This document shows positions 1 through 62,017 of a DNA stretch of 62,017 nucleotides, in pieces. The DNA comes from Elusimicrobia bacterium GWA2_56_46 (lineage in GTDB: Bacteria > Elusimicrobiota > Elusimicrobia > Elusimicrobiales > UBA9959): NCBI GenBank assembly GCA_001799575.1, contig MGTT01000003.1, forward strand, positions 1-62,017, in the 5' to 3' direction. The notes under the pieces were generated by a model, which worked only from the letters and a program-made list of their open reading frames with translations, did no database searches and was not told where the DNA came from. The position numbers and the translations under genes are program-made. How positions within the stretch are numbered: position 1 is the stretch's first letter; each line of letters opens with the position of its first letter.

Positions 1-4
1 TGTG

Positions 5-32
5 CCTCCTTTTAAAAGGAAAAGGAGGTTTT
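5..32. terminator. Rho-independent terminator of an upstream gene
   Basis: A 9-bp perfect stem (arms 5-13 and 20-28) closes a 6-nt loop and is followed by TTTT at 29-32. It would end a plus-strand gene lying left of the window and isolates the tRNA transcription unit. The stem is A/T-rich next to the loop, so strength is uncertain. Confidence 0.6.
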
Positions 33-43
33 AGCATTTAACC

Positions 44-75
44 GGACATTTCTATTTGCCGCAAACAGGACATTT
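44..75. repeat. Two direct GGACATTT repeats 24 bp apart
   Basis: GGACATTT occurs at 44-51 and 68-75, each preceded by an A/C-rich stretch. Spaced short direct repeats of this kind are seen at ends of some IS21-like elements. No transposase is visible in the window, so a decayed element end is only a possibility. Confidence 0.3.
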
Positions 76-107
76 TAAAAAAATTTCTACAAGTAAGCGG
101 GAATGTT

Positions 108-136
108 TTGAATTGCGGGCGAAATTTATGTAGAAT
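108..136 (+). promoter_or_regulatory. Sigma-70-type promoter for the tRNA-tig unit
   Basis: TTGAAT at 108-113 and TAGAAT at 131-136 are separated by exactly 17 bp. The predicted start is about 143, three bases before the first tRNA. The TAGAAT box recurs before ackA and before the small gene at 12655, which suggests it is a favoured -10 form here. Confidence 0.7.
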
Positions 137-145
137 AAGCACTCT

Positions 146-217
146 GGGCCGTTAGCTCAATGGTGGAGCAGGCGCCTCTTAAGCGCAAGGCTACTGGTTC
201 GAGTCCAGTACGGCCCA
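146..217 (+). tRNA. trnK: tRNA-Lys (CUU)
   Basis: The 7-bp acceptor stem pairs GGGCCGT with ACGGCCC. The D stem is GCTC/GAGC and the T arm carries TTCGAGT. The seven-base anticodon loop CTCTTAA gives anticodon CUU. The anticodon stem has four good pairs and a G-A mismatch at its outer end. The CCA tail is not encoded. It lies just downstream of a promoter and 32 bp before a second tRNA, so the two are probably processed from one precursor. Confidence 0.93.
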
Positions 218-249
218 CAATATAACCCAGGGATCGTTATTTACCGGCC

Positions 250-331
250 GGACGGGTGGCGGAACTGGTAGACGCGTACGGCTTAGGACCGTATGCCGTA
301 AGGCGTAAGGGTTCGAGTCCCTTCCCGTCCA
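250..331 (+). tRNA. trnL: tRNA-Leu (UAG)
   Basis: Acceptor stem GGACGGG pairs with CCCGTCC and the discriminator is A. The anticodon loop CTTAGGA gives UAG. A long variable arm (TGCCGTAAGGCGT region) marks it as a class II tRNA, as expected for leucine. CCA is not encoded. Trigger factor begins only 33 bases downstream with no visible promoter between, so tRNA and tig may share a transcript. Confidence 0.95.
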
Positions 332-363
332 CTCTACACTATCCCTTAATCTACGGAGGCGTC

Positions 364-1629
364 ATGCCCTTGACTCTGAATTTCGGCGACAAGATAAAAA
401 AAATCAAACAGGAAGGCTGCGTGCACGTTTTCGGCGTTAACGTGGATCCGGCCGGCCTGAAACAGGCCACCGACGCGGCCCTGGTGCGCCTACAGGCCGT
501 CGTTTCCATTCCGGGTTTCAGGGCGGGCAAGGTTCCGCTGGCCATGATCAAGGCGCAGTTCCCCTCCATGGTCAAGGACGAGGTTCTGGACATAGCCGCC
601 AAGGCCGCTATGCCCGAGATTCTCAAGGCCGGCGAGGTTATGCCCGTGGTCACCCCGCTTATGAAGAACGTTTCCTACGAAGTTGAGAAGAATCTTTACT
701 TCGAAGTGCAGCTGGAGTGCAATCCCCAGGTGGCGCCCAGGGATTACGAAAAGATCCCAGTCACCCGCAGGACGAAAATAGTGACGGACGCGGATGTGGC
801 CAAGTATATCGACCAGGTGCGCGAATATAACGCCTATCTCAGGCCGGTAGAGGACGGCAAGCCCGTAGAAAAGACCCATTTTGTCATCGTGAACTATGAA
901 CCGTATGAGAATGGCGTGAAAGTCGCGGACGGCGTGGTGAACGGGGAAATAGTCGATATGTCCAGCCCCCAGACCATCGCCGGGCTGGCCGATAATATCG
1001 TCGGCGCCAAAAAAGGCGAGATCCGCGAATTCGCTTCCGAGTTCGGCGAAAAGAAAATGACTTTCAGGGTCACGGTGGCGGAGATAAAACAGAAGATAGT
1101 GCCCGCGCTGGACGAAGCTTTCCTTAACGAAGCCGGGGTCAAGACGGTGGATGAGCTGCGCGGGAACGTGCGCAAACTGCTGGAGCGCGGCGAAACCGAG
1201 AAAACCGAGAAAGATGTCATGACGCAGCTGGAGGACGCCCTGCTCAAAGGCAATCCCATGCAGCTACCCCCCACCCTCGTCAAGGAGGAGGCGCATGAAC
1301 TTTTTGAGATCCTCAAGAAACGGGTCTCCTCCGGCCAGGAGGTGCAGGAAGACGCTCTTATGGAACGGCTCAGACCGGCGGCCGAGCGCAATCTGAGCAT
1401 GACCTATCTGCTCCACAACATCGCCAGGAAAGAGAACATCTCGGCCACCGAGGCCGAACTCGCCGCTGAGCTGGAGAAAGTTACGGCCCGGCTGAACACC
1501 GAGGAAGAGAAGAAAAAAGCCAGGGAGCTTTTTGAGAAACGCAAGGACTATATCATGGCTTCGATAGTGGAGAACAAAACCATGGATTTCATCAAGTCAA
1601 AGGCCGTAATAAAGGAAGAGAGCAAGTAA
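364..1629 (+). CDS. tig: Trigger factor (ribosome-associated chaperone)
   Basis: Trigger factor binds ribosomal protein L23 at the tunnel exit and shields nascent chains in the cytoplasm. This 421-residue protein has the family signature GFRAGKVP at residues 51-58, the ribosome-docking loop. A PPIase-like domain follows at roughly 150-250, then a long charged helical C-terminal domain. Total length matches the family (about 430). I start at the ATG at 364 because GGAGG lies at 355-359; the open frame further upstream runs through the tRNA-Leu gene and is not real. The FKBP segment is divergent, so prolyl isomerase activity is uncertain. It heads a proteostasis operon with clpP (18 bp downstream) and lon. 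Confidence 0.93.
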   Translation: MPLTLNFGDKIKKIKQEGCVHVFGVNVDPAGLKQATDAALVRLQAVVSIPGFRAGKVPLAMIKAQFPSMVKDEVLDIAAKAAMPEILKAGEVMPVVTPLMKNVSYEVEKNLYFEVQLECNPQVAPRDYEKIPVTRRTKIVTDADVAKYIDQVREYNAYLRPVEDGKPVEKTHFVIVNYEPYENGVKVADGVVNGEIVDMSSPQTIAGLADNIVGAKKGEIREFASEFGEKKMTFRVTVAEIKQKIVPALDEAFLNEAGVKTVDELRGNVRKLLERGETEKTEKDVMTQLEDALLKGNPMQLPPTLVKEEAHELFEILKKRVSSGQEVQEDALMERLRPAAERNLSMTYLLHNIARKENISATEAELAAELEKVTARLNTEEEKKKARELFEKRKDYIMASIVENKTMDFIKSKAVIKEESK

Positions 1630-1647
1630 ACCAAGGAGAAAATACCT

Positions 1648-2253
1648 ATGCTGATACCCACAATCATCGAGAAATGGAACCAGGGGGCCATGGTCGGTTA
1701 TGACATCTTTTCCCGGCTTCTGAAAGAGAGGATTATCTTTATCGGCGATCCCGAAGGCGCCGTTTCCACGGCCTCCGCCAACACCGTGATAGCCCAATTG
1801 CTGTACCTTGAATCGGAGGCCAACGACAAGGAGATCTATCTTTATATCAATTCTCCCGGCGGCATGGTTACGGCGGGGCTGGCGGTTTACGATACGATGC
1901 AGTTCATCAAGGCCCCCATCTCCACCATCTGCATGGGCATGGCCATGAGCTTCGGCGCGGTTCTGCTGGCGGCCGGCACCAAAGGCAAACGCTATGCGCT
2001 GCCCAACTCCCGCATCATGATCCATCAGCCGCTGATCTGGGGCGGCGGCATCTCGGGCCAGGCCACGGACATAGAAATAGAGAGCAAGGAAATGCAGGAG
2101 AATAAGACCCGCCTCATCGAGATCCTGGCCAGGCATTGCGGAAAAACGCCCGAAAGGGTCAGGGCCGACATGGAAAGGAATTATTATATGTCCGCGGAAC
2201 AGGCCAGGGATTACGGCCTGATAGACGGAGTGATGGAGTTCAAGAAAAAATAA
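1648..2253 (+). CDS. clpP: ATP-dependent Clp protease proteolytic subunit ClpP
   Basis: ClpP forms the 14-subunit serine protease chamber fed by Clp ATPases. At 201 residues it has family length. The catalytic triad is readable: Ser101 in MAMSFGA, His126 in MIHQP, and Asp174 in the segment before NYYMSAEQA, a family-typical stretch. The start is supported by AAGGAG at 1632-1637. It sits between tig and lon. In many bacteria clpX follows clpP, but here lon follows after one base, so the partner ATPase must be encoded elsewhere. No propeptide-like extension is obvious. Confidence 0.96.
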
Positions 2254-2254
2254 T

Positions 2255-4633
2255 ATGGACGTCCCGACGAACGCTGAAAAAAACTACCCCAGGACCCTGC
2301 CGGCCATCGCCATAAGGGACGTGGTGCTTTTCCCCCACATGGCGCTGCCGCTCTCCGTGGACAGGCGCAAATCCGTGGCGGCCATCGAAACCGCGCTCGG
2401 CGCCGGCAAATTCATGCTGGCGCTGGCGCAGAAAAAACCGGCCGTCAACGACCCCGCGCCGGAGGATCTCTACGCCTACGGCGTCCTGAGCGTGGTGGCG
2501 CAGTCCCTGAAAATGCCGGACGGCACCATGCGGGTGTTCCTGGAAGGCATAAAACGCGCCAGGGTTCTGAAACTGGAACTGGACAAGGAAAAAGCCTGCC
2601 TCATGGCCGAAGTGGAGTACCCGGAGGAGACGGTCGAAAAGACGCCGGAGATCATAGCTCTCATGCGCAGCGCCGTCGAGGTTTTCGAAGAATTCGTAAG
2701 GCTCGGCACGCGCGGCACCCTGGACTCGGTGGCCATGCTGGCGCAGCTGGACGACCCCTCCAAGCTTGCCGACACCATCGCCGCCAACGCCATTTTCAAT
2801 ATAACCGACCGCCAGAACGTCCTGGAGACGGCCGATGTCGGGGAACGCCTTGACAAGATCGTGAAACTGCTGGTCAAGGAGATAGAGATCCTGGACATAG
2901 AGCAGAAACTGCACACCCGGGTAAAAGGCCAGATAGAAAAATCCCAGAAAGAATATTATCTTAACGAGCAGATGAAGGCCATCCAGAAAGAACTTCATCA
3001 GAAAGACGATTTCTCCAAGGAGCTGGACGAGCTGAAAAAAAAGATCAAAGCCGCCAGGATGTCCAAGGAAGCTGAGGCTGCCGCCGAAAAAGAACTGGCC
3101 CGCCTGTCCAAGATGACGCCGTTCTCTCCGGAAACCACGGTGGTCCGCACCTACCTGGACTGGCTTATCAGCCTGCCCTGGGCGGTGGAGACCAAAGACG
3201 CCATAGACCTGGAACTGGCCCGCAAACTTCTGGAAGAGGATCATTACGGCCTTAAGAAGCCCAAGGAACGCGTTATAGAGTATCTCGCGGTCTGCAAACT
3301 GACCCAGAAGCTTAAAGGTCCTATCCTCTGTTTTGTCGGCCCCCCCGGAGTCGGCAAAACCTCCATTGCCCGTTCCATTGCCCGCGCCATGGGCCGTAAT
3401 TTTGTCAGGATGTCGCTCGGCGGAGTCAGGGACGAGTCCGAGATCCGCGGCCACAGGCGCACTTATGTCGCGTCCATGCCCGGCCGCATCATCCAGAGCA
3501 TAAAGAAAGCCAAAAGCCGCAACCCCGTCTTCCTTATGGACGAGATAGACAAGATGGGTTCGGATTGGCGCGGCGATCCCGCGGCCGCCCTGCTGGAAGT
3601 CCTGGATCCGGAGCAGAACACGGAATTTATGGATCATTTCCTTGATCTGCCTTTCGACATCTCCAAGGTTATGTTCGTGGCGACGGCCAATACGCTGTGG
3701 GGCATCCCGGTCAGCCTGAGGGACAGGCTGGAAATAATAGAGTTCAACGGATACACGCATAACGAGAAAATAGAGATCGCCAGAAAATTCCTCATCCCCA
3801 AGCAGCTCGGGGAACACGGCCTCGTGGAGAATTCGCTCAGGCTGGACGACGCAGCCATAGACGCTGTCATACGCGGCTATACGCGCGAGGCGGGAGTCAG
3901 GAACCTGGACAGGGAGTTCGCCACGCTTTGCCGGCGGGCCGCCAGCAAGGTCGTTGAAAAAGGGCTGAAAGAGGTAAAGGTGACCGTTGACAACCTGCAC
4001 GATTATCTTGGCATTCCCAAGTTCACGCGGGAGGAGAATTCCGCCAACGGCGTCGGTCTGGCCACGGGCCTGGCCTGGACGGAAAACGGCGGAGAGGTGC
4101 TGGCGGTGGAAGTGGTGGCCGTACCCGGCAAAGGCAATCTGCTGCTGACCGGAAAACTGGGCGATGTGATGAAAGAATCCGCGCAGGCGGCTTTTTCCTA
4201 TATCAAGTCCAGGGAACTGGCCTCCGTGTCCTATATCCAGTCGCATAATTTTCACATCCATATCCCGGAAGGGGCTATCCCCAAGGACGGCCCTTCGGCG
4301 GGCATAACGCTGGCCTCCGCGCTGGCCAGTCTGCTCACGGGCCGCGCGGTCAAAAAAGGCCTCTCCATGACGGGCGAGGTCACTCTGACCGGCCGTGTGC
4401 TCGGCATCGGAGGCCTGAAAGAAAAGATCATAGCCTCGTTCAGGGAAGATATTTCCACCGTGCTGTTCCCCAGGGTCAACCTGAAAGAGCTGGAGGAGAT
4501 CCCGGTGGAAATAAAAGACAAGATGCGGCTGCTGCCCGTGGCCTCCATGGATGAGGTGCTGGAACTCGCGCTTGAGAATAAAGCGCAAGGCGGCAAAGGC
4601 AGAAAGTGGCAAAAGCAGAAAGTGGCAAAGTAA
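2255..4633 (+). CDS. lon: ATP-dependent protease Lon
   Basis: Lon is a cytoplasmic AAA+ serine protease that removes misfolded and regulatory proteins. The 792-residue chain contains the N-terminal substrate-binding domain (about 15-220), a coiled coil, the AAA+ module with Walker A GPPGVGKTS at 362-370 and Walker B FLMDE at 426-430. The C-terminal protease domain has catalytic Ser681 in KDGPSAGI and the lysine of the GGLKEK segment near 724. It starts one base after the clpP stop. The last 15-17 residues are basic and low in complexity. They are encoded by short tandem units of a dispersed repeat (see 4582-4733), so the tail is probably a repeat-derived addition rather than part of the fold. 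Confidence 0.96.
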   Translation: MDVPTNAEKNYPRTLPAIAIRDVVLFPHMALPLSVDRRKSVAAIETALGAGKFMLALAQKKPAVNDPAPEDLYAYGVLSVVAQSLKMPDGTMRVFLEGIKRARVLKLELDKEKACLMAEVEYPEETVEKTPEIIALMRSAVEVFEEFVRLGTRGTLDSVAMLAQLDDPSKLADTIAANAIFNITDRQNVLETADVGERLDKIVKLLVKEIEILDIEQKLHTRVKGQIEKSQKEYYLNEQMKAIQKELHQKDDFSKELDELKKKIKAARMSKEAEAAAEKELARLSKMTPFSPETTVVRTYLDWLISLPWAVETKDAIDLELARKLLEEDHYGLKKPKERVIEYLAVCKLTQKLKGPILCFVGPPGVGKTSIARSIARAMGRNFVRMSLGGVRDESEIRGHRRTYVASMPGRIIQSIKKAKSRNPVFLMDEIDKMGSDWRGDPAAALLEVLDPEQNTEFMDHFLDLPFDISKVMFVATANTLWGIPVSLRDRLEIIEFNGYTHNEKIEIARKFLIPKQLGEHGLVENSLRLDDAAIDAVIRGYTREAGVRNLDREFATLCRRAASKVVEKGLKEVKVTVDNLHDYLGIPKFTREENSANGVGLATGLAWTENGGEVLAVEVVAVPGKGNLLLTGKLGDVMKESAQAAFSYIKSRELASVSYIQSHNFHIHIPEGAIPKDGPSAGITLASALASLLTGRAVKKGLSMTGEVTLTGRVLGIGGLKEKIIASFREDISTVLFPRVNLKELEEIPVEIKDKMRLLPVASMDEVLELALENKAQGGKGRKWQKQKVAK

Positions 4634-4733
4634 GAAACCGGCAGGGGCGCAAAGGCGCAAAGTTTCAGAGGGATAAATTTTTTAGAAGTCTCCCGCCTCT
4701 GGCTCTTTGTGCCTTTCTGTCTTTCCGCTTTCA
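4582..4733. repeat. Dispersed inverted repeat, GCGCAAAG family, copy 1
   Basis: The left part contains a duplicated AGAAAGTGGCAAA unit and GGCGCAAAGGCGCAAAG. The right part carries the inverted counterpart CTTTGTGCCTTTCTGTCTTTCC. A second copy of the same family lies at 12896-13010. The left end overlaps the last codons and stop of lon, and the right end precedes the DUF885 gene. The 168 bp between lon and the next credible start are otherwise empty. Confidence 0.65.
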
Positions 4734-4800
4734 TGATTTTGCGGTTCCCCCCGTTTGCGCCTATGAAGCGACCCTTACCACGCAGGAGATGGAGGGCGCC

Positions 4801-6477
4801 ATGGAAAACACCAAGCTCAACGAGATTTTCGGGCAATACCTCGCCACTCTGCAGGTATACGATCCGGAACGCGCCACGCGCCTGGGCGTCCACGGAAGCG
4901 ACGCCGCCCTGACCCAGCGCACCCAGGAGCGCGTCAACAGCCAGTTGGAGGCTTTAAGGCTCCTGCGCGCCAGGCTCCGGGAGATAAAGAAAGCTTCCAT
5001 GTATCCGGCCCTCCAGGTGGATTACGCCCTGCTGGATCATATCCTGGAAGTGGATCTCTATGAACTGGAGAATCTGGATCTCCTTAAAAAGCGGCCGCAG
5101 TACTACCTGGAGCCTCTTTTGTCCGTCTACCAGCTGCTCTCAAAAGATTTCGGCGGTTATAACGCCCGCGCCGCCAACGCCCTTGCGCGGCTGAAACAGT
5201 TTCCGCGGATCCTGGAGCAGGCGGAACGCAATATTTCCCATCCTCCGGGGATCTGGGCGGAGGCCGCCCTGAAGCAGACCGAGGCCGCGCTCAACGGCAT
5301 TTCCGATTTTATACCGCTGTTCCGGAGTTACACGCGCTACGATCCGGTTCTGAAAGCCCAGGTAGACGAAACGATGGACGGGGTCAAAACCGCTCTGGTC
5401 CGATACCGGGATTTTCTCAAAACCGGCGTTATCCCCGGCGCCGACGGCGACTTCCGCGCCGGCGACTATACCTGCGGTTTTTATCTTGAGCGCTGGCACG
5501 GCCTGGATCTCGATCCGGGGGCGGCGCTGGCGTACGCGAAAAAAAGTTATAAGACCGCGCTGAAAGATCTGGAAAGGGAAGCCCTCAATATCGACCCCCT
5601 GCTGGCGAAGGAAAAGGGCTGGAAAGGGGTTCTGGACAAGCTTCCCAGGGAGCATCCGTCCCTGGGCGACATCCTTAAAATTTTTCAGGACGAGGCTGAC
5701 CGCGCGTACCAGCATTTTGACGAATATAAGGTGGTGGAATTTCCCAAACAGCGGCTTCTCATGAAGAAAATGCCTGATTTCATGTCCGCCGCGCTGCCCT
5801 ACGCGTATTACGCGGAACCATTCCCCCTGGACGACGTCAGGGTCTCGGACTTCTACCTCTCGCTTCCTTCCGAAAAACTCCCGTCGGCCGCGCGCGAGAA
5901 GCTTCTGGCGTCCGGCTTCAATTACGCGCAGATCGAACTGCTTACGGCGTTCGATGTTATGCCCGGCATGCATTTGCGCAGTTACGCTTCCGGGGCCAAC
6001 CGTTCCCGGATAAGAAAGATCTCCGTCCAGCCCATGGTCGTCAACGGGTGGGCCTGTTACGCGGAGCTTCTGGCCGAAGAGATGGGGTATTACTCCTCTT
6101 ACTGGTCCCGGTTCCTCAGGATGTACGCCCGGACCCTGCGCGCCGGCCGCGCCAGCGTGGATGCGGCTCTGCACATGAAAAAAATGACCTATGACGAAGC
6201 GGTCGCTTTTTTTCAGGAAAACTTTTATATGTCCCAGGCGCAGGCCAGGGCCGAAGTGCTGAGGATCTCTACCGCTCCCACGGAGAGCCTGAGCTATATA
6301 ATGGGCATGGACCGGATCCTGGAGATGCGCAAATATTATCAGCGCACGGAGCAAAAATATTTCGACCTGAGAAAGTTCCACGCCTCGTTCCTCCGGCAGG
6401 GCGCGATCCCGCTGGGAGATGTCGAAGCCGAGCTCAGGCGGCTCAGGAAAGAATCGCTTGAAACGGGGCAAAAATGA
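4801..6477 (+). CDS. DUF885 family protein with degenerate metallopeptidase motif
   Basis: The 558-residue chain matches the DUF885 layout. The N-terminal segment reads ATRLGVHG, the C-terminal half has a GWACYAELLAEE block, and a late RAGRASVDAALH block precedes the ISTAPTESLSY region. Active members carry HExxPGH and a second metal ligand in EGW. Here the first motif reads FDVMPGMH at residues 384-391 and EGW has become NGW, so the metal site appears lost. I therefore predict a non-catalytic relative. The ATG at 4801 follows GGAGG at 4791-4795. A GTG at 4606 would add 65 residues from repeat DNA and is less likely. The gene overlaps the next by four bases, starting an exporter operon. Confidence 0.75.
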   Translation: MENTKLNEIFGQYLATLQVYDPERATRLGVHGSDAALTQRTQERVNSQLEALRLLRARLREIKKASMYPALQVDYALLDHILEVDLYELENLDLLKKRPQYYLEPLLSVYQLLSKDFGGYNARAANALARLKQFPRILEQAERNISHPPGIWAEAALKQTEAALNGISDFIPLFRSYTRYDPVLKAQVDETMDGVKTALVRYRDFLKTGVIPGADGDFRAGDYTCGFYLERWHGLDLDPGAALAYAKKSYKTALKDLEREALNIDPLLAKEKGWKGVLDKLPREHPSLGDILKIFQDEADRAYQHFDEYKVVEFPKQRLLMKKMPDFMSAALPYAYYAEPFPLDDVRVSDFYLSLPSEKLPSAAREKLLASGFNYAQIELLTAFDVMPGMHLRSYASGANRSRIRKISVQPMVVNGWACYAELLAEEMGYYSSYWSRFLRMYARTLRAGRASVDAALHMKKMTYDEAVAFFQENFYMSQAQARAEVLRISTAPTESLSYIMGMDRILEMRKYYQRTEQKYFDLRKFHASFLRQGAIPLGDVEAELRRLRKESLETGQK

Positions 6478-7223
6478 GCGCGGAAAAAATAGTTTCATTC
6501 TCGGACGTATATAAAACTTATCGCAGGCCCGGCCTGCTCAGGACGTTTGAAGCGCCCGCCCTGGACGGCCTCAGCCTGGAGCTGGAGCGCGGCGAGATAG
6601 CGGGCCTCCTGGGCCTCAACGGAGCGGGTAAAACCACCATCATGAAGCTCATGACCGGACTTCTTTTCCCGGATGCCGGTTCGATCTCGGTTTTCGGCCT
6701 TCCTCCCTCCGGGATGGCCGCCAAGAACCGTATCGGCTTCCTGCCCGAACTGCCTTATTTCCACCCATCCGCCACGGCCTCCGAAGCGCTGGCTTATTAC
6801 GCCGGACTTTCAGGGCTGAATGGGCCGGCGGCGCGCGCGCGCATAGACGCGGTTATCGGGAAAGTCGGCTTGCTGCCCCATGCCGGAAAACGGGTCTCCG
6901 AATTTTCAAAAGGCATGATGCAGCGCCTGGGCGTGGCGCAGGCCGTGGTGCACGATCCCGAACTCCTTATACTGGACGAGCCGGTCAGCGGACTTGACCC
7001 GCTGGCTATCCACGAGATAAGGGATCTGATCTCGGAATTCAACGGCGCCGGCAAAACCGTTTTTCTTTCTTCTCACAGCATTTCGGAGCTGGAGAAACTG
7101 AGCGGCCGGGTATTCATCATGGTGAAGGGGCGCCTGGCGAAAACTATCGCCCGCGCCCAATGGGAGAGCACCCCCGGCGGACTGGAAGAAATATTCGTCG
7201 GAACCGTCAGGGCGGCCGCATGA
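6474..7223 (+). CDS. ABC transporter ATP-binding protein (CcmA-like)
   Basis: The 249-residue nucleotide-binding subunit belongs to an ABC-2 type exporter. Walker A is GLNGAGKT at 47-54, the signature is the variant FSKGM at 144-148, Walker B ends in Asp168-Glu169, and the switch His201 follows SS. Sequence style matches the CcmA/YhbG multidrug, lipid or bacteriocin exporter group. It overlaps the DUF885 gene (ATGA) and the permease gene (ATGA), so the ATPase and permease are co-translated and should form one transporter. The substrate cannot be read from sequence. Confidence 0.9.
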   Translation: MSAEKIVSFSDVYKTYRRPGLLRTFEAPALDGLSLELERGEIAGLLGLNGAGKTTIMKLMTGLLFPDAGSISVFGLPPSGMAAKNRIGFLPELPYFHPSATASEALAYYAGLSGLNGPAARARIDAVIGKVGLLPHAGKRVSEFSKGMMQRLGVAQAVVHDPELLILDEPVSGLDPLAIHEIRDLISEFNGAGKTVFLSSHSISELEKLSGRVFIMVKGRLAKTIARAQWESTPGGLEEIFVGTVRAAA

Positions 7224-7987
7224 GGCATTTTATCTCCGCGTGGAAGATAGGCGGACATTCGCTCAGGGAGAATTATAAGAACAAATTCTTTTCCCTGTTC
7301 ATTATTTTTGCCGGGGTTCTCATCTATGCGTCGCTGCTGGCGGGGGTTATGGCGGTGGACGAGGAAGCCAGGATGCTTACGGATACCGGCCTGGCCCTTA
7401 TGGAACTTATGACCCTGGCGTATTCGGTTCTGGCGGCGGCTTCCGCGATAACCCGCGAGATAGAGACCAAGACCATTTACCTTGTTTTTTCAAGGCCGGT
7501 TTCCCGCCCGGCCTACCTGGCCGGCAAGGCCGGCGGCCTCTACGCGGCGGCGGCCCTCATGCTGGGCGTGATGGCTCTTCTCCACCTGAGCCTGATATAT
7601 TCCAGGGGCTTTACGCCGCCCCCGTTCTATCTTAAAGCCGTATTTTTTATCTGGTGCAAGATCCTTATGATCTCTTCCGTGACCTTATTCGTCTCCCTTT
7701 TCACCACCTCCACGTTTTCCGCCGTTTCCATCGCCGGCATTCTCTGGATCCTTGGGCACTTCACTTCCGAGGCAAAATTCCTGATCGCCAGATCCTCGGG
7801 CGCGGCGGCGCTGGCGCTCAGCGCAGGAGCGTACCTGACCCCGAACTTTCAGCTTTTCAATGCCCGCGATCTGGGCGCGGCGGCGCCTCCTCCGGCGGCG
7901 CCGGGGTTTCTCGCAGCCTATCTGCTGGTCTGGATGGCCGCCCCATACCTGTTTTCGCTCGCGTTGTTCAGAAAAAAAGAATTTTGA
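7220..7987 (+). CDS. ABC-2 type transporter permease
   Basis: The 255-residue membrane protein has about six hydrophobic segments (near 24-44, 64-80, 106-128, 150-170, 175-195 and 230-250). A conserved ABC-2 cytoplasmic loop, EIETKTIYLVFSRPVSR, lies after the second helix. This loop is typical of exporter permeases paired with CcmA-like ATPases. The start at 7220 overlaps the ATPase stop by four bases, and its own stop overlaps the next start. An upstream in-frame extension to 7160 would run inside the ATPase gene and is rejected. It sits in the inner membrane, presumably as a homodimer with the ATPase. Confidence 0.85.
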   Translation: MRHFISAWKIGGHSLRENYKNKFFSLFIIFAGVLIYASLLAGVMAVDEEARMLTDTGLALMELMTLAYSVLAAASAITREIETKTIYLVFSRPVSRPAYLAGKAGGLYAAAALMLGVMALLHLSLIYSRGFTPPPFYLKAVFFIWCKILMISSVTLFVSLFTTSTFSAVSIAGILWILGHFTSEAKFLIARSSGAAALALSAGAYLTPNFQLFNARDLGAAAPPPAAPGFLAAYLLVWMAAPYLFSLALFRKKEF

Positions 7988-8685
7988 TGAAAAAATACGC
8001 GTATCTGCTTCTGCCGGCGGCGGCCGCCTCGGCGCTGGCGCTTTCAGGCCCGCCGGCGTTTCTCGCCGCCAGCCATCCTTTCCCGCCTCCGGACAGGATC
8101 CGGGAGGTCGGGAGGAGCGCGTCCGGGGACGCCCTGGCGCTCAGCCTGGGTTTCAGGCGTCTGGCCGCCGACGTGTGGTTCATACGGCTTATGCAGTATT
8201 ACGGCGCTCCGCCCGAAATGGACGGGAGCAGCGGGCCGGAACCGGAATTCGGCGGCGGGACGTATCCGGATTTTCTCCCCATAGCCCGCCATATCCTGGC
8301 CCTGGATCCGTATTTCACCAACGCGGGGTTGTACGCCTCGGCTTCGCTGGCGTTCAATCTCTCCCGCCCGGCCGAGGCGGTCAGCCTCCTGAACGAAGCC
8401 CTGCTCTATCATCCCAGGGAGTGGAGATATGTGACGCTTCTGGCCGCTATCGGCTACAGCAAGGCCAGTGATCCGGCAAAAGTGGCCAGGCTCATAATGC
8501 CGCTGATCATGGAACCGGATTGCCCCGTAATGCTGCGCCAATTGGCCGCTTTCCTGAACAAAAAAGCGGGGAATTACCGCGCGGCCTCTCTGATCTACAA
8601 AACCATACTGGAGACCACCAGGGATCAGTTTTATATCGATAACGCCAGGAAAGAGCTGGCCAGGCTGGAAGGAATGCAGCGATGA
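7987..8685 (+). CDS. Exported TPR-like protein of unknown role
   Basis: I do not recognise a named family. The 232-residue protein starts with a Sec-like signal (MKKYAYLLLPAAAASALAL) and then a proline-rich linker. From about residue 95 on it has repeated helical segments with TPR flavour, such as the NAGLYASASLAFNLSRP and RAASLIYKTILETT stretches. The start overlaps the permease stop (TGATG), and the stop overlaps the glycosyltransferase start by four bases. Co-translation with an ABC-2 exporter suggests a periplasmic scaffold or accessory for the exported product. That is inference from context. Confidence 0.65.
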   Translation: MKKYAYLLLPAAAASALALSGPPAFLAASHPFPPPDRIREVGRSASGDALALSLGFRRLAADVWFIRLMQYYGAPPEMDGSSGPEPEFGGGTYPDFLPIARHILALDPYFTNAGLYASASLAFNLSRPAEAVSLLNEALLYHPREWRYVTLLAAIGYSKASDPAKVARLIMPLIMEPDCPVMLRQLAAFLNKKAGNYRAASLIYKTILETTRDQFYIDNARKELARLEGMQR

Positions 8686-9725
8686 ATATCCTGAATATCG
8701 TGAATTCGTCCGACTGGGATATTGCGGCCTACCAGGCCCTGCATATGGCTGTTCAATTCAAAAAAACCGGGCACAGCGCCGTATTGATGTGTCCCAGGGA
8801 CTCCCGTCTTTACGCGGAAGCGCAGAAATACAATCTTCCCGTGCGGCCGCCGACTTTCCTGTCCAAACTGGGTTTTTTCCGCGGGGCGCGGTATGAAATA
8901 GTCCATTTCTATGATCCGGCTTCCGCGAATGCGCTGCTTCTGAAAAAGCTCTCGGCCGTTTCCAGGGTTTTTATCAGCCAGATCCGGCTTGGCGGCGCAA
9001 AGACGCTGCTCCGCCTTAAGGGGTTCGAACCTTATGTTACGCGTTTTATCGCCTCCTGTCCATCCGTGCAGGAGGATCTCTGCGCCGCGGGCATAGCTCC
9101 CGCCGCTACTTTCGTGGTTCCTCCGGCCATAAATATCGGCCGCTGGGAAAGCGCGATGCTGATAAGGCCCGCCATGTTCCAGAAGCGGCCGTTCAAGGTC
9201 GGCACTATCAGCATGGACAGAACTTTGAAGGACCAGGAATTCTTTCTCACAACGGCGAAAGAGGTGCTGAAAGTCCTGCCGGACACTCATTTTATGGTGG
9301 TAGGTTTCAGGGCCGAGCGCATAAGGAAAATTGCCCGCGGTCTTGGGATAAGCCATAAAGTGGATGTGCTCTGGGAGCGCAACGACATTCCGGAAGTGAT
9401 GGCGATGCTGCATCTTTTCGTGAAAACCATAGACCGCCCCGGACTCTCGATGTCGCTTATCGAAGCCCAGGCCTCGGGCGTGGCCTGCGTTATACCGCGC
9501 GTACGGGGGCTCAGCGATTTTACGATCCACGAGCGCAACGGCCTGTTGGTGGAACCCGGCAACGCCGCGTCCTTCGCGGAAGCGATAATTCACCTAATAA
9601 AAAATCAGACCGTTTGCCGCACCATCTCCAGGATGGCCTATGACCAGGTGAACTTCAATATGTCGGTGCCGGTGGTGAACAATCTGCTGACGCGTCTGTA
9701 TGAGGACGCGCTGGAGACAAAATAA
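8682..9725 (+). CDS. Glycosyltransferase, GT4/GT1 fold
   Basis: The 347-residue enzyme has a GT-B fold. The C-terminal domain contains the GLSMSLIEAQASGVACVI segment, the family EX7E-like donor-binding region, followed by RNGLLVEPGN. The N-terminal half is the acceptor domain, with HMAVQFKKTGHSAVLMCPRDS. It would transfer a sugar from an activated donor to a cell-surface or lipid acceptor. It is last in the operon that begins at 4801, overlapping the TPR-like gene by four bases. An ABC-2 exporter plus a glycosyltransferase suggests a small surface glycoconjugate or glycolipid export module. Donor and acceptor are unknown. Confidence 0.85.
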   Translation: MNILNIVNSSDWDIAAYQALHMAVQFKKTGHSAVLMCPRDSRLYAEAQKYNLPVRPPTFLSKLGFFRGARYEIVHFYDPASANALLLKKLSAVSRVFISQIRLGGAKTLLRLKGFEPYVTRFIASCPSVQEDLCAAGIAPAATFVVPPAINIGRWESAMLIRPAMFQKRPFKVGTISMDRTLKDQEFFLTTAKEVLKVLPDTHFMVVGFRAERIRKIARGLGISHKVDVLWERNDIPEVMAMLHLFVKTIDRPGLSMSLIEAQASGVACVIPRVRGLSDFTIHERNGLLVEPGNAASFAEAIIHLIKNQTVCRTISRMAYDQVNFNMSVPVVNNLLTRLYEDALETK

Positions 9726-9756
9726 TTGAAGATTGCGGATTGAAGATTCAAGATTC
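9726..9756. repeat. Short direct repeats TTGAAGATT
   Basis: TTGAAGATT occurs twice, 15 bp apart, followed by a related TTCAAGATT. It lies directly after the glycosyltransferase stop. It looks like one more dispersed intergenic repeat, but no second copy is in the window. Confidence 0.3.
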
Positions 9757-9792
9757 GCGGCAAGGACGGCGGGAATATCAGGAAAAGTTTTG

Positions 9793-9798
9793 TAGAAT
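9793..9798 (+). promoter_or_regulatory. Candidate -10 box TAGAAT for ackA
   Basis: TGTAGAAT has the same form as the tRNA promoter. The predicted start is near 9805, leaving a leader of about 33 nt with a weak AAGGA ribosome site. No clear -35 hexamer is seen at the correct spacing. Confidence 0.45.
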
Positions 9799-9837
9799 AG
9801 AACTGGCCGGGAAATTCTAAAAAGGACAAACACCATT

Positions 9838-11187
9838 ATGAAAATACTCTCTCTTAACTGCGGAAGCTCGTCGGTAAAGTACTCGCTTTTTGACTGGGCA
9901 AAAAAATCGCAGCTCGCTTCTGGCGTGGTCGAGAGGGTCGGCGTCGGCGGAACGTTCATAAATCACGAGGTTCCGGGGCGCGAAAAAATAGAGGTCAAAC
10001 ATGATTGCCCGACCCATAAAGAGGCCATCAAGCTGGTCATAGATACGCTGACCGGCAGGAAGCACGGGGTTATAGAGGATCTAAAGGGCATTTCGGCCGT
10101 GGGACACCGGGTGGTCCATGGCGGAGAAAAATTCGTCAAGTCGGTGATCATAGACGACCGTATCCTTTCCGCTTTCAATGAACTTGCGGGGCTGGCACCG
10201 CTGCATAACCCCCCGAATATTCTGGGCATAGAAGCCGCGAAAGACCTGATGCCGAAAGTCCCCCACATGGCCATCATGGATACGGCCTGGCATCAGACCA
10301 TGCCGGCTTCCTCCTACATTTACGCCCTGCCTTACAAATGGTACAAGGACTACGGCATCCGCCGCTACGGCTTTCACGGCACCTCATTCCTGTACGTGGC
10401 CAAGCGCGCCAGCGTCCTTCTGGGCAAAGATCCCTTTAAAACCAATGTCATCATCTGTCATATCGGCAACGGCGCTTCGGTCAACGCCGTGAAGGACGGC
10501 CTGTCTTACGACACAAGCATGGGCTTCACCCCCCTGGAAGGCCTGGTGATGGGAACGCGCGCCGGCGACCACGATCCGGCCATCGGCCTCTATATGATGG
10601 AAAAGGAAAATCTCAAGGCTAAAGAGATGGATTCCATCCTGAACAAGAAGTCCGGCATCCTCGGCATCACCGAGAAGTTCACCGACCGGCGCGACGTTGA
10701 AATGGCTGCGGAGGACGGCGACGAGCGCGCCAGGCTTACTATAGAGATAGAATCGTACCGCCTTAAAAAGTATATCGGCGCCTATGCGGCCGCCGTCGGC
10801 GGCGTGGATGCCGTCGTGTTTACCGCGGGCGTGGGTGAAAAAGGTTCTATTACCAGGGCCAGGGCGCTGGACGGCCTGGAATTCCTCGGCGTCAGATATG
10901 ACGCCGCCAGGAACGAGATTTCCCGGACCCGCAACGCCGAGACCGAGATCTCCGCCGGGGATTCAAAAGTCAAAGTCTTTGTGATTCCCACGGATGAGGA
11001 AAGGGTTTTTGTGGAAGATGTGGCGGGTTTGCTGAACGGCTCTTACGATATCCACACCAAGTTTTCCTACCTCTTTCAGAAGCCGGATTACCGCAACGCC
11101 CTGCGGGACAAGGCTTTTGAAAAAGAATGTCTCAAGAAACCGGGATTGCAGGATCTCGCCGTGCGCCCGGCCCGCATAAAAGTTTAG
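9838..11187 (+). CDS. ackA: Acetate kinase with C-terminal extension
   Basis: Acetate kinase interconverts acetyl phosphate and acetate with ATP, the last step of acetate fermentation. The N-terminus LSLNCGSSSVKYSLFDW, the VGHRVVHGG block, the DTAWHQTMP block and GTRAGDHDP are all intact. The C-terminal catalytic Glu lies in IPTDEERVFVEDV. The protein has 449 residues against about 400 for the family. The surplus is a 45-50-residue charged tail after VEDVAGLL. The last 56 bp overlap, tail to tail, the reading frame of the minus-strand methyltransferase. No phosphotransacetylase gene is in the window. Confidence 0.95.
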   Translation: MKILSLNCGSSSVKYSLFDWAKKSQLASGVVERVGVGGTFINHEVPGREKIEVKHDCPTHKEAIKLVIDTLTGRKHGVIEDLKGISAVGHRVVHGGEKFVKSVIIDDRILSAFNELAGLAPLHNPPNILGIEAAKDLMPKVPHMAIMDTAWHQTMPASSYIYALPYKWYKDYGIRRYGFHGTSFLYVAKRASVLLGKDPFKTNVIICHIGNGASVNAVKDGLSYDTSMGFTPLEGLVMGTRAGDHDPAIGLYMMEKENLKAKEMDSILNKKSGILGITEKFTDRRDVEMAAEDGDERARLTIEIESYRLKKYIGAYAAAVGGVDAVVFTAGVGEKGSITRARALDGLEFLGVRYDAARNEISRTRNAETEISAGDSKVKVFVIPTDEERVFVEDVAGLLNGSYDIHTKFSYLFQKPDYRNALRDKAFEKECLKKPGLQDLAVRPARIKV

Positions 11188-11953
11188 GCCCGGGCCGCCA
11201 GACGATCAGTCCTTTCCGGGCTGTGGTGGTATAGGTCAGCATTCCGTTTCTGGTCCGGCTTTTTATTATTTTTTTCAGCCAGGCGCGGTCGGGCTCGGCG
11301 TTGTTGACTTTTAAACTTATTTCGATGTCTTTCAGCGCTTCGGCCGGCTTCCCCCGCCGCCGCCAGGATTCCCTCAGATAGACCGTTTTGAATTTTCTTC
11401 CCAGCTTCTTAAGCAGCGGCGTTATTTTCTCCACCCCCTCCGGGGGCAGATATCTCAGCCCGTGGCGGGCGTAAATTTTTTCCCAAAGCGGATTTTTTCG
11501 CACCCCGGCCCAGCCGATATAGACGCAGATCTCCCGCGCCGCGGCCTCCATCTTCCGGAGATCCCGGTAACTTATCACCGCGTGGGTCATGGAAGCCAGC
11601 GCGATATCGAATTTTTTCGCGACAAAAGAGGTTTTGACGCGCGACCAGTCGCCGCGGAAAACGGCAACGTTCTTTATGCCGCGCCTTTCGGCTTCAGCGC
11701 GTAAACGCTTCAGCATCACGTCCGAAAAATCCATGCCCAGAGCGCGTCCGGTTTTCTTCGCCAGAACCAGGGTGTAAATACCGGTGCCGCAGCCTATATC
11801 CAGCAGCGTCCGCCCGCGAAAATCGGCGCCCAGCCTTTCCGCCAGCCGTATCAGGCGCGAGGTTTTTTTAAGAATAATCGGATCGAACGGCATCGGATAG
11901 GCGCCGGCTTTATGCCGCCAGAAAAGGTTTTCTTTTTTTCTAGAGGAGATCAT
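11132..11953 (-). CDS. Class I SAM-dependent methyltransferase
   Basis: The 273-residue protein has the glycine-rich SAM motif LLDIGCGTGIYTLVLA (near residue 50) and motif II-like LGMDFSDVMLKRL. An N-terminal FWRHKAGAYPMPFDP block also occurs in small-molecule methyltransferases. The substrate is unknown. The chosen start is the farthest ATG, because the FW...YP block upstream of the second Met looks conserved. No good ribosome site is visible. The 3' end overlaps ackA by 56 bp in the opposite strand; the final residues (GPGARRDPAIPVS) look like read-through of ackA antisense. A palindromic repeat lies just upstream of the start. Confidence 0.8.
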   Translation of the reverse strand: MISSRKKENLFWRHKAGAYPMPFDPIILKKTSRLIRLAERLGADFRGRTLLDIGCGTGIYTLVLAKKTGRALGMDFSDVMLKRLRAEAERRGIKNVAVFRGDWSRVKTSFVAKKFDIALASMTHAVISYRDLRKMEAAAREICVYIGWAGVRKNPLWEKIYARHGLRYLPPEGVEKITPLLKKLGRKFKTVYLRESWRRRGKPAEALKDIEISLKVNNAEPDRAWLKKIIKSRTRNGMLTYTTTARKGLIVWRPGPKLLCGPGARRDPAIPVS

Positions 11954-11972
11954 GAAAATCCGCGGGATAGGT

Positions 11973-12048
11973 TACGCAAGCCGCAAGTTTCCAGGTCAGG
12001 CGGCGTCGTATAGAGTGTCGCTGTGGCCTGTGACTCGCGGCTTGTGAC
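11973..12048. repeat. Inverted repeat CGCAAGCCGCAAG ... CTCGCGGCTTGTG
   Basis: The left arm near 11974-11987 and the right arm near 12034-12047 are imperfect inverted copies. The element fills most of the 120 bp between the methyltransferase start and the DUF2914 stop. It resembles dispersed palindromic units seen elsewhere in this window but belongs to its own sequence family. Confidence 0.5.
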
Positions 12049-12073
12049 AGTAAAGGGAGCGAGGCCCCTTTTG

Positions 12074-12535
12074 CTATTTGCCCTGCGTGGGGGGCTCGGG
12101 TTTGGGGGTTTCGGCCGCGGCCGCGCTGGAAACGGTAAAATCGGCGGCGGCGAGCACTTTCCCGCTTTCGTCGGTCACTTCAACTTTCCAGCTGCCCGGC
12201 CAGATCGCTTTATAGCTCCACACGCGGTAGGTCTTGGCGTTGATATTGAGTTCAACTTCCGTCATCTTTTTGCCGCCGACGTAGTAGATATGCTTGATCT
12301 TGACGGGCGCCTCGGTGGTGGTGATCCTGGTCCAGGTGTAAACCCGGCCGGCGGTCTTGTCAAAAACCGCGGTTTCATTTACCGGTTCCCTGTTCTCAAC
12401 CGACAAGGCCGTGACGATCTTTTCCACCTTTATCTCCGCCGCCTCGGGCGTCTTCATGGGTTCCTGGGCGGGGGCCTGGGTGTAAGCGTAGCCGGAAACC
12501 GCCGCGAAAGTTGCCGCAAATAGCGCTTTTTTCAT
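12074..12535 (-). CDS. Exported DUF2914 domain protein
   Basis: The 153-residue protein has a signal peptide (KKALFAATFAAVSGYAYTQAPAQ). The remaining body fits DUF2914: ALSVENREPV, then the YTWTRITTTEAPVKIKHIYYVGG segment, then VWSYKAIWPGSWKVEV followed by GKVLAAADF. The family is a small beta-sandwich of unknown function in envelope proteins. A Pro/Glu-rich tail follows. A GAGGAGG ribosome site precedes the ATG, and a strong promoter lies about 30 bp upstream, so it is a monocistronic gene divergent from 12655. Confidence 0.8.
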   Translation of the reverse strand: MKKALFAATFAAVSGYAYTQAPAQEPMKTPEAAEIKVEKIVTALSVENREPVNETAVFDKTAGRVYTWTRITTTEAPVKIKHIYYVGGKKMTEVELNINAKTYRVWSYKAIWPGSWKVEVTDESGKVLAAADFTVSSAAAAETPKPEPPTQGK

Positions 12536-12566
12536 AAGTCCTCCTCAAATATCGTTCCCTGTCATT

Positions 12567-12594
12567 ATTATACCTATAATAAACTTTCTGTCAA
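12567..12594 (-). promoter_or_regulatory. Consensus sigma-70 promoter for the DUF2914 gene
   Basis: On the minus strand TTGACA (12594-12589) is followed after 16 bp by TATAAT (12572-12567). Both hexamers are perfect. The predicted start is near 12560 and the leader about 25 nt with a strong ribosome site. It is one of the two clearest promoters in the window. Confidence 0.85.
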
Positions 12595-12641
12595 AACCGT
12601 CAAAAACTCCCCGCCCACTTATATCGGCGGGGTTAATTTGG

Positions 12642-12647
12642 TAGAAT
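12642..12647 (+). promoter_or_regulatory. -10 box TAGAAT abutting an ATG (leaderless)
   Basis: TAGAAT ends seven bases before the ATG at 12655, so the predicted transcription start is at or next to the start codon. No Shine-Dalgarno sequence is present. No strong -35 hexamer is seen. Confidence 0.55.
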
Positions 12648-12654
12648 TTCCCTG

Positions 12655-12900
12655 ATGAAACTTAAGAACATACTCATGCTCGGCCTCCCCGCTATCGCGT
12701 TATGGGTCGTTGCGATATTCGTGCTGGGGATTTTTCTGATCAAATGGTTCTGGATGTGGACCATCCCCGATCTCTTCCCGGGCGCGGTGGCTTCGGGGTT
12801 GGTGGCCGCCCGGATCTCCTGGTGGACCGCGCTTAAGCTCGCCGGGCTGGTGGCTTTACTGGCGGCGATAACCAATATTTCAAAAACTGATAAAGTCTGA
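12655..12900 (+). CDS. Small two-helix membrane protein
   Basis: The 81-residue protein has two long hydrophobic segments, about 8-34 and 50-75, separated by a short loop with WTIPDLFPGAVASG. I do not recognise a named family. It lies 57 bp before the binding lipoprotein of a sugar ABC importer and on the same strand. It could be an accessory of the importer or simply adjacent. Its transcript appears leaderless (TAGAAT box seven bases upstream, no ribosome site). Confidence 0.6.
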   Translation: MKLKNILMLGLPAIALWVVAIFVLGIFLIKWFWMWTIPDLFPGAVASGLVAARISWWTALKLAGLVALLAAITNISKTDKV

Positions 12901-13010
12901 AGGCGCAAAGTGGGAAAGCACCGAAGTTCAGAAAGCGGAAAGGGGCAAAGGGGTAGATTGCGTGTCTATGCGTCTTTGTCTCTTTGCGCTTTCTTCTTCT
13001 CCTCATGCTC
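12896..13010. repeat. Dispersed inverted repeat, GCGCAAAG family, copy 2
   Basis: The left arm AAGGCGCAAAG ... GGGGCAAAGGGG and the right arm GTCTTTGTCTCTTTGCGCTTTC are inverted relatives and match the copy at 4582-4733. The right arm lies inside the reading frame of the following lipoprotein and encodes the hydrophobic core of its signal peptide. Confidence 0.6.
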
Positions 13011-14175
13011 AAGGCCCAAATCCCCCCTGGACGCTTTAACTATCACGGTCTGGGAGCAGGAGGACGCGCAGGTCGCTCCCTACATAGATTCGGTTTTCTC
13101 CGCTTTTGAAAAACTTCCGGAAAACAAGGGGCTGCGCATAGTGCGGACCCATTACCAGACCGAGGATCTGCGCCAGCAGTTCCAGGCGGCTTCGCTCGCC
13201 GGCGTGGCGCCGGATCTGATCATGTGCCCCTCCGATACCGCCGGACTTTTTGCCGTCGCCGGCTTTATCAGCCCCGTAGACGGCCTTATCGACGCCGGCA
13301 AGTATAATCGCGCCGTGCTGCAGGCCATTACGCTGGACGGGCATATCTGGGGCGTGCCGGTTTCCAACGGGAACCATCTCCTTCTTTTCTTCAACAGAAA
13401 GCATATTGAAACCGCGCCCGAAAATACCGACGAGCTTTTTAAATTCTGCGCCGGCGCCGGGGCCCGCAAGCTGGACTTCTGCATGGCCTTTGATCTGGGC
13501 GAGCCGTTCTGGCTTATGCCCTGGCTGGCGGCTTTCGGCGGCTGGCCCATAGACAACAAGACCCCCGAGCTGGATACTCCGGCCATGCGCGCGGCCATCG
13601 ACTTCTACCTGGATCTTAAATTCAACAAGAGATATGTCCCGCCGGAATGCGATTACAACTGCATGGATTCCCTGTTCAAGGAGGGCAAGACCGCATTCAT
13701 TATAAACGGGGACTGGGCCATTTCAGGCTATCAGCGGCATTTCGGGAAAGATCTGGGCCTGGGACTCATCCCGAAACTCTCCTCCACCGGGCGCTGGCCG
13801 GCGCCCATGGTCAGCGGCAAATATTTCATGCTCAGCTCCGGGGTAAAGCCGGAGAAGCTCCCTCTTATCAGGCGCCTGCTGGTATTCTACACCAGCCGCG
13901 CAAATCAGATAAGGCAGTTCAAAGAACTTCAGCGCCTGCCGGCCCTCGCGGAGGCTTCCCGGGCGCCGGAGATCTCCGGCGACAGCGTCTCAAGAATCTC
14001 TATGGAGCAGATCTCGAAGGGGCGGCCCATGTCCATGGCGACCGAAATGCGCGCGGTCTGGGATTCGGCCAGGAATTATCTGGGACTGGCCACCAGCCGT
14101 AAATTAAACGTCCCGGACGCGACGCGGAAAATGCAGGAAAACGCGGTGCAGAAAATAGCGGAGATGAACAGATAA
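12958..14175 (+). CDS. ABC sugar-binding lipoprotein (family 1 solute-binding protein)
   Basis: This is the periplasmic, lipid-anchored receptor of a carbohydrate importer. Typical family 1 features are visible: TITVWEQEDAQ at the mature start, a GVAPDLIMCPSD segment, and a PWLAAFGGWPID hinge-side motif. I prefer the TTG at 12958, which gives the signal core VYASLSLCAFFF and lipobox FSSC; AAAGGGG lies just upstream. A GTG at 12910 in the same frame would add 16 charged residues. The signal core is encoded by the arm of a dispersed repeat, which is unusual. Two permeases and an ATPase follow on the same strand, plus an amylase, so maltodextrin or similar oligosaccharides are likely ligands. 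Confidence 0.85.
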   Translation: MRVYASLSLCAFFFSSCSRPKSPLDALTITVWEQEDAQVAPYIDSVFSAFEKLPENKGLRIVRTHYQTEDLRQQFQAASLAGVAPDLIMCPSDTAGLFAVAGFISPVDGLIDAGKYNRAVLQAITLDGHIWGVPVSNGNHLLLFFNRKHIETAPENTDELFKFCAGAGARKLDFCMAFDLGEPFWLMPWLAAFGGWPIDNKTPELDTPAMRAAIDFYLDLKFNKRYVPPECDYNCMDSLFKEGKTAFIINGDWAISGYQRHFGKDLGLGLIPKLSSTGRWPAPMVSGKYFMLSSGVKPEKLPLIRRLLVFYTSRANQIRQFKELQRLPALAEASRAPEISGDSVSRISMEQISKGRPMSMATEMRAVWDSARNYLGLATSRKLNVPDATRKMQENAVQKIAEMNR

Positions 14176-14193
14176 ATCCTGAATCGGCTTATT

Positions 14194-15384
14194 ATGGACA
14201 TTCTTTACTCCATATACGAAATCCTGTGGTTCGCGCTGATCGTCGTCACCGGCATCGCGCTGATCGAAGGCTGCTGCTATTACCATTTCAGGTTCCACGA
14301 CAGGCCGTGGTTTATCCCCGCGGCGCTGGCCGTACTGCCCGCCTCCGGCGCCGCCGGCTGTCTGGCGCTGGGGCTGGTTGCGGAACCCGTGAAACCATTC
14401 CTGTGGCTTCTGGGTTCGGAAGCGCTGATAGCGCTGTTTTTTAAATACGTGGTCAAGGGCCGCAACACTCTCCCCTATCTTCTCCTCGCCCCGGCTTTCA
14501 TCGGCCTGGCCCTGCTGCTGGTATACCCCTTTGTTTTTGAAATTTATCTTTCTTTCCACGACCTTAAGCTGACCACCATCATGGCCTGGAAAAACACCGG
14601 CAGCCTGCCGTTCGTGGGTTTGCGTCAGTATGCAGACGTGTTCACAACCTCGCCTCTTTCCGAAGTCACTTTCTGGGCGCTTTTAGGGCGCACACTGTGG
14701 TGGACTTTTATCAACGTCTTCTTCCATGTCGCGGGCGGTTTCGCGCTGGCCCTGCTGCTCAATAACAATATCCGCTTCAAGGGTTTTTACCGCACGCTTC
14801 TGATCATTCCCTGGGCCATGCCCCAGGTGGTGGCGGTGCTGGCCATGAGAGGCGAGTTCCATTCGCAGTACGGTTTCATAAATATCATGCTCGTAAAACT
14901 AGCGGCGGCCTGGCCTTTCCTGGCGCATCTCGGCTTAGGGCCCGCGCAGTGGCTGAGCAATTACCCTCTCACGACCTGCACCCTGATCAATGTCTGGCTG
15001 GGAATACCATTCATGATGGTGGTCATTCTCGGAGGGCTGCAGTCCATCTCCAGTTCCTACTACGACGCCGCCGATATAGACGGCGCCTCCTATTTCCAGA
15101 AACTGCGCTTTATCACGCTCCCGCTGATCCGCCCGGTTCTGATGCCGGCCGTAACGCTCGGTACGGTATGGACATTCAACAACATAAACGTGATCTACCT
15201 GGTGACAGGTCAGTCCGGCGGCACCGAGCGGGCGGATATCCTGGTCTCGGCGCTGTACAAGGCCGCTTTTACTTACAACCGCTACAGTTACTCGGCGGCT
15301 TTCGCGATCGTTATTTTCGCCATGCTGTTCTTTATTTCGGTGTTTTACCTGAAGTCTTTCGACGCGGCGAAAGAAGACAGGTAA
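14194..15384 (+). CDS. Sugar ABC transporter permease, MalF type
   Basis: The 396-residue inner-membrane permease has extra N-terminal helices (within 1-110) before the conserved core, as in MalF. The LLLAPAFIGLALLLVYPF helix is typical. The ATPase-docking EAA loop reads DAADIDGASYFQKLRFITLPLIRP near 300-325. It pairs with the MalG-type permease at 15546 to form the pore. The start at 14194 is 18 bp after the lipoprotein stop. A 114-bp repeat element lies between the two permease genes, so the operon is interrupted by a palindrome but probably still co-transcribed. Confidence 0.92.
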   Translation: MDILYSIYEILWFALIVVTGIALIEGCCYYHFRFHDRPWFIPAALAVLPASGAAGCLALGLVAEPVKPFLWLLGSEALIALFFKYVVKGRNTLPYLLLAPAFIGLALLLVYPFVFEIYLSFHDLKLTTIMAWKNTGSLPFVGLRQYADVFTTSPLSEVTFWALLGRTLWWTFINVFFHVAGGFALALLLNNNIRFKGFYRTLLIIPWAMPQVVAVLAMRGEFHSQYGFINIMLVKLAAAWPFLAHLGLGPAQWLSNYPLTTCTLINVWLGIPFMMVVILGGLQSISSSYYDAADIDGASYFQKLRFITLPLIRPVLMPAVTLGTVWTFNNINVIYLVTGQSGGTERADILVSALYKAAFTYNRYSYSAAFAIVIFAMLFFISVFYLKSFDAAKEDR

Positions 15385-15406
15385 GGATTCAGGATCAGTA
15401 TCCATT

Positions 15407-15520
15407 CAGTAAATCCGTCATCCCGGCGATCTGTTGGCCGGGATCCATTGAGTAAAGATTTATGGATTCCCGCTAAAAGCACGCGGGAATGACGAAAAAG
15501 TGGAGATGACGGGTTTACTG
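15407..15520. repeat. MITE-like element with 16-bp terminal inverted repeats
   Basis: Ends CAGTAAATCCGTCATC (15407-15422) and GATGACGGGTTTACTG (15505-15520) are inverted copies with one mismatch. Inside lie two hairpins: CCCGGC/GCCGGG and ATTCCCGC/GCGGGAAT. The design fits a miniature inverted-repeat element or dispersed palindromic unit. It occupies the 161 bp between the malF-like and malG-like genes. Confidence 0.8.
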
Positions 15521-15545
15521 TATATTTATCGGGATCGAGCTCGCT

Positions 15546-16400
15546 ATGAACAAAGAATCGGTCGTCCACAAAAGAAAAAAAGCCGTTAAGTATCTGCTCA
15601 TCCACCTGGCGCTAATAGCGGCGGCCGCGGCGTGCGTTTATCCCCTTCTGCGTATATTGTCGGTTTCCATACGTCCCGGAGACAAGCTGATCTCCACGGA
15701 TCTCTCGCTTATCCCGGACGGCGCCACTTTCGCCGCCTATGCCCGGCTGCTGAAAGAAACTCTGTTTCTGCGCTGGCTCTGGAATTCCCTCCTTATCACC
15801 GTATCCACTTCCTTTATAGGCGTAAGCCTGGCTTCCACCGCGGCTTACGCCTTTTCCCGTTTCAGGTTCGCCGGCAAAAGATCCGGGCTGGTGCTCCTGC
15901 TGTCCACGCAGATGATCCCCGCCGGTATGCTCATTCTGCCGCTGTTCCTGATGATCATGAAATTAGGGCTTATGAACACCTATCTCGGCATTATTATCGC
16001 CTATTCGGTGTCTTCGCTGCCGTTCAGCATCTGGATCCTTAAAGGCTATTACGACACCATTCCGCGTTCGCTGGAAGAGGCGGCGCTGGTGGACGGCACA
16101 AGCCAGCTGGGGGCGTTCTACCGCATAATCCTGCCGCTTTCCACCCCGGCCCTGAGCATCGCTTTCCTTTTTAATTTCACCACCGCCTGGAACGAATATC
16201 TGGTGGCCAGGGTCGTGCTGTTCAGTTCGCAGCAGTATACCTGGACCCTGGGGCTTTTCGAACTGCAGGGGCAATACATAACGCAGTGGGGAATGTTCGC
16301 GGCCGGCTCCATGCTGGTCACGGCGCCGGTTCTGGCGGTTTTTCTGTATTCGTCCAAGTGGCTCATTTCAGGGCTCACGCTGGGAAGCGTCAAAGGGTAA
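15546..16400 (+). CDS. Sugar ABC transporter permease, MalG type
   Basis: The 284-residue permease has six helices. The family EAA loop, EEAALVDGTSQLGAFYRIILPLSTPAL, lies near residues 178-205. The C-terminus LISGLTLGSVKG is the usual MalG ending. It follows the MalF-type permease and precedes the ATPase by 13 bp. It forms the heterodimeric translocation path of the carbohydrate importer. Start ATG 15546 has GGGATCGAG upstream. Confidence 0.93.
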   Translation: MNKESVVHKRKKAVKYLLIHLALIAAAAACVYPLLRILSVSIRPGDKLISTDLSLIPDGATFAAYARLLKETLFLRWLWNSLLITVSTSFIGVSLASTAAYAFSRFRFAGKRSGLVLLLSTQMIPAGMLILPLFLMIMKLGLMNTYLGIIIAYSVSSLPFSIWILKGYYDTIPRSLEEAALVDGTSQLGAFYRIILPLSTPALSIAFLFNFTTAWNEYLVARVVLFSSQQYTWTLGLFELQGQYITQWGMFAAGSMLVTAPVLAVFLYSSKWLISGLTLGSVKG

Positions 16401-16413
16401 AGAGGAATAACTT

Positions 16414-17523
16414 ATGGCTGAAGTTAAATTTTCAAATATAACCAAAAAATTCAACGAGAACGTGGTTCTGAACGGGCTGAACGCGGAGATCCGCGACCAC
16501 GAATTCGTGGTGATAATCGGCCCGTCGGGCTGCGGCAAGACCACGCTGCTGAGAATGCTGGCGGGGCTCGAAGAAATAACCGGCGGCGAGATCCGCATAG
16601 ACGGCGTCCTGGTCAACAATATGCATCCGAGCAAGCGCCAGATCGCCATGGTCTTCCAGGATTACGCGCTTTACCCCCACATGACCGTGGAGGAAAATAT
16701 GAGTTTCGCCCTGCGCCTGCGGAAAGCGCCCAAAGCCGAAATAGAACAGCGCGTCTCCGAAGCCGCCAGTATCCTCCAGCTGACCAAACTGCTCAAGCGG
16801 ATGCCCAAACAGCTCTCCGGCGGGCAGCGCCAGCGCGTGGCCATAGGCCGCGCCATAGTGCGCAAACCCAAGGCGTTCCTTTTTGACGAGCCGCTTTCCA
16901 ATCTCGACGCTAAGCTGCGCGAAGAGATGCGCGTGGAGATAGCCAAGCTTTACCAGCGCCTCGACGCCACCATAATCTATGTCACTCACGACCAGGTGGA
17001 GGCCATGACGCTGGCGAGCAGGATAATGGTTATGAACCACGGCGTTATCCAGCAGGTCGGCGCCCCGATAGAGGTCTATCGGAAGCCGGCTAACCTCTTT
17101 GTCGCGGGCTTCATCGGCAGCCCGACCATGAATTTTATCCACGGCCGGCTTGCGGCGGAAGGCGGGAAACTTTATTTAAAGAACGAATCCCTGTCCCTCC
17201 TCATCCCCTCATTCCTGCTGTCCGGAACGGCGGAGCACGACGGCCGGGAAGTGGTGGCGGGAGTGCGGCCAGACGACGTGCTGGCGGGTTCCGCCGCGCA
17301 CGAACCGAATAAAAAATACTCGGAAAAACTGGAAGGGGTGCTGGAAGTCAGCGAGCTCCTGGGGCACAGGGAAAACCTGTATCTGAAAGTCGGGCAGACC
17401 CGCGTGCTGGCCACGGTGGAGGCGTTTTTCAACCAGAGTCCGGGCAGCGGCGTAGCGCTCCGCTTCAATTACGAAAATATGCACATTTTCGATAAAGCCA
17501 GCACTAAACGCATTAACGATTGA
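16414..17523 (+). CDS. Sugar ABC transporter ATPase (MsmX/UgpC/MalK type)
   Basis: The 369-residue cytoplasmic ATPase energises the importer. Walker A is GPSGCGKTT at 36-44, the signature is LSGGQ at 134-138, Walker B ends Asp158-Glu159, and the D-loop is SNLDAK. A C-terminal TOBE/regulatory domain follows from about residue 235 (FIGSPTMNF marks the junction). AGAGGA gives the ribosome site. Such ATPases often serve several importers in one cell. It closes the transporter operon; the amylase 71 bp later has its own promoter-like box. Confidence 0.94.
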
Positions 17524-17582
17524 ACCTTTTGGCCTACTCCGGCCGGGGCCATTCGACCCTTGAAAGCCGGCATTTTTTCCGT

Positions 17583-17588
17583 TACCAT
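17583..17588 (+). promoter_or_regulatory. Putative -10 box TACCAT abutting an ATG
   Basis: TACCAT ends six bases before the amylase ATG at 17595, with no ribosome site. The spacing equals that of the other leaderless candidates in the window. The hexamer is only a fair -10 match. Confidence 0.4.
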
Positions 17589-17594
17589 TAAATC

Positions 17595-19580
17595 ATGAAG
17601 TCCCTCAACGCGCCCTTTCTCAAAGTCTTCGCCGCGGTTTTCTTTCTGACGCCGTCTTTTTCCCGCGCCGGACTGGAAGAGGGACGTGAAAAAGCGGGAC
17701 GTCTTTTTGACGGCGCTTCGGCTTCCGCCGGACTGGAACTGCCGGCGGCTCCTGAAAACCGGGGCAAATCCTCCTTCGACTTCCTGCAGCAGATGAAAGG
17801 GGTTATGTCGTCCGGCCTCTGGAACGGCAGCATCCCGGAAACCAGGCAATTCATGTTCCGGAACTCGCAGGAGGGCTGGACGGCGCAGGCCCAGAGCGCG
17901 GGCCTGGAAGGGTTCCTCTGGACCAAGAAAGAGCTTGAAGCCAGATACGGGGCCGATAAATTCAGCCGGCAGCTGGGCGACTACTTCGTTTATCTGGACG
18001 ACCTCTTGAAGCCTGTGCCCTGGACGCAGGAGTTACGGAGCGCCCTTTTAAATCTTAAAGTCCAGGATCTCCCTTTCTCCGAGAAGAACGACAGGCTGAA
18101 CGCGATGCTTGAATCTTATGTCGCGGGCCTGCAGGCCAATATAGGAAAATACGATCTGGCGGACTGGGCAAAGAAAGCCAGGATCTACGAGCTGTTTCCC
18201 AGGGCCTACAATCTGGAGGGAAGGAGGAACTCCCCGGACTTCAAATCCCCCTCCCGCCCCGATAAAACGCTTTTCTTCCGGGATTTCCAGGCCTCCGATT
18301 TCGACGTCATAAAACGCATGGGTTTCGACACCGTCTGGCCGATGGGCATACTCCCCATAGGAGTGAGGGGCCAGACGGGCTCCGGCGGCGGCTCGCCCTA
18401 TTCCATAAGCGACCACGGCACGGTCAATCCCGACCTGGGCAGCGAGGAGGATTTCAGGGATTTTGTGCGGAAAGCCCACGCGGCGGGCCTCCGGGTCATA
18501 GTGGATTTCGTGGTCAACCATACCTCGCTCGATTCCAGGCTCCTGGCTGAAAATCCGGATTATTTCGTCAGCTTCCGCTACGACGGCGCTTGCCCGAGAG
18601 ACGGCTATTTCGACTATTACTGGCAGAACGCCAAATACTGCGTGCATCACGGCGGTTTTGAATACGGCGGCGGCGTATCGAGCTGGATCGACACAGCGCA
18701 GGTAAATTATTCCAATCAGGCGCTCCGTAACAGGATGACGGATACCGTAAAAAGCTGGGTGACCAAATTCGACGTGGACGGTTTCAGGGTGGATATGGCT
18801 TATCTGGCCCTGAACAACGTGTTCGCCCGTACCTGGCAGAAAAGCATGCCCGGCTCCGAGTTTTACCGGCAGCTTATCTGGACGGTCAAGGCGGCCAAGC
18901 CTTCCGCGGCTTTCATGGCCGAGGCTTACGCTTTCCAGGAAGATCTTTCGGCGTGCGGTTTTGACTCGATCTACAGTAAATATGAGACCGGCAGGCCGGA
19001 AGGGCAGACCGGCTGGTATAACTCCACGGAAAGCGGCGACGCCGGCGGTATCCGCAGCTCCGTCAACCGGGCGGCCTATCTGGCCTGGCAGAAAGGCGGC
19101 GCGGGCTCCGTCGTGTTCATCGGCAATCACGACGAGCCGGCGCCAGAAAAGGTATACGGCCGCCGCCTGCCCGCGGCTTTAATGATGACGATGCTTTACC
19201 CCGGTTCCGTAATGATGTATTCCAGCGCCGAAATAGGCTATGACGCCGCCGTGCCGAACGGGGAGCCGAAACCTCTGCCGTTCAGCGTGCCTGCCAGCAT
19301 AGACTGGAACGCCGGCGATCCGTGGGTGAAAGACGTCTACCGGATCGTCCTGGCCGAGACGAAGAAGATCAGGGCGGAAATGGGCGATTACGACATTGTC
19401 CCGCTGTGGCCCTCTGACGGCGGCGCCTGGGCCGGCTATATTCTTTCCTCAAAAACCACCGGCCTTAAAAAAGCCGTCATAGCCAATATCACCCCGAACG
19501 GAACCAGCGCCCGCCTCCCGGAGTACGGCATTGACGCCTGGCTTGAGCCCGGCGCCTACCGGATAGCCGACATAAAATAA
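17595..19580 (+). CDS. Secreted alpha-amylase family glycoside hydrolase (GH13)
   Basis: GH13 enzymes cleave or rearrange alpha-glucans. The 661-residue protein has a signal peptide ending near SFSRA and a 180-residue N-terminal region without a clear family. The (beta/alpha)8 catalytic domain begins at about IYELFPRAYN. Region I is DFVVNHTS (His309). The nucleophile is Asp400 in GFRVDMAY, the acid/base is Glu443 in FMAEAYAF, and the transition-state stabiliser is Asp513 in GNHDEP. All catalytic residues are intact. It follows the sugar importer, so extracytoplasmic hydrolysis would feed oligosaccharides to the binding lipoprotein. A short beta C-domain ends the chain. Exact specificity (amylase, glucanotransferase) cannot be fixed. 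Confidence 0.9.
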   Translation: MKSLNAPFLKVFAAVFFLTPSFSRAGLEEGREKAGRLFDGASASAGLELPAAPENRGKSSFDFLQQMKGVMSSGLWNGSIPETRQFMFRNSQEGWTAQAQSAGLEGFLWTKKELEARYGADKFSRQLGDYFVYLDDLLKPVPWTQELRSALLNLKVQDLPFSEKNDRLNAMLESYVAGLQANIGKYDLADWAKKARIYELFPRAYNLEGRRNSPDFKSPSRPDKTLFFRDFQASDFDVIKRMGFDTVWPMGILPIGVRGQTGSGGGSPYSISDHGTVNPDLGSEEDFRDFVRKAHAAGLRVIVDFVVNHTSLDSRLLAENPDYFVSFRYDGACPRDGYFDYYWQNAKYCVHHGGFEYGGGVSSWIDTAQVNYSNQALRNRMTDTVKSWVTKFDVDGFRVDMAYLALNNVFARTWQKSMPGSEFYRQLIWTVKAAKPSAAFMAEAYAFQEDLSACGFDSIYSKYETGRPEGQTGWYNSTESGDAGGIRSSVNRAAYLAWQKGGAGSVVFIGNHDEPAPEKVYGRRLPAALMMTMLYPGSVMMYSSAEIGYDAAVPNGEPKPLPFSVPASIDWNAGDPWVKDVYRIVLAETKKIRAEMGDYDIVPLWPSDGGAWAGYILSSKTTGLKKAVIANITPNGTSARLPEYGIDAWLEPGAYRIADIK

Positions 19581-19615
19581 CCGCCCCTCCCCTGTATCGG
19601 TAAATCAAACTTAAG

Positions 19616-19621
19616 TATAAT
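19616..19621 (+). promoter_or_regulatory. Perfect -10 box TATAAT for the ferredoxin gene
   Basis: TATAAT lies 50 bp before the ferredoxin ATG, in an otherwise empty gap. No good -35 hexamer is seen 17 bp upstream. The leader contains the strong ribosome site GGAGG before ATG 19671. Confidence 0.5.
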
Positions 19622-19670
19622 CTATATTGTAACGGGGGTTTGTTATACCCGCTAAATCCGGAGGATAAAA

Positions 19671-19856
19671 ATGAAAGCTACTGTCGATCAAGACGCCTGC
19701 ATCAGCTGCGGCCTGTGCGCCAGCGACTGCCCTGAAGTGTTCGAGATGAAAGGAGATAAAGCCGCCGTCATCGCCAACCCTGTGCCCGCCGGCAAGGAAG
19801 AAGCCTGCAAAACCGCGGCCGCCAATTGCCCGGTCTCCTGTATTAAGTGCGAATAA
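19671..19856 (+). CDS. Single-cluster [4Fe-4S] ferredoxin
   Basis: The 61-residue electron carrier has Cys10, Cys13 and Cys16 in CISCGLC plus Cys53 in NCP. This is the ligand pattern of Thermotoga-type single [4Fe-4S] ferredoxins. Cys20 and Cys46 occupy the positions that form a disulfide in that group. Two extra cysteines, Cys57 and Cys60, at the tail are unusual. It stands alone between a promoter and a terminator. It is a natural redox partner for the aldehyde and 2-oxoacid ferredoxin oxidoreductases encoded on the other strand. Confidence 0.9.
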   Translation: MKATVDQDACISCGLCASDCPEVFEMKGDKAAVIANPVPAGKEEACKTAAANCPVSCIKCE

Positions 19857-19882
19857 CAGCGCGCTTTTAGTGTAGTGCGACG

Positions 19883-19920
19883 CCCCTCTGCGCCGAATTC
19901 CCGCGCAGGGGGGTTTATTC
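19883..19920 (+). terminator. Rho-independent terminator after ferredoxin
   Basis: An 11-bp stem (19883-19893 with 19903-19913, one G-U pair) has a 9-nt loop and is followed by TTTATT. It separates the ferredoxin gene from the CDF gene, which starts 25 bp later. Confidence 0.75.
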
Positions 19921-19944
19921 TCCCGGCGTCTTCTGTGCCGACCA

Positions 19945-20889
19945 ATGAAAACCAAAGATATAAACGCGGCGAAAGCCGATGTGGTGAAGCTGTCAGTGGC
20001 GTCCAATGCCTGTCTGGTCGCGTTTAAACTCGCGGTCGGCCTGTTCATCGGTTCGGTTTCCGTTCTCTCCGAAGCCATCCATTCAGGAGTGGACCTGGCG
20101 GCGGCGCTCATCGCCTATTTCGCGGTGCGTTCTTCCGCCCAGCCGGCGGACAAAGATCACCCCTACGGCCACGGGAAATTTGAAAATATCTCCGGTTTCG
20201 TAGAAGCCATCCTGATCTTCCTGGCGGCGGCCTGGATCGTTTATGAAGCGGTCGGGAAACTGATCCACCCGGAGCCCATAGAACTCATCGGCTGGGGCAT
20301 CCTGGTCATGGCGCTCTCCTCTTTCGTGAACATGGCCGTTTCCCGGATGCTTTTTAAGGTGGGCAACGCTACCGATTCCATAGCCATAAAGGCGGATGCC
20401 TGGCATCTGCGCACCGACGTCTATACCTCGATGGGCGTTATGACCGGACTTGGCCTTATATGGCTGATAGAGCTTTTGTGGACGGGCCACCATGTGCATT
20501 GGATAGATCCGCTTGCCGCCATTGTGGTGGCGCTCATGATAATCAAAGCGGCCTACGACCTAACCGCGCAGTCCCTGGGGGACCTGCTGGACGAGTCACT
20601 CCCGGCGGACGATAACCGTAAAATAGCGGAACTTATAAAAAAACAGGTCGAGATCATAAGTTTTAAAAACCTGCGCACACGGAAAGCCGGAGCCGTGAAA
20701 TTTATAGAATTCGATATCCTGGTGCCCTCGGGGATGTCGGTGGAAAACGCCCATTCGCTTACCGACTACATAATCGCCGATATAGAAAGCGTCCTGGCCC
20801 GTTCCACGGTCGTAATCCACATAGAGCCATGCGATAAAAAATGCCCACCCGAATGCGTCACAAACTGCGCCCCAGGGAGCAGGGTGTAG
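19945..20889 (+). CDS. Cation diffusion facilitator metal exporter with Cys-rich tail
   Basis: The 314-residue inner-membrane antiporter exports divalent metals such as zinc, manganese, iron or cobalt. The metal site is visible as His46/Asp50 in TM2 (HSGVD) and His154/Asp158 in TM5 (HLRTD). A His-rich HPYGHGKFE loop lies between. A His at the first site position differs from the classical Asp of YiiP, so metal preference may differ. After the cytoplasmic dimer domain comes a short tail with four cysteines in CDKKCPPECVTNC, a possible metal-sensing ligand set. The final SRV codons and stop lie at the edge of a TAGGG-type repeat. There is no ribosome site. Confidence 0.9.
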   Translation: MKTKDINAAKADVVKLSVASNACLVAFKLAVGLFIGSVSVLSEAIHSGVDLAAALIAYFAVRSSAQPADKDHPYGHGKFENISGFVEAILIFLAAAWIVYEAVGKLIHPEPIELIGWGILVMALSSFVNMAVSRMLFKVGNATDSIAIKADAWHLRTDVYTSMGVMTGLGLIWLIELLWTGHHVHWIDPLAAIVVALMIIKAAYDLTAQSLGDLLDESLPADDNRKIAELIKKQVEIISFKNLRTRKAGAVKFIEFDILVPSGMSVENAHSLTDYIIADIESVLARSTVVIHIEPCDKKCPPECVTNCAPGSRV

Positions 20890-20967
20890 GGTTTAGGGTA
20901 GAGGGTAGAAAACACCGCGCCAACCCAACTCCCCCCCTAAACCCTCTACCCTAAACCCTCTACCCTA
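20887..20967. repeat. TAGGG-type inverted repeat, copy at convergent gene ends
   Basis: TAGGGTTTAGGGTAGAGGG at the left and CCCTAAACCCTCTACCCT repeated at the right are inverted copies. The left arm contains the stop of the CDF gene; the right arm encodes the last residues (RVEGLG) and stop of the MFS gene. Related sequence is at 41436-41467 and 31563-31580. It can form a long hairpin between two convergent genes. Confidence 0.75.
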
Positions 20968-22400
20968 TCGTCTATAGGCAGCCTGAAGATCACGAGTATG
21001 CCGGGTATGGTCATAAGGCAGACCGCCAGAAAGAAGTGCCGGTAGCCCACGGCTTCCTGTAGTTTTCCGCTTATCATGCCCGGAACCATCATCCCCAGCG
21101 CCATGATCCCCGTGGAGATGGCGAAATGCGCGGTCTTGTATCTCCCCTTGCAGACCATCATCAGGTAGACGGTGAAAGCGGTGAGGCCTATGCCGTAACC
21201 GAACTGTTCCGCGGCCACCAGCAGATAGGCTATCCATTTAGCCGGCTGGACATAAGCCATATAAAGATAAAATACGTCCGGCACATGGAGGGCGAAAACC
21301 ATGGGCCACAGGCATTTCCTGAACCCGTACCGGGAGATCAGCCAGCCGCCCAAAAGGCCGCCTGCTATCAGGGCGGCCATGCCGAAGGTGCCGTACATTA
21401 TGCCCACTTCCGAAGTAGAGACCGCCATCCCCCCCTTCTCAAGCCCGTCCAGCAGGAACGGGGAAGTAAGTTTCAGGAGCATGGCTTCGGCAAAGCGGTA
21501 GAACAGTATAAAGGCGATGATATAGCCTATCCCGTCCATCGTGAAATAAGAAATAAAAGCCTCGTTGAAAGAACTTCCCTCGGCCGTCATTTTCCGCTTC
21601 AGGTACGGGAAAAGATAATTACGGCAAATGAAGACCAGAGCCAGGGTTATCGCCGCGGCGGCGCCCAGTTTTTGCCACAGGCCGGAGAGCATGTTAAACA
21701 GCCACACCAGGAGGCCCGCGGCCGCCAGGTAGCCGGCCATGGTCCACAGTGAGCGCATTACGGCGGCCGGTTCGGCCTTGGCTTTAGGAACGTCCTCGGC
21801 GGGGTAAGGCAGGACAAAACGGTGGTAGAGGAACAGCGCGGCAAAGAGGATGGCTGAAAGGAGCAGCATTATACTCCAACTGGCCGGTATGTCCCCCAGC
21901 GCTTTCTGCAGCTGCCCGGCCCGGTATACCAGAAAGCCGGTGCCGAAGATCATGGCAAAACGGTAGAACATCGAGCGTATGCCGACGAAGAAAGCCTGGT
22001 CCTCCCCGGTGAGCGCCAGCATATAGAACCCGTCCGTGGCGATATCGTGCGTGGCCGAGACGAAAGCGGCGGCCGCGAAAGCCAGCAGCGAGACGGAGAA
22101 GAAATGCGCCCCGTTGAGCGAGAGCGCCGCCGCCGCCAGGCAGGCCGCCATGAGAAGCTGGGTATAGACCAGCCATTTGCGGCGGGTGGCGTACATGTCC
22201 ACCATCGGACCCCAGAGCATTTTTATGACCCAGGGCAGATAAAGCCAGCTGGTCCAGAAAGCGATCTCGGCGTTGGAGACGCCCATATTCTTATAGAGGA
22301 TGACCGAAACCGAGTTTATGAGGATATAAGGCAGGCCTTCGGCGAAATAGGTTGTGGGCACGAAAAACCAGGGGTTGCGTTTTTCCGCTTTAGCGATCAT
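20946..22400 (-). CDS. MFS transporter, AmpG/PAT-like
   Basis: The 484-residue, roughly 12-helix transporter begins with FFVPTTYFAEGLPYILINSVSVILYKNMG. This start and the SATHDIATDGFYM segment in the first half are typical of AmpG-type permeases (muropeptide or acyl-CoA family). The substrate here is unknown. AGGAGACC gives the ribosome site. It overlaps the LhgO gene by four bases (ATGA), so it may move a hydroxy- or dicarboxylate related to that enzyme rather than muropeptides. The last six residues come from repeat DNA. Confidence 0.8.
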   Translation of the reverse strand: MIAKAEKRNPWFFVPTTYFAEGLPYILINSVSVILYKNMGVSNAEIAFWTSWLYLPWVIKMLWGPMVDMYATRRKWLVYTQLLMAACLAAAALSLNGAHFFSVSLLAFAAAAFVSATHDIATDGFYMLALTGEDQAFFVGIRSMFYRFAMIFGTGFLVYRAGQLQKALGDIPASWSIMLLLSAILFAALFLYHRFVLPYPAEDVPKAKAEPAAVMRSLWTMAGYLAAAGLLVWLFNMLSGLWQKLGAAAAITLALVFICRNYLFPYLKRKMTAEGSSFNEAFISYFTMDGIGYIIAFILFYRFAEAMLLKLTSPFLLDGLEKGGMAVSTSEVGIMYGTFGMAALIAGGLLGGWLISRYGFRKCLWPMVFALHVPDVFYLYMAYVQPAKWIAYLLVAAEQFGYGIGLTAFTVYLMMVCKGRYKTAHFAISTGIMALGMMVPGMISGKLQEAVGYRHFFLAVCLMTIPGILVIFRLPIDDRVEGLG

Positions 22401-23599
22401 AAGGTCTCCTTATCAGTTATCCATTTGGCGAACGGGAAGCTGCCTGTGAAAGCGGGGCTGACGGCGTTAAGAATGTGAGTGCTGAACTTGTCCCCCTCCA
22501 CTACAAAATCCTGGACTAACTCCAGGGTTTTTGTGTTCAGGAGCTGCGCCCGTATCCCGGGCCTGCTCCATTCGTTGAAGCCGGCGGCGTCGATCTTATT
22601 CACCAATTTTAAACCAAGCCCCACAAAAAAAGGCTTGTAATATTTCCGCATCTCTTCCCAGGCCAGGCTCCTGAAGCCGAAAGAGTTGGTCAGGAAAAGC
22701 AGGCTTTCCCAGGCCGCGACCTGCGCCATTTCACCCGGGCTGAAATTATCAAAGCCGTCGTAGTTCTCGCGCCAGAAAGCCGGAATAGCCGTCGGCCCGA
22801 GCTTCACATGGCCGTCCACTGTAACCGTATAGTGGACGCCCAGAAAAGGGTTTTTAAGATTCGGTACCGGGTAAACGTTGACTTTAAGAGGCGCCGGGAC
22901 GCCGGAGTACTTCAAGTATATTCCTTTAAACGGAATTATCACGTAATTCTTTGAGAACCCGAAATCCCTGGCGATCCTGTCGGCGTAAAGCCCGGCCGCG
23001 TTGATCAGGCGCCCTGCCCGGATAAGGCGGCCCTTGGCGGTTTTAATAATATTTTCCCCGGCAATTCCCCTGTACCCTTCCCCGAACAAGATCTCCACCC
23101 CGGAGCTTAAAAGCCGGTTTTTAAGAGACGCGCATATTTCGGCCGGATCGACGGTCGCGGTTGTCGGGGAATAAAGCGCTTTTTTGAAAGTCCTGGCGTT
23201 AGGCTCTATCTGCGCGAGCTCACTCTCGTCTATCATCCTCACGTCCACGCCGTTGGCAAGGCCGCGTTTTTCAAGCTCGTAAAGGGCCTGGAGTTCCGTC
23301 TCATCGCAGGCGACGACCACTTTCCCGCATTCGTTCATGGCCAGGCCGTTGTCCCGGCAGTATTTTTTAAGCGCAATATTCCCGTCCCGGGTGAACCGGG
23401 CTTTCAGCGAATTGGAGGTGTAATAAAAGCCGGCGTGAAGCACGCCGCTGTTCCTGCCGCTGCCGTGGAGGGCGGCATCCGGCTCTTTTTCGAGGATGAT
23501 GATCCGTTTACCGGGCTCTTTCTCCCGGAGCCGCCGCGCAAGCGCAAGCCCTATTATCCCCGCGCCTATTATCAGGTAATCGGTCTTTTCGGTTTTCAT
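22397..23599 (-). CDS. lhgO: L-2-hydroxyglutarate oxidase family FAD enzyme
   Basis: LhgO oxidises L-2-hydroxyglutarate to 2-oxoglutarate and passes electrons to the membrane quinone pool. The 400-residue protein has the FAD Rossmann motif GAGIIGLALA near residue 12 and the family hallmark SGRNSGVLHAGFYY. A DAO-fold C-terminus contains NAAGLYADRIARDFG. I start at the ATG at 23599 (MKTEKTDYLIIG); a TTG at 23632 would overlap the upstream kinase stop. It sits between a PAS kinase and an MFS transporter in one operon. L-2-hydroxyglutarate arises as a side product or intermediate around lysine and 2-oxoglutarate metabolism, which fits the saccharopine-pathway genes nearby. Confidence 0.85.
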   Translation of the reverse strand: MKTEKTDYLIIGAGIIGLALARRLREKEPGKRIIILEKEPDAALHGSGRNSGVLHAGFYYTSNSLKARFTRDGNIALKKYCRDNGLAMNECGKVVVACDETELQALYELEKRGLANGVDVRMIDESELAQIEPNARTFKKALYSPTTATVDPAEICASLKNRLLSSGVEILFGEGYRGIAGENIIKTAKGRLIRAGRLINAAGLYADRIARDFGFSKNYVIIPFKGIYLKYSGVPAPLKVNVYPVPNLKNPFLGVHYTVTVDGHVKLGPTAIPAFWRENYDGFDNFSPGEMAQVAAWESLLFLTNSFGFRSLAWEEMRKYYKPFFVGLGLKLVNKIDAAGFNEWSRPGIRAQLLNTKTLELVQDFVVEGDKFSTHILNAVSPAFTGSFPFAKWITDKETL

Positions 23600-23624
23600 T
23601 ACGACGCCGCGGCTCTGAAACCAT

Positions 23625-25505
23625 TCACGCAACCGGGCGCTGGATCGGCAGAGAGATAGTGAAAGACGTCCCCTTTCCTTCTTCGCTGCTCATTTCAATA
23701 GTTCCATGGTGCTTCCGCACTATTTCATATGCCAGCGCAAGACCCAGGCCGGGGCCCTTGCCGACCTCCTTGGTCGTAAAGAAAGGTTCGAAGATCTTCG
23801 CTTGAAGTTCTTTCGGTATGCCGGCGCCCGTGTCCCGGACTTCTATCGCCACATACCCAGGCCGCTTATCGGAGAACGCTGTCCGAACGCTTAAAGTCCC
23901 CCCTTTGGGCATCGCCTCCACGGCATTGTTAGCCAGATTGATAAGGACTTGCTGAAGCTGAAACATATCGGCATAAATTTTAGGAAGATCATCGCGGAAT
24001 TCCCTGACCAGCTCCACATTACACGTTTTGGTGCTGGCCTGGATCAGGGAAAGAGCGGATGCCAGGGCCGCGTTCAGATCGATCATTGCCCCTTGATTGT
24101 TTTTCTGGGCTCTGGAAAAGACCAGCAGATTCTGCACCAGATCCTTGCACCGCAGGGCCTCGCGGACTATGGACTGCAAGGGTACGGCCAAAGACTCGTT
24201 TTCCTTGAATTTCTTAAGTACGCTCTGGGAAAATCCCAGGATAACGCCCAGCGGATTATTTATCTCATGGGCGACGCCCGACGCCAGTTGTCCGACAGCC
24301 GACATCTTACCGGCCTGCATAAGCTGCGCCTGGAGTTCGGCTTTTTCGGCTTCCATCCGTTTGCGAGCGGTAATATCTTCCACCATCTCGATGGCGGCCG
24401 TCACCGCGCCCTCCGCGTTTTTAATGGGCGAAGAAATGACGCGGTAATTAACGACCCCGGACGGCGTCGGCGTCTCGGTTACAGATTCGTGAACCTTGCC
24501 GTCGCGCAATGTCAGGATCGTAGGACAGTAGGAACAGTGGGTCTCGCGCGGCGGGGTGTTGAAAGTGCGGTAGCAGAGCGGCTTATCTCCGAGAACCACG
24601 TGGGGGAACCACGTGAGCATCTGCCGATTGAGAGAAAGTATCTCCATTCCGGGCCCTATGAGGGAAACGCCTATGCCGATGTTGTCCACCACGCTGCGAT
24701 AACGCTCCTCGCTCTCGCGGAGCGCGCGTTCCGTTTGCACGCGGTCATTGATATCCGTGGTAAAAACCACCACGCCGGTAATTGCGCCTTTTTCATCCCT
24801 GTAGGGAACCTTGTCAGTCAGCACCCAGCGCTTTTCCCCGCCGGAGGTCCTCATTTCCTCAACGATGCCCAGCTTGGGGCTGCCGGACTTGATCACTTCC
24901 AGGTCGTCCTGGAAATATTTATCAGCCCCTTCCGGAAAAAGCTCATAGGCGCTGCGTCCCTCGATCTCCGACACCGGCCTGCCCATAGCCGCGGACGCGG
25001 CGTGATTGACGCGTATAAAGTTATTTTTTGCGTCCTTATACCAGATCATCGCGGCGGAGGAATCGAAGATGTTCTGATACTCCCGGCGAAGCATAAAGAG
25101 TTCGTTTTCGGCATGGCTGCGCGGCGCGGCCTCCCTGAAAAATCCGGCCGCGTACTTCTTCCCGTCCGAAGCCGCCGGAAAAAACCTTATGTCGGCGTAA
25201 AAAAATCCGCCGTCTTTTCTTTTTACGGAAACGCCCGCGGCGGGCGCGGTATCCTTTCCGGGCTGCCGCTGGATCTGCGCCTGAACGCGGGAGAGCTCTT
25301 CCGCCGGATGGATATCCGAAATTCCGAGGGCAAGAATTTCGTCGGGGCTGTACCCCAGCATTTGGCAGATCCTGTCATTGCAATAACAGAACTTGCCGCT
25401 GGCGGCATCCGTTATAAGCACCCCGTCAGCGTCGCTTTCGAGAATGGCTTTGAGCCATTGTTCGGATTGTTTGAAAGGATCCAGAGTTTTGCCGGAATTT
25501 TTCAT
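23625..25505 (-). CDS. Cytoplasmic multi-PAS sensor histidine kinase
   Basis: The 626-residue kinase has no membrane helix. Three PAS domains lie at about 15-130, 140-262 and 265-385. The HisKA domain has the phosphoacceptor His413 in GVAHEINNPLG. The ATPase domain carries the GAGIP and GPGLGLALAYEIV boxes. The third PAS contains Cys311 and a CSYC pair (Cys324/327) just before PTILTL, a layout seen in PAS domains proposed to bind metal or sense redox. No receiver domain is attached. It heads the operon with lhgO and the MFS gene, and probably adjusts them to a cytoplasmic redox or metabolite signal. A cognate regulator is not adjacent. Confidence 0.9.
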   Translation of the reverse strand: MKNSGKTLDPFKQSEQWLKAILESDADGVLITDAASGKFCYCNDRICQMLGYSPDEILALGISDIHPAEELSRVQAQIQRQPGKDTAPAAGVSVKRKDGGFFYADIRFFPAASDGKKYAAGFFREAAPRSHAENELFMLRREYQNIFDSSAAMIWYKDAKNNFIRVNHAASAAMGRPVSEIEGRSAYELFPEGADKYFQDDLEVIKSGSPKLGIVEEMRTSGGEKRWVLTDKVPYRDEKGAITGVVVFTTDINDRVQTERALRESEERYRSVVDNIGIGVSLIGPGMEILSLNRQMLTWFPHVVLGDKPLCYRTFNTPPRETHCSYCPTILTLRDGKVHESVTETPTPSGVVNYRVISSPIKNAEGAVTAAIEMVEDITARKRMEAEKAELQAQLMQAGKMSAVGQLASGVAHEINNPLGVILGFSQSVLKKFKENESLAVPLQSIVREALRCKDLVQNLLVFSRAQKNNQGAMIDLNAALASALSLIQASTKTCNVELVREFRDDLPKIYADMFQLQQVLINLANNAVEAMPKGGTLSVRTAFSDKRPGYVAIEVRDTGAGIPKELQAKIFEPFFTTKEVGKGPGLGLALAYEIVRKHHGTIEMSSEEGKGTSFTISLPIQRPVA

Positions 25506-25644
25506 TTAAGATACCCCTTTATTTACATGAACACTGCTTGGCCGCGCACTTTTTCAGTCAGCCGCCGTATCCCCGCCTGAGTCGGAAACGCTTTCTTATT
25601 ATAATATATTTCGTCGCCCGCGGGTTTGCCGCCTCCAAAGCCCG

Positions 25645-27399
25645 TCAGTTCTCGGTTTTCCTTGGCGCCTCTTCCTCCAGACGGGTTCTTTCGTAGATCT
25701 GTTTGTAGAGACCGTTCAGGGCCAGCAGTTCGGCGTGGGCGCCCCGCTCCGCGATCCTGCCTCCGCTCATCGTCAGTATCAGATCCGACGTCTCTATCGT
25801 GCGGGCGCGGTGCGTGACCGCCAGACAGATCGCGTCCGGCAGCTCTTTCCTGAACGCTTTCCAGAAAGCGTCCTCGGTCTGCGCGTCCATCGCGCTCGTG
25901 GCGTCGTCCAGAAGCAGAATATCGGGCGAGGTCAGCAGCGCTCTGGCCACGGCCAGCCGCTGCTTCTGTCCGCCGGAAACTGAAAAGCCCCTGGTGCCGA
26001 CAAAAGTGTCAAGTCCCTTTGGGAATTTGCCGATATCCCGCTTTAACTGCGCTATCTCCAGCGCCTTGTCTATCATTTCCGGCGTGACGCCGGGTCTGTC
26101 CATAACCAGGTTCTCAAGGATGGTGCCTGTAAAAATAGACGCCTCCTGAGAGGTATAACCCATACGTTCGCGCAGGCGGGCCAGATCCAGCTCCCGGATG
26201 TCGTGCCCGTTCAGGCGGATCTCCCCGGCGTCATGCTCGTTCAGGCGCAAAGCCAGGGCCAGCAGCGTGGACTTGCCGCAGCCTATCTTCCCCACCAACG
26301 CCACCCTCTGCCCGCGCAGAGCCTTGAACGAGATATCTTTCAGCAGATACTCTTCGCCTTTCGGATTCTTCAGGGCGGCTTTTGAAAATTCCAGTTCCCG
26401 CACCGATTCCAGGCGGCGGATCCCGGCGGCGCGGCGGATGCCGGATTTCACGCTGAGTAATTCCTCTATTCTGCGGATGGAGGCCCCCGCGCGGTTGCCG
26501 GAAACGAAAAAATTGCTTATATCCATCAGCGGGTGTACGATCATGCCGGAATAGAACTGAAAAGCGATAAGTTCGCCCAGGGTGCTGCGCCCGTCCATCA
26601 CCATCATACCGCCCGCGATATAAAGCAATACCACGGAGAAAAAACCCGCGTACTGGAAGAAATAGGAAAAAATAATGCCCAGCCGCGCGGCGGCGATCTC
26701 GGCGGCCCGCTGGGCGGAAGTCCGTTCAGAGAAAGAGGCGTCCTGGGAGCTTTCCTTGGCGTTGGCTTTTATCAGGCGTATGCCCGTGAAACAGGTTTCA
26801 AGGAAATCATAAAGGGCGGTGATGGATTCCTGGAGCGCGGTGTAACGGCCCGTGAGCGCCTTCCCGGTCTTTATAGAAAAGACCAGGATGAGCGGCAGCG
26901 GGAGGAGAACCCAGAAAGTCAGGAGCGGATTAAAATAAAGCATCGTGGAAATGACGGCGAGGAGGGTAAATATAGATTGAATGAAGCGGAACACCCCGGA
27001 ACAGGAGAACCAGGAGATCTTATTGGAAATGTCGTCCGTCAGCCGGGTGACCAGGTCGCCGGTGGTGTATTTGTGATAGAAGTTGGCGTCCAGGCGGATG
27101 ATATGTTCGAAGACTTTTTTTCTGAACTCCCATTCCAGCCGCATATTCATATAGGCGCGGTTCCTCTGCGCGATCATATTGGTGAAATAGATGCCCAGCC
27201 CGGCGCCCAGGATCAACAGGACATTGTTCCTGATATAGCCGGGATTAAGGTTGGAACCGAGACCGTTGATGATGTTCTTTATGAGCAGCGGGTTTACGGT
27301 GTGCAGAACGGCGCTGGCCATGCCGAAAACCACAATGGCGCTCATCCGGCCGGCGTGCCGCCGCCAGTAAGGAAAAAGCCATTTAAGAGTGAACAGCAT
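25645..27399 (-). CDS. ABC exporter half-transporter, degenerate Walker B subunit
   Basis: The 584-residue protein has an N-terminal six-helix exporter domain and a nucleotide-binding domain. Walker A is GKIGCGKST at 370-378 and the signature is the canonical SGGQ at 475-478. Walker B ends in LLLDDAT: Asp499 occupies the place of the catalytic glutamate. Its partner at 27404 has the glutamate but a degenerate signature. This is exactly the asymmetry of heterodimeric exporters such as TM287/288. It lies four bases downstream of its partner. The cargo is unknown (drug, lipid or peptide). Confidence 0.92.
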   Translation of the reverse strand: MLFTLKWLFPYWRRHAGRMSAIVVFGMASAVLHTVNPLLIKNIINGLGSNLNPGYIRNNVLLILGAGLGIYFTNMIAQRNRAYMNMRLEWEFRKKVFEHIIRLDANFYHKYTTGDLVTRLTDDISNKISWFSCSGVFRFIQSIFTLLAVISTMLYFNPLLTFWVLLPLPLILVFSIKTGKALTGRYTALQESITALYDFLETCFTGIRLIKANAKESSQDASFSERTSAQRAAEIAAARLGIIFSYFFQYAGFFSVVLLYIAGGMMVMDGRSTLGELIAFQFYSGMIVHPLMDISNFFVSGNRAGASIRRIEELLSVKSGIRRAAGIRRLESVRELEFSKAALKNPKGEEYLLKDISFKALRGQRVALVGKIGCGKSTLLALALRLNEHDAGEIRLNGHDIRELDLARLRERMGYTSQEASIFTGTILENLVMDRPGVTPEMIDKALEIAQLKRDIGKFPKGLDTFVGTRGFSVSGGQKQRLAVARALLTSPDILLLDDATSAMDAQTEDAFWKAFRKELPDAICLAVTHRARTIETSDLILTMSGGRIAERGAHAELLALNGLYKQIYERTRLEEEAPRKTEN

Positions 27400-27403
27400 A
27401 TGC

Positions 27404-29179
27404 CTAATTTTCCCCGAACTGCAACTTGTAGAATCTGGAATAAACGCCGCCCTTCGCCAGCAGCTCGGCGTGCGTGCCTTCCTCTTTGATTTCCCCGTCG
27501 GAGATCAGCAGTATTTTGTCCACGTTCCTGACTGTGGAAAGCCGATGGGCGATGATGATCAGGGTTTTATGCTTTTGGAGATGCTTGATGGCGCCGGTTA
27601 TAAGGCGTTCGGTGTGCGGATCCATGTTTGAGGTGGCTTCGTCCAGGACCAGCACTTCCTGGTCAAGCACCATGGCGCGCGCCAGGGCTATGACCTGCTT
27701 CTCTCCTATGGAAAGGTTCGCGCCTTTTTCCACCACGGCCTTGGCCAGGGGATGCTTGGTGAAAAAAGACTCCAGCCCCATCAGACGCACGGCTTCATGC
27801 ACTTTGGCGTCCGGGATGTTCGCGTCCATCATCTTAAGATTATCCATGATGGTGCCGGGGAACAGGTAGATCTCCTGCTGTACCAGGCCGATGGCCAAGC
27901 GCAGCGATTTAAGACTGATGCGGGAGATGTCCGTGCCGTCTATGAGGATTTTGCCTTTTTCAAAATCATAAAAACGGAAAAGCAGATTGGTTACCGTGGT
28001 TTTTCCACCGCCCGTTTCCCCCACTATGGCCAGGCTGGACCCTTTCGGCAGTCTGAAAGAGACGTCCTTCAGCGCCCAGCCGGAGCCGGGGGCGTAGCGC
28101 ATAGAGACGTTCCTGAATTCTATGCAGTCTTTTACCGCGGTCATATAGTGCGGCCTGGCCGGTTCGGTTATGGAGGGTTTAAGTTCCAGGATCCTGAAGA
28201 TGCGGTGCCCGGCCGAGAAAGAACGCTGGATGATGCTGATATGCTCCGAGAACCGGAAAATAGGATCAAAAAGCTGACCCAGATAGAGGATGAACATCAC
28301 CAGCACTCCTACGGTAAGCGTGCCCTTTAGCACCAGCGCGCCGCCGGCCCCGAAAATGGCGGCGGTGGAGGCCGGATGCAAAAAAAGCACGGAAAGAAAA
28401 AAGAACACGACGTAAAGCTCGCCCTTAAGTTCGGTCCTGAACTTTTTTTCGTTCAGCGCGTCCAGTTTGGCGGCCGTACCGGCCTCGCGGCTGAAAGCCT
28501 GGATGACCCCTATGCCGTTGAGCTGTTCCGTCAGGAAAGCCGAAAGCCCGGCCGTCATCTTGCGGACCGCCACGAAAAGCGGCGAGCTTTTGCGCACGAA
28601 GAGCCAGGTAAAGGCGAAGATCACGGGGAAGAGCGGCAGGAGAACCAGGGTCAGTCTGAGATTATACGCCGCCATGATCGCAAAAACCGCCAGAAAAGTG
28701 AAAACATCCTTGAAAATGGTCACGGCTGTTTCGGTGAAAAGCTCATAGAGGGCGCCGGTATCCGACTGGACTCGGGCGTTGAGACGGCCTACCTGGTTGG
28801 CGGAATAGAATTCCAGGTCCAGGGACAGCATATGGCGCAGCATACGCCCTTTCAGTTCCACTACAATGGACTGGCCGGTCTTTATCAGCCGCATACTCAT
28901 AAAGTAATTAAACAGCAGGAACAGAGCGGAGTTCAGGAAATAGAGGCCGGCGGCCAGCAGCAGCCGCGTCCGGTCTCCGGCCGGGATAGCGGTGTCTATG
29001 ATATATTTGGCCACTATGGGATTGGCCAGATTTATAAGGGTGGAAAATACGAGAAAGGCGAAAGCCGCGGCGAATTCGATCTTGCGGGCCCTGGCAAGGC
29101 CCAGGAGAAGTTTAAAAGCGGCCTTGTAATTTATCTTCTCTTTCGGATCCTGCCCGTCGTCATAAGGTTCGCCGTGCAT
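27404..29179 (-). CDS. ABC exporter half-transporter, degenerate signature subunit
   Basis: The 591-residue protein has six membrane helices and an ATPase domain. Walker A is GETGGGKTT at 387-395 and Walker B ends in Asp513-Glu514 (catalytic). The signature motif is LSIGE at 489-493 instead of LSGGQ. Together with the neighbour at 25645 it would build one consensus and one degenerate ATP site. It begins five bases after the 2-oxoacid oxidoreductase gamma gene and so is the tail of the long metabolic run. There is no good ribosome site at the first ATG; translational coupling is likely. Confidence 0.92.
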   Translation of the reverse strand: MHGEPYDDGQDPKEKINYKAAFKLLLGLARARKIEFAAAFAFLVFSTLINLANPIVAKYIIDTAIPAGDRTRLLLAAGLYFLNSALFLLFNYFMSMRLIKTGQSIVVELKGRMLRHMLSLDLEFYSANQVGRLNARVQSDTGALYELFTETAVTIFKDVFTFLAVFAIMAAYNLRLTLVLLPLFPVIFAFTWLFVRKSSPLFVAVRKMTAGLSAFLTEQLNGIGVIQAFSREAGTAAKLDALNEKKFRTELKGELYVVFFFLSVLFLHPASTAAIFGAGGALVLKGTLTVGVLVMFILYLGQLFDPIFRFSEHISIIQRSFSAGHRIFRILELKPSITEPARPHYMTAVKDCIEFRNVSMRYAPGSGWALKDVSFRLPKGSSLAIVGETGGGKTTVTNLLFRFYDFEKGKILIDGTDISRISLKSLRLAIGLVQQEIYLFPGTIMDNLKMMDANIPDAKVHEAVRLMGLESFFTKHPLAKAVVEKGANLSIGEKQVIALARAMVLDQEVLVLDEATSNMDPHTERLITGAIKHLQKHKTLIIIAHRLSTVRNVDKILLISDGEIKEEGTHAELLAKGGVYSRFYKLQFGEN

Positions 29180-29184
29180 CTATA

Positions 29185-29724
29185 TCAATTCAGTTTTATC
29201 GCCGCGCCGCGCTTTAGCGCTTTTACGTTCAGCTCGATGACTTCCGGCTTGAGCTTTTTATAGACCTTGGGAAGCGCTTTGACTATGGCGTCCAGGGAGA
29301 TGGCGCCGGTGGCCGCCGCGAAAGCGCCCAGGGCCACCATGTTCATGATCTTGGCGTTGCCCAGTTCCCCTGCGATTTCATTGCATGGAACGTAGAGAAC
29401 CCTGATGTCTTTGCGGGAGGCTTTGGAATTGACAAGCGAACTGTTGATTATCAGCAGGCCGCCCGGTTTGACTAGCGGCTCGAATTTCTCCAGCGAAGGC
29501 TCGTTAAGGACGATGACCGTATCGGGTTGCGAGACTATCGGGGTGGTGACCTCGTCCGAAGCGATGACCACCGAGCAGTTGGCCGTGCCGCCGCGCATTT
29601 CAGCGCCGTAAGAAGGGAAGAAGCTGACTTCCTTGCCTTCCACCATGCCGGAGTAAGCCAGCAGTATGCCGGCCGAGATCACGCCCTGTCCGCCGAAACC
29701 CGAGATCCGTATGCCTTGGTACAT
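29185..29724 (-). CDS. 2-oxoacid:ferredoxin oxidoreductase, gamma subunit
   Basis: The 179-residue gamma subunit of the four-subunit enzyme oxidatively decarboxylates a 2-oxoacid to an acyl-CoA and reduces ferredoxin. The family motifs GFGGQGVISAG (residues 9-19) and SYGAEMRGGTANC are present. It is last of the delta-alpha-beta-gamma set and preceded by AGGAGG. Subunit style resembles the Vor/Kor branch (branched-chain or 2-oxoglutarate type). Specificity for 2-oxoadipate, 2-oxoglutarate or 2-oxoisovalerate cannot be read directly. Confidence 0.9.
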   Translation of the reverse strand: MYQGIRISGFGGQGVISAGILLAYSGMVEGKEVSFFPSYGAEMRGGTANCSVVIASDEVTTPIVSQPDTVIVLNEPSLEKFEPLVKPGGLLIINSSLVNSKASRKDIRVLYVPCNEIAGELGNAKIMNMVALGAFAAATGAISLDAIVKALPKVYKKLKPEVIELNVKALKRGAAIKLN

Positions 29725-29727
29725 AAA

Positions 29728-30474
29728 TCAAGCCTCCTGTTTGTACACTCCGAGCGGGAAAACCTTCATCATACTGTCGTTGACGTAGGTGGTCGCTTCC
29801 GACGGGTTGTCCAGCCTGGTGCCCCAGTTGGTCGGGCACATGGACAGAACTTCCACCATGGAAAAGCCCTTGCAGTCTATCTGGTTCTGAAAGGCCTTTT
29901 TTATGGCGGCCTTGGTTTTGAGCACGCCGGGCGCGGTATGCACCGAAGTGCGTTCCAGATACCGGGCGCCTTCCACGGTGGCGAGCAGTTCGCACATTTT
30001 TATCGGATACCCCGCCTGTTTGGCCGTGCGGCCCTCCACGCAGGTGGTGGCTTTCTGCCCTATGAGCGTGGTCGGGGCCATCTGTCCGCCGGTCATGCCG
30101 TAAATGGCGTTGTTGACGAAAATGACCGTGATATTTTCCGAACGGATGGCCGCGTGCACGATCTCCGCCATGCCGATGGAGGCCAGATCCCCGTCTCCCT
30201 GGTAGGAGAAAACTATCGTATCCGGCTTGGCGCGCTTGATGCCGGTGGCCTCGGCGGGGCCCCTGCCGTGCGGCCCCTGGATCATATCGCAATTGAAATA
30301 GCTGTCCGCAAAAACTGCGCAGCCGACCGGCGCCACGCCTATGGTGCGGGTACGGATGTTCAGCTCATCCATCGCCTCGGCCACCAGACGGTGGATTATG
30401 CCGTGGCCGCAGCCGGGGCAGTAGTGCATGGGCATGTCAACGAGGGATTCGGGTCTCTTATTTAGCGGCTGCAT
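29728..30474 (-). CDS. 2-oxoacid:ferredoxin oxidoreductase, beta (TPP) subunit
   Basis: The 248-residue subunit binds thiamine diphosphate. HYCPGCGHG with Cys19 and Cys22 lies near the N-terminus. The Mg-TPP motif reads GDGDLASIG, followed by NNAIYGMTGGQMAPTT. These match the beta subunits of Vor/Kor enzymes. It overlaps the end of the alpha gene by 17 bp and precedes gamma by three bases. A cytoplasmic heterotetramer with the neighbouring subunits is expected. Confidence 0.93.
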   Translation of the reverse strand: MQPLNKRPESLVDMPMHYCPGCGHGIIHRLVAEAMDELNIRTRTIGVAPVGCAVFADSYFNCDMIQGPHGRGPAEATGIKRAKPDTIVFSYQGDGDLASIGMAEIVHAAIRSENITVIFVNNAIYGMTGGQMAPTTLIGQKATTCVEGRTAKQAGYPIKMCELLATVEGARYLERTSVHTAPGVLKTKAAIKKAFQNQIDCKGFSMVEVLSMCPTNWGTRLDNPSEATTYVNDSMMKVFPLGVYKQEA

Positions 30475-31546
30475 ATTCTTTGGCCCCCTTTTTTACTATG
30501 TTTTCCAGGGTTTTGTAGAGTTCGTCGGCGGTAGGCACGCCGGCGCCCGGTTTTGCGAGCAGGTGAACCTCCGCGCGGCCGTTCAGGGACAACTGCACAT
30601 CCTCCACCATCTGGCCCATGCTCATTTCCACCACCAGGAATTTTTTTACGCGTTTGGACAGTTCCGCTATGCGCGCCCTGGGAAAAGGCCACAGGGTTAT
30701 GGGCCGCAGCAGACCGGCTTTCAGGCCGTTTTCGCGGGCCAGTTTCATGCCGGCCACGGAGACGCGGGCCGAGGTGCCGTAGGCCACTATGGCGATCTCG
30801 GCGTCCTCCATCATCTTTTCCTCGTAGATCACTTCATTCTGTTCTATCTGCCTGTAGCGCTTAATGCGCTCCAGCACCATTTTTTCCAGGCAGCCTTCGC
30901 GCAGGTCGTAGGATTTCACTATCCGCTTTTCGCGGCCGGTGTTTATGCCCAGCGCCCAGGAAGGCTCCGGCAGCTTTTTGGGATCCGTTTCCGGGGCGGT
31001 GAATTCCACCGGTTCCATCATCTGGCCGATGATACCGTCCGCCAGGATCATCGAAGGGAGCCTGTATTTGTACGCCACTTCATAGCACTTGTGCGGAAAA
31101 TTTGCCATTTCGTTTACGCCGTTGGGCGCCATCACGAAAGTGCGGTAATCTCCGTGGCCGCCGCCGCGGGTGGCCTGCCAGTAATCGCCCTGGGCGCCGG
31201 CGATATTGCCGAGGCCGGGGCCGCCGCGCATCACGTTGGCCACGAGCAGGGGCAGGTCGGCTCCCGCGCAGTAGGACATGCCTTCCTGCTTAAGGCTCAT
31301 GCCAGGGCTTGAGGAGGAGGTCATGCAGCGCACGCCGGTGGCGGCGGCGCCGTAGATCATGTTTATGGCCGAAACTTCGGATTCGGACTGGACAAAAGCT
31401 CCGCCCACCTGGCTCATGCGCCAGGACATATATTCTGGTACTTCATTCTGCGGGGTAATGGGATAGCCCGCAAAAAATCTGCATCCCGCCCTGACCGCTC
31501 CCTCAGCGAGCGCCTCATTGCCTTTCATTAATATTTTTTCCGCCAT
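30458..31546 (-). CDS. 2-oxoacid:ferredoxin oxidoreductase, alpha subunit
   Basis: The 362-residue pyrimidine-domain subunit contains EGAVRAGCRFFAGYPITPQNE at the start, GVRCMTSSSSPGMSL, and a GPGLGNIAGAQGDYWQATRGGGHGDYRTFVMAP stretch, the standard VorB-like series. I start at ATG 31546 because GGAGGAGAA precedes it. A frame start at 31564 has no such site. A short TAGGG-type repeat lies in the 45 bp between the delta and alpha genes. It is one of four subunits of a ferredoxin-reducing enzyme in the same run as saccharopine-pathway genes. Confidence 0.93.
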   Translation of the reverse strand: MAEKILMKGNEALAEGAVRAGCRFFAGYPITPQNEVPEYMSWRMSQVGGAFVQSESEVSAINMIYGAAATGVRCMTSSSSPGMSLKQEGMSYCAGADLPLLVANVMRGGPGLGNIAGAQGDYWQATRGGGHGDYRTFVMAPNGVNEMANFPHKCYEVAYKYRLPSMILADGIIGQMMEPVEFTAPETDPKKLPEPSWALGINTGREKRIVKSYDLREGCLEKMVLERIKRYRQIEQNEVIYEEKMMEDAEIAIVAYGTSARVSVAGMKLARENGLKAGLLRPITLWPFPRARIAELSKRVKKFLVVEMSMGQMVEDVQLSLNGRAEVHLLAKPGAGVPTADELYKTLENIVKKGAKEYAAAK

Positions 31547-31562
31547 TGTGTTCTCCTCCAGC

Positions 31563-31580
31563 AAACCCTATACCCTAATA
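31563..31580. repeat. Short TAGGG-type repeat fragment
   Basis: AAACCCTATACCCTAATA matches the repeat family at 20887-20967 and 41436-41467. It lies between the delta and alpha genes of the oxoacid oxidoreductase. It is too short to be certain of common origin. Confidence 0.45.
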
Positions 31581-31591
31581 AACCCCTGCTT

Positions 31592-31795
31592 TCACTTGTA
31601 CACCTTTATCGCCAGGTCGGGGCAGATGCGGGCGCAGCTCTGGCACGCGATACAACAGCCCTCTCTGGAGTCCCTGGCCGGATAGTAGCCGGTCTTAGAA
31701 AATGTATCCGATCTCTCTACGCACTTTTTGGGACAGACCTGGACGCAAAGATAGCAGCCTTTGCATTTAAGGACATCTACTTCCATTTTTGGCAT
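31592..31795 (-). CDS. 2-oxoacid:ferredoxin oxidoreductase, delta (2x[4Fe-4S]) subunit
   Basis: The 67-residue ferredoxin-like subunit carries electrons from the TPP site to free ferredoxin. Cluster I uses Cys11, 14, 17 and 21 (CKGCYLCVQVC). Cluster II uses the CCIACQSCARIC group, Cys48, 51, 54 and 58, with an extra Cys47. GAGGAGG precedes the start. The gene order delta-alpha-beta-gamma is typical for Vor/Kor operons. Confidence 0.92.
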   Translation of the reverse strand: MPKMEVDVLKCKGCYLCVQVCPKKCVERSDTFSKTGYYPARDSREGCCIACQSCARICPDLAIKVYK

Positions 31796-31814
31796 TGCGG
31801 CCTCCTCAAGGCTC

Positions 31815-32174
31815 TCAGGACATTTTCAGAAGTTTTTTTACGGCGTTTATGAGCGCCGCGGGATCCACCGGTTTTTTAAGCACCAGCACATTGTGGTTTC
31901 CGGCAAAACCCGCCACGCTTTCAGGCCTGCCGGTGGAAAAGATTATGGGCGTAGCCGCCATCAGAAGGTTGCGGAGGCGGTCAAAAACCTTTTGCCCCCC
32001 GCCCGCCGGCATCTCGACGTCCAGGACTATAAGATCGGGCTTGACGTCCTGGAACTTCGACATGGCGGAACTGGCGTCATCGGCGGTATGGATCTCAAAA
32101 CCGGCCTTGGTGAAGATTTCTTTGTAAAGTTCAAGGATGCACAGGTCGTCGTCCACCGCAAGGATCTTAGCCAT
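31815..32174 (-). CDS. Single-domain response regulator (CheY-like)
   Basis: The 119-residue receiver-only protein has acidic residues VDDD at 7-10, phosphoacceptor Asp52 in LIVLDVEMP, Thr/Ser in FSTG and the switch Lys in LKKP. There is no output domain. Its start overlaps the glycosyltransferase stop (TAATG) and it lies 19 bp before the oxoacid oxidoreductase. It has a good ribosome site (GGAGGTACC). The PAS kinase at 23625 lacks a receiver and is a possible partner, but this is only proximity. Confidence 0.9.
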   Translation of the reverse strand: MAKILAVDDDLCILELYKEIFTKAGFEIHTADDASSAMSKFQDVKPDLIVLDVEMPAGGGQKVFDRLRNLLMAATPIIFSTGRPESVAGFAGNHNVLVLKKPVDPAALINAVKKLLKMS

Positions 32175-33379
32175 TACCTGGTACCTCCGCCCGCCGCCGC
32201 CCGTTCCTCTGTCAGTATCTTATTATAGAAATTTTCGAGCTGAATATTCATGCTTTCGGCGCTGAACCGCGCATGGCCGGTGTTATCTTTTTCCAGAACC
32301 CGGAGCCTGCCCGCCTCGCCCATGCGCCGCCGCAGCGCTTCGTCCCTGATCAGTCTCTCCACCGCCGCGGCCAGCGCTCCGGGGTTTCCCGGAGGGACAA
32401 GCAGCCCGGTGACGCCGTCCTCCACCGCGTCCGGCAGCCCACATACCCTTGACGCCACCACAGGCAGCCGCATATACTGGGCTTCCAGCGCGGTGCGGCC
32501 CATGCCTTCATTAAGCGAGGGCTGTACGTAAATATCGGCCGCGGAAAGATATCTGTAGACGTCGCGCTGGAAACCGGCGAAGAGCACGCTTTCTTTCAGG
32601 CCCAGTTCGTCCGCCAGATCCGCCAGGCCGGCGCCGAGGGCGCCGCCGCCAACCACCAGATAGCGCAGTTTCCTGTCAGGGCAGCGTTTCCGGAGTTCGG
32701 CGGCCGCCCTGATGAAATATTCCACGCCTTTGACCGGTTCCAGGCGCGCCACCACCGCGATGACCGTCTCAGCTTCGGCTATACCCAGGTCGCGCCTGAC
32801 GTGTTCGTAATGGCGGTCGTCGAAGCGCACGCCGCTGTGGATAACGATCCAGTCGGCCGCGGAACCCAGTCCCCGCTCCAGGGATTCACGCCGCTCCCCC
32901 TCGGTCAGGGCTATGAAACGGTCCGTCACGCGGCCGGTGAACCGCTCCGCCAGCTTGAAAATAAAAGTTTTAACGGGCCCGAAGTAGCCGTAAAAGACGT
33001 GTCCGTGCGGCGTGTGGATTATTATTGAGCGTTTCTTTTTGCCAAGGTTCGCCAGCCAGGCGGCCCACCGCCCCAGGATACCCGCCTTGGCCGCGTGGGT
33101 ATGGACGATAGCCGGTGAGAGGGCGGAGATTATTTTCAGGAGTTCCAGAAAAGCGCGCAGATCTTTTAAAGGCGAGATCTCCCTGACGAGATCTTTGACT
33201 TCCAGATATTGGGCGTTTTCCGGCAGATCAAGAGACAGCTGTTCTTTCCCTGTATGGGGCCCGGCCGCCAGCAGCACTTTGCGGTTCCGGGCCTGGTAGA
33301 CCGCCGAATCAATGACGTTTTGCGCGGATCCGCCCGGTTCCAGCCGCGTGATAATATGAATTACAAGTTCATCGGGCAT
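32174..33379 (-). CDS. Glycosyltransferase family 4
   Basis: The 401-residue GT-B enzyme has the N-terminal HIITRLEPGGSAQNV segment and HTHAAKAGILGR. The donor-binding region is SLNEGMGRTALEAQYMRLPVVAS, the family EX7E block. Similar enzymes build exopolysaccharide or lipid-linked glycans. It follows the MoaD-like gene by one base and overlaps the receiver gene. Its place within a catabolic and redox run is odd; no other glycan genes flank it. Confidence 0.9.
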   Translation of the reverse strand: MPDELVIHIITRLEPGGSAQNVIDSAVYQARNRKVLLAAGPHTGKEQLSLDLPENAQYLEVKDLVREISPLKDLRAFLELLKIISALSPAIVHTHAAKAGILGRWAAWLANLGKKKRSIIIHTPHGHVFYGYFGPVKTFIFKLAERFTGRVTDRFIALTEGERRESLERGLGSAADWIVIHSGVRFDDRHYEHVRRDLGIAEAETVIAVVARLEPVKGVEYFIRAAAELRKRCPDRKLRYLVVGGGALGAGLADLADELGLKESVLFAGFQRDVYRYLSAADIYVQPSLNEGMGRTALEAQYMRLPVVASRVCGLPDAVEDGVTGLLVPPGNPGALAAAVERLIRDEALRRRMGEAGRLRVLEKDNTGHARFSAESMNIQLENFYNKILTEERAAAGGGTR

Positions 33380-33380
33380 T

Positions 33381-33608
33381 TTATCCGCCGGAGTAGATGG
33401 GAGCGATCACCACGCGGTCTCCGTCCCTGAGCGCGTCGGCCGCGGTGACGGCCCTGCCGTTGCGCGTGATGATCACGGGCCTTTTTTTATCCACCTTGGC
33501 GCGGGCAAGCAGATCGCCCGCGGTCGGGGAGCCAGAGAGCGAGATCTCTTTTTCGCTGAAGCCGGCCGCGTAAATAAGCGGCCCTATCAACTTGATCGTT
33601 ATCCGCAT
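33381..33608 (-). CDS. MoaD/ThiS-like sulfur-carrier protein
   Basis: The 75-residue protein has the beta-grasp pattern of MoaD/ThiS, with VIITRNGRAVTAADALRDGDRVVIAP, and ends in Gly-Gly, the site of C-terminal thiocarboxylation. It lies 26 bp downstream of the AOR gene. MoaD-like proteins donate sulfur to the pterin dithiolene of molybdenum or tungsten cofactors. It may therefore be dedicated to the AOR cofactor. No MoaE or activating enzyme is in the window. Confidence 0.8.
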   Translation of the reverse strand: MRITIKLIGPLIYAAGFSEKEISLSGSPTAGDLLARAKVDKKRPVIITRNGRAVTAADALRDGDRVVIAPIYSGG

Positions 33609-33634
33609 GAAAACCTGTTCCGCTTTCAGCTTAG

Positions 33635-35473
33635 TTAACTGAGTTTCGCGTATTTTTCCGCCGCAACACCCTCGCTGGAAAGGCCCAGCTTTTCCAGCAG
33701 GCTCCTGGTCGGGATACCCCGTTTGTCATAGCCGCGCTGGTCGTAATAATGCTGCAGGAGCCCATCGTATTTATCGATCTCCAGATGCTTGCCGGCAATG
33801 GGCCCTTCGGTGTCGGCGTTGGCGGGATCGAACCAGACGGCCGGCGGATAATCGCCTTTGCGCGTGGCTTGCGGGAACTCCCGGAGATAATGGAGCTTGA
33901 TCAGGGCATAGATCCGGTCGGCCGTTTTCCACATATCGTCCAGCGTCCAGTTCAGGCCGGTGACGGCGTTGAAATACTTCGGATAGTTGTCCAGCGACCA
34001 GCCCAGCTCGATCCACGGGAACCGGCAGGCGACCATGAACTCGAACATACCGCCCCGGATGCGCTGGAGTTCTATGACCTTCGCGGCTTTTTCCGGGCCG
34101 TAGGATTCCCTGGTCGTATTCTTAAGTTCGAAGGTTATGATCCAGGCTTCCCTATGGTGCGCCCCGATGGGCGCGACGCCGAACGACAGCGCCTGGCCGG
34201 GGATGAACTTGCAGTTATAGGCCGCCACGTCGAGGCCTTTGACCTGCATGGCGTAGGCTTCGGAGTTATGGCCGAATTCCCGCGCCATGCGCAGGGAGCC
34301 GTCCGCAAGCAGGTTTCCCACCTTGCCCTCGCGGCGCGCGGCCAGCCCCAGCAATTCCTTGGCGCGCTCGGCGTCGCCGAACTTAAAGTTCCCGTCGGCC
34401 GCGCCGTGATCTATGGCGTCGGCGTAAAAACTCAGGGCGCAGCCGGCCGACATCGTATCTATGCCGTATTCGTCGCAGAGATAGTTCAGCGACCCGACCT
34501 GGTCGAGGTCGAAGATCTCCAGGTTCGAACCGAGCAGGGCCACGTTCTCGTAATCAAGTTCGGACTCGCGGCCCTCTTTGTCGTGAATGGTGATCCCGCA
34601 GCGCATGGTGCAGTTCGGACAGCCGTACGTGGCCACCCGGGCGTCGTTAAGACGTTCGCCGTCTATCTTCCAGGCGTCGGCGTGGCTGGTCTTGCGGAAG
34701 TTGCGGACCGGAAGCCCGGCCACTTCATTGCACCAGGCCAGGACGCCGTTGGTGCTCTGTACGGACCAGCCCGACTTCTTGTCCAGCTCGTGCACCGTCT
34801 TCAGATCTCCCGTGCCCAGCGCTTTCATCGCTTCCGGATCTGCCTGCGGGATCGGCCGCGTACCCTTGACCACGATGGCTTTCAGAAGTTTTGAACCCAT
34901 CACCGCGCCCATACCCGGCCGGCCGCCCGCCCGTCCTTCCAGACTGCGGACGACAGCGTAGCGAACCATGTTCTCTCCGCCCTGGCCGATGTTCAGGACG
35001 CCTACGCCCTTGCCGTACTTCGCGTAGATCCAGTCGTTGGCGGCGTACGTTCCCTTGCCCCAGATCTCTCCGGCGGGCAGGAACTCCACCTTATCGTCTT
35101 CGATATAAAGCATCGTAGGCCGCGCCGCTTTCCCCTCCACGATAAGAGCGTCGTAGCCCGCTTTGCGCAATTGTTCGGAGACGCGCGTGCCCAGGTTGCC
35201 GTCTCCGTAGAAACCGGTCATCGGCGATTTGGCCGCGACGACCGCTTTCCCGGTGTTGGGGGCCGGGATCCCGGCTATCGGCCCGAGAGCGACCACCAGT
35301 TTGTTCTCCGGGCCGAGCGGATCTATGCCCGGCTTGAGTTCGTCGTACAGAAATTTAACGGCGAAGCCGCGCCCGCCGACCCACTTTTTAGCGAACTCCT
35401 CGGTAAAAGTCTCTTTTTTATAAGTACTGTTCGTAAGGTTAACCCTAAGAATATTTCCAGTCCAGCCTTTCAT
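33635..35473 (-). CDS. Tungsten-type aldehyde:ferredoxin oxidoreductase
   Basis: AOR oxidises aldehydes to carboxylic acids and reduces ferredoxin, using a tungstopterin. The 612-residue protein has family length. The [4Fe-4S] ligands are Cys285, Cys288 and Cys292 (CPNCTMRC) and Cys483 (ACRFPW). RAGGRPGMGAVMGSK (181-195) marks the pterin-binding region. AAAGGAGATC precedes the start. It lies directly downstream of saccharopine dehydrogenase, whose product is alpha-aminoadipate semialdehyde, a plausible substrate. General detoxification of amino-acid-derived aldehydes is the more conservative reading. The 61 bp upstream contain a perfect palindrome. Confidence 0.94.
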   Translation of the reverse strand: MKGWTGNILRVNLTNSTYKKETFTEEFAKKWVGGRGFAVKFLYDELKPGIDPLGPENKLVVALGPIAGIPAPNTGKAVVAAKSPMTGFYGDGNLGTRVSEQLRKAGYDALIVEGKAARPTMLYIEDDKVEFLPAGEIWGKGTYAANDWIYAKYGKGVGVLNIGQGGENMVRYAVVRSLEGRAGGRPGMGAVMGSKLLKAIVVKGTRPIPQADPEAMKALGTGDLKTVHELDKKSGWSVQSTNGVLAWCNEVAGLPVRNFRKTSHADAWKIDGERLNDARVATYGCPNCTMRCGITIHDKEGRESELDYENVALLGSNLEIFDLDQVGSLNYLCDEYGIDTMSAGCALSFYADAIDHGAADGNFKFGDAERAKELLGLAARREGKVGNLLADGSLRMAREFGHNSEAYAMQVKGLDVAAYNCKFIPGQALSFGVAPIGAHHREAWIITFELKNTTRESYGPEKAAKVIELQRIRGGMFEFMVACRFPWIELGWSLDNYPKYFNAVTGLNWTLDDMWKTADRIYALIKLHYLREFPQATRKGDYPPAVWFDPANADTEGPIAGKHLEIDKYDGLLQHYYDQRGYDKRGIPTRSLLEKLGLSSEGVAAEKYAKLS

Positions 35474-35494
35474 ATGATCTCCTTTACGCCTTTA

Positions 35495-35549
35495 GGGGAC
35501 GTTGCTTAAACGCTTAAATTAAACATTTAAGCGTTTAAGCAACGTCCCC
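35495..35549. repeat. Perfect 25-bp palindrome, GGGGACGTTGCTTAAACG family
   Basis: Arms 35495-35519 and 35525-35549 are perfect inverted copies around a 5-nt loop. The right arm encodes the last four residues (GDVA) and the TAA stop of the saccharopine dehydrogenase gene on the minus strand. Half-copies of the same arm occur at 60223-60246 and 60453-60477. The hairpin lies between the dehydrogenase and AOR genes and could attenuate or protect the transcript. Confidence 0.9.
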
Positions 35550-36866
35550 CTCTTTAAAGTGTATGCCGTTTTCCATTTCTTCCAGTTCTTTCAGCACGGG
35601 CTCGTAGATATCGGGGGTTACGGGGATGCGCACGCCCGCGCCGGAGATTTTGCCCTCCAGGATCAGTCTGGCCGCTATGGCCGCCGGCAGGCTTACCGTG
35701 CGCGCCATCGAACTGTCGCCGTGGGGAATGCCGAAATCGAGGAGCGTGGAGGTCAGTTTGCGGCTCACGGGGCCGCGGCCGGAGGGATATTCGGCGATGA
35801 ACTCGTGATGCATGACGAGCATATCCCGTTCCCCCTCAGCGTACGACATCTTCTGCACCATGCGCGCCGTCATGACGTCCAGCGGAGACCCTTTCTCAAG
35901 CGGCAGGGGTTCATCGGTGAAAAGTCCCAGCCATTCCAGCCATTTAACCGGGTCGGAATCGGCCGCAACGCCCAGCCTGGCCGCCAGATCCCGGCTGACA
36001 GTTTCCGGCTTCGCGCCGGCGACGACGGAGGCGGTGAAAGCCCTGAAAGTCATGCCTCTCAGATCTTTTTCCCGCTCGTCGAGCAGGCCGGAGTTGACGA
36101 TTTTGCCCATCGCGGCGCACCAGCCTTTGTTGCGCAGGGTGGCGCGGAACACCGTGGCGGCTCCCTCAAGCCCGTACAGGCCGATATAGCCCATGGAATC
36201 CCTGTTGGGATAAGCTTCAAGTTCGCCTAGTCCCGGCACGTCGAGGAGGCGCATATCGGAGAAAAGTTCGGGGCCGGGGATCTCCACCCGCGCGCCGTCT
36301 TTCAGGTAGCGGGCGGAATTTTTTCCGGCTGTCAGCACTCCCCGCGGGCTCCAGGAAAATTTATAGCCCCAGGGATTGGTGTTGGCTTCGGGCGCCGGCA
36401 GGCCGCCGCAGTACGATTTGAAACTTGCGATCCTGCCGCCTTCTTTTTTGACCCGGTCTATGATCTTCATGGCGGACATATGGTCGATGCCCGGATCCAC
36501 GCCGATCTCGTTCAGGATAAGCACACCCGCTTCTTTTGCCCTGGCGTCCAGCGCCCGCATGGCGGGGCTCACGTAGGAAGCCGTTATCATCGGTTTTTTC
36601 TGCGCCAGACATTCCTCCGCGACCAGAATATGGTACGCGGCGGGCAGGAGGCTTACCGCGAGATCAGCGCCGCCCACCATTTCCCTTAAGCCCTTTTTAT
36701 CGTCGGTCGTCCACGCCCTGGCCCGGCCGTTGGCGTGTCCGTCCAGCAGAGCGGCCGCCTTGCTTTCCGCCTGATCCGCCACCGTTACCGAAAAGCCTTT
36801 CTTCAGCAGATAGGCCGCGAGAGGGCGCGCCACCAGGCCGGCGCCGAGCAGCAGGACTTTTTTCAT
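35535..36866 (-). CDS. Saccharopine dehydrogenase (glutamate-forming)
   Basis: This enzyme converts saccharopine to alpha-aminoadipate semialdehyde and glutamate. The 443-residue protein has an N-terminal Rossmann motif GAGLVARPLA (8-17). Family stretches are visible in EIGVDPGIDHMSAMKIID and in the YCGGLPAPEANTNPWGYKFSWSPRG block characteristic of the SDH half of eukaryotic LKR/SDH. Its start overlaps the reductase stop by four bases (ATGA), so the two halves are separate but co-translated proteins. The terminal GDVA residues and stop derive from a palindromic repeat. Confidence 0.9.
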   Translation of the reverse strand: MKKVLLLGAGLVARPLAAYLLKKGFSVTVADQAESKAAALLDGHANGRARAWTTDDKKGLREMVGGADLAVSLLPAAYHILVAEECLAQKKPMITASYVSPAMRALDARAKEAGVLILNEIGVDPGIDHMSAMKIIDRVKKEGGRIASFKSYCGGLPAPEANTNPWGYKFSWSPRGVLTAGKNSARYLKDGARVEIPGPELFSDMRLLDVPGLGELEAYPNRDSMGYIGLYGLEGAATVFRATLRNKGWCAAMGKIVNSGLLDEREKDLRGMTFRAFTASVVAGAKPETVSRDLAARLGVAADSDPVKWLEWLGLFTDEPLPLEKGSPLDVMTARMVQKMSYAEGERDMLVMHHEFIAEYPSGRGPVSRKLTSTLLDFGIPHGDSSMARTVSLPAAIAARLILEGKISGAGVRIPVTPDIYEPVLKELEEMENGIHFKEGDVA

Positions 36867-38197
36867 TCTTTTCCCCCCAGGAATTTTTCCAGGTAGTGAA
36901 AATCGGGCGTGAGTTTACCCTGATAGACGATCATGGCTTTTTTGACCGGGCCGGAAAGGCGGCAATCTTCGAATTTTACCGACATATCGGCTTTCGCTAT
37001 TTCCGGCACGAAAGGCAGGAGGGCCGCGCTGAAGTCCCTGGAGGACTCTCTCGGCAGTTCCGCCGGAAGATTATCGACCGCGAGAACCACAGGGCCGGTT
37101 CCCCGCCAGCCGTCCTCCGCCGTATCTTTCAGCGGGTCGTATACGAAAACGGGGTTTCCGGGATCCATGGATTTGACATTGCATTCTATGGACCCGTTCG
37201 TGTCGCAGGTTATATCGCCGATAACTTTCAGACGAGGGCGGGAATCCCCGCCGTAAAGTTTTTTCAGATAATCCTTGGTGACAAGCCTCGGGTACCTGGG
37301 CTCCCAGTAAATGCAGTTGACCAGCACCGTCAGATAAGGGAGGTACTGTTCGAACCGGGAACGGTACCTCTCGGGGCGGCGGTAATAATCCCTGAGCTCG
37401 AAAGGCTGTCCGGGGGAAACCGGTTCCGCCAGATGCTCTTCACGGAAGACGACCTTGAAGATGCGGTCGTTTATTTTGGCTTTGTCCGGATTCTTAAAGA
37501 GAGGTTCGAGCTCTTCCGGTTTTATCTCTTCCACCGGAAGCTGACGGAGGATGGTTTGCGCGCCCTGCGACACGTGTCCGTATCCGGTGAAACCGATCAC
37601 CAGGGGCGTAAGCGCGCCGTTCAGGGCGCCGGCCGCGATCTTCTTTCCCGCTTCCGCCACCGCCGCTTCGGCATCCGCGAGATCCCGGTACTCCAGGGCG
37701 CGTTTTATCGCTCCGAACGGATTGGACACCCCTTCCCAATCAAGCCTCTGTCCCAGCGCCCAGAGGGAGTCGGTCATACCGGCGAGGCCGGCGTGCTTAC
37801 CGAAGAAAACAAGCCGTTTGCCGTTATCGTCCACCATCTTCTCGTAGTCTATCAACTGACACCCCAGTTCCATGAGCCTGCGGAGCAGGGGCATGTTGTG
37901 GGCCTGGCCTTTTATCGTGTGAGAAAAGAAAATATAGGTTTTTCCCTTTTCCAGAAGCCGGGCGGGGATCTCCTTGACCGCGAAGACGGTGGGGCAGGAA
38001 GAGAGATCGTCCACGATCCGCGCGCCGGCGCGGAGGTATTCATCTTCCTTAATCGCCCGGAGGTCGGATTTCTGAACCAGGACCGGAATGCCGTGTTCTT
38101 TTATAAGGCGCGCCGCGTGTTCGGGGATAACAGGAACCCTCCGTTCCCACGGGTTCTTGTCCTCGCGCCTGAGTCCAATGGCGAATTTTTCGTTCAT
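36863..38197 (-). CDS. Lysine-ketoglutarate reductase (saccharopine-forming)
   Basis: LKR condenses L-lysine with 2-oxoglutarate to saccharopine, the entry step of lysine breakdown by the saccharopine route. The 444-residue protein starts with the AlaDh/PNT-like N-domain: IGLRREDKNPWERRVP, then AVKEIP, then FFSHTIKGQ. It continues with FTGYGHVSQGAQTIL and the GDITCDTNGSIECN block, all typical of the LKR half of plant and animal LKR/SDH. It precedes saccharopine dehydrogenase with a four-base overlap and follows the LeuD-type gene after eight bases. A biosynthetic role in reverse (saccharopine to lysine) is possible chemically, but this LKR type is known mainly from catabolism. Confidence 0.9.
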   Translation of the reverse strand: MNEKFAIGLRREDKNPWERRVPVIPEHAARLIKEHGIPVLVQKSDLRAIKEDEYLRAGARIVDDLSSCPTVFAVKEIPARLLEKGKTYIFFSHTIKGQAHNMPLLRRLMELGCQLIDYEKMVDDNGKRLVFFGKHAGLAGMTDSLWALGQRLDWEGVSNPFGAIKRALEYRDLADAEAAVAEAGKKIAAGALNGALTPLVIGFTGYGHVSQGAQTILRQLPVEEIKPEELEPLFKNPDKAKINDRIFKVVFREEHLAEPVSPGQPFELRDYYRRPERYRSRFEQYLPYLTVLVNCIYWEPRYPRLVTKDYLKKLYGGDSRPRLKVIGDITCDTNGSIECNVKSMDPGNPVFVYDPLKDTAEDGWRGTGPVVLAVDNLPAELPRESSRDFSAALLPFVPEIAKADMSVKFEDCRLSGPVKKAMIVYQGKLTPDFHYLEKFLGGKE

Positions 38198-38205
38198 AAC
38201 GGATT

Positions 38206-38703
38206 TTAAGGGCGCGTCGTCAGCAGGCGGCGCGTGTACGGGATCAGTCCGCCGGCGTCTATAATGGCCTGGCGCGCTTTGGGAAGCGGCTCTACGGCAA
38301 AAGCTTTGCCCGAAGTTCGGTTGACGATCTTGCCGCCGGACATCTCAAGTTCGTCCCCCTCCGCTGCTTCCAGCTCCGGGCAGATCACTATGTCCAGGCC
38401 CAGGTTGATCGCGCTCTGGAGAAAGATGCGGGCGATGTTCTTTGCCGCCACGGTGAGGTTGTGCCCTTTTATGCAGGAAACCGCCTGCTCCCGCGAGGAG
38501 CCGCAGCCGAAGTTCTTGCCGGCCGCTATAATGCCTCCGGCGGGAACCTTGCCCGCTTTGAGTTTCCCGTTAAACTCCGCGTTATCGGCGAAAGCGAACT
38601 GCGGGGTTTCCGTGGGCAGCACCGTGGCCATGAACCGGCCCGGATAAACTATGTCGGTGGAGATGTCGTCGCCGAGTTTTAAAACCACTTTTCCGTTCTT
38701 CAT
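38206..38703 (-). CDS. LeuD/HacB-type hydro-lyase small subunit
   Basis: The 165-residue small subunit belongs to an aconitase-superfamily heterodimer. GDDISTDIVYPGR near the start and KNFGCGSSREQA at 63-74 are family signatures. It starts on the last base of the LeuC-type stop (TAATG), a normal pairing. The substrate loop after GR reads FMATV (24-28). I cannot assign it to isopropylmalate, homocitrate or citrate from that. The position directly before LKR and SDH favours homocitrate/homoisocitrate. An in-frame extension upstream to 38901 lies inside the large-subunit gene and is rejected. Confidence 0.9.
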   Translation of the reverse strand: MKNGKVVLKLGDDISTDIVYPGRFMATVLPTETPQFAFADNAEFNGKLKAGKVPAGGIIAAGKNFGCGSSREQAVSCIKGHNLTVAAKNIARIFLQSAINLGLDIVICPELEAAEGDELEMSGGKIVNRTSGKAFAVEPLPKARQAIIDAGGLIPYTRRLLTTRP

Positions 38704-39992
38704 TATTTTAGCCCCCTGGGATCCGTTATAGTGCCGGTAATAGCGCTCGCCGCCGCCACCGCCGGGGAGCACAGGTAGACCTCCGCTTTCGGATTTCCCA
38801 TCCGCCCTTTGAAATTGCGGTTGGTGGTCGCCAGCGCGATCTCTCCGTCGCCCAGCGCGCCCTGGTGGATACCGAGGCAAGGTCCGCAGCCGGGGTTGCA
38901 CACCACCGCGCCGGCCTGCGTGAGATCCTGGATGAAGCCGAGCGACATCGCTTTCTGATAGATGCGCCAGGACGCCGGGAACACCAGCATCCGGGTGCTG
39001 TCGGCCACGCGGCGTCCTTTCAGGATCTTCGCCGCTATCTCCAGGTCGTCCAGCCGGCCGTTGGTGCAGGAGCCGATGACGATCTGCTGCACTTTTTTGC
39101 CCGCTAGTTCGTTTATCAGCTTTACGTTGTCCACCGTGTGCGGACAGGCTATCTGGGGTCCGAGGGCGGAGGCGTCTATCTCCACCACGCGCTCGTAGAC
39201 GGCGTCGGGATCGGGCCCGAAAAGCTCCAGCGGTTCCTTTACGCCCGCTTCTTCGCGGAGGTAGCGCTGCGTTTCCTCGTCGGGAGGGACTATGCCGGCC
39301 GTGGCGCCCGCCTCTACGCTCATATTGCAGAGCACCAGCCGCCCGGAGGTCGGCATATTGCGGATGGCCTCTCCGTGAAATTCTATCGCCTTGTAATTGG
39401 CTCCTTCCGCGCTGATCTTCCCGATCAGGTGGAGGATAAGATCCTTGGGGTATACGTGCTCCGGGAATTTGCCGCTCACCACCACTTTGATGGTGCCGGG
39501 GACTTCCACGTTCAGGATCCTGCCCAGCGCCCAGACCGAGGCCATTTCGGTGGCGCCGATGCCGAACGCGAAAGCGCCCAGCGCGCCGTGCGTGGTGGTA
39601 TGGCTGTCGGTGCCCACTACCACGGCGCCCGGCCGCACATAGCCGTTCTCGGCCAGGATCTGGTGGCAGATGCCTCCCACGTCGCCGCGGATGTCGTGGA
39701 ATTTGCCGATGCCCTGCTTCGCCACGAACTCCCTGATCTTTTTCTGGTTGGTCGCGGTCTTCGAGGACTCGGCCGGCACGCGGTGGTCAAAGATGATCGC
39801 GATGCGGTCAGCGTTCCAGACTTTCGCTTCGCGGCCCGTGCCCTGGAAGATCTCGTCGAATTGGTTTATCACCAGCGCGCCGTTCTCATGCGACATCGCC
39901 AGGTGGACCTGCGGCTCCAGCACTTCGCCCACAGCCGCGTGCGCTTTGCCGGCCGCTTTCGCCAGTAATTTCTGCGCGTACGTCATTCCCAT
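38703..39992 (-). CDS. LeuC/HacA-type hydro-lyase large subunit
   Basis: The 429-residue iron-sulfur subunit belongs to an isopropylmalate dehydratase or homoaconitase. [4Fe-4S] ligands are Cys309 in IGSCTNGR and Cys369/Cys372 in NPGCGPC. VVGTDSHTTTHGALGAFAFGIGATEMA is the usual active-site stretch. Length fits the 420-residue archaeal-like class rather than the 465-residue E. coli LeuC. I start at ATG 39992 because AGGAGG lies 5-6 bases upstream; the longer frame to 40136 runs through a palindromic repeat. It would interconvert homocitrate and homoisocitrate via homoaconitate if the pathway assignment is right. Leucine synthesis is the conventional alternative. Confidence 0.92.
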   Translation of the reverse strand: MGMTYAQKLLAKAAGKAHAAVGEVLEPQVHLAMSHENGALVINQFDEIFQGTGREAKVWNADRIAIIFDHRVPAESSKTATNQKKIREFVAKQGIGKFHDIRGDVGGICHQILAENGYVRPGAVVVGTDSHTTTHGALGAFAFGIGATEMASVWALGRILNVEVPGTIKVVVSGKFPEHVYPKDLILHLIGKISAEGANYKAIEFHGEAIRNMPTSGRLVLCNMSVEAGATAGIVPPDEETQRYLREEAGVKEPLELFGPDPDAVYERVVEIDASALGPQIACPHTVDNVKLINELAGKKVQQIVIGSCTNGRLDDLEIAAKILKGRRVADSTRMLVFPASWRIYQKAMSLGFIQDLTQAGAVVCNPGCGPCLGIHQGALGDGEIALATTNRNFKGRMGNPKAEVYLCSPAVAAASAITGTITDPRGLK

Positions 39993-40032
39993 GATATGCC
40001 TCCTGCGGAAAAATGGCGGCGGGGTACGGGTT

Positions 40033-40131
40033 CGGGGGCCTGTCAGCCATGGGGCCCATCGGGCCGAAAGGGGCCCGGCGACTTCGCGCCGGTTCCCCTT
40101 TCGGCCCGATCCAACCCATGGCTGCCACCCC
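40033..40131. repeat. Large palindrome, GGGCCCATCGGGCC family, copy 1
   Basis: Arms of about 35 bp (40046-40080 and 40087-40122) form a near-perfect hairpin with loop ACTTCG. A related element in inverted orientation lies at 45066-45174. It occupies the 234 bp between the CaiB-type gene and the LeuC-type gene. The rest of that gap shows no gene. The hairpin may lower expression of downstream genes, or the element may be mobile. Confidence 0.85.
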
Positions 40132-40226
40132 TCCAACTATATCCTCCAACTTAGATCCTGCCGCCATTTCTCCTTTATCGTTAAATAACCTTACTTACCT
40201 TTAAAAAGGCAACGTCTACCTTTTTG

Positions 40227-41426
40227 TTAAATGACTTTATTTGCCTTAAGTGACGCTATCTCTTCTTTACCGATACCTAGGCCGGCCAGGACCTCTTCCG
40301 TGTGCGCCGAAAGGCGCGGGGGCGGCGCGTTGAGCTCTCCCGGCGTGTCGGAAAACCGGGCCGCGAGGCCGAACAGTTTGAGCGTGCCGATCCCTTCCGC
40401 CGCCACATCCCTGAGGATCCCGCGATGCCTGACCTGGGGCTGGGAAAGGGCGGCCTCAAGGCTTAAAATGGCCCCGCTGGGCACGTCTTTCGCGTTGAGC
40501 GATTCAACCCACTCCGCCGTGGTCCGCAGCGCCAGTTTCTCCTCCAGCAGCGGGGTCAGCAGTTTGCGGTTTTTCTTACGGGTGTCGCGCTTCTCAAAAC
40601 GCGGATCCTTTTTCAGTTCCGGAACCCCCAGCACGTCGCAGAGGGATTCCCATTGCTCCTGCTTATTGGCGGCGATGTTCAGGTAACCGTCTTTGGCTTT
40701 GAATGTTCCGGACGGAGCGGCCGTGAAATTATCGTTGCCCATAGGCACCGGCTGCTGGCCTGCGATCAGCAGATTGGCGGCCACCCAGCCCATCAGGGGC
40801 ATTATGGAATCTAGCATCGCCACGTCTATAAATTGCCCTTTGCCGCTGCGCTCGCGGTGGTAAAGCGCCGCCATGACGGCGAAAGCGGCGTTAAGCCCGC
40901 CCACCGTGTCGCACACGGGGAAACCCGCCCGCAGGGGATTAAGGCGCTCGTCGCCGTTGATGGCCATAACGCCGCTCAGGCCCTGGATGATCTGGTCGTA
41001 CGCGGGCTTGAACGCGTCCGGGCCGGTCTGTCCGAAGCCGGAGATCGCGCAGTAAACCAGGCGCGGATTGATCCCGGAAAGCGTCTTGTAACCGAGCCCC
41101 AGCCGGTCCATGACGTCCGGCCGGAAATTTTCCACCAGCACATCGGCGGTCTTTACCAGTTTCTTAAAAATTTCTTTCCCCTCAGGTGTCTTGGTGTTGA
41201 GGGTCACGGACTTTTTGTTGGCGTTCTGCGCGAGAAAACTCGTCCCCATAAGCTGGTCGTTAAGAGCCGGCATGGTGCCCAGCTTGCGCGCCAGATCGCC
41301 GTCCCTGGGATTCTCGATCTTGATGACTTCGGCGCCGAGAAGGGCCAGGTGCAGAGTGGCGAACGGCCCCGCCAGCACATTGGTGAGGTCAAGTACGCGC
41401 ACCCCGGAAAGTATCTTTTCGCTCAT
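40227..41426 (-). CDS. CaiB/BaiF family (type III) CoA-transferase
   Basis: Type III CoA-transferases move CoA between carboxylic acids through an aspartyl-CoA intermediate. The 399-residue protein has the N-terminal VLDLTNVLAGPFATLHLALLGAEVIKIENP and the catalytic Asp173 in PVCDTVGGLNAA, aligned with Asp169 of formyl-CoA transferase. ERSGKGQFIDVAMLDS follows. The acid substrate is not readable. It lies 14 bp after an HMG-CoA-lyase-like gene, so together they could activate a 3-hydroxy-3-carboxy acid and cleave it. The ribosome site AGAGGAG comes from a TAGGG-type repeat. Confidence 0.9.
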   Translation of the reverse strand: MSEKILSGVRVLDLTNVLAGPFATLHLALLGAEVIKIENPRDGDLARKLGTMPALNDQLMGTSFLAQNANKKSVTLNTKTPEGKEIFKKLVKTADVLVENFRPDVMDRLGLGYKTLSGINPRLVYCAISGFGQTGPDAFKPAYDQIIQGLSGVMAINGDERLNPLRAGFPVCDTVGGLNAAFAVMAALYHRERSGKGQFIDVAMLDSIMPLMGWVAANLLIAGQQPVPMGNDNFTAAPSGTFKAKDGYLNIAANKQEQWESLCDVLGVPELKKDPRFEKRDTRKKNRKLLTPLLEEKLALRTTAEWVESLNAKDVPSGAILSLEAALSQPQVRHRGILRDVAAEGIGTLKLFGLAARFSDTPGELNAPPPRLSAHTEEVLAGLGIGKEEIASLKANKVI

Positions 41427-41435
41427 AATTCTCCT

Positions 41436-41467
41436 CTACCCTAAACCCTGACCCCTATACCCTTCCC
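41436..41467. repeat. TAGGG-type repeat at the lyase/CoA-transferase junction
   Basis: On the minus strand GGGAAGGGTATAGGGGTCAGGGTTTAGGGTAG encodes the final GKGIGVRV residues and TAG stop of the HMG-CoA-lyase-like gene. It also leads into the ribosome site of the next gene. It is the same family as 20887-20967 and 31563-31580. Confidence 0.65.
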
Positions 41468-42370
41468 AATTTTATACACATAGCCCTGCATATCGCGTCC
41501 AAAATGCTCGGCTACGCCCCTGGCCACATCGATAAGACGACTGAGGTCCACGTCTTTGCGGAGCCCCTCAAGCTGGAGAGCGTGGACGAAGTCTTCGGTG
41601 GCCACGTTCCCCGCGGCGACCTTGGTAAACGGGCAGCCGCCGAGCCCCGCGAAAGAGGTTTCAAAAAAAGTCACTCCGGCGCGCCTGGCCGCGAAAATAT
41701 TGGCCATGCCCAGACCGTAAGTGTTATGGAAATGGCAGGCGCACTCAACTCCGGGATCCAGGCGGAGCACCGCGCCGAAAAGGCGCTCCACCTGCGCTGG
41801 GTGGGCGTGTCCCGCGGTATCGGCAAGGCTGATATTGCGCAGACCCGCTTCAAGATAGGCGCGCGCCATATTCAGGACGCGCTCCTCAGGGATGGGGCCT
41901 TCGAAACCGCAGCCGAACGCGGACTGAACCGAGACCTGCACCTTCTTCCCGGCCGCGATAGCGGCTTTCGCCGCGCCGATAATTCTTTGCGTGGCCTCTT
42001 CCGTCCCCATGCCGGTATTCTTCCGGCTGTGGGTTTCGCTGGCCGAGGCTCCCAGGCAGAACAGCTCCACGCCGCAGGCCAGGCCCCTTTCAAGGCCTTT
42101 TTCGTTGAGCACCAGGCCCGAGAGCACCGGCGCCGGCTTTTTCCCCGCCGTCAGGCGGCGGAACAGCTCGTCGGTATCCGCCATCTGCGGAACTTTCCCG
42201 GGATGGACGAATGAGCCGACCTGGATGATATCCAGCCCCGCTTCCATCAGGCCGCGGAGCCAGGCCTCTTTTTTTTCAAGCGGGACGACGCCGCTTTCCA
42301 TCTGCAGACCGTCCCGCGGACCGACTTCGTGAATGATCATGGCTGCCTGATTTTCCCGCGCCGCGCTCAT
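41441..42370 (-). CDS. HMG-CoA lyase-like acyl-CoA lyase
   Basis: This family splits 3-hydroxy-3-substituted acyl-CoAs into acetyl-CoA and a ketone. The 309-residue protein keeps the whole HMG-CoA lyase set: EVGPRDGLQ with Arg19 and Asp20, the VGSFVHPGKVPQMAD segment, metal ligands His213 and His215 in HFHNTYG, the mobile-loop cysteine Cys246 in GLGGCPF, and Asn255 in GNVATED. Homocitrate synthases lack that cysteine loop, so this is a lyase type. I start at 42370, where ATGA overlaps the IDH-like stop. Substrate could be HMG-CoA (leucine breakdown) or, given the neighbours, homocitryl-CoA. The last eight residues are repeat-encoded. Confidence 0.88.
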   Translation of the reverse strand: MSAARENQAAMIIHEVGPRDGLQMESGVVPLEKKEAWLRGLMEAGLDIIQVGSFVHPGKVPQMADTDELFRRLTAGKKPAPVLSGLVLNEKGLERGLACGVELFCLGASASETHSRKNTGMGTEEATQRIIGAAKAAIAAGKKVQVSVQSAFGCGFEGPIPEERVLNMARAYLEAGLRNISLADTAGHAHPAQVERLFGAVLRLDPGVECACHFHNTYGLGMANIFAARRAGVTFFETSFAGLGGCPFTKVAAGNVATEDFVHALQLEGLRKDVDLSRLIDVARGVAEHFGRDMQGYVYKIGKGIGVRV

Positions 42371-43512
42371 TTTTTTACCGGACCGGCCGCCGCGCACTTT
42401 GCGGCTATGGCTTTCGCCATGTCGAGAGTGGTGGAAGAGCCGCCCATATCATAGGTGCGCACTTTGCCCTCGGCTATAACTTCGGCGACGGCGTCCTCTA
42501 TCATTTTGGCTTTCCCGGCTTCGCCGAGCCAATCCAGCATCATCTTGGCCGCGAGTATGGTCGCTATGGGGTTAACCTTGTACTGGCCCGCGTATTTGGG
42601 CGCCGAGCCGTGAGAGGGTTCGAAAACCGCCAGCTTCTCGCCGATATTGCCCGAGCAGCCGAAACCCAGGCCGCCCACCATCTGCGCGCTCAGATCCGAG
42701 ATGATGTCGCCGTAGAGGTTGGGCGCCACCAGAACGTCGTAGCTGAACGGATTTTTGAGCAGCCACATCGTCATCGCGTCTATATTGGCGTCGTCCATCC
42801 GGATCTCCGGGTAATCCTTGGCCACGGCCTTCGCCGTCTCAAAAAAGAGCCCGTCGGTCGCGCGCACGACATTGGCTTTGTGGACCACCGTCACTTTCTT
42901 GCGGTTGAACTTGCGGGCGAATTCGAAAGCGGCCCGGACGATGCGTTCGGAGCCTTTCCTGGTGTTGATCTTGCAGGAAATCGCGTATTCGTCGCTCTTC
43001 AGGCCCTTGAACGCTTTGAAAGCCGGGGACAGTTCGGCGAGCGTGTCGCGCAGTTTATCCGGCACGGTATTGAATTCCACACCCGCGTAGAGGTCTTCGG
43101 TATTCTCGCGGAACACCACGATATCTATGCCCTCTTTGTAGTTAAGCGGATTTTTCGGATAGGCTTTGCACGGCCGCAGGCAGATATAGAGGTCGAAGAG
43201 CTGGCGCATGCGCACGATAGGGGAACGGTAGACCAGGCCTTTGCCCTGGAGCTGGGGCACGAGTTCTTTCTCCGCGTTCTTCACGGGCTTGGAGGTTATG
43301 GCGCCGAACATCGCGGCGTTGACATTTTTGAGCAGGTCCACGGTGCGCTGCGGGAAGGCGTCGCCTTCCTTGCACCAGAATTCCCAGCCGATGTCCCCGT
43401 GGACGTATTCCGCGTCCAGTTCCACGCGATCCAGCACGATCCTGGCCGCTTCCATCACTTCTACGCCGACGCCGTCTCCCGGCAGCCACGCTATCCGGTA
43501 TTTTTTAGCCAT
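42367..43512 (-). CDS. Isocitrate/homoisocitrate-type beta-decarboxylating dehydrogenase
   Basis: The 381-residue enzyme links a 2-oxoacid, CO2 and NAD(P)H to a 2-hydroxy-tricarboxylate. RENTEDLYAGVEF (135-147), HKANVVRATDG and NLYGDIISDL are family motifs. LDLYICLRP-like sequence (FDLYICLRP) resembles isocitrate dehydrogenase. The substrate loop reads Ser97-Pro98-Ile99 where isocitrate dehydrogenases have Ser-Leu-Asn. Lys306 and Tyr307 in HGSAPKYAG match the NADP-specific determinants of E. coli Icd. Altered substrate loop plus NADP motif is consistent with a homoisocitrate enzyme run reductively, but plain isocitrate dehydrogenase is possible. It is first gene of the long run, with a strong promoter upstream. 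Confidence 0.88.
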   Translation of the reverse strand: MAKKYRIAWLPGDGVGVEVMEAARIVLDRVELDAEYVHGDIGWEFWCKEGDAFPQRTVDLLKNVNAAMFGAITSKPVKNAEKELVPQLQGKGLVYRSPIVRMRQLFDLYICLRPCKAYPKNPLNYKEGIDIVVFRENTEDLYAGVEFNTVPDKLRDTLAELSPAFKAFKGLKSDEYAISCKINTRKGSERIVRAAFEFARKFNRKKVTVVHKANVVRATDGLFFETAKAVAKDYPEIRMDDANIDAMTMWLLKNPFSYDVLVAPNLYGDIISDLSAQMVGGLGFGCSGNIGEKLAVFEPSHGSAPKYAGQYKVNPIATILAAKMMLDWLGEAGKAKMIEDAVAEVIAEGKVRTYDMGGSSTTLDMAKAIAAKCAAAGPVKK

Positions 43513-43596
43513 AATCGAAGTCTCCTCGGTGATTTAGTGTCCGTTTTCCGCTGTCCGGTTGTCCCGCCGAAACGACGCCCAGATCAGCGTTCTGGT

Positions 43597-43625
43597 ATCT
43601 TATCAGAAGCATATTTTATTGTCAA
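43597..43625 (-). promoter_or_regulatory. Strong sigma-70 promoter of the long metabolic run
   Basis: On the minus strand TTGACA (43625-43620) is followed after exactly 17 bp by TAAGAT (43602-43597). The predicted start is near 43590, with a leader of about 78 nt that holds a CCAGA...TCTGG hairpin and the ribosome site GAGGAGAC. No comparable promoter is seen before the next genes, so transcription could extend through CaiB, LeuCD, LKR and SDH. Confidence 0.8.
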
Positions 43626-43643
43626 TGACGGGAAACGCCCGGG

Positions 43644-44303
43644 TTAGAATCTCCCCAGCTTTCCCGCCACGTGCAGCTTTGCGCCGGTGTTTTTTATCAC
43701 TTCTTCCACTGTGGCGCCCTCGGCTATCTCTTCAAGGACCAGGCCTTTCTTTGTGACCCTTATGAAAGCCAGATCGGTGACGATCAGATCCACTTCTCCT
43801 TTTGCCGTAAGCGGGAGGGTGCATTTTTTAAGGATCTTGGGCGCGCCGTCCCTGGTAACGTGCTCCATGGCGATAATGACGTTTTTGGCGCCCGTCACCA
43901 GATCCATGGCGCCGCCCATGCCGGGAACCATTTTGCCAGGGATCATGTAGTTAGCCAGGCTGCCTTCCTCGTCCACTTCCAGCGCGCCCAGCACCGTATA
44001 ATCCACATGGCCGCCCCGGATGATGGCGAAAGACATCGCCGAATCGAAAAAACAGCCGCCCGGGACGATGGTGACCGGCTGTCCGCCGGCGTTGACCAGG
44101 CGGGGGTCTTCTTTGCCTTTTGCGGGCCGGGGGCCAAGCCCGGTAAATCCGTTTTCGGAATGCAGCAGGATGGTTCTGTCTCCGGGCAGATGATCCGCCA
44201 CCAGGGTCGGCATCCCTATGCCCAGGTTTACGAGAGCGCCATCCGGGAACTCCTGCGCTATCCGCCTCACTATGCGTATCCTCTTTAATTCTTTGGGGTC
44301 CAT
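43644..44303 (-). CDS. Acetoacetate-type CoA-transferase, subunit B
   Basis: The 219-residue catalytic subunit belongs to a family I CoA-transferase (AtoA/ScoB type). The CoA-thioester glutamate is Glu50 in HSENG. NLGIGMPTLVADHL and GGHVDYTVLGALEVDEEGSLANYMIPGK are family stretches. It overlaps subunit A by 19 bp. It would move CoA between acetyl-CoA or acetoacetyl-CoA and short-chain acids, typical of amino-acid fermenters. It ends 18 bp before the promoter of the neighbouring run, so it is a separate unit. Confidence 0.93.
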   Translation of the reverse strand: MDPKELKRIRIVRRIAQEFPDGALVNLGIGMPTLVADHLPGDRTILLHSENGFTGLGPRPAKGKEDPRLVNAGGQPVTIVPGGCFFDSAMSFAIIRGGHVDYTVLGALEVDEEGSLANYMIPGKMVPGMGGAMDLVTGAKNVIIAMEHVTRDGAPKILKKCTLPLTAKGEVDLIVTDLAFIRVTKKGLVLEEIAEGATVEEVIKNTGAKLHVAGKLGRF

Positions 44304-44986
44304 GATAGGTTTGCGTCCGCCAGATTGCCGGCCGGGAGCGCCGCTTTCACTATAGCTGAAATGAAAATGCCGGGAATACTGATCCTGTCCGGATCAAGCT
44401 CGCCGGGTTCGACTATCCTGTCGGCTTCCACAATAACATAATCAGCGGCCATTGCCATTACTACGGAGGCGTTCTTGGTGGCCATGGGCAGGAAGCAGTT
44501 CCCGAATTTGTCGCAAACCTCCGCCTTTATAAGCGCGAACTCCGCGCCCAGCGGCGGTTCCAGCAGGAACTCCCTGCCCTCGATGGTGAGTTTCTGCCTG
44601 CCTTTCTCTATCTCCGTGCCTATCCCGGTGGGCGTGAGCACGCCGCCCAGGCCCGCGCCCCTGGCGCGGATGCGCTCCGAAAAAGTTCCCTGCGGAACCA
44701 GGGTGACGTTCATTTCCCCCGAATTCATTTTACGGCCCGAAACCGGGTTGGTGCCTATATGAGTGGCGACCAGGTTTTTGACGCGTCCCTGGCAGATAAG
44801 GCGGCCTACCCCCACGTCGGGGAAAGCGGTGTCGCTGGTGATGAGCGTAAGGTCTTTTGAGCCTTTATTTATAAGCGCGTCTATGAGCGTGAACGCGTTG
44901 CCGCAGCCCATAAAGCCGCCCGCCATCACGGAGGAGCCGTCTTTTATCGCCTCTATCGCCTGTTCGGGAGTAAGCACCGGTTTCAT
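44285..44986 (-). CDS. Acetoacetate-type CoA-transferase, subunit A
   Basis: The 233-residue subunit (AtoD/ScoA type) has MAGGFMGCGNAFTLIDALI near the start, HIGTNP at the middle, GIGTEIEKG and GAEFALIKAEVCDKFGN. I choose the ATG at 44986; longer frames run antisense through mrp. No ribosome site precedes it, but TATAAT lies six bases upstream, so the transcript is probably leaderless. It forms a heterooligomer with subunit B. In lysine- and butyrate-metabolising anaerobes this enzyme activates acetoacetate or butyrate. Exact acids are unknown. Confidence 0.92.
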   Translation of the reverse strand: MKPVLTPEQAIEAIKDGSSVMAGGFMGCGNAFTLIDALINKGSKDLTLITSDTAFPDVGVGRLICQGRVKNLVATHIGTNPVSGRKMNSGEMNVTLVPQGTFSERIRARGAGLGGVLTPTGIGTEIEKGRQKLTIEGREFLLEPPLGAEFALIKAEVCDKFGNCFLPMATKNASVVMAMAADYVIVEADRIVEPGELDPDRISIPGIFISAIVKAALPAGNLADANLSWTPKN

Positions 44987-44992
44987 GATTCT

Positions 44993-44998
44993 ATTATA
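44993..44998 (-). promoter_or_regulatory. Perfect -10 box TATAAT abutting the CoA-transferase A start
   Basis: On the minus strand TATAAT is followed by AGAATC and then the ATG at 44986, so +1 should be the A of ATG. No Shine-Dalgarno sequence is present. The region upstream is A/T-rich without a clear -35. Confidence 0.65.
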
Positions 44999-45065
44999 CA
45001 AAATGAAAAAATATGTTTTATAATAGGTTTTGCCCGATCGGGGACGAGCGAGCGTGGAGCGGGTG

Positions 45066-45174
45066 GCAGGCATGGGTTGGATCGGGCCGAGGGGTGCGAA
45101 GCACAATTCAGTGAGCAGGTAACCGGCGCGAAGTCGCCGGGCCGGCCGCAGGCCCGATGGGCCCCATGCCTGAC
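45066..45174. repeat. Large palindrome, GGGCCCATCGGGCC family, copy 2
   Basis: It shares GGGTTGGATCGGGCC, ACCGGCGCGAAGTCGCCGGGCC and GATGGGCCCCATG with the copy at 40033-40131 in inverted orientation. It carries an extra 25 bp or so in one arm (GTGCGAAGCACAATTCAGTG). It fills the gap between the divergent CoA-transferase and mrp genes. The two inverted copies bracket a 5-kb gene block. Confidence 0.85.
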
Positions 45175-45208
45175 AGGCCCCGCGAACCCTACAGGAGAGG
45201 AGTTCTTC

Positions 45209-46027
45209 ATGCACCAGGTCACTATAGACGAATCCATGTCGCGCATAAAAGAGAATATGGCGAAAGTGAAGCACAAGATAATCGTAATGAGCAATAAGGG
45301 CGGCGTCGGCAAAAGTTCGGTGGCTCTGGCCTTCGCGTCGGCGCTCAGTTCCAAAGGCTTTAAAACCGGACTCCTGGACATAGACATCCATGGCCCCTCC
45401 ATAGCCAAAATGACAGGGAAGGAAGGCGTACTCCCGGTATCGGACGGCAAGGCGCTTGAGCCGGTGCGGGTAAAAGAGAACCTGGTGATGCTCTCCATGG
45501 GCTCCCTTATCCGCCGGGGCGGGACGCCAGTGATCTGGCGCGGGCCCATGAAGCTTAATGTCCTCAAGCAATTTCTGGCGGACGTGCGCTGGGGCGTCCT
45601 CGATTATCTCATAATAGATGCCCCTCCCGGAACCGGCGACGAGCCCCTCTCCATCTGCCAGCTGCTTCCGGGCCTCGCCGGCGGCGTGGTGGTGACCACG
45701 GGGCAGGAAGTGGCGCTCCTGGACTCCGTAAAAGCGGTGAATTTTCTGAGGCAGCTGGGCGTGAGGGTTCTGGGAATACTGGAGAACATGGCCGAGTTCC
45801 CCTGCCCCCATTGCGGCGGAAAGATCGATCTGTTCAAAGCGGGCGGCGGCGAGAAAGCGGCCGAAACGCTGGGAGTGGAATTCCTGGGCCGCGTGCCGTT
45901 CGATCCCGGCCTCCTGGAAGCCGGGGACAAAGGGCGGCTGTTCATGGACACGAAGAAAGATTCCCCGGCGGCCAGGGCGCTTGCCGCCGCCGCGGAAAAA
46001 GCGGTTAAAGGTCTTGAAGAAAAATAA
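45209..46027 (+). CDS. mrp: Mrp/NBP35 family iron-sulfur carrier ATPase
   Basis: Mrp proteins are P-loop ATPases that deliver [4Fe-4S] clusters to apo-enzymes. The 272-residue protein has the deviant Walker A KGGVGKSS (30-37), DIDIHGPSIAKM, DAPPGTGDE and the cluster-binding CPHC (Cys199/Cys202). AGGAGAGGAG precedes the ATG at 45209; the longer frame from 45077 runs through repeat DNA and is rejected. It is the only plus-strand gene within a 39-kb minus-strand block. It could serve the many Fe-S enzymes beside it (LeuC type, AOR, oxoacid oxidoreductase). Confidence 0.93.
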   Translation: MHQVTIDESMSRIKENMAKVKHKIIVMSNKGGVGKSSVALAFASALSSKGFKTGLLDIDIHGPSIAKMTGKEGVLPVSDGKALEPVRVKENLVMLSMGSLIRRGGTPVIWRGPMKLNVLKQFLADVRWGVLDYLIIDAPPGTGDEPLSICQLLPGLAGGVVVTTGQEVALLDSVKAVNFLRQLGVRVLGILENMAEFPCPHCGGKIDLFKAGGGEKAAETLGVEFLGRVPFDPGLLEAGDKGRLFMDTKKDSPAARALAAAAEKAVKGLEEK

Positions 46028-46058
46028 GAACTGCCGGTTGATTAGTGCTCTGACCTCG

Positions 46059-49000
46059 TCACACGGACTCTTTCATCCCGAACGCCGCCTCATTCATCGC
46101 GGAGAATAATTCAGCCGTGGTGAAAGGCTTGGGGAGGAACGGGATCCGGGATTCTTTAAGTTTCGCGAGAAGCGCCGGGTTAAGCAGATTCCCGGTGGTA
46201 AAGATGAAACCCGCGGAGGAATTCATTTCCAGCAGCGCCTCCCTCACCATAAAACCCTTGCTGGCGCCCATCTCCACGTCGCAGATCACAACGTCGTACT
46301 TCTCGTCTTTCAGTTTGGCAACGGCCTCCGTCCCGGAAGAAGCGGTGTAGACTACCTGACCCTCGGTTTCAAGCATCCGTTTTATCATGGCGACAATATC
46401 GGCTTCATCGTCCACCACCAGCACTTTTTTTCCGGACGCCGGCTTTTTTACGGACGCGTCTTCCTGCGCCGCCCCTCCACCCGGCATTTTGACGATAGGA
46501 AGTTCAAGCGTGAACGTGGTTCCCTGCCCCGGAATGCTGGCGCAGGTCAGGCGGGCGCCGTGGTCGTCCGCTATGCGCTTGCAGATCGCCAGGCCGAGGC
46601 CGGTCCCCTTTCCCTCTTCTTTCGTGGTGAAGAACGGATCGAAGACGCGGGACTGGAATTCTTCCGGAATGCCCGGCCCGTTGTCGGAAAGGGCCAGGTA
46701 AACCGAGTTCACGCGGTGATAAACCGTAATATCTATTTTTTTCTCCCCGCCCATTTCCGACATGGCGTCGCAGGCGTTCTGGATCAGGTTGACCAGCACC
46801 TGCTCTATCTGGTGGAAGTCGGCCATTACGGGCGGAATATTCTCGCCCGCCGTCTGCGTGATAGAGATGTTTTCGGTTTTTTTAAGCTTGTAACTCATCA
46901 GCGTTATCGCGCTCTGGACGATCTGGGGAATGTAGACGGCCTGTTTTTTCTTGCGGCTTTCCCTCACAAAGGCCAGAAGATTTTTCACTATTTCGCCGCA
47001 TCTGAACGCGCTTTCATAGATTTCCGACACTTCGGCGGCGTGAGGGGAGCCGGGCGCGCACCCCGTTTTGTGCAGAAGCTCGGAATTGCCCAGGATAACG
47101 GTAAGGGGGTTGTTGAGCTCGTGCGCCACGCCGGAGATCAGCTTCCCCACGGCGGAGAGTTTCTCGGCCTGAATGAGCTGCGCCTGGAGCTTGCGCTGTT
47201 CGGAGGTATCGCGTATCACGACCGTCCATTCGTTCTCCGAACTCTTCCACCTTTCCGAGCCCGCCCAGGTTATGTCAAGCTCCAGCTTTTTGCCGAGAGA
47301 GGTGACACCCTCCATGCACGTGCCGGAAAAAAAGCCAGTTTTCTCCACTCTGAGCATAACGAGCTCTGCGGTAGAAGGCGTAAATAGTTTTGAGACGGGC
47401 TGGCCGATCATTTCCCCGGCCAGATAGCCGAAGAGCGTCTGCGCGCCCCGGTTCCAGACGGTAACATGAAAAGAGGCGTCCAGACCCACTATGGCGTCCG
47501 GAGAATTATCCAGGACGGTCCGGTAGCGTTCCTCCGACATCCGCACGTCGCTCACCAGATGCGCGTTCTCAAGGGCGAGGGCGGTGAAAGCGCCGAACAG
47601 CATAAGGTCGTTCATCTGTTCGTCCGTGATCCGTTTGCCGGAATAATAATTGTCCGCGCCGATAACCCCCAGGACTTTTTGTTCGGTCATTACCGGCACA
47701 AGGCAGAAAGCCTTTGTGCCCACTTCCTCCACAAAATGCCTGTTGACACCCGGGTTCTCAAGCGGCTCCCTGACGTTCACGCCCTTTCGCGTACGCACGA
47801 CTTCCGCCAGGATATCCCCGCTGTCAAGCGGGATAATTCTTGTCCGCATTTGTTCCTCGGTAAATCCCGCTTTCTGGGTGGAATGGACATATCGGCCGGC
47901 TATCTGCGTTCTTTCCTTATTGATCAGGTACAGCACGCCCCGCTCAAAACCAAGCCCCGCCACCGCCGCTTCCAGGCAAACCCTGCAGATATGATCCTCG
48001 TCTAGTTTTTTGATGACCGCCGCGCTCATGCCCTGCAAAACCAGAAGTTCCTTTATGCGGGACTTCAGTTCGGCCGTCCTGTCGGTAAGCTGGCTTCCCA
48101 TGATATTGAATGAATCGGCCAGAATTCCTATTTCATCCCGGTTGGAGATGACCACTTTTTCAAAGGCCCGGCCTTCGGCGAGCCGCCTGGTGGCCTCGAC
48201 AAGTTTTTTGAGGGGACGGGTCATCCCGCGTATCGTAAAAAATATGAAAAATGCCGCCAGCGCGCCGCAGACGGCCACAAGCAAAATGGTAAAGCGGCTT
48301 ATGGTTCTGAGCGGGGCCTGGAAGTCGCTTCTGGGAGCCGTGACCATAACCCAGAGATCGGTGTCTTCGATGGGCAGCCGGGAGATAAAATCCGAGGGAG
48401 AAAGCGGTGCGCTTTCCTGGCTGCCTGTTCCCGCCAGAACCGGCCTGTTGGAAGCGTCGGTTATATAGGTTCTGCCGTTGCTCCCGACCCGCAGGCGGCT
48501 CAAAGTGTCCTGCAGGGTTTTCAAACCCGCTTCCAGAACTATGATTCCGCGGAAGCCGCCGGCCGCGTCGAAGACCGGCTTGGCATAGGTTATTTTCGGC
48601 CCGTACAACGGATCGTCGGAGATCGGGAACCGGAATATATTTTTTTTGCCCGCCGCGGCGGTGTTGAAAATTTCTTCTGATTTGAAATACTGCCCGCCCG
48701 CGATATTCTTTGACCCTTCGGTTCCGCACACCTCGCGCCTTTTGGAATTCACATAAGTAATGCGGACATCCCCCCCGGTCCTTTCGTAAAATCTGAGAAA
48801 ATAACGCTCCAGCTCCCGGCGGTATTGTTCGGCTTCCTCTTTAAGCCCGTAATCCGCGTTGTTGTAATAGTCGGCCAGGAGAGAAGTTTCCGAAAGGGTT
48901 TCCAGGTCGTTCTGCCGCTGCCTGAAGAAACCTGCGACGCTTGAAGCGGCGCCCTGGCTGAAAACCTTGATCTCTTTTTCCACGTTCCGCGTGATATAGA

Positions 49001-49118
49001 TCTTCGTGACATAGAACGCCGACACCCCAAGGAGGATTATCCCGGCCAGCGAAACCGGGATCACCCCCAGCATAAACCGCTGGGCCAGACTTGTCGCATG
49101 TGGGCGTTTAAATTTCAT
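46059..49118 (-). CDS. Membrane hybrid sensor histidine kinase (Cache-HAMP-GAF-PAS)
   Basis: The 1019-residue kinase has TM1 at about 19-37, a periplasmic double-Cache-like sensor (38-285), TM2 (about 288-307) and HAMP (310-362). GAF (about 370-520), PAS (about 535-655), HisKA with His666 in GVAHELNNPL and an ATPase domain with GPGIP and GTGLGLAIC follow. A C-terminal receiver carries Asp947 in VICDVEMG. The periplasmic domain should bind a small molecule. It overlaps the cupin gene by four bases and so belongs to the operon with a solute-binding protein and a TPP enzyme. The final output regulator may be the HTH-receiver protein at 52819. Confidence 0.92.
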   Translation of the reverse strand: MKFKRPHATSLAQRFMLGVIPVSLAGIILLGVSAFYVTKIYITRNVEKEIKVFSQGAASSVAGFFRQRQNDLETLSETSLLADYYNNADYGLKEEAEQYRRELERYFLRFYERTGGDVRITYVNSKRREVCGTEGSKNIAGGQYFKSEEIFNTAAAGKKNIFRFPISDDPLYGPKITYAKPVFDAAGGFRGIIVLEAGLKTLQDTLSRLRVGSNGRTYITDASNRPVLAGTGSQESAPLSPSDFISRLPIEDTDLWVMVTAPRSDFQAPLRTISRFTILLVAVCGALAAFFIFFTIRGMTRPLKKLVEATRRLAEGRAFEKVVISNRDEIGILADSFNIMGSQLTDRTAELKSRIKELLVLQGMSAAVIKKLDEDHICRVCLEAAVAGLGFERGVLYLINKERTQIAGRYVHSTQKAGFTEEQMRTRIIPLDSGDILAEVVRTRKGVNVREPLENPGVNRHFVEEVGTKAFCLVPVMTEQKVLGVIGADNYYSGKRITDEQMNDLMLFGAFTALALENAHLVSDVRMSEERYRTVLDNSPDAIVGLDASFHVTVWNRGAQTLFGYLAGEMIGQPVSKLFTPSTAELVMLRVEKTGFFSGTCMEGVTSLGKKLELDITWAGSERWKSSENEWTVVIRDTSEQRKLQAQLIQAEKLSAVGKLISGVAHELNNPLTVILGNSELLHKTGCAPGSPHAAEVSEIYESAFRCGEIVKNLLAFVRESRKKKQAVYIPQIVQSAITLMSYKLKKTENISITQTAGENIPPVMADFHQIEQVLVNLIQNACDAMSEMGGEKKIDITVYHRVNSVYLALSDNGPGIPEEFQSRVFDPFFTTKEEGKGTGLGLAICKRIADDHGARLTCASIPGQGTTFTLELPIVKMPGGGAAQEDASVKKPASGKKVLVVDDEADIVAMIKRMLETEGQVVYTASSGTEAVAKLKDEKYDVVICDVEMGASKGFMVREALLEMNSSAGFIFTTGNLLNPALLAKLKESRIPFLPKPFTTAELFSAMNEAAFGMKESV

Positions 49119-49531
49119 TTTGTTTTCCGCTTTGTTTTACCAGAGTTAATTTTTCTTATCTTACCGTCTGGGTAGGCCACCGCATCAAAGTCAGAGAAAG
49201 TCATGGGAGGACAAAACACAGATAATGCGATTATCGGGTCTTTGCCGGTTACAAAACGGTGTTTGACTCCGGCTGGAATTGAAAGATAATCACCGCTGCT
49301 TACGTTAAAACTCTTATTTCCCAAATACGCCTTGGCTTTGCCTTTCAGTATATAGACAAATTCTTCAGTTTTTTTATGCACAATGTAAGGGATGTTCTTT
49401 CCGTTTTGAGGTATGGTTTCATGAGCAATTGATACGGGCCAGTTTTCAGGAATCCTGAAATATTTCACACTCACCCCACTAAACAACTTTGATTTAAGCC
49501 TGGAAATAGAATCCACCCTGTACGTTTTCAT
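49115..49531 (-). CDS. Small cupin-domain protein
   Basis: The 138-residue single-domain cupin has the beta-barrel core IPYIVHKKTEEFVYILKGKAKAYLGNKSFNVSSGDYLSIPAGVKHRF. The metal-binding histidines of the classic cupin motif are reduced: the first motif has HKKTEE and the second has one His (VKHRF). Ligand or enzyme activity is unclear. It overlaps both neighbours by four bases, so it is co-translated with the solute-binding protein and the hybrid kinase. Base composition is more A/T-rich than the surroundings. Confidence 0.75.
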   Translation of the reverse strand: MKTYRVDSISRLKSKLFSGVSVKYFRIPENWPVSIAHETIPQNGKNIPYIVHKKTEEFVYILKGKAKAYLGNKSFNVSSGDYLSIPAGVKHRFVTGKDPIIALSVFCPPMTFSDFDAVAYPDGKIRKINSGKTKRKTK

Positions 49532-51018
49532 CTACCTCTCCTTTTCGAATCAAACTCAGCGGTAAAAAAATACGGTGCCCCTGTTATATACGGGATGAAG
49601 GAAAGATGTTTATTAAAGCCGTAAACCGTCTTTTTTTGGTAGGTAAAAATACTTAATGCATTATTATAAATATACTCATCGATAGCTCTAGCCATTTTTT
49701 CAGATTCCCCGAGTCCTAAAGCTGAAATCATTTTTATCAACATGTCATCCAATTTCGCATCCCCGCCCCAGGCATACGGAGATTTTGAAAAAAGCACAAT
49801 CGCCTGTATGAAATAGGAATGGCACATCGGATCGGGACTGCTACCTATAAACATGCCATATTTTCCGCTTTTGAATTCCTTGATCATATCGGCATCCGAC
49901 ACCAGAGTAATATTCAAATCTATTCCTATTTTTTTAAGATCAGATGCCACAATTTTAGCGGCCCGTTCCGCATTTCGTTTTACCAAAAATTCCAAAGCGA
50001 ATCCATTGGGATACCCCCCCTCGGTTAAAAGCGTCCTGGCTTTAGGCAAATTGTACTCATAAGGCTTCAGTAAAGGGTTGTGCCCTATTTCGCCCGGCAT
50101 ACTCAACGTAGCGATGGGACTTCCATTACCCAAAAGGTCATAGCGTATCAGACCCTCCTTATTTATCGCGTGATTTAAAGCTTTCCTCACATATAAATTA
50201 CTCAAAGGTCCAGACGATAAATTCAGGGCAAACGGCATGGTGTAAAATGAGGCTTTTTTTAAGACGGTAAGCCTTGGGTTGGCTTTAACTTTTAAGGTCT
50301 GGGTTCCGGGCAGATCAGTGAGCAGATCCACCTTACCCGAAAACAAGGCTTCAAGTTGTTTTTCATACGGGATAAATTTGAAAACAAGGCCGCCAACTTT
50401 CGGAAAGCCTTTTAACCAATAGTTTTTATTAGCAGAGAGTTTAACGTGGCTCCCTTTTTCCCATTCTTTAAAAATAAAAGCCCCGGTGCCCACTGGATTC
50501 TGGGCGAAATACTCCGCACCTTTTTCTTTAATATATTGCGGCGGAACCATAAGAACCAGGCCGGCCAGACGGTTCAGGAGAATCGCGTCCGGATATTTAG
50601 TGATTATGTCTACGGTGTGGGAATCCCTGACTTCCACACGGCTTATGGAATTGACAAAAAACAGCCCGGGATACCCGGTAGCGGGGTCAAGATAGCGCTC
50701 TATGCTGAATTTCACCGCGTCGGCGTCAAAAGGCTCCCCATTATGAAAGGATACGCCGCGCCGGAGTTTAAACCGCATACTGTCCGGCGCTATTCTTTCC
50801 CACGATACGGCCAACGCCGGTTCTATTTTCCCGTCCGGGTCAAAGCGGATAAGGCCGTCAAATATCTGCTGACTGATTGTGTGGTTCTTTTCCGAAAATT
50901 CCTTTTGGGGATCCAGCGTCGCGGGATCGGAGACGTCATCGCACAGAACAAGCTCCCTTCCGTGCGCCGGACAGACCGCGGCCGTCAAAAGACAAAAGAA
51001 AAGCAGGTTGTTTCTCAT
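49528..51018 (-). CDS. Orphan family 5 solute-binding protein
   Basis: The 496-residue secreted protein has a signal peptide (RNNLLFFCLLTAAVCPAHG). It has the peptide/nickel-type SBP5 fold: PATLDPQKEF, GLIRFDPDGKIEPALAVSWE, FKLRRGVSFHNGEPFDADAVKFSIERY, and NPVGTGAFIFKEW. Such proteins normally deliver oligopeptides to Opp/Dpp permeases, but none are near. Its place between a TPP enzyme and a cupin plus Cache kinase suggests a sensing or scavenging role. GC content is visibly lower than in flanking genes, a sign of possible acquisition. There is no lipobox. Confidence 0.88.
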   Translation of the reverse strand: MRNNLLFFCLLTAAVCPAHGRELVLCDDVSDPATLDPQKEFSEKNHTISQQIFDGLIRFDPDGKIEPALAVSWERIAPDSMRFKLRRGVSFHNGEPFDADAVKFSIERYLDPATGYPGLFFVNSISRVEVRDSHTVDIITKYPDAILLNRLAGLVLMVPPQYIKEKGAEYFAQNPVGTGAFIFKEWEKGSHVKLSANKNYWLKGFPKVGGLVFKFIPYEKQLEALFSGKVDLLTDLPGTQTLKVKANPRLTVLKKASFYTMPFALNLSSGPLSNLYVRKALNHAINKEGLIRYDLLGNGSPIATLSMPGEIGHNPLLKPYEYNLPKARTLLTEGGYPNGFALEFLVKRNAERAAKIVASDLKKIGIDLNITLVSDADMIKEFKSGKYGMFIGSSPDPMCHSYFIQAIVLFSKSPYAWGGDAKLDDMLIKMISALGLGESEKMARAIDEYIYNNALSIFTYQKKTVYGFNKHLSFIPYITGAPYFFTAEFDSKRRGR

Positions 51019-51034
51019 GATCCCCCTAAGGATT

Positions 51035-52780
51035 CTATATTTCTTTGGCGAACATTTTTTCCAACGTGTTGACGCGCGTCCCCATGGGCGGCGCTTCGCC
51101 GAGGTCGGTTTCGACCTCGATGACCGCCGGCCGGCCGCTTTTCAGCGCCTCTAAAAGGCATGACTTCACTTCCCCGGGTTTTTTCGCCTGGAAAGTAAGG
51201 GCGCCCAGCCCTTTTGCGATCTCCGCGATATGCAGCCTTTTGCCGAAAACGCTGGTGGTGAATTTTCCGCCGAACTGCATTCTCTCGCCGTGGTAGATCA
51301 TGCCGTGCCCGCCGTTATTCAATACCACCCACACCAGCGGCAGCTCCATCTCCACGGCGGTATGCACTTCCATTCCGTTCATCGCGAAAGCGGCGTCGCC
51401 CACCAGGGCCACGACGGGCTTTTTGGGGTTGCCCAGTTTCCCGCCGATACAGGCCGCCGTCCCGTGCCCCATGGAGAAAAAACCGGTGTTGACGTAGAAA
51501 TTGCCGGGCTCGCAGGAGGAAAAATAGTGGAAAGCCCAGAACACCGAGGTCCCGGCGTCCACGAAGAGCATGGTGTCGTCTGAAATCGCCTGCTGTATTT
51601 CCCTGATGACGCGCTGGGGCTTTAAAGGGAGGGCCTCCGAGTCCATTTTTTCGGGGGTTATGTACCTGGGATTGGACTCTTTGAACTCCCTGATCTCCCG
51701 CGGGCCGGCCCCGTTCCGGTCCGGCAGCCGGCTCAGATCCCGTTCCACCTGAAAATTCAATTCCCTGAGCGCGGCTTTCGCGTCGCCCAGCACTCCGTAA
51801 GCGGCGGGATAGTTCTTGCTTATTTCCTGCGGATCGATGTCGATCTGTATTATGGCTTTTTTGGGCTGCAACCTGGAATCCCAGCCGCAGGTGGACGGCT
51901 CTCCCAGACTGGTGCCTATGACCAGAAGAACGTCCACATCTTCGGACAAAAGATATTTCTCGGCGTGCAGCGAAGAGCCGAAACCGAAAACGCCCAGTGA
52001 AAGAAGATGGTTTTCCGGAAACGCGCCTTTGGCCTTGGGAGAAGTAGCCACGGGAATATTCAGCTTTTCGGCAAGCTTCCTGAGTTCCTCGTGGGCGCCG
52101 GAAAGATTTACGCCGCTGCCCGCCAGGATGGCCGGTTTTTTGGCGTTCATCAGCTCCCGTGACGCCTCTTTGATGGCCTCCCGGTCGAACTGGCTGGCGG
52201 TAACCCTGTACTCCGCGGGCGTCGCGACAGCCGCCTTTACCGGTTTTTTCATAAAGTCCATCGGGAAATTTATATGAACCGGGCCTTTTCTGCCGCTCAT
52301 GGCCGTTCTGATGGCCGCTTTCACCACATCGCCGGTCTTGTCCGCGGAGGGGATCATCACGCTGCTTTTGGTGACGGATTTCAGCATATCCACGACGTCG
52401 ATGCCGTGGCTGGTGCTTTCCTGGAAAGCGCCTTTTCCGAAGCCGGAAGTCGCCACCTGCGCGGTCAGAACCAGCATGGGGATGGAATCCGCGTAAGCGC
52501 AGGCCACTCCCGTTATCAGGTTGGTGGCGCCGGGGCCGGTGGTGGAGCAGCACACGCCGAGCCTGCCGCTGACCCGCGCGTAACCGTCGGCCATGAAAGC
52601 CGCGCCGCCCTCGTGCTTGGCCAGAACCGGAGTTATTCCCCCCAGATCAAAAACGGCCTCGTAAAAAGGCATAAGGGCGCCGCCGGGGATGCCGAAAACA
52701 TACTCCACGCCTTCGCCTTTCAAATACTCCACCAGAAGTCTGACCGCCGTAGTTTCCTTCGGAGAGGGAGCCATAGTCAT
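51035..52780 (-). CDS. TPP-dependent enzyme of the acetolactate synthase family
   Basis: The 581-residue protein has three domains as in acetolactate synthase. The catalytic Glu57 lies in KHEGGAAFMADGYAR. A central domain contains PAILAGSG, and the TPP-binding motif runs from VALVGDAAFAMNGMEVHTAVE to NNGGHGMIYHGER. The usual acetolactate synthase regulatory subunit gene is absent. Related enzymes include sulfopyruvate, phosphonopyruvate and benzoylformate decarboxylases. I cannot fix the reaction. It begins 38 bp after the HTH-receiver regulator and precedes the solute-binding protein by 16 bp. Confidence 0.85.
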   Translation of the reverse strand: MTMAPSPKETTAVRLLVEYLKGEGVEYVFGIPGGALMPFYEAVFDLGGITPVLAKHEGGAAFMADGYARVSGRLGVCCSTTGPGATNLITGVACAYADSIPMLVLTAQVATSGFGKGAFQESTSHGIDVVDMLKSVTKSSVMIPSADKTGDVVKAAIRTAMSGRKGPVHINFPMDFMKKPVKAAVATPAEYRVTASQFDREAIKEASRELMNAKKPAILAGSGVNLSGAHEELRKLAEKLNIPVATSPKAKGAFPENHLLSLGVFGFGSSLHAEKYLLSEDVDVLLVIGTSLGEPSTCGWDSRLQPKKAIIQIDIDPQEISKNYPAAYGVLGDAKAALRELNFQVERDLSRLPDRNGAGPREIREFKESNPRYITPEKMDSEALPLKPQRVIREIQQAISDDTMLFVDAGTSVFWAFHYFSSCEPGNFYVNTGFFSMGHGTAACIGGKLGNPKKPVVALVGDAAFAMNGMEVHTAVEMELPLVWVVLNNGGHGMIYHGERMQFGGKFTTSVFGKRLHIAEIAKGLGALTFQAKKPGEVKSCLLEALKSGRPAVIEVETDLGEAPPMGTRVNTLEKMFAKEI

Positions 52781-52818
52781 GATGTATATCCTTGGAGAAG
52801 TCGGGGTGCCGCCGCGTG

Positions 52819-53379
52819 TCAGACCAATTTCCGCACTTGCTCAACCAGAACCGAGGGCGGAAAAGGTTTCCTGATCACGCATTCCGCGTTGCGTTTGAGA
52901 TAATCTTCCTGTTCCTCCGAGAGCGGCCGCCCCGTGATCACCACTATCCTGATATCGGCGGTGTCCGGATTCTGTTTAAGGGTGACGCAGACCTGCACCC
53001 CGTCCATTTCGGGCATGACCACATCCAGGATTATAAGATCGAAATGGCTTTTCCCCAGCATGACAAGGGCTTCCATCCCGTTTGTCGTGGTTTGAAGATC
53101 TATTTCGTCCGAGTGCTTCGCGAACGCCCTTCGTATCATGGAAAGGACCGGCTTTTCATCGTCTACAACCAGCACCTTGAAGCGATTGTCCAGGAGCGAG
53201 GCCTGCGCCGGAATTTTGTACTGTTTCAGGAAAGCGACCAGATCCCGGTGTTTGATGCGCCTGTGCCCTCCGGGGGTTTCATGGGCGTCAAGCTTCCCCT
53301 CATTTATCCACCGTATTATGGTGGTGTGCGCGACGCCGCAGACCTGGGCCACTTCCGATGTCGTAAAAAATTTTTTCAT
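52819..53379 (-). CDS. Response regulator with N-terminal excisionase-type HTH
   Basis: The 186-residue protein has an MerR/excisionase-like helix-turn-helix at 1-55 (FTTSEVAQVCGVAHTTIIRWINEGKLDA, then ETPGGHRRI). A receiver domain follows at about 67-183 with phosphoacceptor Asp119 in LIILDVVMP and switch Lys in IRKPF. The output domain precedes the receiver, the reverse of OmpR or NarL types. It heads the TPP-SBP-cupin-kinase cluster. A TATAAT lies four bases before its ATG, so its transcript may be nearly leaderless. Confidence 0.9.
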   Translation of the reverse strand: MKKFFTTSEVAQVCGVAHTTIIRWINEGKLDAHETPGGHRRIKHRDLVAFLKQYKIPAQASLLDNRFKVLVVDDEKPVLSMIRRAFAKHSDEIDLQTTTNGMEALVMLGKSHFDLIILDVVMPEMDGVQVCVTLKQNPDTADIRIVVITGRPLSEEQEDYLKRNAECVIRKPFPPSVLVEQVRKLV

Positions 53380-53408
53380 AGGGATTATAAATACCGGGGC
53401 TGTCGGGT

Positions 53409-55184
53409 TTAAAGCTTGAACTTGGGCAGCTTGAGTTTTCCAGGAACGGCCTGCTCCTTAAGACCTTTAAGCAGATCGTCCCCGGCGCCGGAAAGGCTCT
53501 TCTGCCCGGCATCCAGCTTGCCTTTAAGTTCCTGCTGCTTCGAAGAGGCCAGGCCGTCCAGCTTGTCCTTGTAAGGCTTGAGCGCGGCATCCACTTTGGC
53601 CCTGGCGTCGGCCCTGGCCTTTTCCAGTTCGGCGCCGAAAGCGTTCCTGAACGCGCCGCTGAGTTTATCGGCCAGATCGGTGCTGAGCGAAAGGGCCGGG
53701 GTTTTGAGCGTGCCGGCTATCTTGACACCTATACCGACCGAAGAGAGGCCCGACATGGAATTCACCACGGCGGCTTTCAGCGGAGCGAATTTCACATTCT
53801 CCGCGGCGGGCGTCACCTTTGCCCCCTCGATCCTGAAAACAGCGTCGCCGTCCAGGTCTTCCCCCATCAGCGCCAGTTTGCCGTTAAACGAGCCGGTTCC
53901 TCCCGTGACGGAAGCCCCCAGGGAGCCGGGACTGCCCATGACAAGACTGTCAACGGCCATGCCGGAGTATTTAAGCGCCAGATTCCCTTTCATGAAAGTC
54001 CCCGTGTTATCCAGCAGGGCCTTAAAATCCAGCGCCCGTCCGCCTTTCGCCCCTTTGATCGCCGCCGTCAGCGGCTTGCCGTAGATCTGCGGCTGGGTGG
54101 TTATCCCTTCTATGGAACCGGAATAGTCCAGCGGGGCGTCCAGCCCCAGCTCGCCGGAAACGGCCATCCTTTTTATAAGGAACGAGGGGTAGGCGTTAAG
54201 CTTTGGAAAATGCACCAGGCGCCCGCGCCTGGCGTCCGTCTTGAGTATCCGCTTCTGGGAATTGTCGGGCATATACTTACGGGCCATGGCCAGCCACTTG
54301 AACGCGGTCCGGGTTTTATCGGCGACGGCGGGGCCGGCCAGCATTCCAGCCAGGGATTTCGTGTCCAGCGCCGGCATCTTCATCTTTCCCATGACCGCCT
54401 CTATATCTTTTTTGCGGGCTTCCTCGGCGGTCTTGAGGCCCTCTTTCAGCCCGGCGGCCGTTTCCTCTATAAGTTTGCGGTCGTTCTGAAAGTCGTCATT
54501 GAGCTTTTTGATATCTTTTTGCAGACCGGCGTAGTCTTTGGCCTGTTTTACGGGGTTCTTTTCCGCGCGGGCCGCCTCGTACCTCGCTTTTATCCCGTCC
54601 AGGCGGGCCTGGTAGGGCTTAAGATCGGCCTTTTCGCTGAGCGCGGCGTACTGCTCCTCGTATTTTTTCTGCAGTTCGCCGTACACCCTGACCGAGGAAA
54701 GCGAGTCGGCCGATACCTGCAAATCCGTGGACGCGCCGGCCTTGAGATCCCCCAGGCGATCCGCGGCCAGCTCTTTGGACTCTTCTTTCAGATCCTTGAC
54801 GAACTGTGGCGTCTCTTCTTTTTTAGCCAGTGGAAGTCTGGCGGAAGTTTTGCGCGGCGTGCCGAATTTGAGCCCGCTCAGGAAAGCCTCGTTTATGATA
54901 AACTTTTTCTCCAGCAGCGGGGCGCCTTCGATGCCGAATTTTATTTCGGAAAATTCAACGAGATTGGAATATTCCTCGCTTGCGCTGCCCACCGTTACGC
55001 CGCCCATATAAAAGGAAGGATGGAGAAAAGAAGTTTTAACGCTGGCGATCTCAACCCTGGCCCCGGCCGCTTTCTCCATCCCTTTTTTAAGCGACCATTT
55101 GAGGACAGGGTCGAAAGCAAAGAAGAAGAACGCCCAGACAAGGGCCAGGAATATGAACCGCGGTAAGATGTATGACCAGCGCAT
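53409..55184 (-). CDS. TIGR03545-type AsmA-like membrane protein
   Basis: The 591-residue protein is anchored by one N-terminal helix (YILPRFIFLALVWAFFFFAF). A domain with ARVEIASVKTSFLHPSFYMGGVTVG follows, then a long coiled coil (about 160-290), and then a beta-rich AsmA-like half with many glycine-rich repeats. It ends in a second helical Lys/Glu region. Length and layout match the uncharacterised TIGR03545 family, which occurs next to TIGR03546 proteins. Its neighbour fits that partner. It probably acts at the envelope in lipid handling; no enzymatic motif is seen. A palindromic repeat lies between the two genes. Confidence 0.75.
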   Translation of the reverse strand: MRWSYILPRFIFLALVWAFFFFAFDPVLKWSLKKGMEKAAGARVEIASVKTSFLHPSFYMGGVTVGSASEEYSNLVEFSEIKFGIEGAPLLEKKFIINEAFLSGLKFGTPRKTSARLPLAKKEETPQFVKDLKEESKELAADRLGDLKAGASTDLQVSADSLSSVRVYGELQKKYEEQYAALSEKADLKPYQARLDGIKARYEAARAEKNPVKQAKDYAGLQKDIKKLNDDFQNDRKLIEETAAGLKEGLKTAEEARKKDIEAVMGKMKMPALDTKSLAGMLAGPAVADKTRTAFKWLAMARKYMPDNSQKRILKTDARRGRLVHFPKLNAYPSFLIKRMAVSGELGLDAPLDYSGSIEGITTQPQIYGKPLTAAIKGAKGGRALDFKALLDNTGTFMKGNLALKYSGMAVDSLVMGSPGSLGASVTGGTGSFNGKLALMGEDLDGDAVFRIEGAKVTPAAENVKFAPLKAAVVNSMSGLSSVGIGVKIAGTLKTPALSLSTDLADKLSGAFRNAFGAELEKARADARAKVDAALKPYKDKLDGLASSKQQELKGKLDAGQKSLSGAGDDLLKGLKEQAVPGKLKLPKFKL

Positions 55185-55190
55185 AAAAAT

Positions 55191-55290
55191 CAGTAACCAG
55201 TATCCGGCAACCAGTGACCAGTAACCGATAGATTTAAGAAACTCATATTATTAACACCGGCTACCGAATACCGGTTACTGGTTACCGGCC
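55191..55290. repeat. Inverted repeat of CCAGTAACC units
   Basis: Left CAGTAACCAGTATCCGGCAACCAGTGACCAGTAACCG and right CCGGCTACCGAATACCGGTTACTGGTTACCGG are imperfect inverted copies. The right arm encodes the last residues (GNQ) and TAA stop of the TIGR03546-type gene. It fills the gap between the paired membrane-protein genes. Confidence 0.75.
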
Positions 55291-55793
55291 GTTTTAAAGT
55301 ACCAGTCCAGCAGCCAGGAGGCCTTAAGGCCTTTGACGAATCTGGAATTCACCAGCCTGTCCCGGAATTTGTCGTTATAATAAACCCCGAACCGTCTGCC
55401 CGCGAACTGAACCGGGAACAGGAGCACAAGCCCGACCACAATTCCCCCGGTTAAAACCGTGTTATTGAACCCGGTCCAGGGCAGCACGGGCGTATTATAA
55501 AGTTTGATCCAGAGCGGATAGAGCGCCTGGCTGGTCAGCAGATAATATCCCACCGGGTCGGTAAGCTTATCCATCAGCGGATTAACGAAAGTCATCAGCA
55601 GCATGGTGAGGAGCGCCATCGGAATATTTACGCGCAGCGCCATTAAAAGCACCAGGAGGAGCTGGGCGGTCAGCGTAGCCTTGGGCAGAAGGCCTATCAG
55701 AAAGCCGAGAGCTATGCCCCAGCCTATCTGGCCCGGATCGGTGTCCGAAGTCAGCCCTTTCACAAACTGGCGTATCAGGCTCAATGGATTCAT
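55275..55793 (-). CDS. TIGR03546-type small membrane protein
   Basis: The 172-residue protein has GWGIALGFLIGLLPKATLTAQLLLVLLMALRVNIPMALLTMLLMTFVNPLMD, then a second hydrophobic pair (LTGGIVVGLVLLFPVQFAG). This resembles DUF2062-like TIGR03546 proteins, commonly encoded beside TIGR03545. Function is unknown; linkage suggests an envelope complex with the AsmA-like neighbour. No clear ribosome site is seen; a weak TACCGT box lies six bases before the ATG. Confidence 0.75.
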   Translation of the reverse strand: MNPLSLIRQFVKGLTSDTDPGQIGWGIALGFLIGLLPKATLTAQLLLVLLMALRVNIPMALLTMLLMTFVNPLMDKLTDPVGYYLLTSQALYPLWIKLYNTPVLPWTGFNNTVLTGGIVVGLVLLFPVQFAGRRFGVYYNDKFRDRLVNSRFVKGLKASWLLDWYFKTAGNQ

Positions 55794-55872
55794 AACAGTA
55801 CGGTAAAATATACTTAAAATGACGCGCTAATTCAATACTTCTTTCATGCATCCCCCCACACACCGAACGGGG

Positions 55873-58800
55873 TTACCTGAGCACCGCGAAGCCGCCGGAC
55901 TTTTTGAGTTTCTCCCCGGCTTTTTCGGTTTCAATGGAATAATAATAAACACCGGCCCCTATACGCCCTTCCCACGCGTATTCATAGGCGTAGACCGGGC
56001 CGCCGCCGTCATCCAGGACGGCGGGCGCGCCGGCCAGGGTATGCTCGTGTACTATTCTGCCCGAAGCGCCGTATATAGTTATCCTGACGCTGTCGGCTAT
56101 GCCGGTCTCGATATGGAACACCGGCTTCGCGCCGCCCCTGGCCGGGTTCGGGGAAACATAAACCCCGCCCGGTCTGAACGCCGGGTCGGCCCAGGTTCCG
56201 CGCGGCTTCAGGGTTCTTATCGTATCATCCGCGCTGAAACTTTTCCCATCGGTAAATCCGCCGGACACCGTCACTTTCACCGTGGCGCTTGCGGGCACGA
56301 CCGCGATCACAGCCTCCCGGTCGAATTTTACGGTTATGCCGCCGCAGGAAGAAGAATCTTCATCGCCATGCCCTTTCTCTTTCTCCTCGCATCCCCCAGC
56401 CCCCGGCCCCGAACCCTTCGCCCCTCGTCCCTCATCCCGATCCCCGCGCCCCTCGCCCCGCTCCCCAAGCGCATAGATGGGCTTTTCCAGTGTATGACCG
56501 TTTATAGCGCTTATATTAATGCCTGCCCGGTTAAAGCATGGCGCGTTTTCACTTTCCAGTTTAAGCTTGGCGGTTATATCTTTGCCTTTACTGCCCAGAT
56601 TCAGGGTATCGGGCTCAAGCTTGAGTCGGACAATAACTCCGGCGGCGTGCGTCACTTCGAACCCGCCGCTTGTCGCTGAAGAATAATTGCCGGCGTAATC
56701 GGTGGCCGAAACCGTAAGCTCCCAGATCCCGTCGTCCAGCCCGGCGGCGGCCAGGCTTTGGCCCGCCGTCACCGGGATAAGGTCCGGCAGCGTGCCGCGC
56801 GGCGTCCCGCTATCGGCCGTCTGCCGCAGATAAGCGGCCGAACTGCTCACCAGCGACAGGCTGTCGGAAACACTGAAGTCTATGCTTATAATATCAGCGC
56901 CGGCATATTTCGCCCCGGCAACTGGGCTGGAGATAAGTATCGCCGGCGGAGTAACATCCGAATACCTGGTTCTGAAAACGCCCGGCTCCGTGAAACCCGT
57001 TTCCGTTCCCGCGGAATTCCTGGCCTTTACCCTGGCGTAATAAGAAGTCCCTTCAAGAAGCCCGCTGAACGAATATTCAACCACCTTAACCCAGCCGCTT
57101 TCCACCGCGCCATATGCGTAATCCGGAACCGTGGAGATCTGGACGAGGTATTCAGTGCCGTCGGGATTCGCGCCGGTTCCCCAGGCCAGGGTAAAACTGG
57201 AAATATATATGGCGGAAGCGCTGAGCGCTCCCGGCCCGGCGGCCAGCGTAACCGTGCCGCCCAGATAAGCCTGCGCGGACACGGCTCCGGTCTCCGGATT
57301 TTTGGCCTGGCCGTATATCAGATAGGTAGTATTTGGCGTCAACCCGGTGAACGCAAATGAACGATCCGAAGCGTCCGTGAAAGGCGAAACCGCGACCCCC
57401 GGCTCAAAAGCGTCGGTGTCCGCCCATATGCTGTATTCTACAGGGGTGTTGTTGTTGCCGCCGGACCAGACCGCCTCGACGGTGGACGAACTTGCGGCGC
57501 CTATCACCAAGTCCGCGGGCGGATAAGGCGGCATATACAACTGAGCCAGATTGGAATCACCGGAGACACTGCCACCGGTATCCTGGAGCCACAGCTTGAA
57601 ATAATGGGAAGCATTGCCCATAAGGGCGGCCAGGGAATAATTCTGCATTGTTCCCGGCGCGGTATTGGTGCTGAAAACCACCTGGGCGGAGGCCGGGCTG
57701 AAAGCCGCGCCGGCGCTGGTGGCCGCCTGTATAAGATAATGGCCGCCCAGTATGGGGCCTTCGAGGCCGTCCTCGCCCGTGGCGTTCCAGCTAAGTCCGG
57801 CCTGCGCGCCATTTTGAGCGGTGAAAATATTGAGATCCGAGACGGCGGCCGGAGGAACGTCGATCGAATCAAGCGCGAAACTGAGCGCGTACTCCGCCGC
57901 CGGCGGCGGGTTATAATCTAAAAGATTAAGCCTGTACACATAAGAAACGGAGGATTTGATGAAATGCCTGGAGATCCAGATATTTCTGGAATTGATAGCT
58001 TTACCGTCGCTTCTTACCGCGGACAAAAGCCTGGCCTTCCCTTGCAGCGGAGCCGGGATGGAAGTGTAAACCCAGGCGTTTGAGGCGGAGGCCCCCGTAA
58101 ATTTAAGCGTGGCCGAAGTATTGGCTCCGCCAAGAGTGCCGGAAAATTCACCCGCCAGCCGCTCGACCGGTATCGGGCCGGCCTGGCCGGACTCCAGGAT
58201 CAAATCCGGCGCTATCTCGCCGCCGGCGGAAAGAGTCTCATACATCGTGCCGCGCGGGGTGGTGGTATTTACAAGAAAATCGAACTGGCTGTCGCGCCCC
58301 GGCAGATCCACCAGAACGTCTTTGACCAGCGTATAGGTGGTCACGCCCTGCACAAGGGAAGTAAGCTGTCCGCCCAATTCATCCGCGTGGCTGAATTTGG
58401 CGTCGAACCTGATGAATCTGCCCGAAAGAGCGGAGGACATTATCCAGGCGGCCTGCGTAACACCGCCGGCGGCCACATCGCCGAAAGGAACTAAAAGAGT
58501 CTCCGCCGTCTTCCCGCCTCCGACGTAAGCGGCGAGCAGTTTGTAATCTGCCGCAAGCCCCTGTTTGTTGTCCGCTATTTCCGGCTGGCCGGAATCCATC
58601 CTGAAATTTCTGGCCGCGCCATAACCGGTGTTTGTGACCCTGACGCCAAGTGAAAAGGGTTCTACGGGCTCTGTTATGGTTTCGGTCAGCGGTTCATCCG
58701 CGAAAACCTCGAACGGAAGAATATATTCCAGCGTCAGCGCGGGCTGGGGCTTTACGGTTATATAGTCCTCGTAAGTGGAAATAGCCTGGTAAACGCCGTT

Positions 58801-59241
58801 AAGTTTATAAGAGATCTCGGCCTTTACGGAATATTTGAGGCCGAGCGGATTTACTCCGCCCGCGCCGGTGCTTGGAATTATAAGCCAATGAACATTGGCA
58901 GTGGTCGCCGGCTGCACGATGCCGGAGCCGTCAACCGCGGTTACGCCTTCTTTTGAGTTCACTTTGATAAAAAACATGCTGTCGGCCGGGCTGCCGGCGG
59001 AATCTTTTATAACTACGTCCACCCGGAAATTCTCAAGTCCGTAGCCGGGGAATTGATTGGTTATTTCAAGGGCGGCGTCAAAGGCCTCCCTTTCAAGCGT
59101 GGCTTCCTGCGCTATCTGAAGGCGCACCTCCGCGCACACGGTAGTCTGGGCGGAAGCTTCCGCTAAAAAGGAAACGCCAAAAACCGCGCTTATGGCAAGC
59201 GCGGTAAATCCATGCTTCTCTTTCCTTTTATTAAAAGTCAT
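55873..59241 (-). CDS. Large secreted FN3-repeat protein with FlgD-like C-terminus
   Basis: The 1122-residue protein has a signal peptide (FTALAISAVFGVSFLAEASA) and a beta-rich N-terminal half. FN3-like domains lie between about 460 and 760; FTGLTPNTTYLIYGQAKNPET and FSGLLEGTSYYARVKARNSAGTETGF are clear FN3 core strands. A bacterial Ig-like segment follows. The last 95 residues (YVSPNPARGG, VRITIYGASGRIVHEH, GAGVYYYSIET) form the FlgD/T9SS-type C-terminal beta domain. A Gly/Arg/Glu-rich stretch at about 925-962 is encoded by a G-run repeat inserted in frame. It likely sits on the cell surface. It overlaps the rhodanese gene by four bases. Confidence 0.88.
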   Translation of the reverse strand: MTFNKRKEKHGFTALAISAVFGVSFLAEASAQTTVCAEVRLQIAQEATLEREAFDAALEITNQFPGYGLENFRVDVVIKDSAGSPADSMFFIKVNSKEGVTAVDGSGIVQPATTANVHWLIIPSTGAGGVNPLGLKYSVKAEISYKLNGVYQAISTYEDYITVKPQPALTLEYILPFEVFADEPLTETITEPVEPFSLGVRVTNTGYGAARNFRMDSGQPEIADNKQGLAADYKLLAAYVGGGKTAETLLVPFGDVAAGGVTQAAWIMSSALSGRFIRFDAKFSHADELGGQLTSLVQGVTTYTLVKDVLVDLPGRDSQFDFLVNTTTPRGTMYETLSAGGEIAPDLILESGQAGPIPVERLAGEFSGTLGGANTSATLKFTGASASNAWVYTSIPAPLQGKARLLSAVRSDGKAINSRNIWISRHFIKSSVSYVYRLNLLDYNPPPAAEYALSFALDSIDVPPAAVSDLNIFTAQNGAQAGLSWNATGEDGLEGPILGGHYLIQAATSAGAAFSPASAQVVFSTNTAPGTMQNYSLAALMGNASHYFKLWLQDTGGSVSGDSNLAQLYMPPYPPADLVIGAASSSTVEAVWSGGNNNTPVEYSIWADTDAFEPGVAVSPFTDASDRSFAFTGLTPNTTYLIYGQAKNPETGAVSAQAYLGGTVTLAAGPGALSASAIYISSFTLAWGTGANPDGTEYLVQISTVPDYAYGAVESGWVKVVEYSFSGLLEGTSYYARVKARNSAGTETGFTEPGVFRTRYSDVTPPAILISSPVAGAKYAGADIISIDFSVSDSLSLVSSSAAYLRQTADSGTPRGTLPDLIPVTAGQSLAAAGLDDGIWELTVSATDYAGNYSSATSGGFEVTHAAGVIVRLKLEPDTLNLGSKGKDITAKLKLESENAPCFNRAGINISAINGHTLEKPIYALGERGEGRGDRDEGRGAKGSGPGAGGCEEKEKGHGDEDSSSCGGITVKFDREAVIAVVPASATVKVTVSGGFTDGKSFSADDTIRTLKPRGTWADPAFRPGGVYVSPNPARGGAKPVFHIETGIADSVRITIYGASGRIVHEHTLAGAPAVLDDGGGPVYAYEYAWEGRIGAGVYYYSIETEKAGEKLKKSGGFAVLR
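56356..56470. repeat. GAGGGGCG-type low-complexity repeat inside the FN3 gene
   Basis: On the minus strand the segment reads as GGCGAGGGGCGCGGGG, GATGAGGGACGAGGGGCGAAGGG and GGGGCCGGGGGC blocks. It is in frame and encodes GERGEGRGDRDEGRGAKG-type residues plus two Cys. It interrupts a beta-domain between PIYALG and ITVKFD. It looks like an inserted intergenic repeat tolerated in a loop. Confidence 0.6.
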
Positions 59242-59744
59242 TTTGCCGCCCCCGTTTCCAGCGGATATTTTCTGGCCGACCAGACCTGTATGCCGCCGGA
59301 CAGCTCTTTTGCGTTAAAACCTTTCTCCGCCATTTGCCGCGCCGCGGCTTTGGCGTTTTCCGGCTGCTTGTCGTAGACCACCCACTCCGTGTCTTTTGAA
59401 AGGCCGGCAAGCGCGGCCCCGAACCCTTCAAGCTGGATATTCTTTGCCCCGGGCAAATGCGCAATTTCAAACTCCTTTTCGGAGCGAGTGTCTATAATCC
59501 CGATGGCTTTATCCGCCATGAGTTTAAGCATCCTGGCCGGGGAAATAGCGGCAACAACCATGGCAAGATTTTTCTTTAAATCATCAGCCCCGCGCGAATC
59601 CGCAACGCTCATCTTCGCGCCCTGGCCGGCAATATTCCTGTTCAAATCCCCGCAGGAAACACCCGGAGTCTCGCAGCGGCCGTTAAGGGCAATGCCGCAT
59701 AACCCCTGGATCAACACAACCTTAACAATCAGTTTATTAAACAT
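59238..59744 (-). CDS. Exported rhodanese-fold protein lacking the catalytic cysteine
   Basis: The 168-residue protein has an N-terminal hydrophobic signal (LIVKVVLIQGLCGIAL) and a Cys-containing linker. A rhodanese domain lies at about 70-160 with IGIIDTRSEKEFEIAHLPGAKNI and the closing LSGGIQVW. The active-site loop, normally CxxGxR after the YC strand, here reads WVVYDKQPENA: Asp125 stands where the cysteine belongs. Sulfurtransferase activity is therefore unlikely, and a binding or structural role is more plausible. GAGGTGAG supports ATG 59744. It overlaps the FN3 gene start by four bases. Confidence 0.82.
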   Translation of the reverse strand: MFNKLIVKVVLIQGLCGIALNGRCETPGVSCGDLNRNIAGQGAKMSVADSRGADDLKKNLAMVVAAISPARMLKLMADKAIGIIDTRSEKEFEIAHLPGAKNIQLEGFGAALAGLSKDTEWVVYDKQPENAKAAARQMAEKGFNAKELSGGIQVWSARKYPLETGAAK

Positions 59745-59856
59745 GCCACTCACCTCGCTTTTTTCCAAGCTTTAAATACTGATTGCTGCATTACTGCGAA
59801 CTAAAACCCGCGCTGGTCTAGGTCTTTTGGTCCTTACGCGGTGGGAGTAAATCTTG

Positions 59857-59862
59857 TAAAAT
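59857..59862 (+). promoter_or_regulatory. -10 box TAAAAT abutting an ATG (leaderless)
   Basis: TGTAAAAT is followed by ATCCTT and then the ATG at 59869, six bases after the box. No ribosome site is present. The spacing is the same as at 17583 and 44993. Confidence 0.55.
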
Positions 59863-59868
59863 ATCCTT

Positions 59869-60183
59869 ATGAAAGACGAAACCCAATCCGCGCCGGCGAC
59901 CCGCGGCGATTTGACGGAACTAAAAACTGAATTCAATCAAAAGATTGAAAAAGTTTACACTCACCAGCTTCAATCTGGCGCCGAACTTAAACGGGAAATG
60001 GAAACAATGATGTTGAAGATAGAGAAACTTTTCAGCAACACCATGTCTGCCTATGAAAAAACTGTTATCAAAGGGCATAAATATGATCAAAAAGCGGACA
60101 CCCACGCGGATATATTGACAGCCCACGGTGAAAAATTGCGCGACCATGAGAACCGCCTTGCGCTCCTGGAAACCAAAAAATAA
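59869..60183 (+). CDS. Small coiled-coil protein
   Basis: The 104-residue hydrophilic protein is almost entirely helical. Heptad-like hydrophobics run through residues 12-65 and 78-100 (DHENRLALLETK). There is no membrane segment, signal or cysteine. I do not recognise a specific family; short DUF1640-like and phage-tail-associated coiled coils look similar. It stands alone, divergent from the rhodanese-FN3 operon, with a leaderless-type promoter. It could be a structural or DNA-associated accessory protein. Confidence 0.6.
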   Translation: MKDETQSAPATRGDLTELKTEFNQKIEKVYTHQLQSGAELKREMETMMLKIEKLFSNTMSAYEKTVIKGHKYDQKADTHADILTAHGEKLRDHENRLALLETKK

Positions 60184-60222
60184 TAGCCCTCTTTTTATCC
60201 AAACAAAAAACAGCCACGCCAC

Positions 60223-60246
60223 ATTTAAGCGTTTAAGCAACATCCC
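60223..60246. repeat. Half-copy of the GGGGACGTTGCTTAAACG palindrome
   Basis: ATTTAAGCGTTTAAGCAACATCCC matches the right arm at 35525-35549 with one change over 24 bp. It is part of the first of two longer direct repeats. Confidence 0.75.
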
Positions 60247-60452
60247 ACAACACCCGCAGCGTTGTGCCCCGGGCTAAGTTCAGCCATATTACATTACAGC
60301 CGGACGGCGGCATTGCATTCGCGCGCTCCGGTGTAATGATGAATTGTCAAAGATCTCCGCCCGGCAATTTCGGGCGGGATTAACGGACAACATCTGTTTA
60401 CCGCTAATAAAACAACACCTTTTCTTCATCCAAACAAAACCAGTTGCACCAC

Positions 60453-60477
60453 ATTTAAGCGTTTAAGCAGCGCCCCG
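60453..60477. repeat. Second half-copy of the GGGGACGTTGCTTAAACG palindrome
   Basis: ATTTAAGCGTTTAAGCAGCGCCCCG matches the arm at 35525-35549 with a few changes near its end. It is embedded in the second direct repeat, about 230 bp from the first. Confidence 0.7.
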
Positions 60478-60502
60478 TACATACGTACAACGTAACATAA
60501 CA

Positions 60503-60928
60503 CTAACGCTTATACATCATATTGGCAATACCGTACCCTATCCAATACAAAGTGGGAATTAAAACAGGCATAGAAAGAGGATAAAAAATCCATCCGATAG
60601 GCGCATTACCAGTCTCAGCAACTCCAACTAGACTATGAACCATATACAGATAGACCAAATATACAGGCAAGACGCCTGAGACACGGCACACAAATTCCTT
60701 CCGACTAAAATTGCGTTTTTGACTCGCCCATCTAGCCATCATAAATGAGAGAATCAGAAAAGGAGCGGAGTGAAATAAATACCCAATAAACTGCAAATAA
60801 CCCGGATTACCCAGCTTGTAAATCTTTGCTAAAAAAGTCGTTGCAAAGATAAAAGCAGATAAAGCAGCGAATTCATTTCTATATTTATTTACTGACGGAA
60901 TTAATGGATGGGATATGTTTTTCTTCAT
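60503..60928 (-). CDS. Small polytopic membrane protein of unknown function
   Basis: The 141-residue protein has about four hydrophobic segments (near 22-40, 43-65, 85-105 and 112-135). I recognise no family. Its codons are much more A/T-rich than those of the metabolic genes. AAGGGAG eight to nine bases before the ATG is a good ribosome site. It neighbours repeat DNA and a Cys-rich protein, all signs of an accessory, recently acquired region. Confidence 0.65.
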   Translation of the reverse strand: MKKNISHPLIPSVNKYRNEFAALSAFIFATTFLAKIYKLGNPGYLQFIGYLFHSAPFLILSFMMARWASQKRNFSRKEFVCRVSGVLPVYLVYLYMVHSLVGVAETGNAPIGWIFYPLSMPVLIPTLYWIGYGIANMMYKR

Positions 60929-60989
60929 AATTTTATTTCTCCCTTAAAACTAATTACTAACACTTTTCTTTTTCTTAGGGGAGTCCGCA

Positions 60990-62017
60990 TTAGTTATTAG
61001 GATCCCCGATATCCTCAGTTGGACAACACAGACATCCTGTTCTGTGAGAAACCGCATAAAAATCATACACCAGAGCAAGCCTGGCGGCTGCCCGGAGACC
61101 ATCATAATATACCTGTGCTGCTTCCTTACATCTATTCACGCACTCACCATCCGTGTTAAATTCTATATTTTCATCGCATGAAGTTTTAAGTCTATCTCGC
61201 AGCCGGTCATCAGCGGTTAAACGCGAAACACCGCATGTGCCGTAATCATCATCGTGCTTTTTACATTGTGTCAATGCGTCCAATGTGCCACAGACGACTT
61301 CAAGCGGGACACGGTTAAGGTCTGGTACAAACTTGGTGATAACTGGATTGTCGGGTGACCATGAACACTGCTGATCCCCCATTACGGGTGGGGTAGACCG
61401 CGTTACGCGATACTGGCATTTCTGGGATTCCAAATCCTCGACACTTACATGACTGTTGGTATCTGCTTTTTCCCCGGCAGTTTTAAAAACACATCTGGTT
61501 GTTCCGTTGCTATTACATACCTCTTTTTTGCAAAGACTGCCATGACACTCATTAAGGTTTACAAGCAAATCCAATTTTAAAGAATCCGCCACACAACTAT
61601 AGTTCTCGCATTTCTGGCATTTGCCACATTGCGCGTCGGTGACGCAGACGCCTACACCACAGCCGCTAACGGTCGTTGCCGACGCGGCCACCTGGGATGT
61701 AATGGCTACCGGAACGCCGCTGTAAGAGACCGTTCCCGCATTTCCTCCGCCGCCGCTTCCGCTACTACCGCCGCTTGTTCCACTTATGCTGCCGGTAGTT
61801 GTGTCCCCGCCGCCCGCACCTCCTCCTGTGTCCCCGACTATTGCCTTAAACGTCTCTACCGCAAGAGCCGTCCATTGGCCGGCGGCGCACATGTAGCCGC
61901 AGGTGTGGCCTATTCTGGCTTCGTGGGTTGAGGCGTGCTCCAGGTATATTTTTACCGGCACGGTTATGGTCTGCCCGGGCCTTATCTCGTCTATGGTCGT
62001 GAACGGCAGTTCTATTT
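60990..62017 (-). CDS. Cys-rich secreted-type protein, cut by the window edge
   Basis: The frame is open to the right edge, so the start lies outside; the GTG at 61961 is internal. The visible N-terminal part (IRPGQTITVPVKIYLEHAS) looks like a beta-sandwich strand set. It is followed by a Gly/Ser/Thr linker (GGGAGGGDTTTGSISG) and a C-terminal domain with more than 20 cysteines, including CGKCQKCENYSC and GCLCCP. Many disulfides point to an extracytoplasmic location. I know no matching family. GC is lower than the window average. Confidence 0.6.
   Translation of the reverse strand, partial: IELPFTTIDEIRPGQTITVPVKIYLEHASTHEARIGHTCGYMCAAGQWTALAVETFKAIVGDTGGGAGGGDTTTGSISGTSGGSSGSGGGGNAGTVSYSGVPVAITSQVAASATTVSGCGVGVCVTDAQCGKCQKCENYSCVADSLKLDLLVNLNECHGSLCKKEVCNSNGTTRCVFKTAGEKADTNSHVSVEDLESQKCQYRVTRSTPPVMGDQQCSWSPDNPVITKFVPDLNRVPLEVVCGTLDALTQCKKHDDDYGTCGVSRLTADDRLRDRLKTSCDENIEFNTDGECVNRCKEAAQVYYDGLRAAARLALVYDFYAVSHRTGCLCCPTEDIGDPNN

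Follow-up and report, generated by a model that had tools for sequence, protein, structure and literature searches.

A period-8 palindromic repeat as the probable source of a lipoprotein signal peptide in an Elusimicrobia genome

In Yersinia, the signal peptide of YPO1552 comes from a YPAL/RU-2 palindromic MITE (Delihas 2007, PMC2759123, PMC2229807). That system consists of one locus and one 168 bp MITE with its own family sequence, whereas the repeats described here are of several unrelated 7- and 8-mer types, occur at many genes and seem to have replaced the signal of one gene repeatedly. Heptameric inverted repeats have been described yet little studied (PMC4692102). The inverted heptameric SSRs GGGAATC in Xanthomonas and GGGGA(C/T)T in Nostoc (Rehm 2015, PMC4692102) are, like our elements, period-7 arrays that lie preferably between co-oriented genes, with about 70 paired inverted copies per Xanthomonas genome. 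Unlike ours, they were studied as G-quadruplex sequences and are mostly non-coding, and a signal-peptide role was not described. The TAACTGA heptamers of Beggiatoaceae (MacGregor 2015, PMC4679880) also form arrays directly upstream of start codons; however, these are direct rather than palindromic repeats, and the hypothesis put forward for them is translation regulation. According to the available portion of a review (PMC2229807), Rickettsia palindromic elements (RPE; Ogata 2000) measure 105-146 bp and belong to one sequence family; like the elements here they are palindromic and in frame within protein genes, and unlike them they are mentioned there without a signal-peptide role.

The repeat at the solute-binding protein gene

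We analyzed a 62,017-nt stretch of DNA, hereafter the window, in which a putative solute-binding protein (SBP) gene for a lipoprotein occupies positions 12910-14175 of the forward strand, as do all features given below. Its mature part matches Pfam SBP_bac_8 (E 1.9e-24), and the SBP_bac_8 and SBP_bac_1 profile scores of 87.3 and 53.9 bits exceed the gathering score. On its 3' side lie two BPD_transp_1 permeases, which give it ABC-permease neighbors, a MalK-like ATPase and an alpha-amylase-family protein. On its 5' side, a small ORF of 81 codons (12655-12900) ends in TGA at 12898-12900, and this TGA doubles as the final stop in the SBP frame ahead of that ORF. The end of this small ORF (..ITNISK) precedes the SBP gene in relatives too.

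Between the two, at about 12901-12995, lies an imperfect period-8 palindrome whose translation gives the n- and h-regions of the predicted SBP_bac_8 lipoprotein signal peptide. Its purine arm (12901-12953; GGCGCAAAGTGGGAAAG...AGAAAGCGGAAAGGGGCAAAGGGG) is of the GGCGCAAA type and scores 22 against tandem GGCGCAAA, compared to a shuffled-window maximum of 13. The pyrimidine arm, of the CTTTGCGC type, is GTCTTTGTCTCTTTGCGCTTTC at 12972-12993. It encodes LSLCAF in the frame of the SBP ORF, which reads YASLSLCAFFFSSC followed by SRPKSPLDALT across the arm. The original prediction had recognized this stretch as the hydrophobic core just before the FSSC of a sugar-binding protein, and our analysis confirms it. 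The same prediction held that an inversion of the repeat had created the stretch; instead, the pyrimidine and purine arms are the two halves of a single palindrome.

The element consists of tandem 7-8 nt units in two inverted arms, as do Rehm-type heptameric or octameric inverted SSRs. It does not belong to a fixed-sequence family with defined ends in the manner of MITE, RPE or REP elements, since copies vary in length, unit and type. A search of its own genome gave no second copy matching it beyond short stretches. Because BLASTN against this genome returned short partial matches only, we relied on detection based on period. The bare 8-mer GCGCAAAG shows no significant excess in the window (9 vs 4.8 expected); in contrast, the tandem of this unit is matched more often than chance would give. 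By a tile score that measures the match to tandem GGCGCAAA, the window's top two purine-arm sites are the elements at the SBP and DUF885 genes (scores 26 and 21; whole-window maxima over 10 shuffles, 11-13).

Only three ATG/GTG/TTG codons, GTG 12910, TTG 12958 and TTG 12976, lie between the stop at 12898 and the conserved mature region, and all three are inside the element. The ORF from GTG 12910 begins with VGKHRSSESGKGQRGRLRVYASLSLCAFFFSSC followed by SRPK. This start is preceded by the Shine-Dalgarno (SD)-like GAAGG (12899-12903), which overlaps the beginning of the purine arm. A second such sequence at the end of the arm, AAAGGGG (12947-12953), stands four nucleotides before TTG 12958, whose product is MRVYASLSLCAFFFSSC. 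With either start the n-region is basic, the core hydrophobic and the lipobox acceptable; GTG 12910 and TTG 12958 are both candidates for the actual start, with TTG 12976 as a third. The two arms can also pair as a hairpin (12930-12994; RNA fold z = -3.66, with 0/200 shuffles as stable) that contains TTG 12958, pairs its SD-like sequence and could hinder initiation there.

The lipobox F-S-S-C spans 12997-13008, and its Cys (codon 13006-13008) aligns with the lipobox Cys of the orthologs, which carry a lipoprotein-type Cys at the same position. In the TTG form this residue is Cys 17 and in the GTG form Cys 33, so that both show the basic n-region, h-region and lipobox Cys at about 15-35 of a predicted SPase II signal. 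The lipobox is intact and, checked by eye, fits the PROSITE PS51257 pattern. From these features we infer that the SBP protein is exported and lipidated.

Might the real SBP start lie downstream, leaving the repeat untranslated? Misannotation of this kind is a generic risk and has likely occurred at many other elements, where an ATG follows immediately on the 3' side. At the SBP gene it is very improbable. After the element there is no ATG, GTG or TTG until GTG 13141, well within the conserved domain, and the orthologs align from the lipobox onward. The downstream start, raised with the original prediction as an outcome that would speak against it, was rejected on these grounds.

Replacement of the signal among orthologs

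Matches to the SBP protein were found in 34 of the 61 genomes searched, nearly all of them from the same family, and identity between orthologs starts at about the lipobox. Four relatives, G002 (same genus), G013, G021 and G026, have an ordinary signal before the same Cys (e.g., VKRMFFADALALLPVMLFLCSC). Over the initial 150 nt encoding the mature protein, the genome under study (G000) is 75-80% identical to these four. Over the 66 nt before the Cys its identity to them is 35-36%, compared to 48-83% among the four themselves. The protein tree places G000 within their clade (support 99/98). These comparisons support the conclusion that an ordinary signal peptide, as read from the sequences, was replaced by repeat sequence.

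The sister clade, G005 plus G016 (100/99), also has repeat-made signals at this gene: RSSFPLCLCAFVPLCLCFAAC, of the 8-mer type, in G005 and KFPPLFAIRYSLFALLLLLSAC, built of the TTCGCTA 7-mer, in G016. Because the repeat-made signals of G000, G005 and G016 are mutually unlike, they are most simply explained by three separate replacements. For the mature protein, dN/dS is 0.08-0.13, indicating that the gene is under purifying selection. Some relaxation is possible, since the G000 branch is the longest in its clade of the protein tree (0.15 vs 0.03-0.06).

At the same junction, the spacers of G013, G021, G026 and G016 contain additional repeats with other letters, lying outside the stretch that codes for the signal. 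This spacer upstream of the SBP ortholog carries differing repeat types in several close relatives (L014, L015, L016, L018), as a hot spot would.

We consider it quite probable, on the basis of these sequence comparisons, that the period-8 palindrome replaced the ancestral start and n- and h-regions and now supplies the SBP lipoprotein signal. An element of a genome-wide tandem-palindromic class would have come between the small upstream ORF and the SBP gene, with insertion, conversion or in-situ growth as candidate routes, and taken the place of the ancestral start codon, n-region and h-region. The purine arm can provide a Shine-Dalgarno-like sequence and basic residues, and the pyrimidine arm would provide the hydrophobic core, while the last lipobox residues and the Cys are probably left from the host gene.

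A class of period-7 and period-8 palindromes

We surveyed 1.1 Mb of stretches from five related genomes (G000, G005, G013, G016, G021; L102-L161). Tandem arrays of period 7 or 8 number 31, 24, 23, 37 and 112 in the five samples, densities being biased for G016 and part of G005, where stretches were picked around 8-mer hits; the control periods 4, 5, 10, 11, 13 and 17 gave almost none (0-3 each). Many types of repeat unit occur side by side. The SBP element, with its degenerate tandem order, falls below the automatic threshold and was added to the element list by hand.

Wherever a partner could be detected, it lay to the right of purine-rich arms (71/71) and to the left of pyrimidine-rich ones (59/59). 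The purine-arm-first order is thus strict in these five genomes for all 130 arms of clear composition. With other repeat types in other phyla both orders occur, so we claim no universal rule. Single exact 8-mers in 295 genomes gave about equal, chance-level counts of the R..Y and Y..R orders. The exact palindrome GCGCAAAGGCGCAAAG-N-CTTTGCGCCTTTG has, among the matches listed, hits in Sorangium, Acidobacteriota, Planctomycetota, Verrucomicrobia and Bacteroidetes, as well as in Chloroploca/Oscillochloris and several proteobacteria.

Repeats of the GGCGCAAA type are patchy yet genuine across the family; they are strongly expanded in single genomes, with 232 hits in G016 and 84 in G004, compared to 0-2 for a reversed-pattern control. 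The window holds further period-7 elements at gene boundaries (20873-20966, 41438-41463, 55191-55288 and 9725-9756), of the types AGGGTAG/TACCCTC, ACCCTAA, CAGTAACC/GGTTACTG and ATTGAAG.

A second copy of the period-8 element lies at 4586-4733 (hairpin z = -2.57), where its purine arm and the 3' end of lon (stop 4631-4633) overlap. As originally predicted for the region near 4.7 kb, the pyrimidine arm (4701-4733) encodes LALCAFLSF in the frame of a DUF885 protein gene (4606-6477; Pfam DUF885 E 3.3e-74), for which it would form a putative signal peptide. The orthologs have ordinary signal peptides, and GTG 4606, inside lon, is the sole ATG/GTG/TTG start upstream of the mature region. The c-region of this putative signal includes R, H and D, and judged on sequence features the case is weaker than that of the SBP gene.

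On its other side, the purine arm (4586-4633) specifies the basic tail with which Lon ends (..GGKGRKWQKQKVAK). In G003, of the same genus, Lon has a similar tail, RKKQKVAK, so part of the purine arm may be ancestral sequence.

These elements might have a role of their own, as a translation-control hairpin, a terminator or a G-rich structure, with signal coding as a by-product. Stable hairpins are predicted at both the SBP and DUF885 elements, and structural or regulatory functions have been proposed for heptamer repeats (Rehm 2015, MacGregor 2015). The elements also lie mainly between co-oriented genes (136 tandem, 9 convergent and 10 divergent, vs 410/51/69 for general gaps of at least 60 nt). 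However, repeat sequence and type at the SBP junction vary between relatives, indicating that no specific sequence is conserved, and we regard this explanation as unlikely.

Repeats as probable raw material for secretion signals

Because neither 7 nor 8 is divisible by three, a tandem of units of such length encodes the same cyclic peptide in every frame. Tandem CTTTGCGC reads as LCAFAPLR in all frames and its complement as AQRRKGAK; tandem TTCGCTA gives FAIRYSL and tandem CCTTTAT gives PLSFILY. Over all arms and frames, mean KD is +0.65 for pyrimidine arms and -1.15 for purine arms, compared to -0.41 for random genomic 36-mers, and purine arms carry a net charge of +1.6 per 10 residues. The 8-mer type is the most open, in 78% of frames for pyrimidine arms and 52% for purine arms; 7-mer purine arms are often limited by stops, with 23% of frames open. 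The purine-pyrimidine order yields a basic and then a hydrophobic stretch, the layout of a signal peptide, and an element would do so in whatever frame or strand. Shuffled pyrimidine arms still reach a KD of +0.45, so hydrophobicity comes mostly from composition. The original prediction was right that the repeat gives a Leu/Cys/Ala/Phe-rich stretch; its tie to one particular 8-mer was too narrow, as pyrimidine-rich sequence is hydrophobic in any frame.

Among 58 non-redundant in-frame fusions in the sampled stretches, a home-made and crude signal-peptide predictor gave 10 with a signal beginning within or ahead of the element. When the downstream gene was replaced by random genes, the number was 3.6 ± 1.2, and 0/1000 such swaps reached 10. 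This partner-swap test supersedes a first enrichment test (19/68 vs 71/626, p = 4e-4) that was partly circular. The ortholog comparison, and like cases with other repeats and other genes, support the earlier suggestion that repeat stretches can serve as signals.

Predicted signals made of or containing elements belong to NamZ (G000), BatD, PD40/Peptidase_MA_2, PorV-like, PorP/SprF, fn3/CHU_C, DUF3108 and DUF885 proteins; the NamZ, BatD, PorP/PorV-like, PD40 and DUF885 cases are envelope proteins. Other phyla also offer in-frame predicted signals (L165, L173, L184 and L189, with L182 less clear), for example MGSHISRKGAKAQRKASMPFFAPLRLCVILLLLFTQVTAQ followed by QRAP in L173.

The BatD signal peptide of G005 is composed of two repeat types, the TTCGCTA 7-mer and then the CTTTGTGC 8-mer, and the G016 BatD ortholog has an 8-mer-type part in common with it (L141:8802-8954, L152:5999-6158).

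Is the element selected as a signal cassette at all? Elements may simply arrive at random between genes, where secreted genes tolerate them because their signals are sequence-permissive and other genes do not. The majority of elements are indeed intergenic or out of frame and form no signal, the hydrophobicity of pyrimidine arms follows their composition, and elements encode C-terminal tails too, as at the end of lon. We lean modestly toward such neutral arrival, which competes with any claim that a cassette function was selected. By itself it does not explain at least three repeat-made signals in one orthologous gene, although an upstream hot spot could. In the reading we favor for the SBP gene, the replacement would be a matter of exaptation: such elements may persist since a signal peptide can be built from whatever sequence has this physical character. 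The stronger proposal, that period 7-8 purine-pyrimidine palindromes are portable, frame-independent secretion-signal cassettes whose spread time and again gives rise to new signal peptides across bacterial phyla in general and so causes signal turnover on conserved proteins, is one we put forward tentatively and with some doubt.

In the literature on repeat-derived signal peptides, or on repeats in the presumed phylum, we found no precedent beyond Yersinia YPO1552. As far as our searches reach, three points are new: the link between heptamer-type repeats and signals, an explanation that is frame-independent, and recurrent replacement within a single gene. For annotators there is a caution: N-termini of the form KAQRRKGAK...LCAFAPLR are repeat DNA, coding in some cases only.

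Given their rapid evolution, signal peptides rarely reveal where they came from. In the present case the raw material of a signal can be recognized because the repeat keeps its period. Judged from their sequences, such repeats seem to supply material for new secretion signals again and again. The origin of new export signals thereby becomes testable, as to the kinds of repeat recruited, the frequency of recruitment and the chance that a gene gains a working signal in one step.
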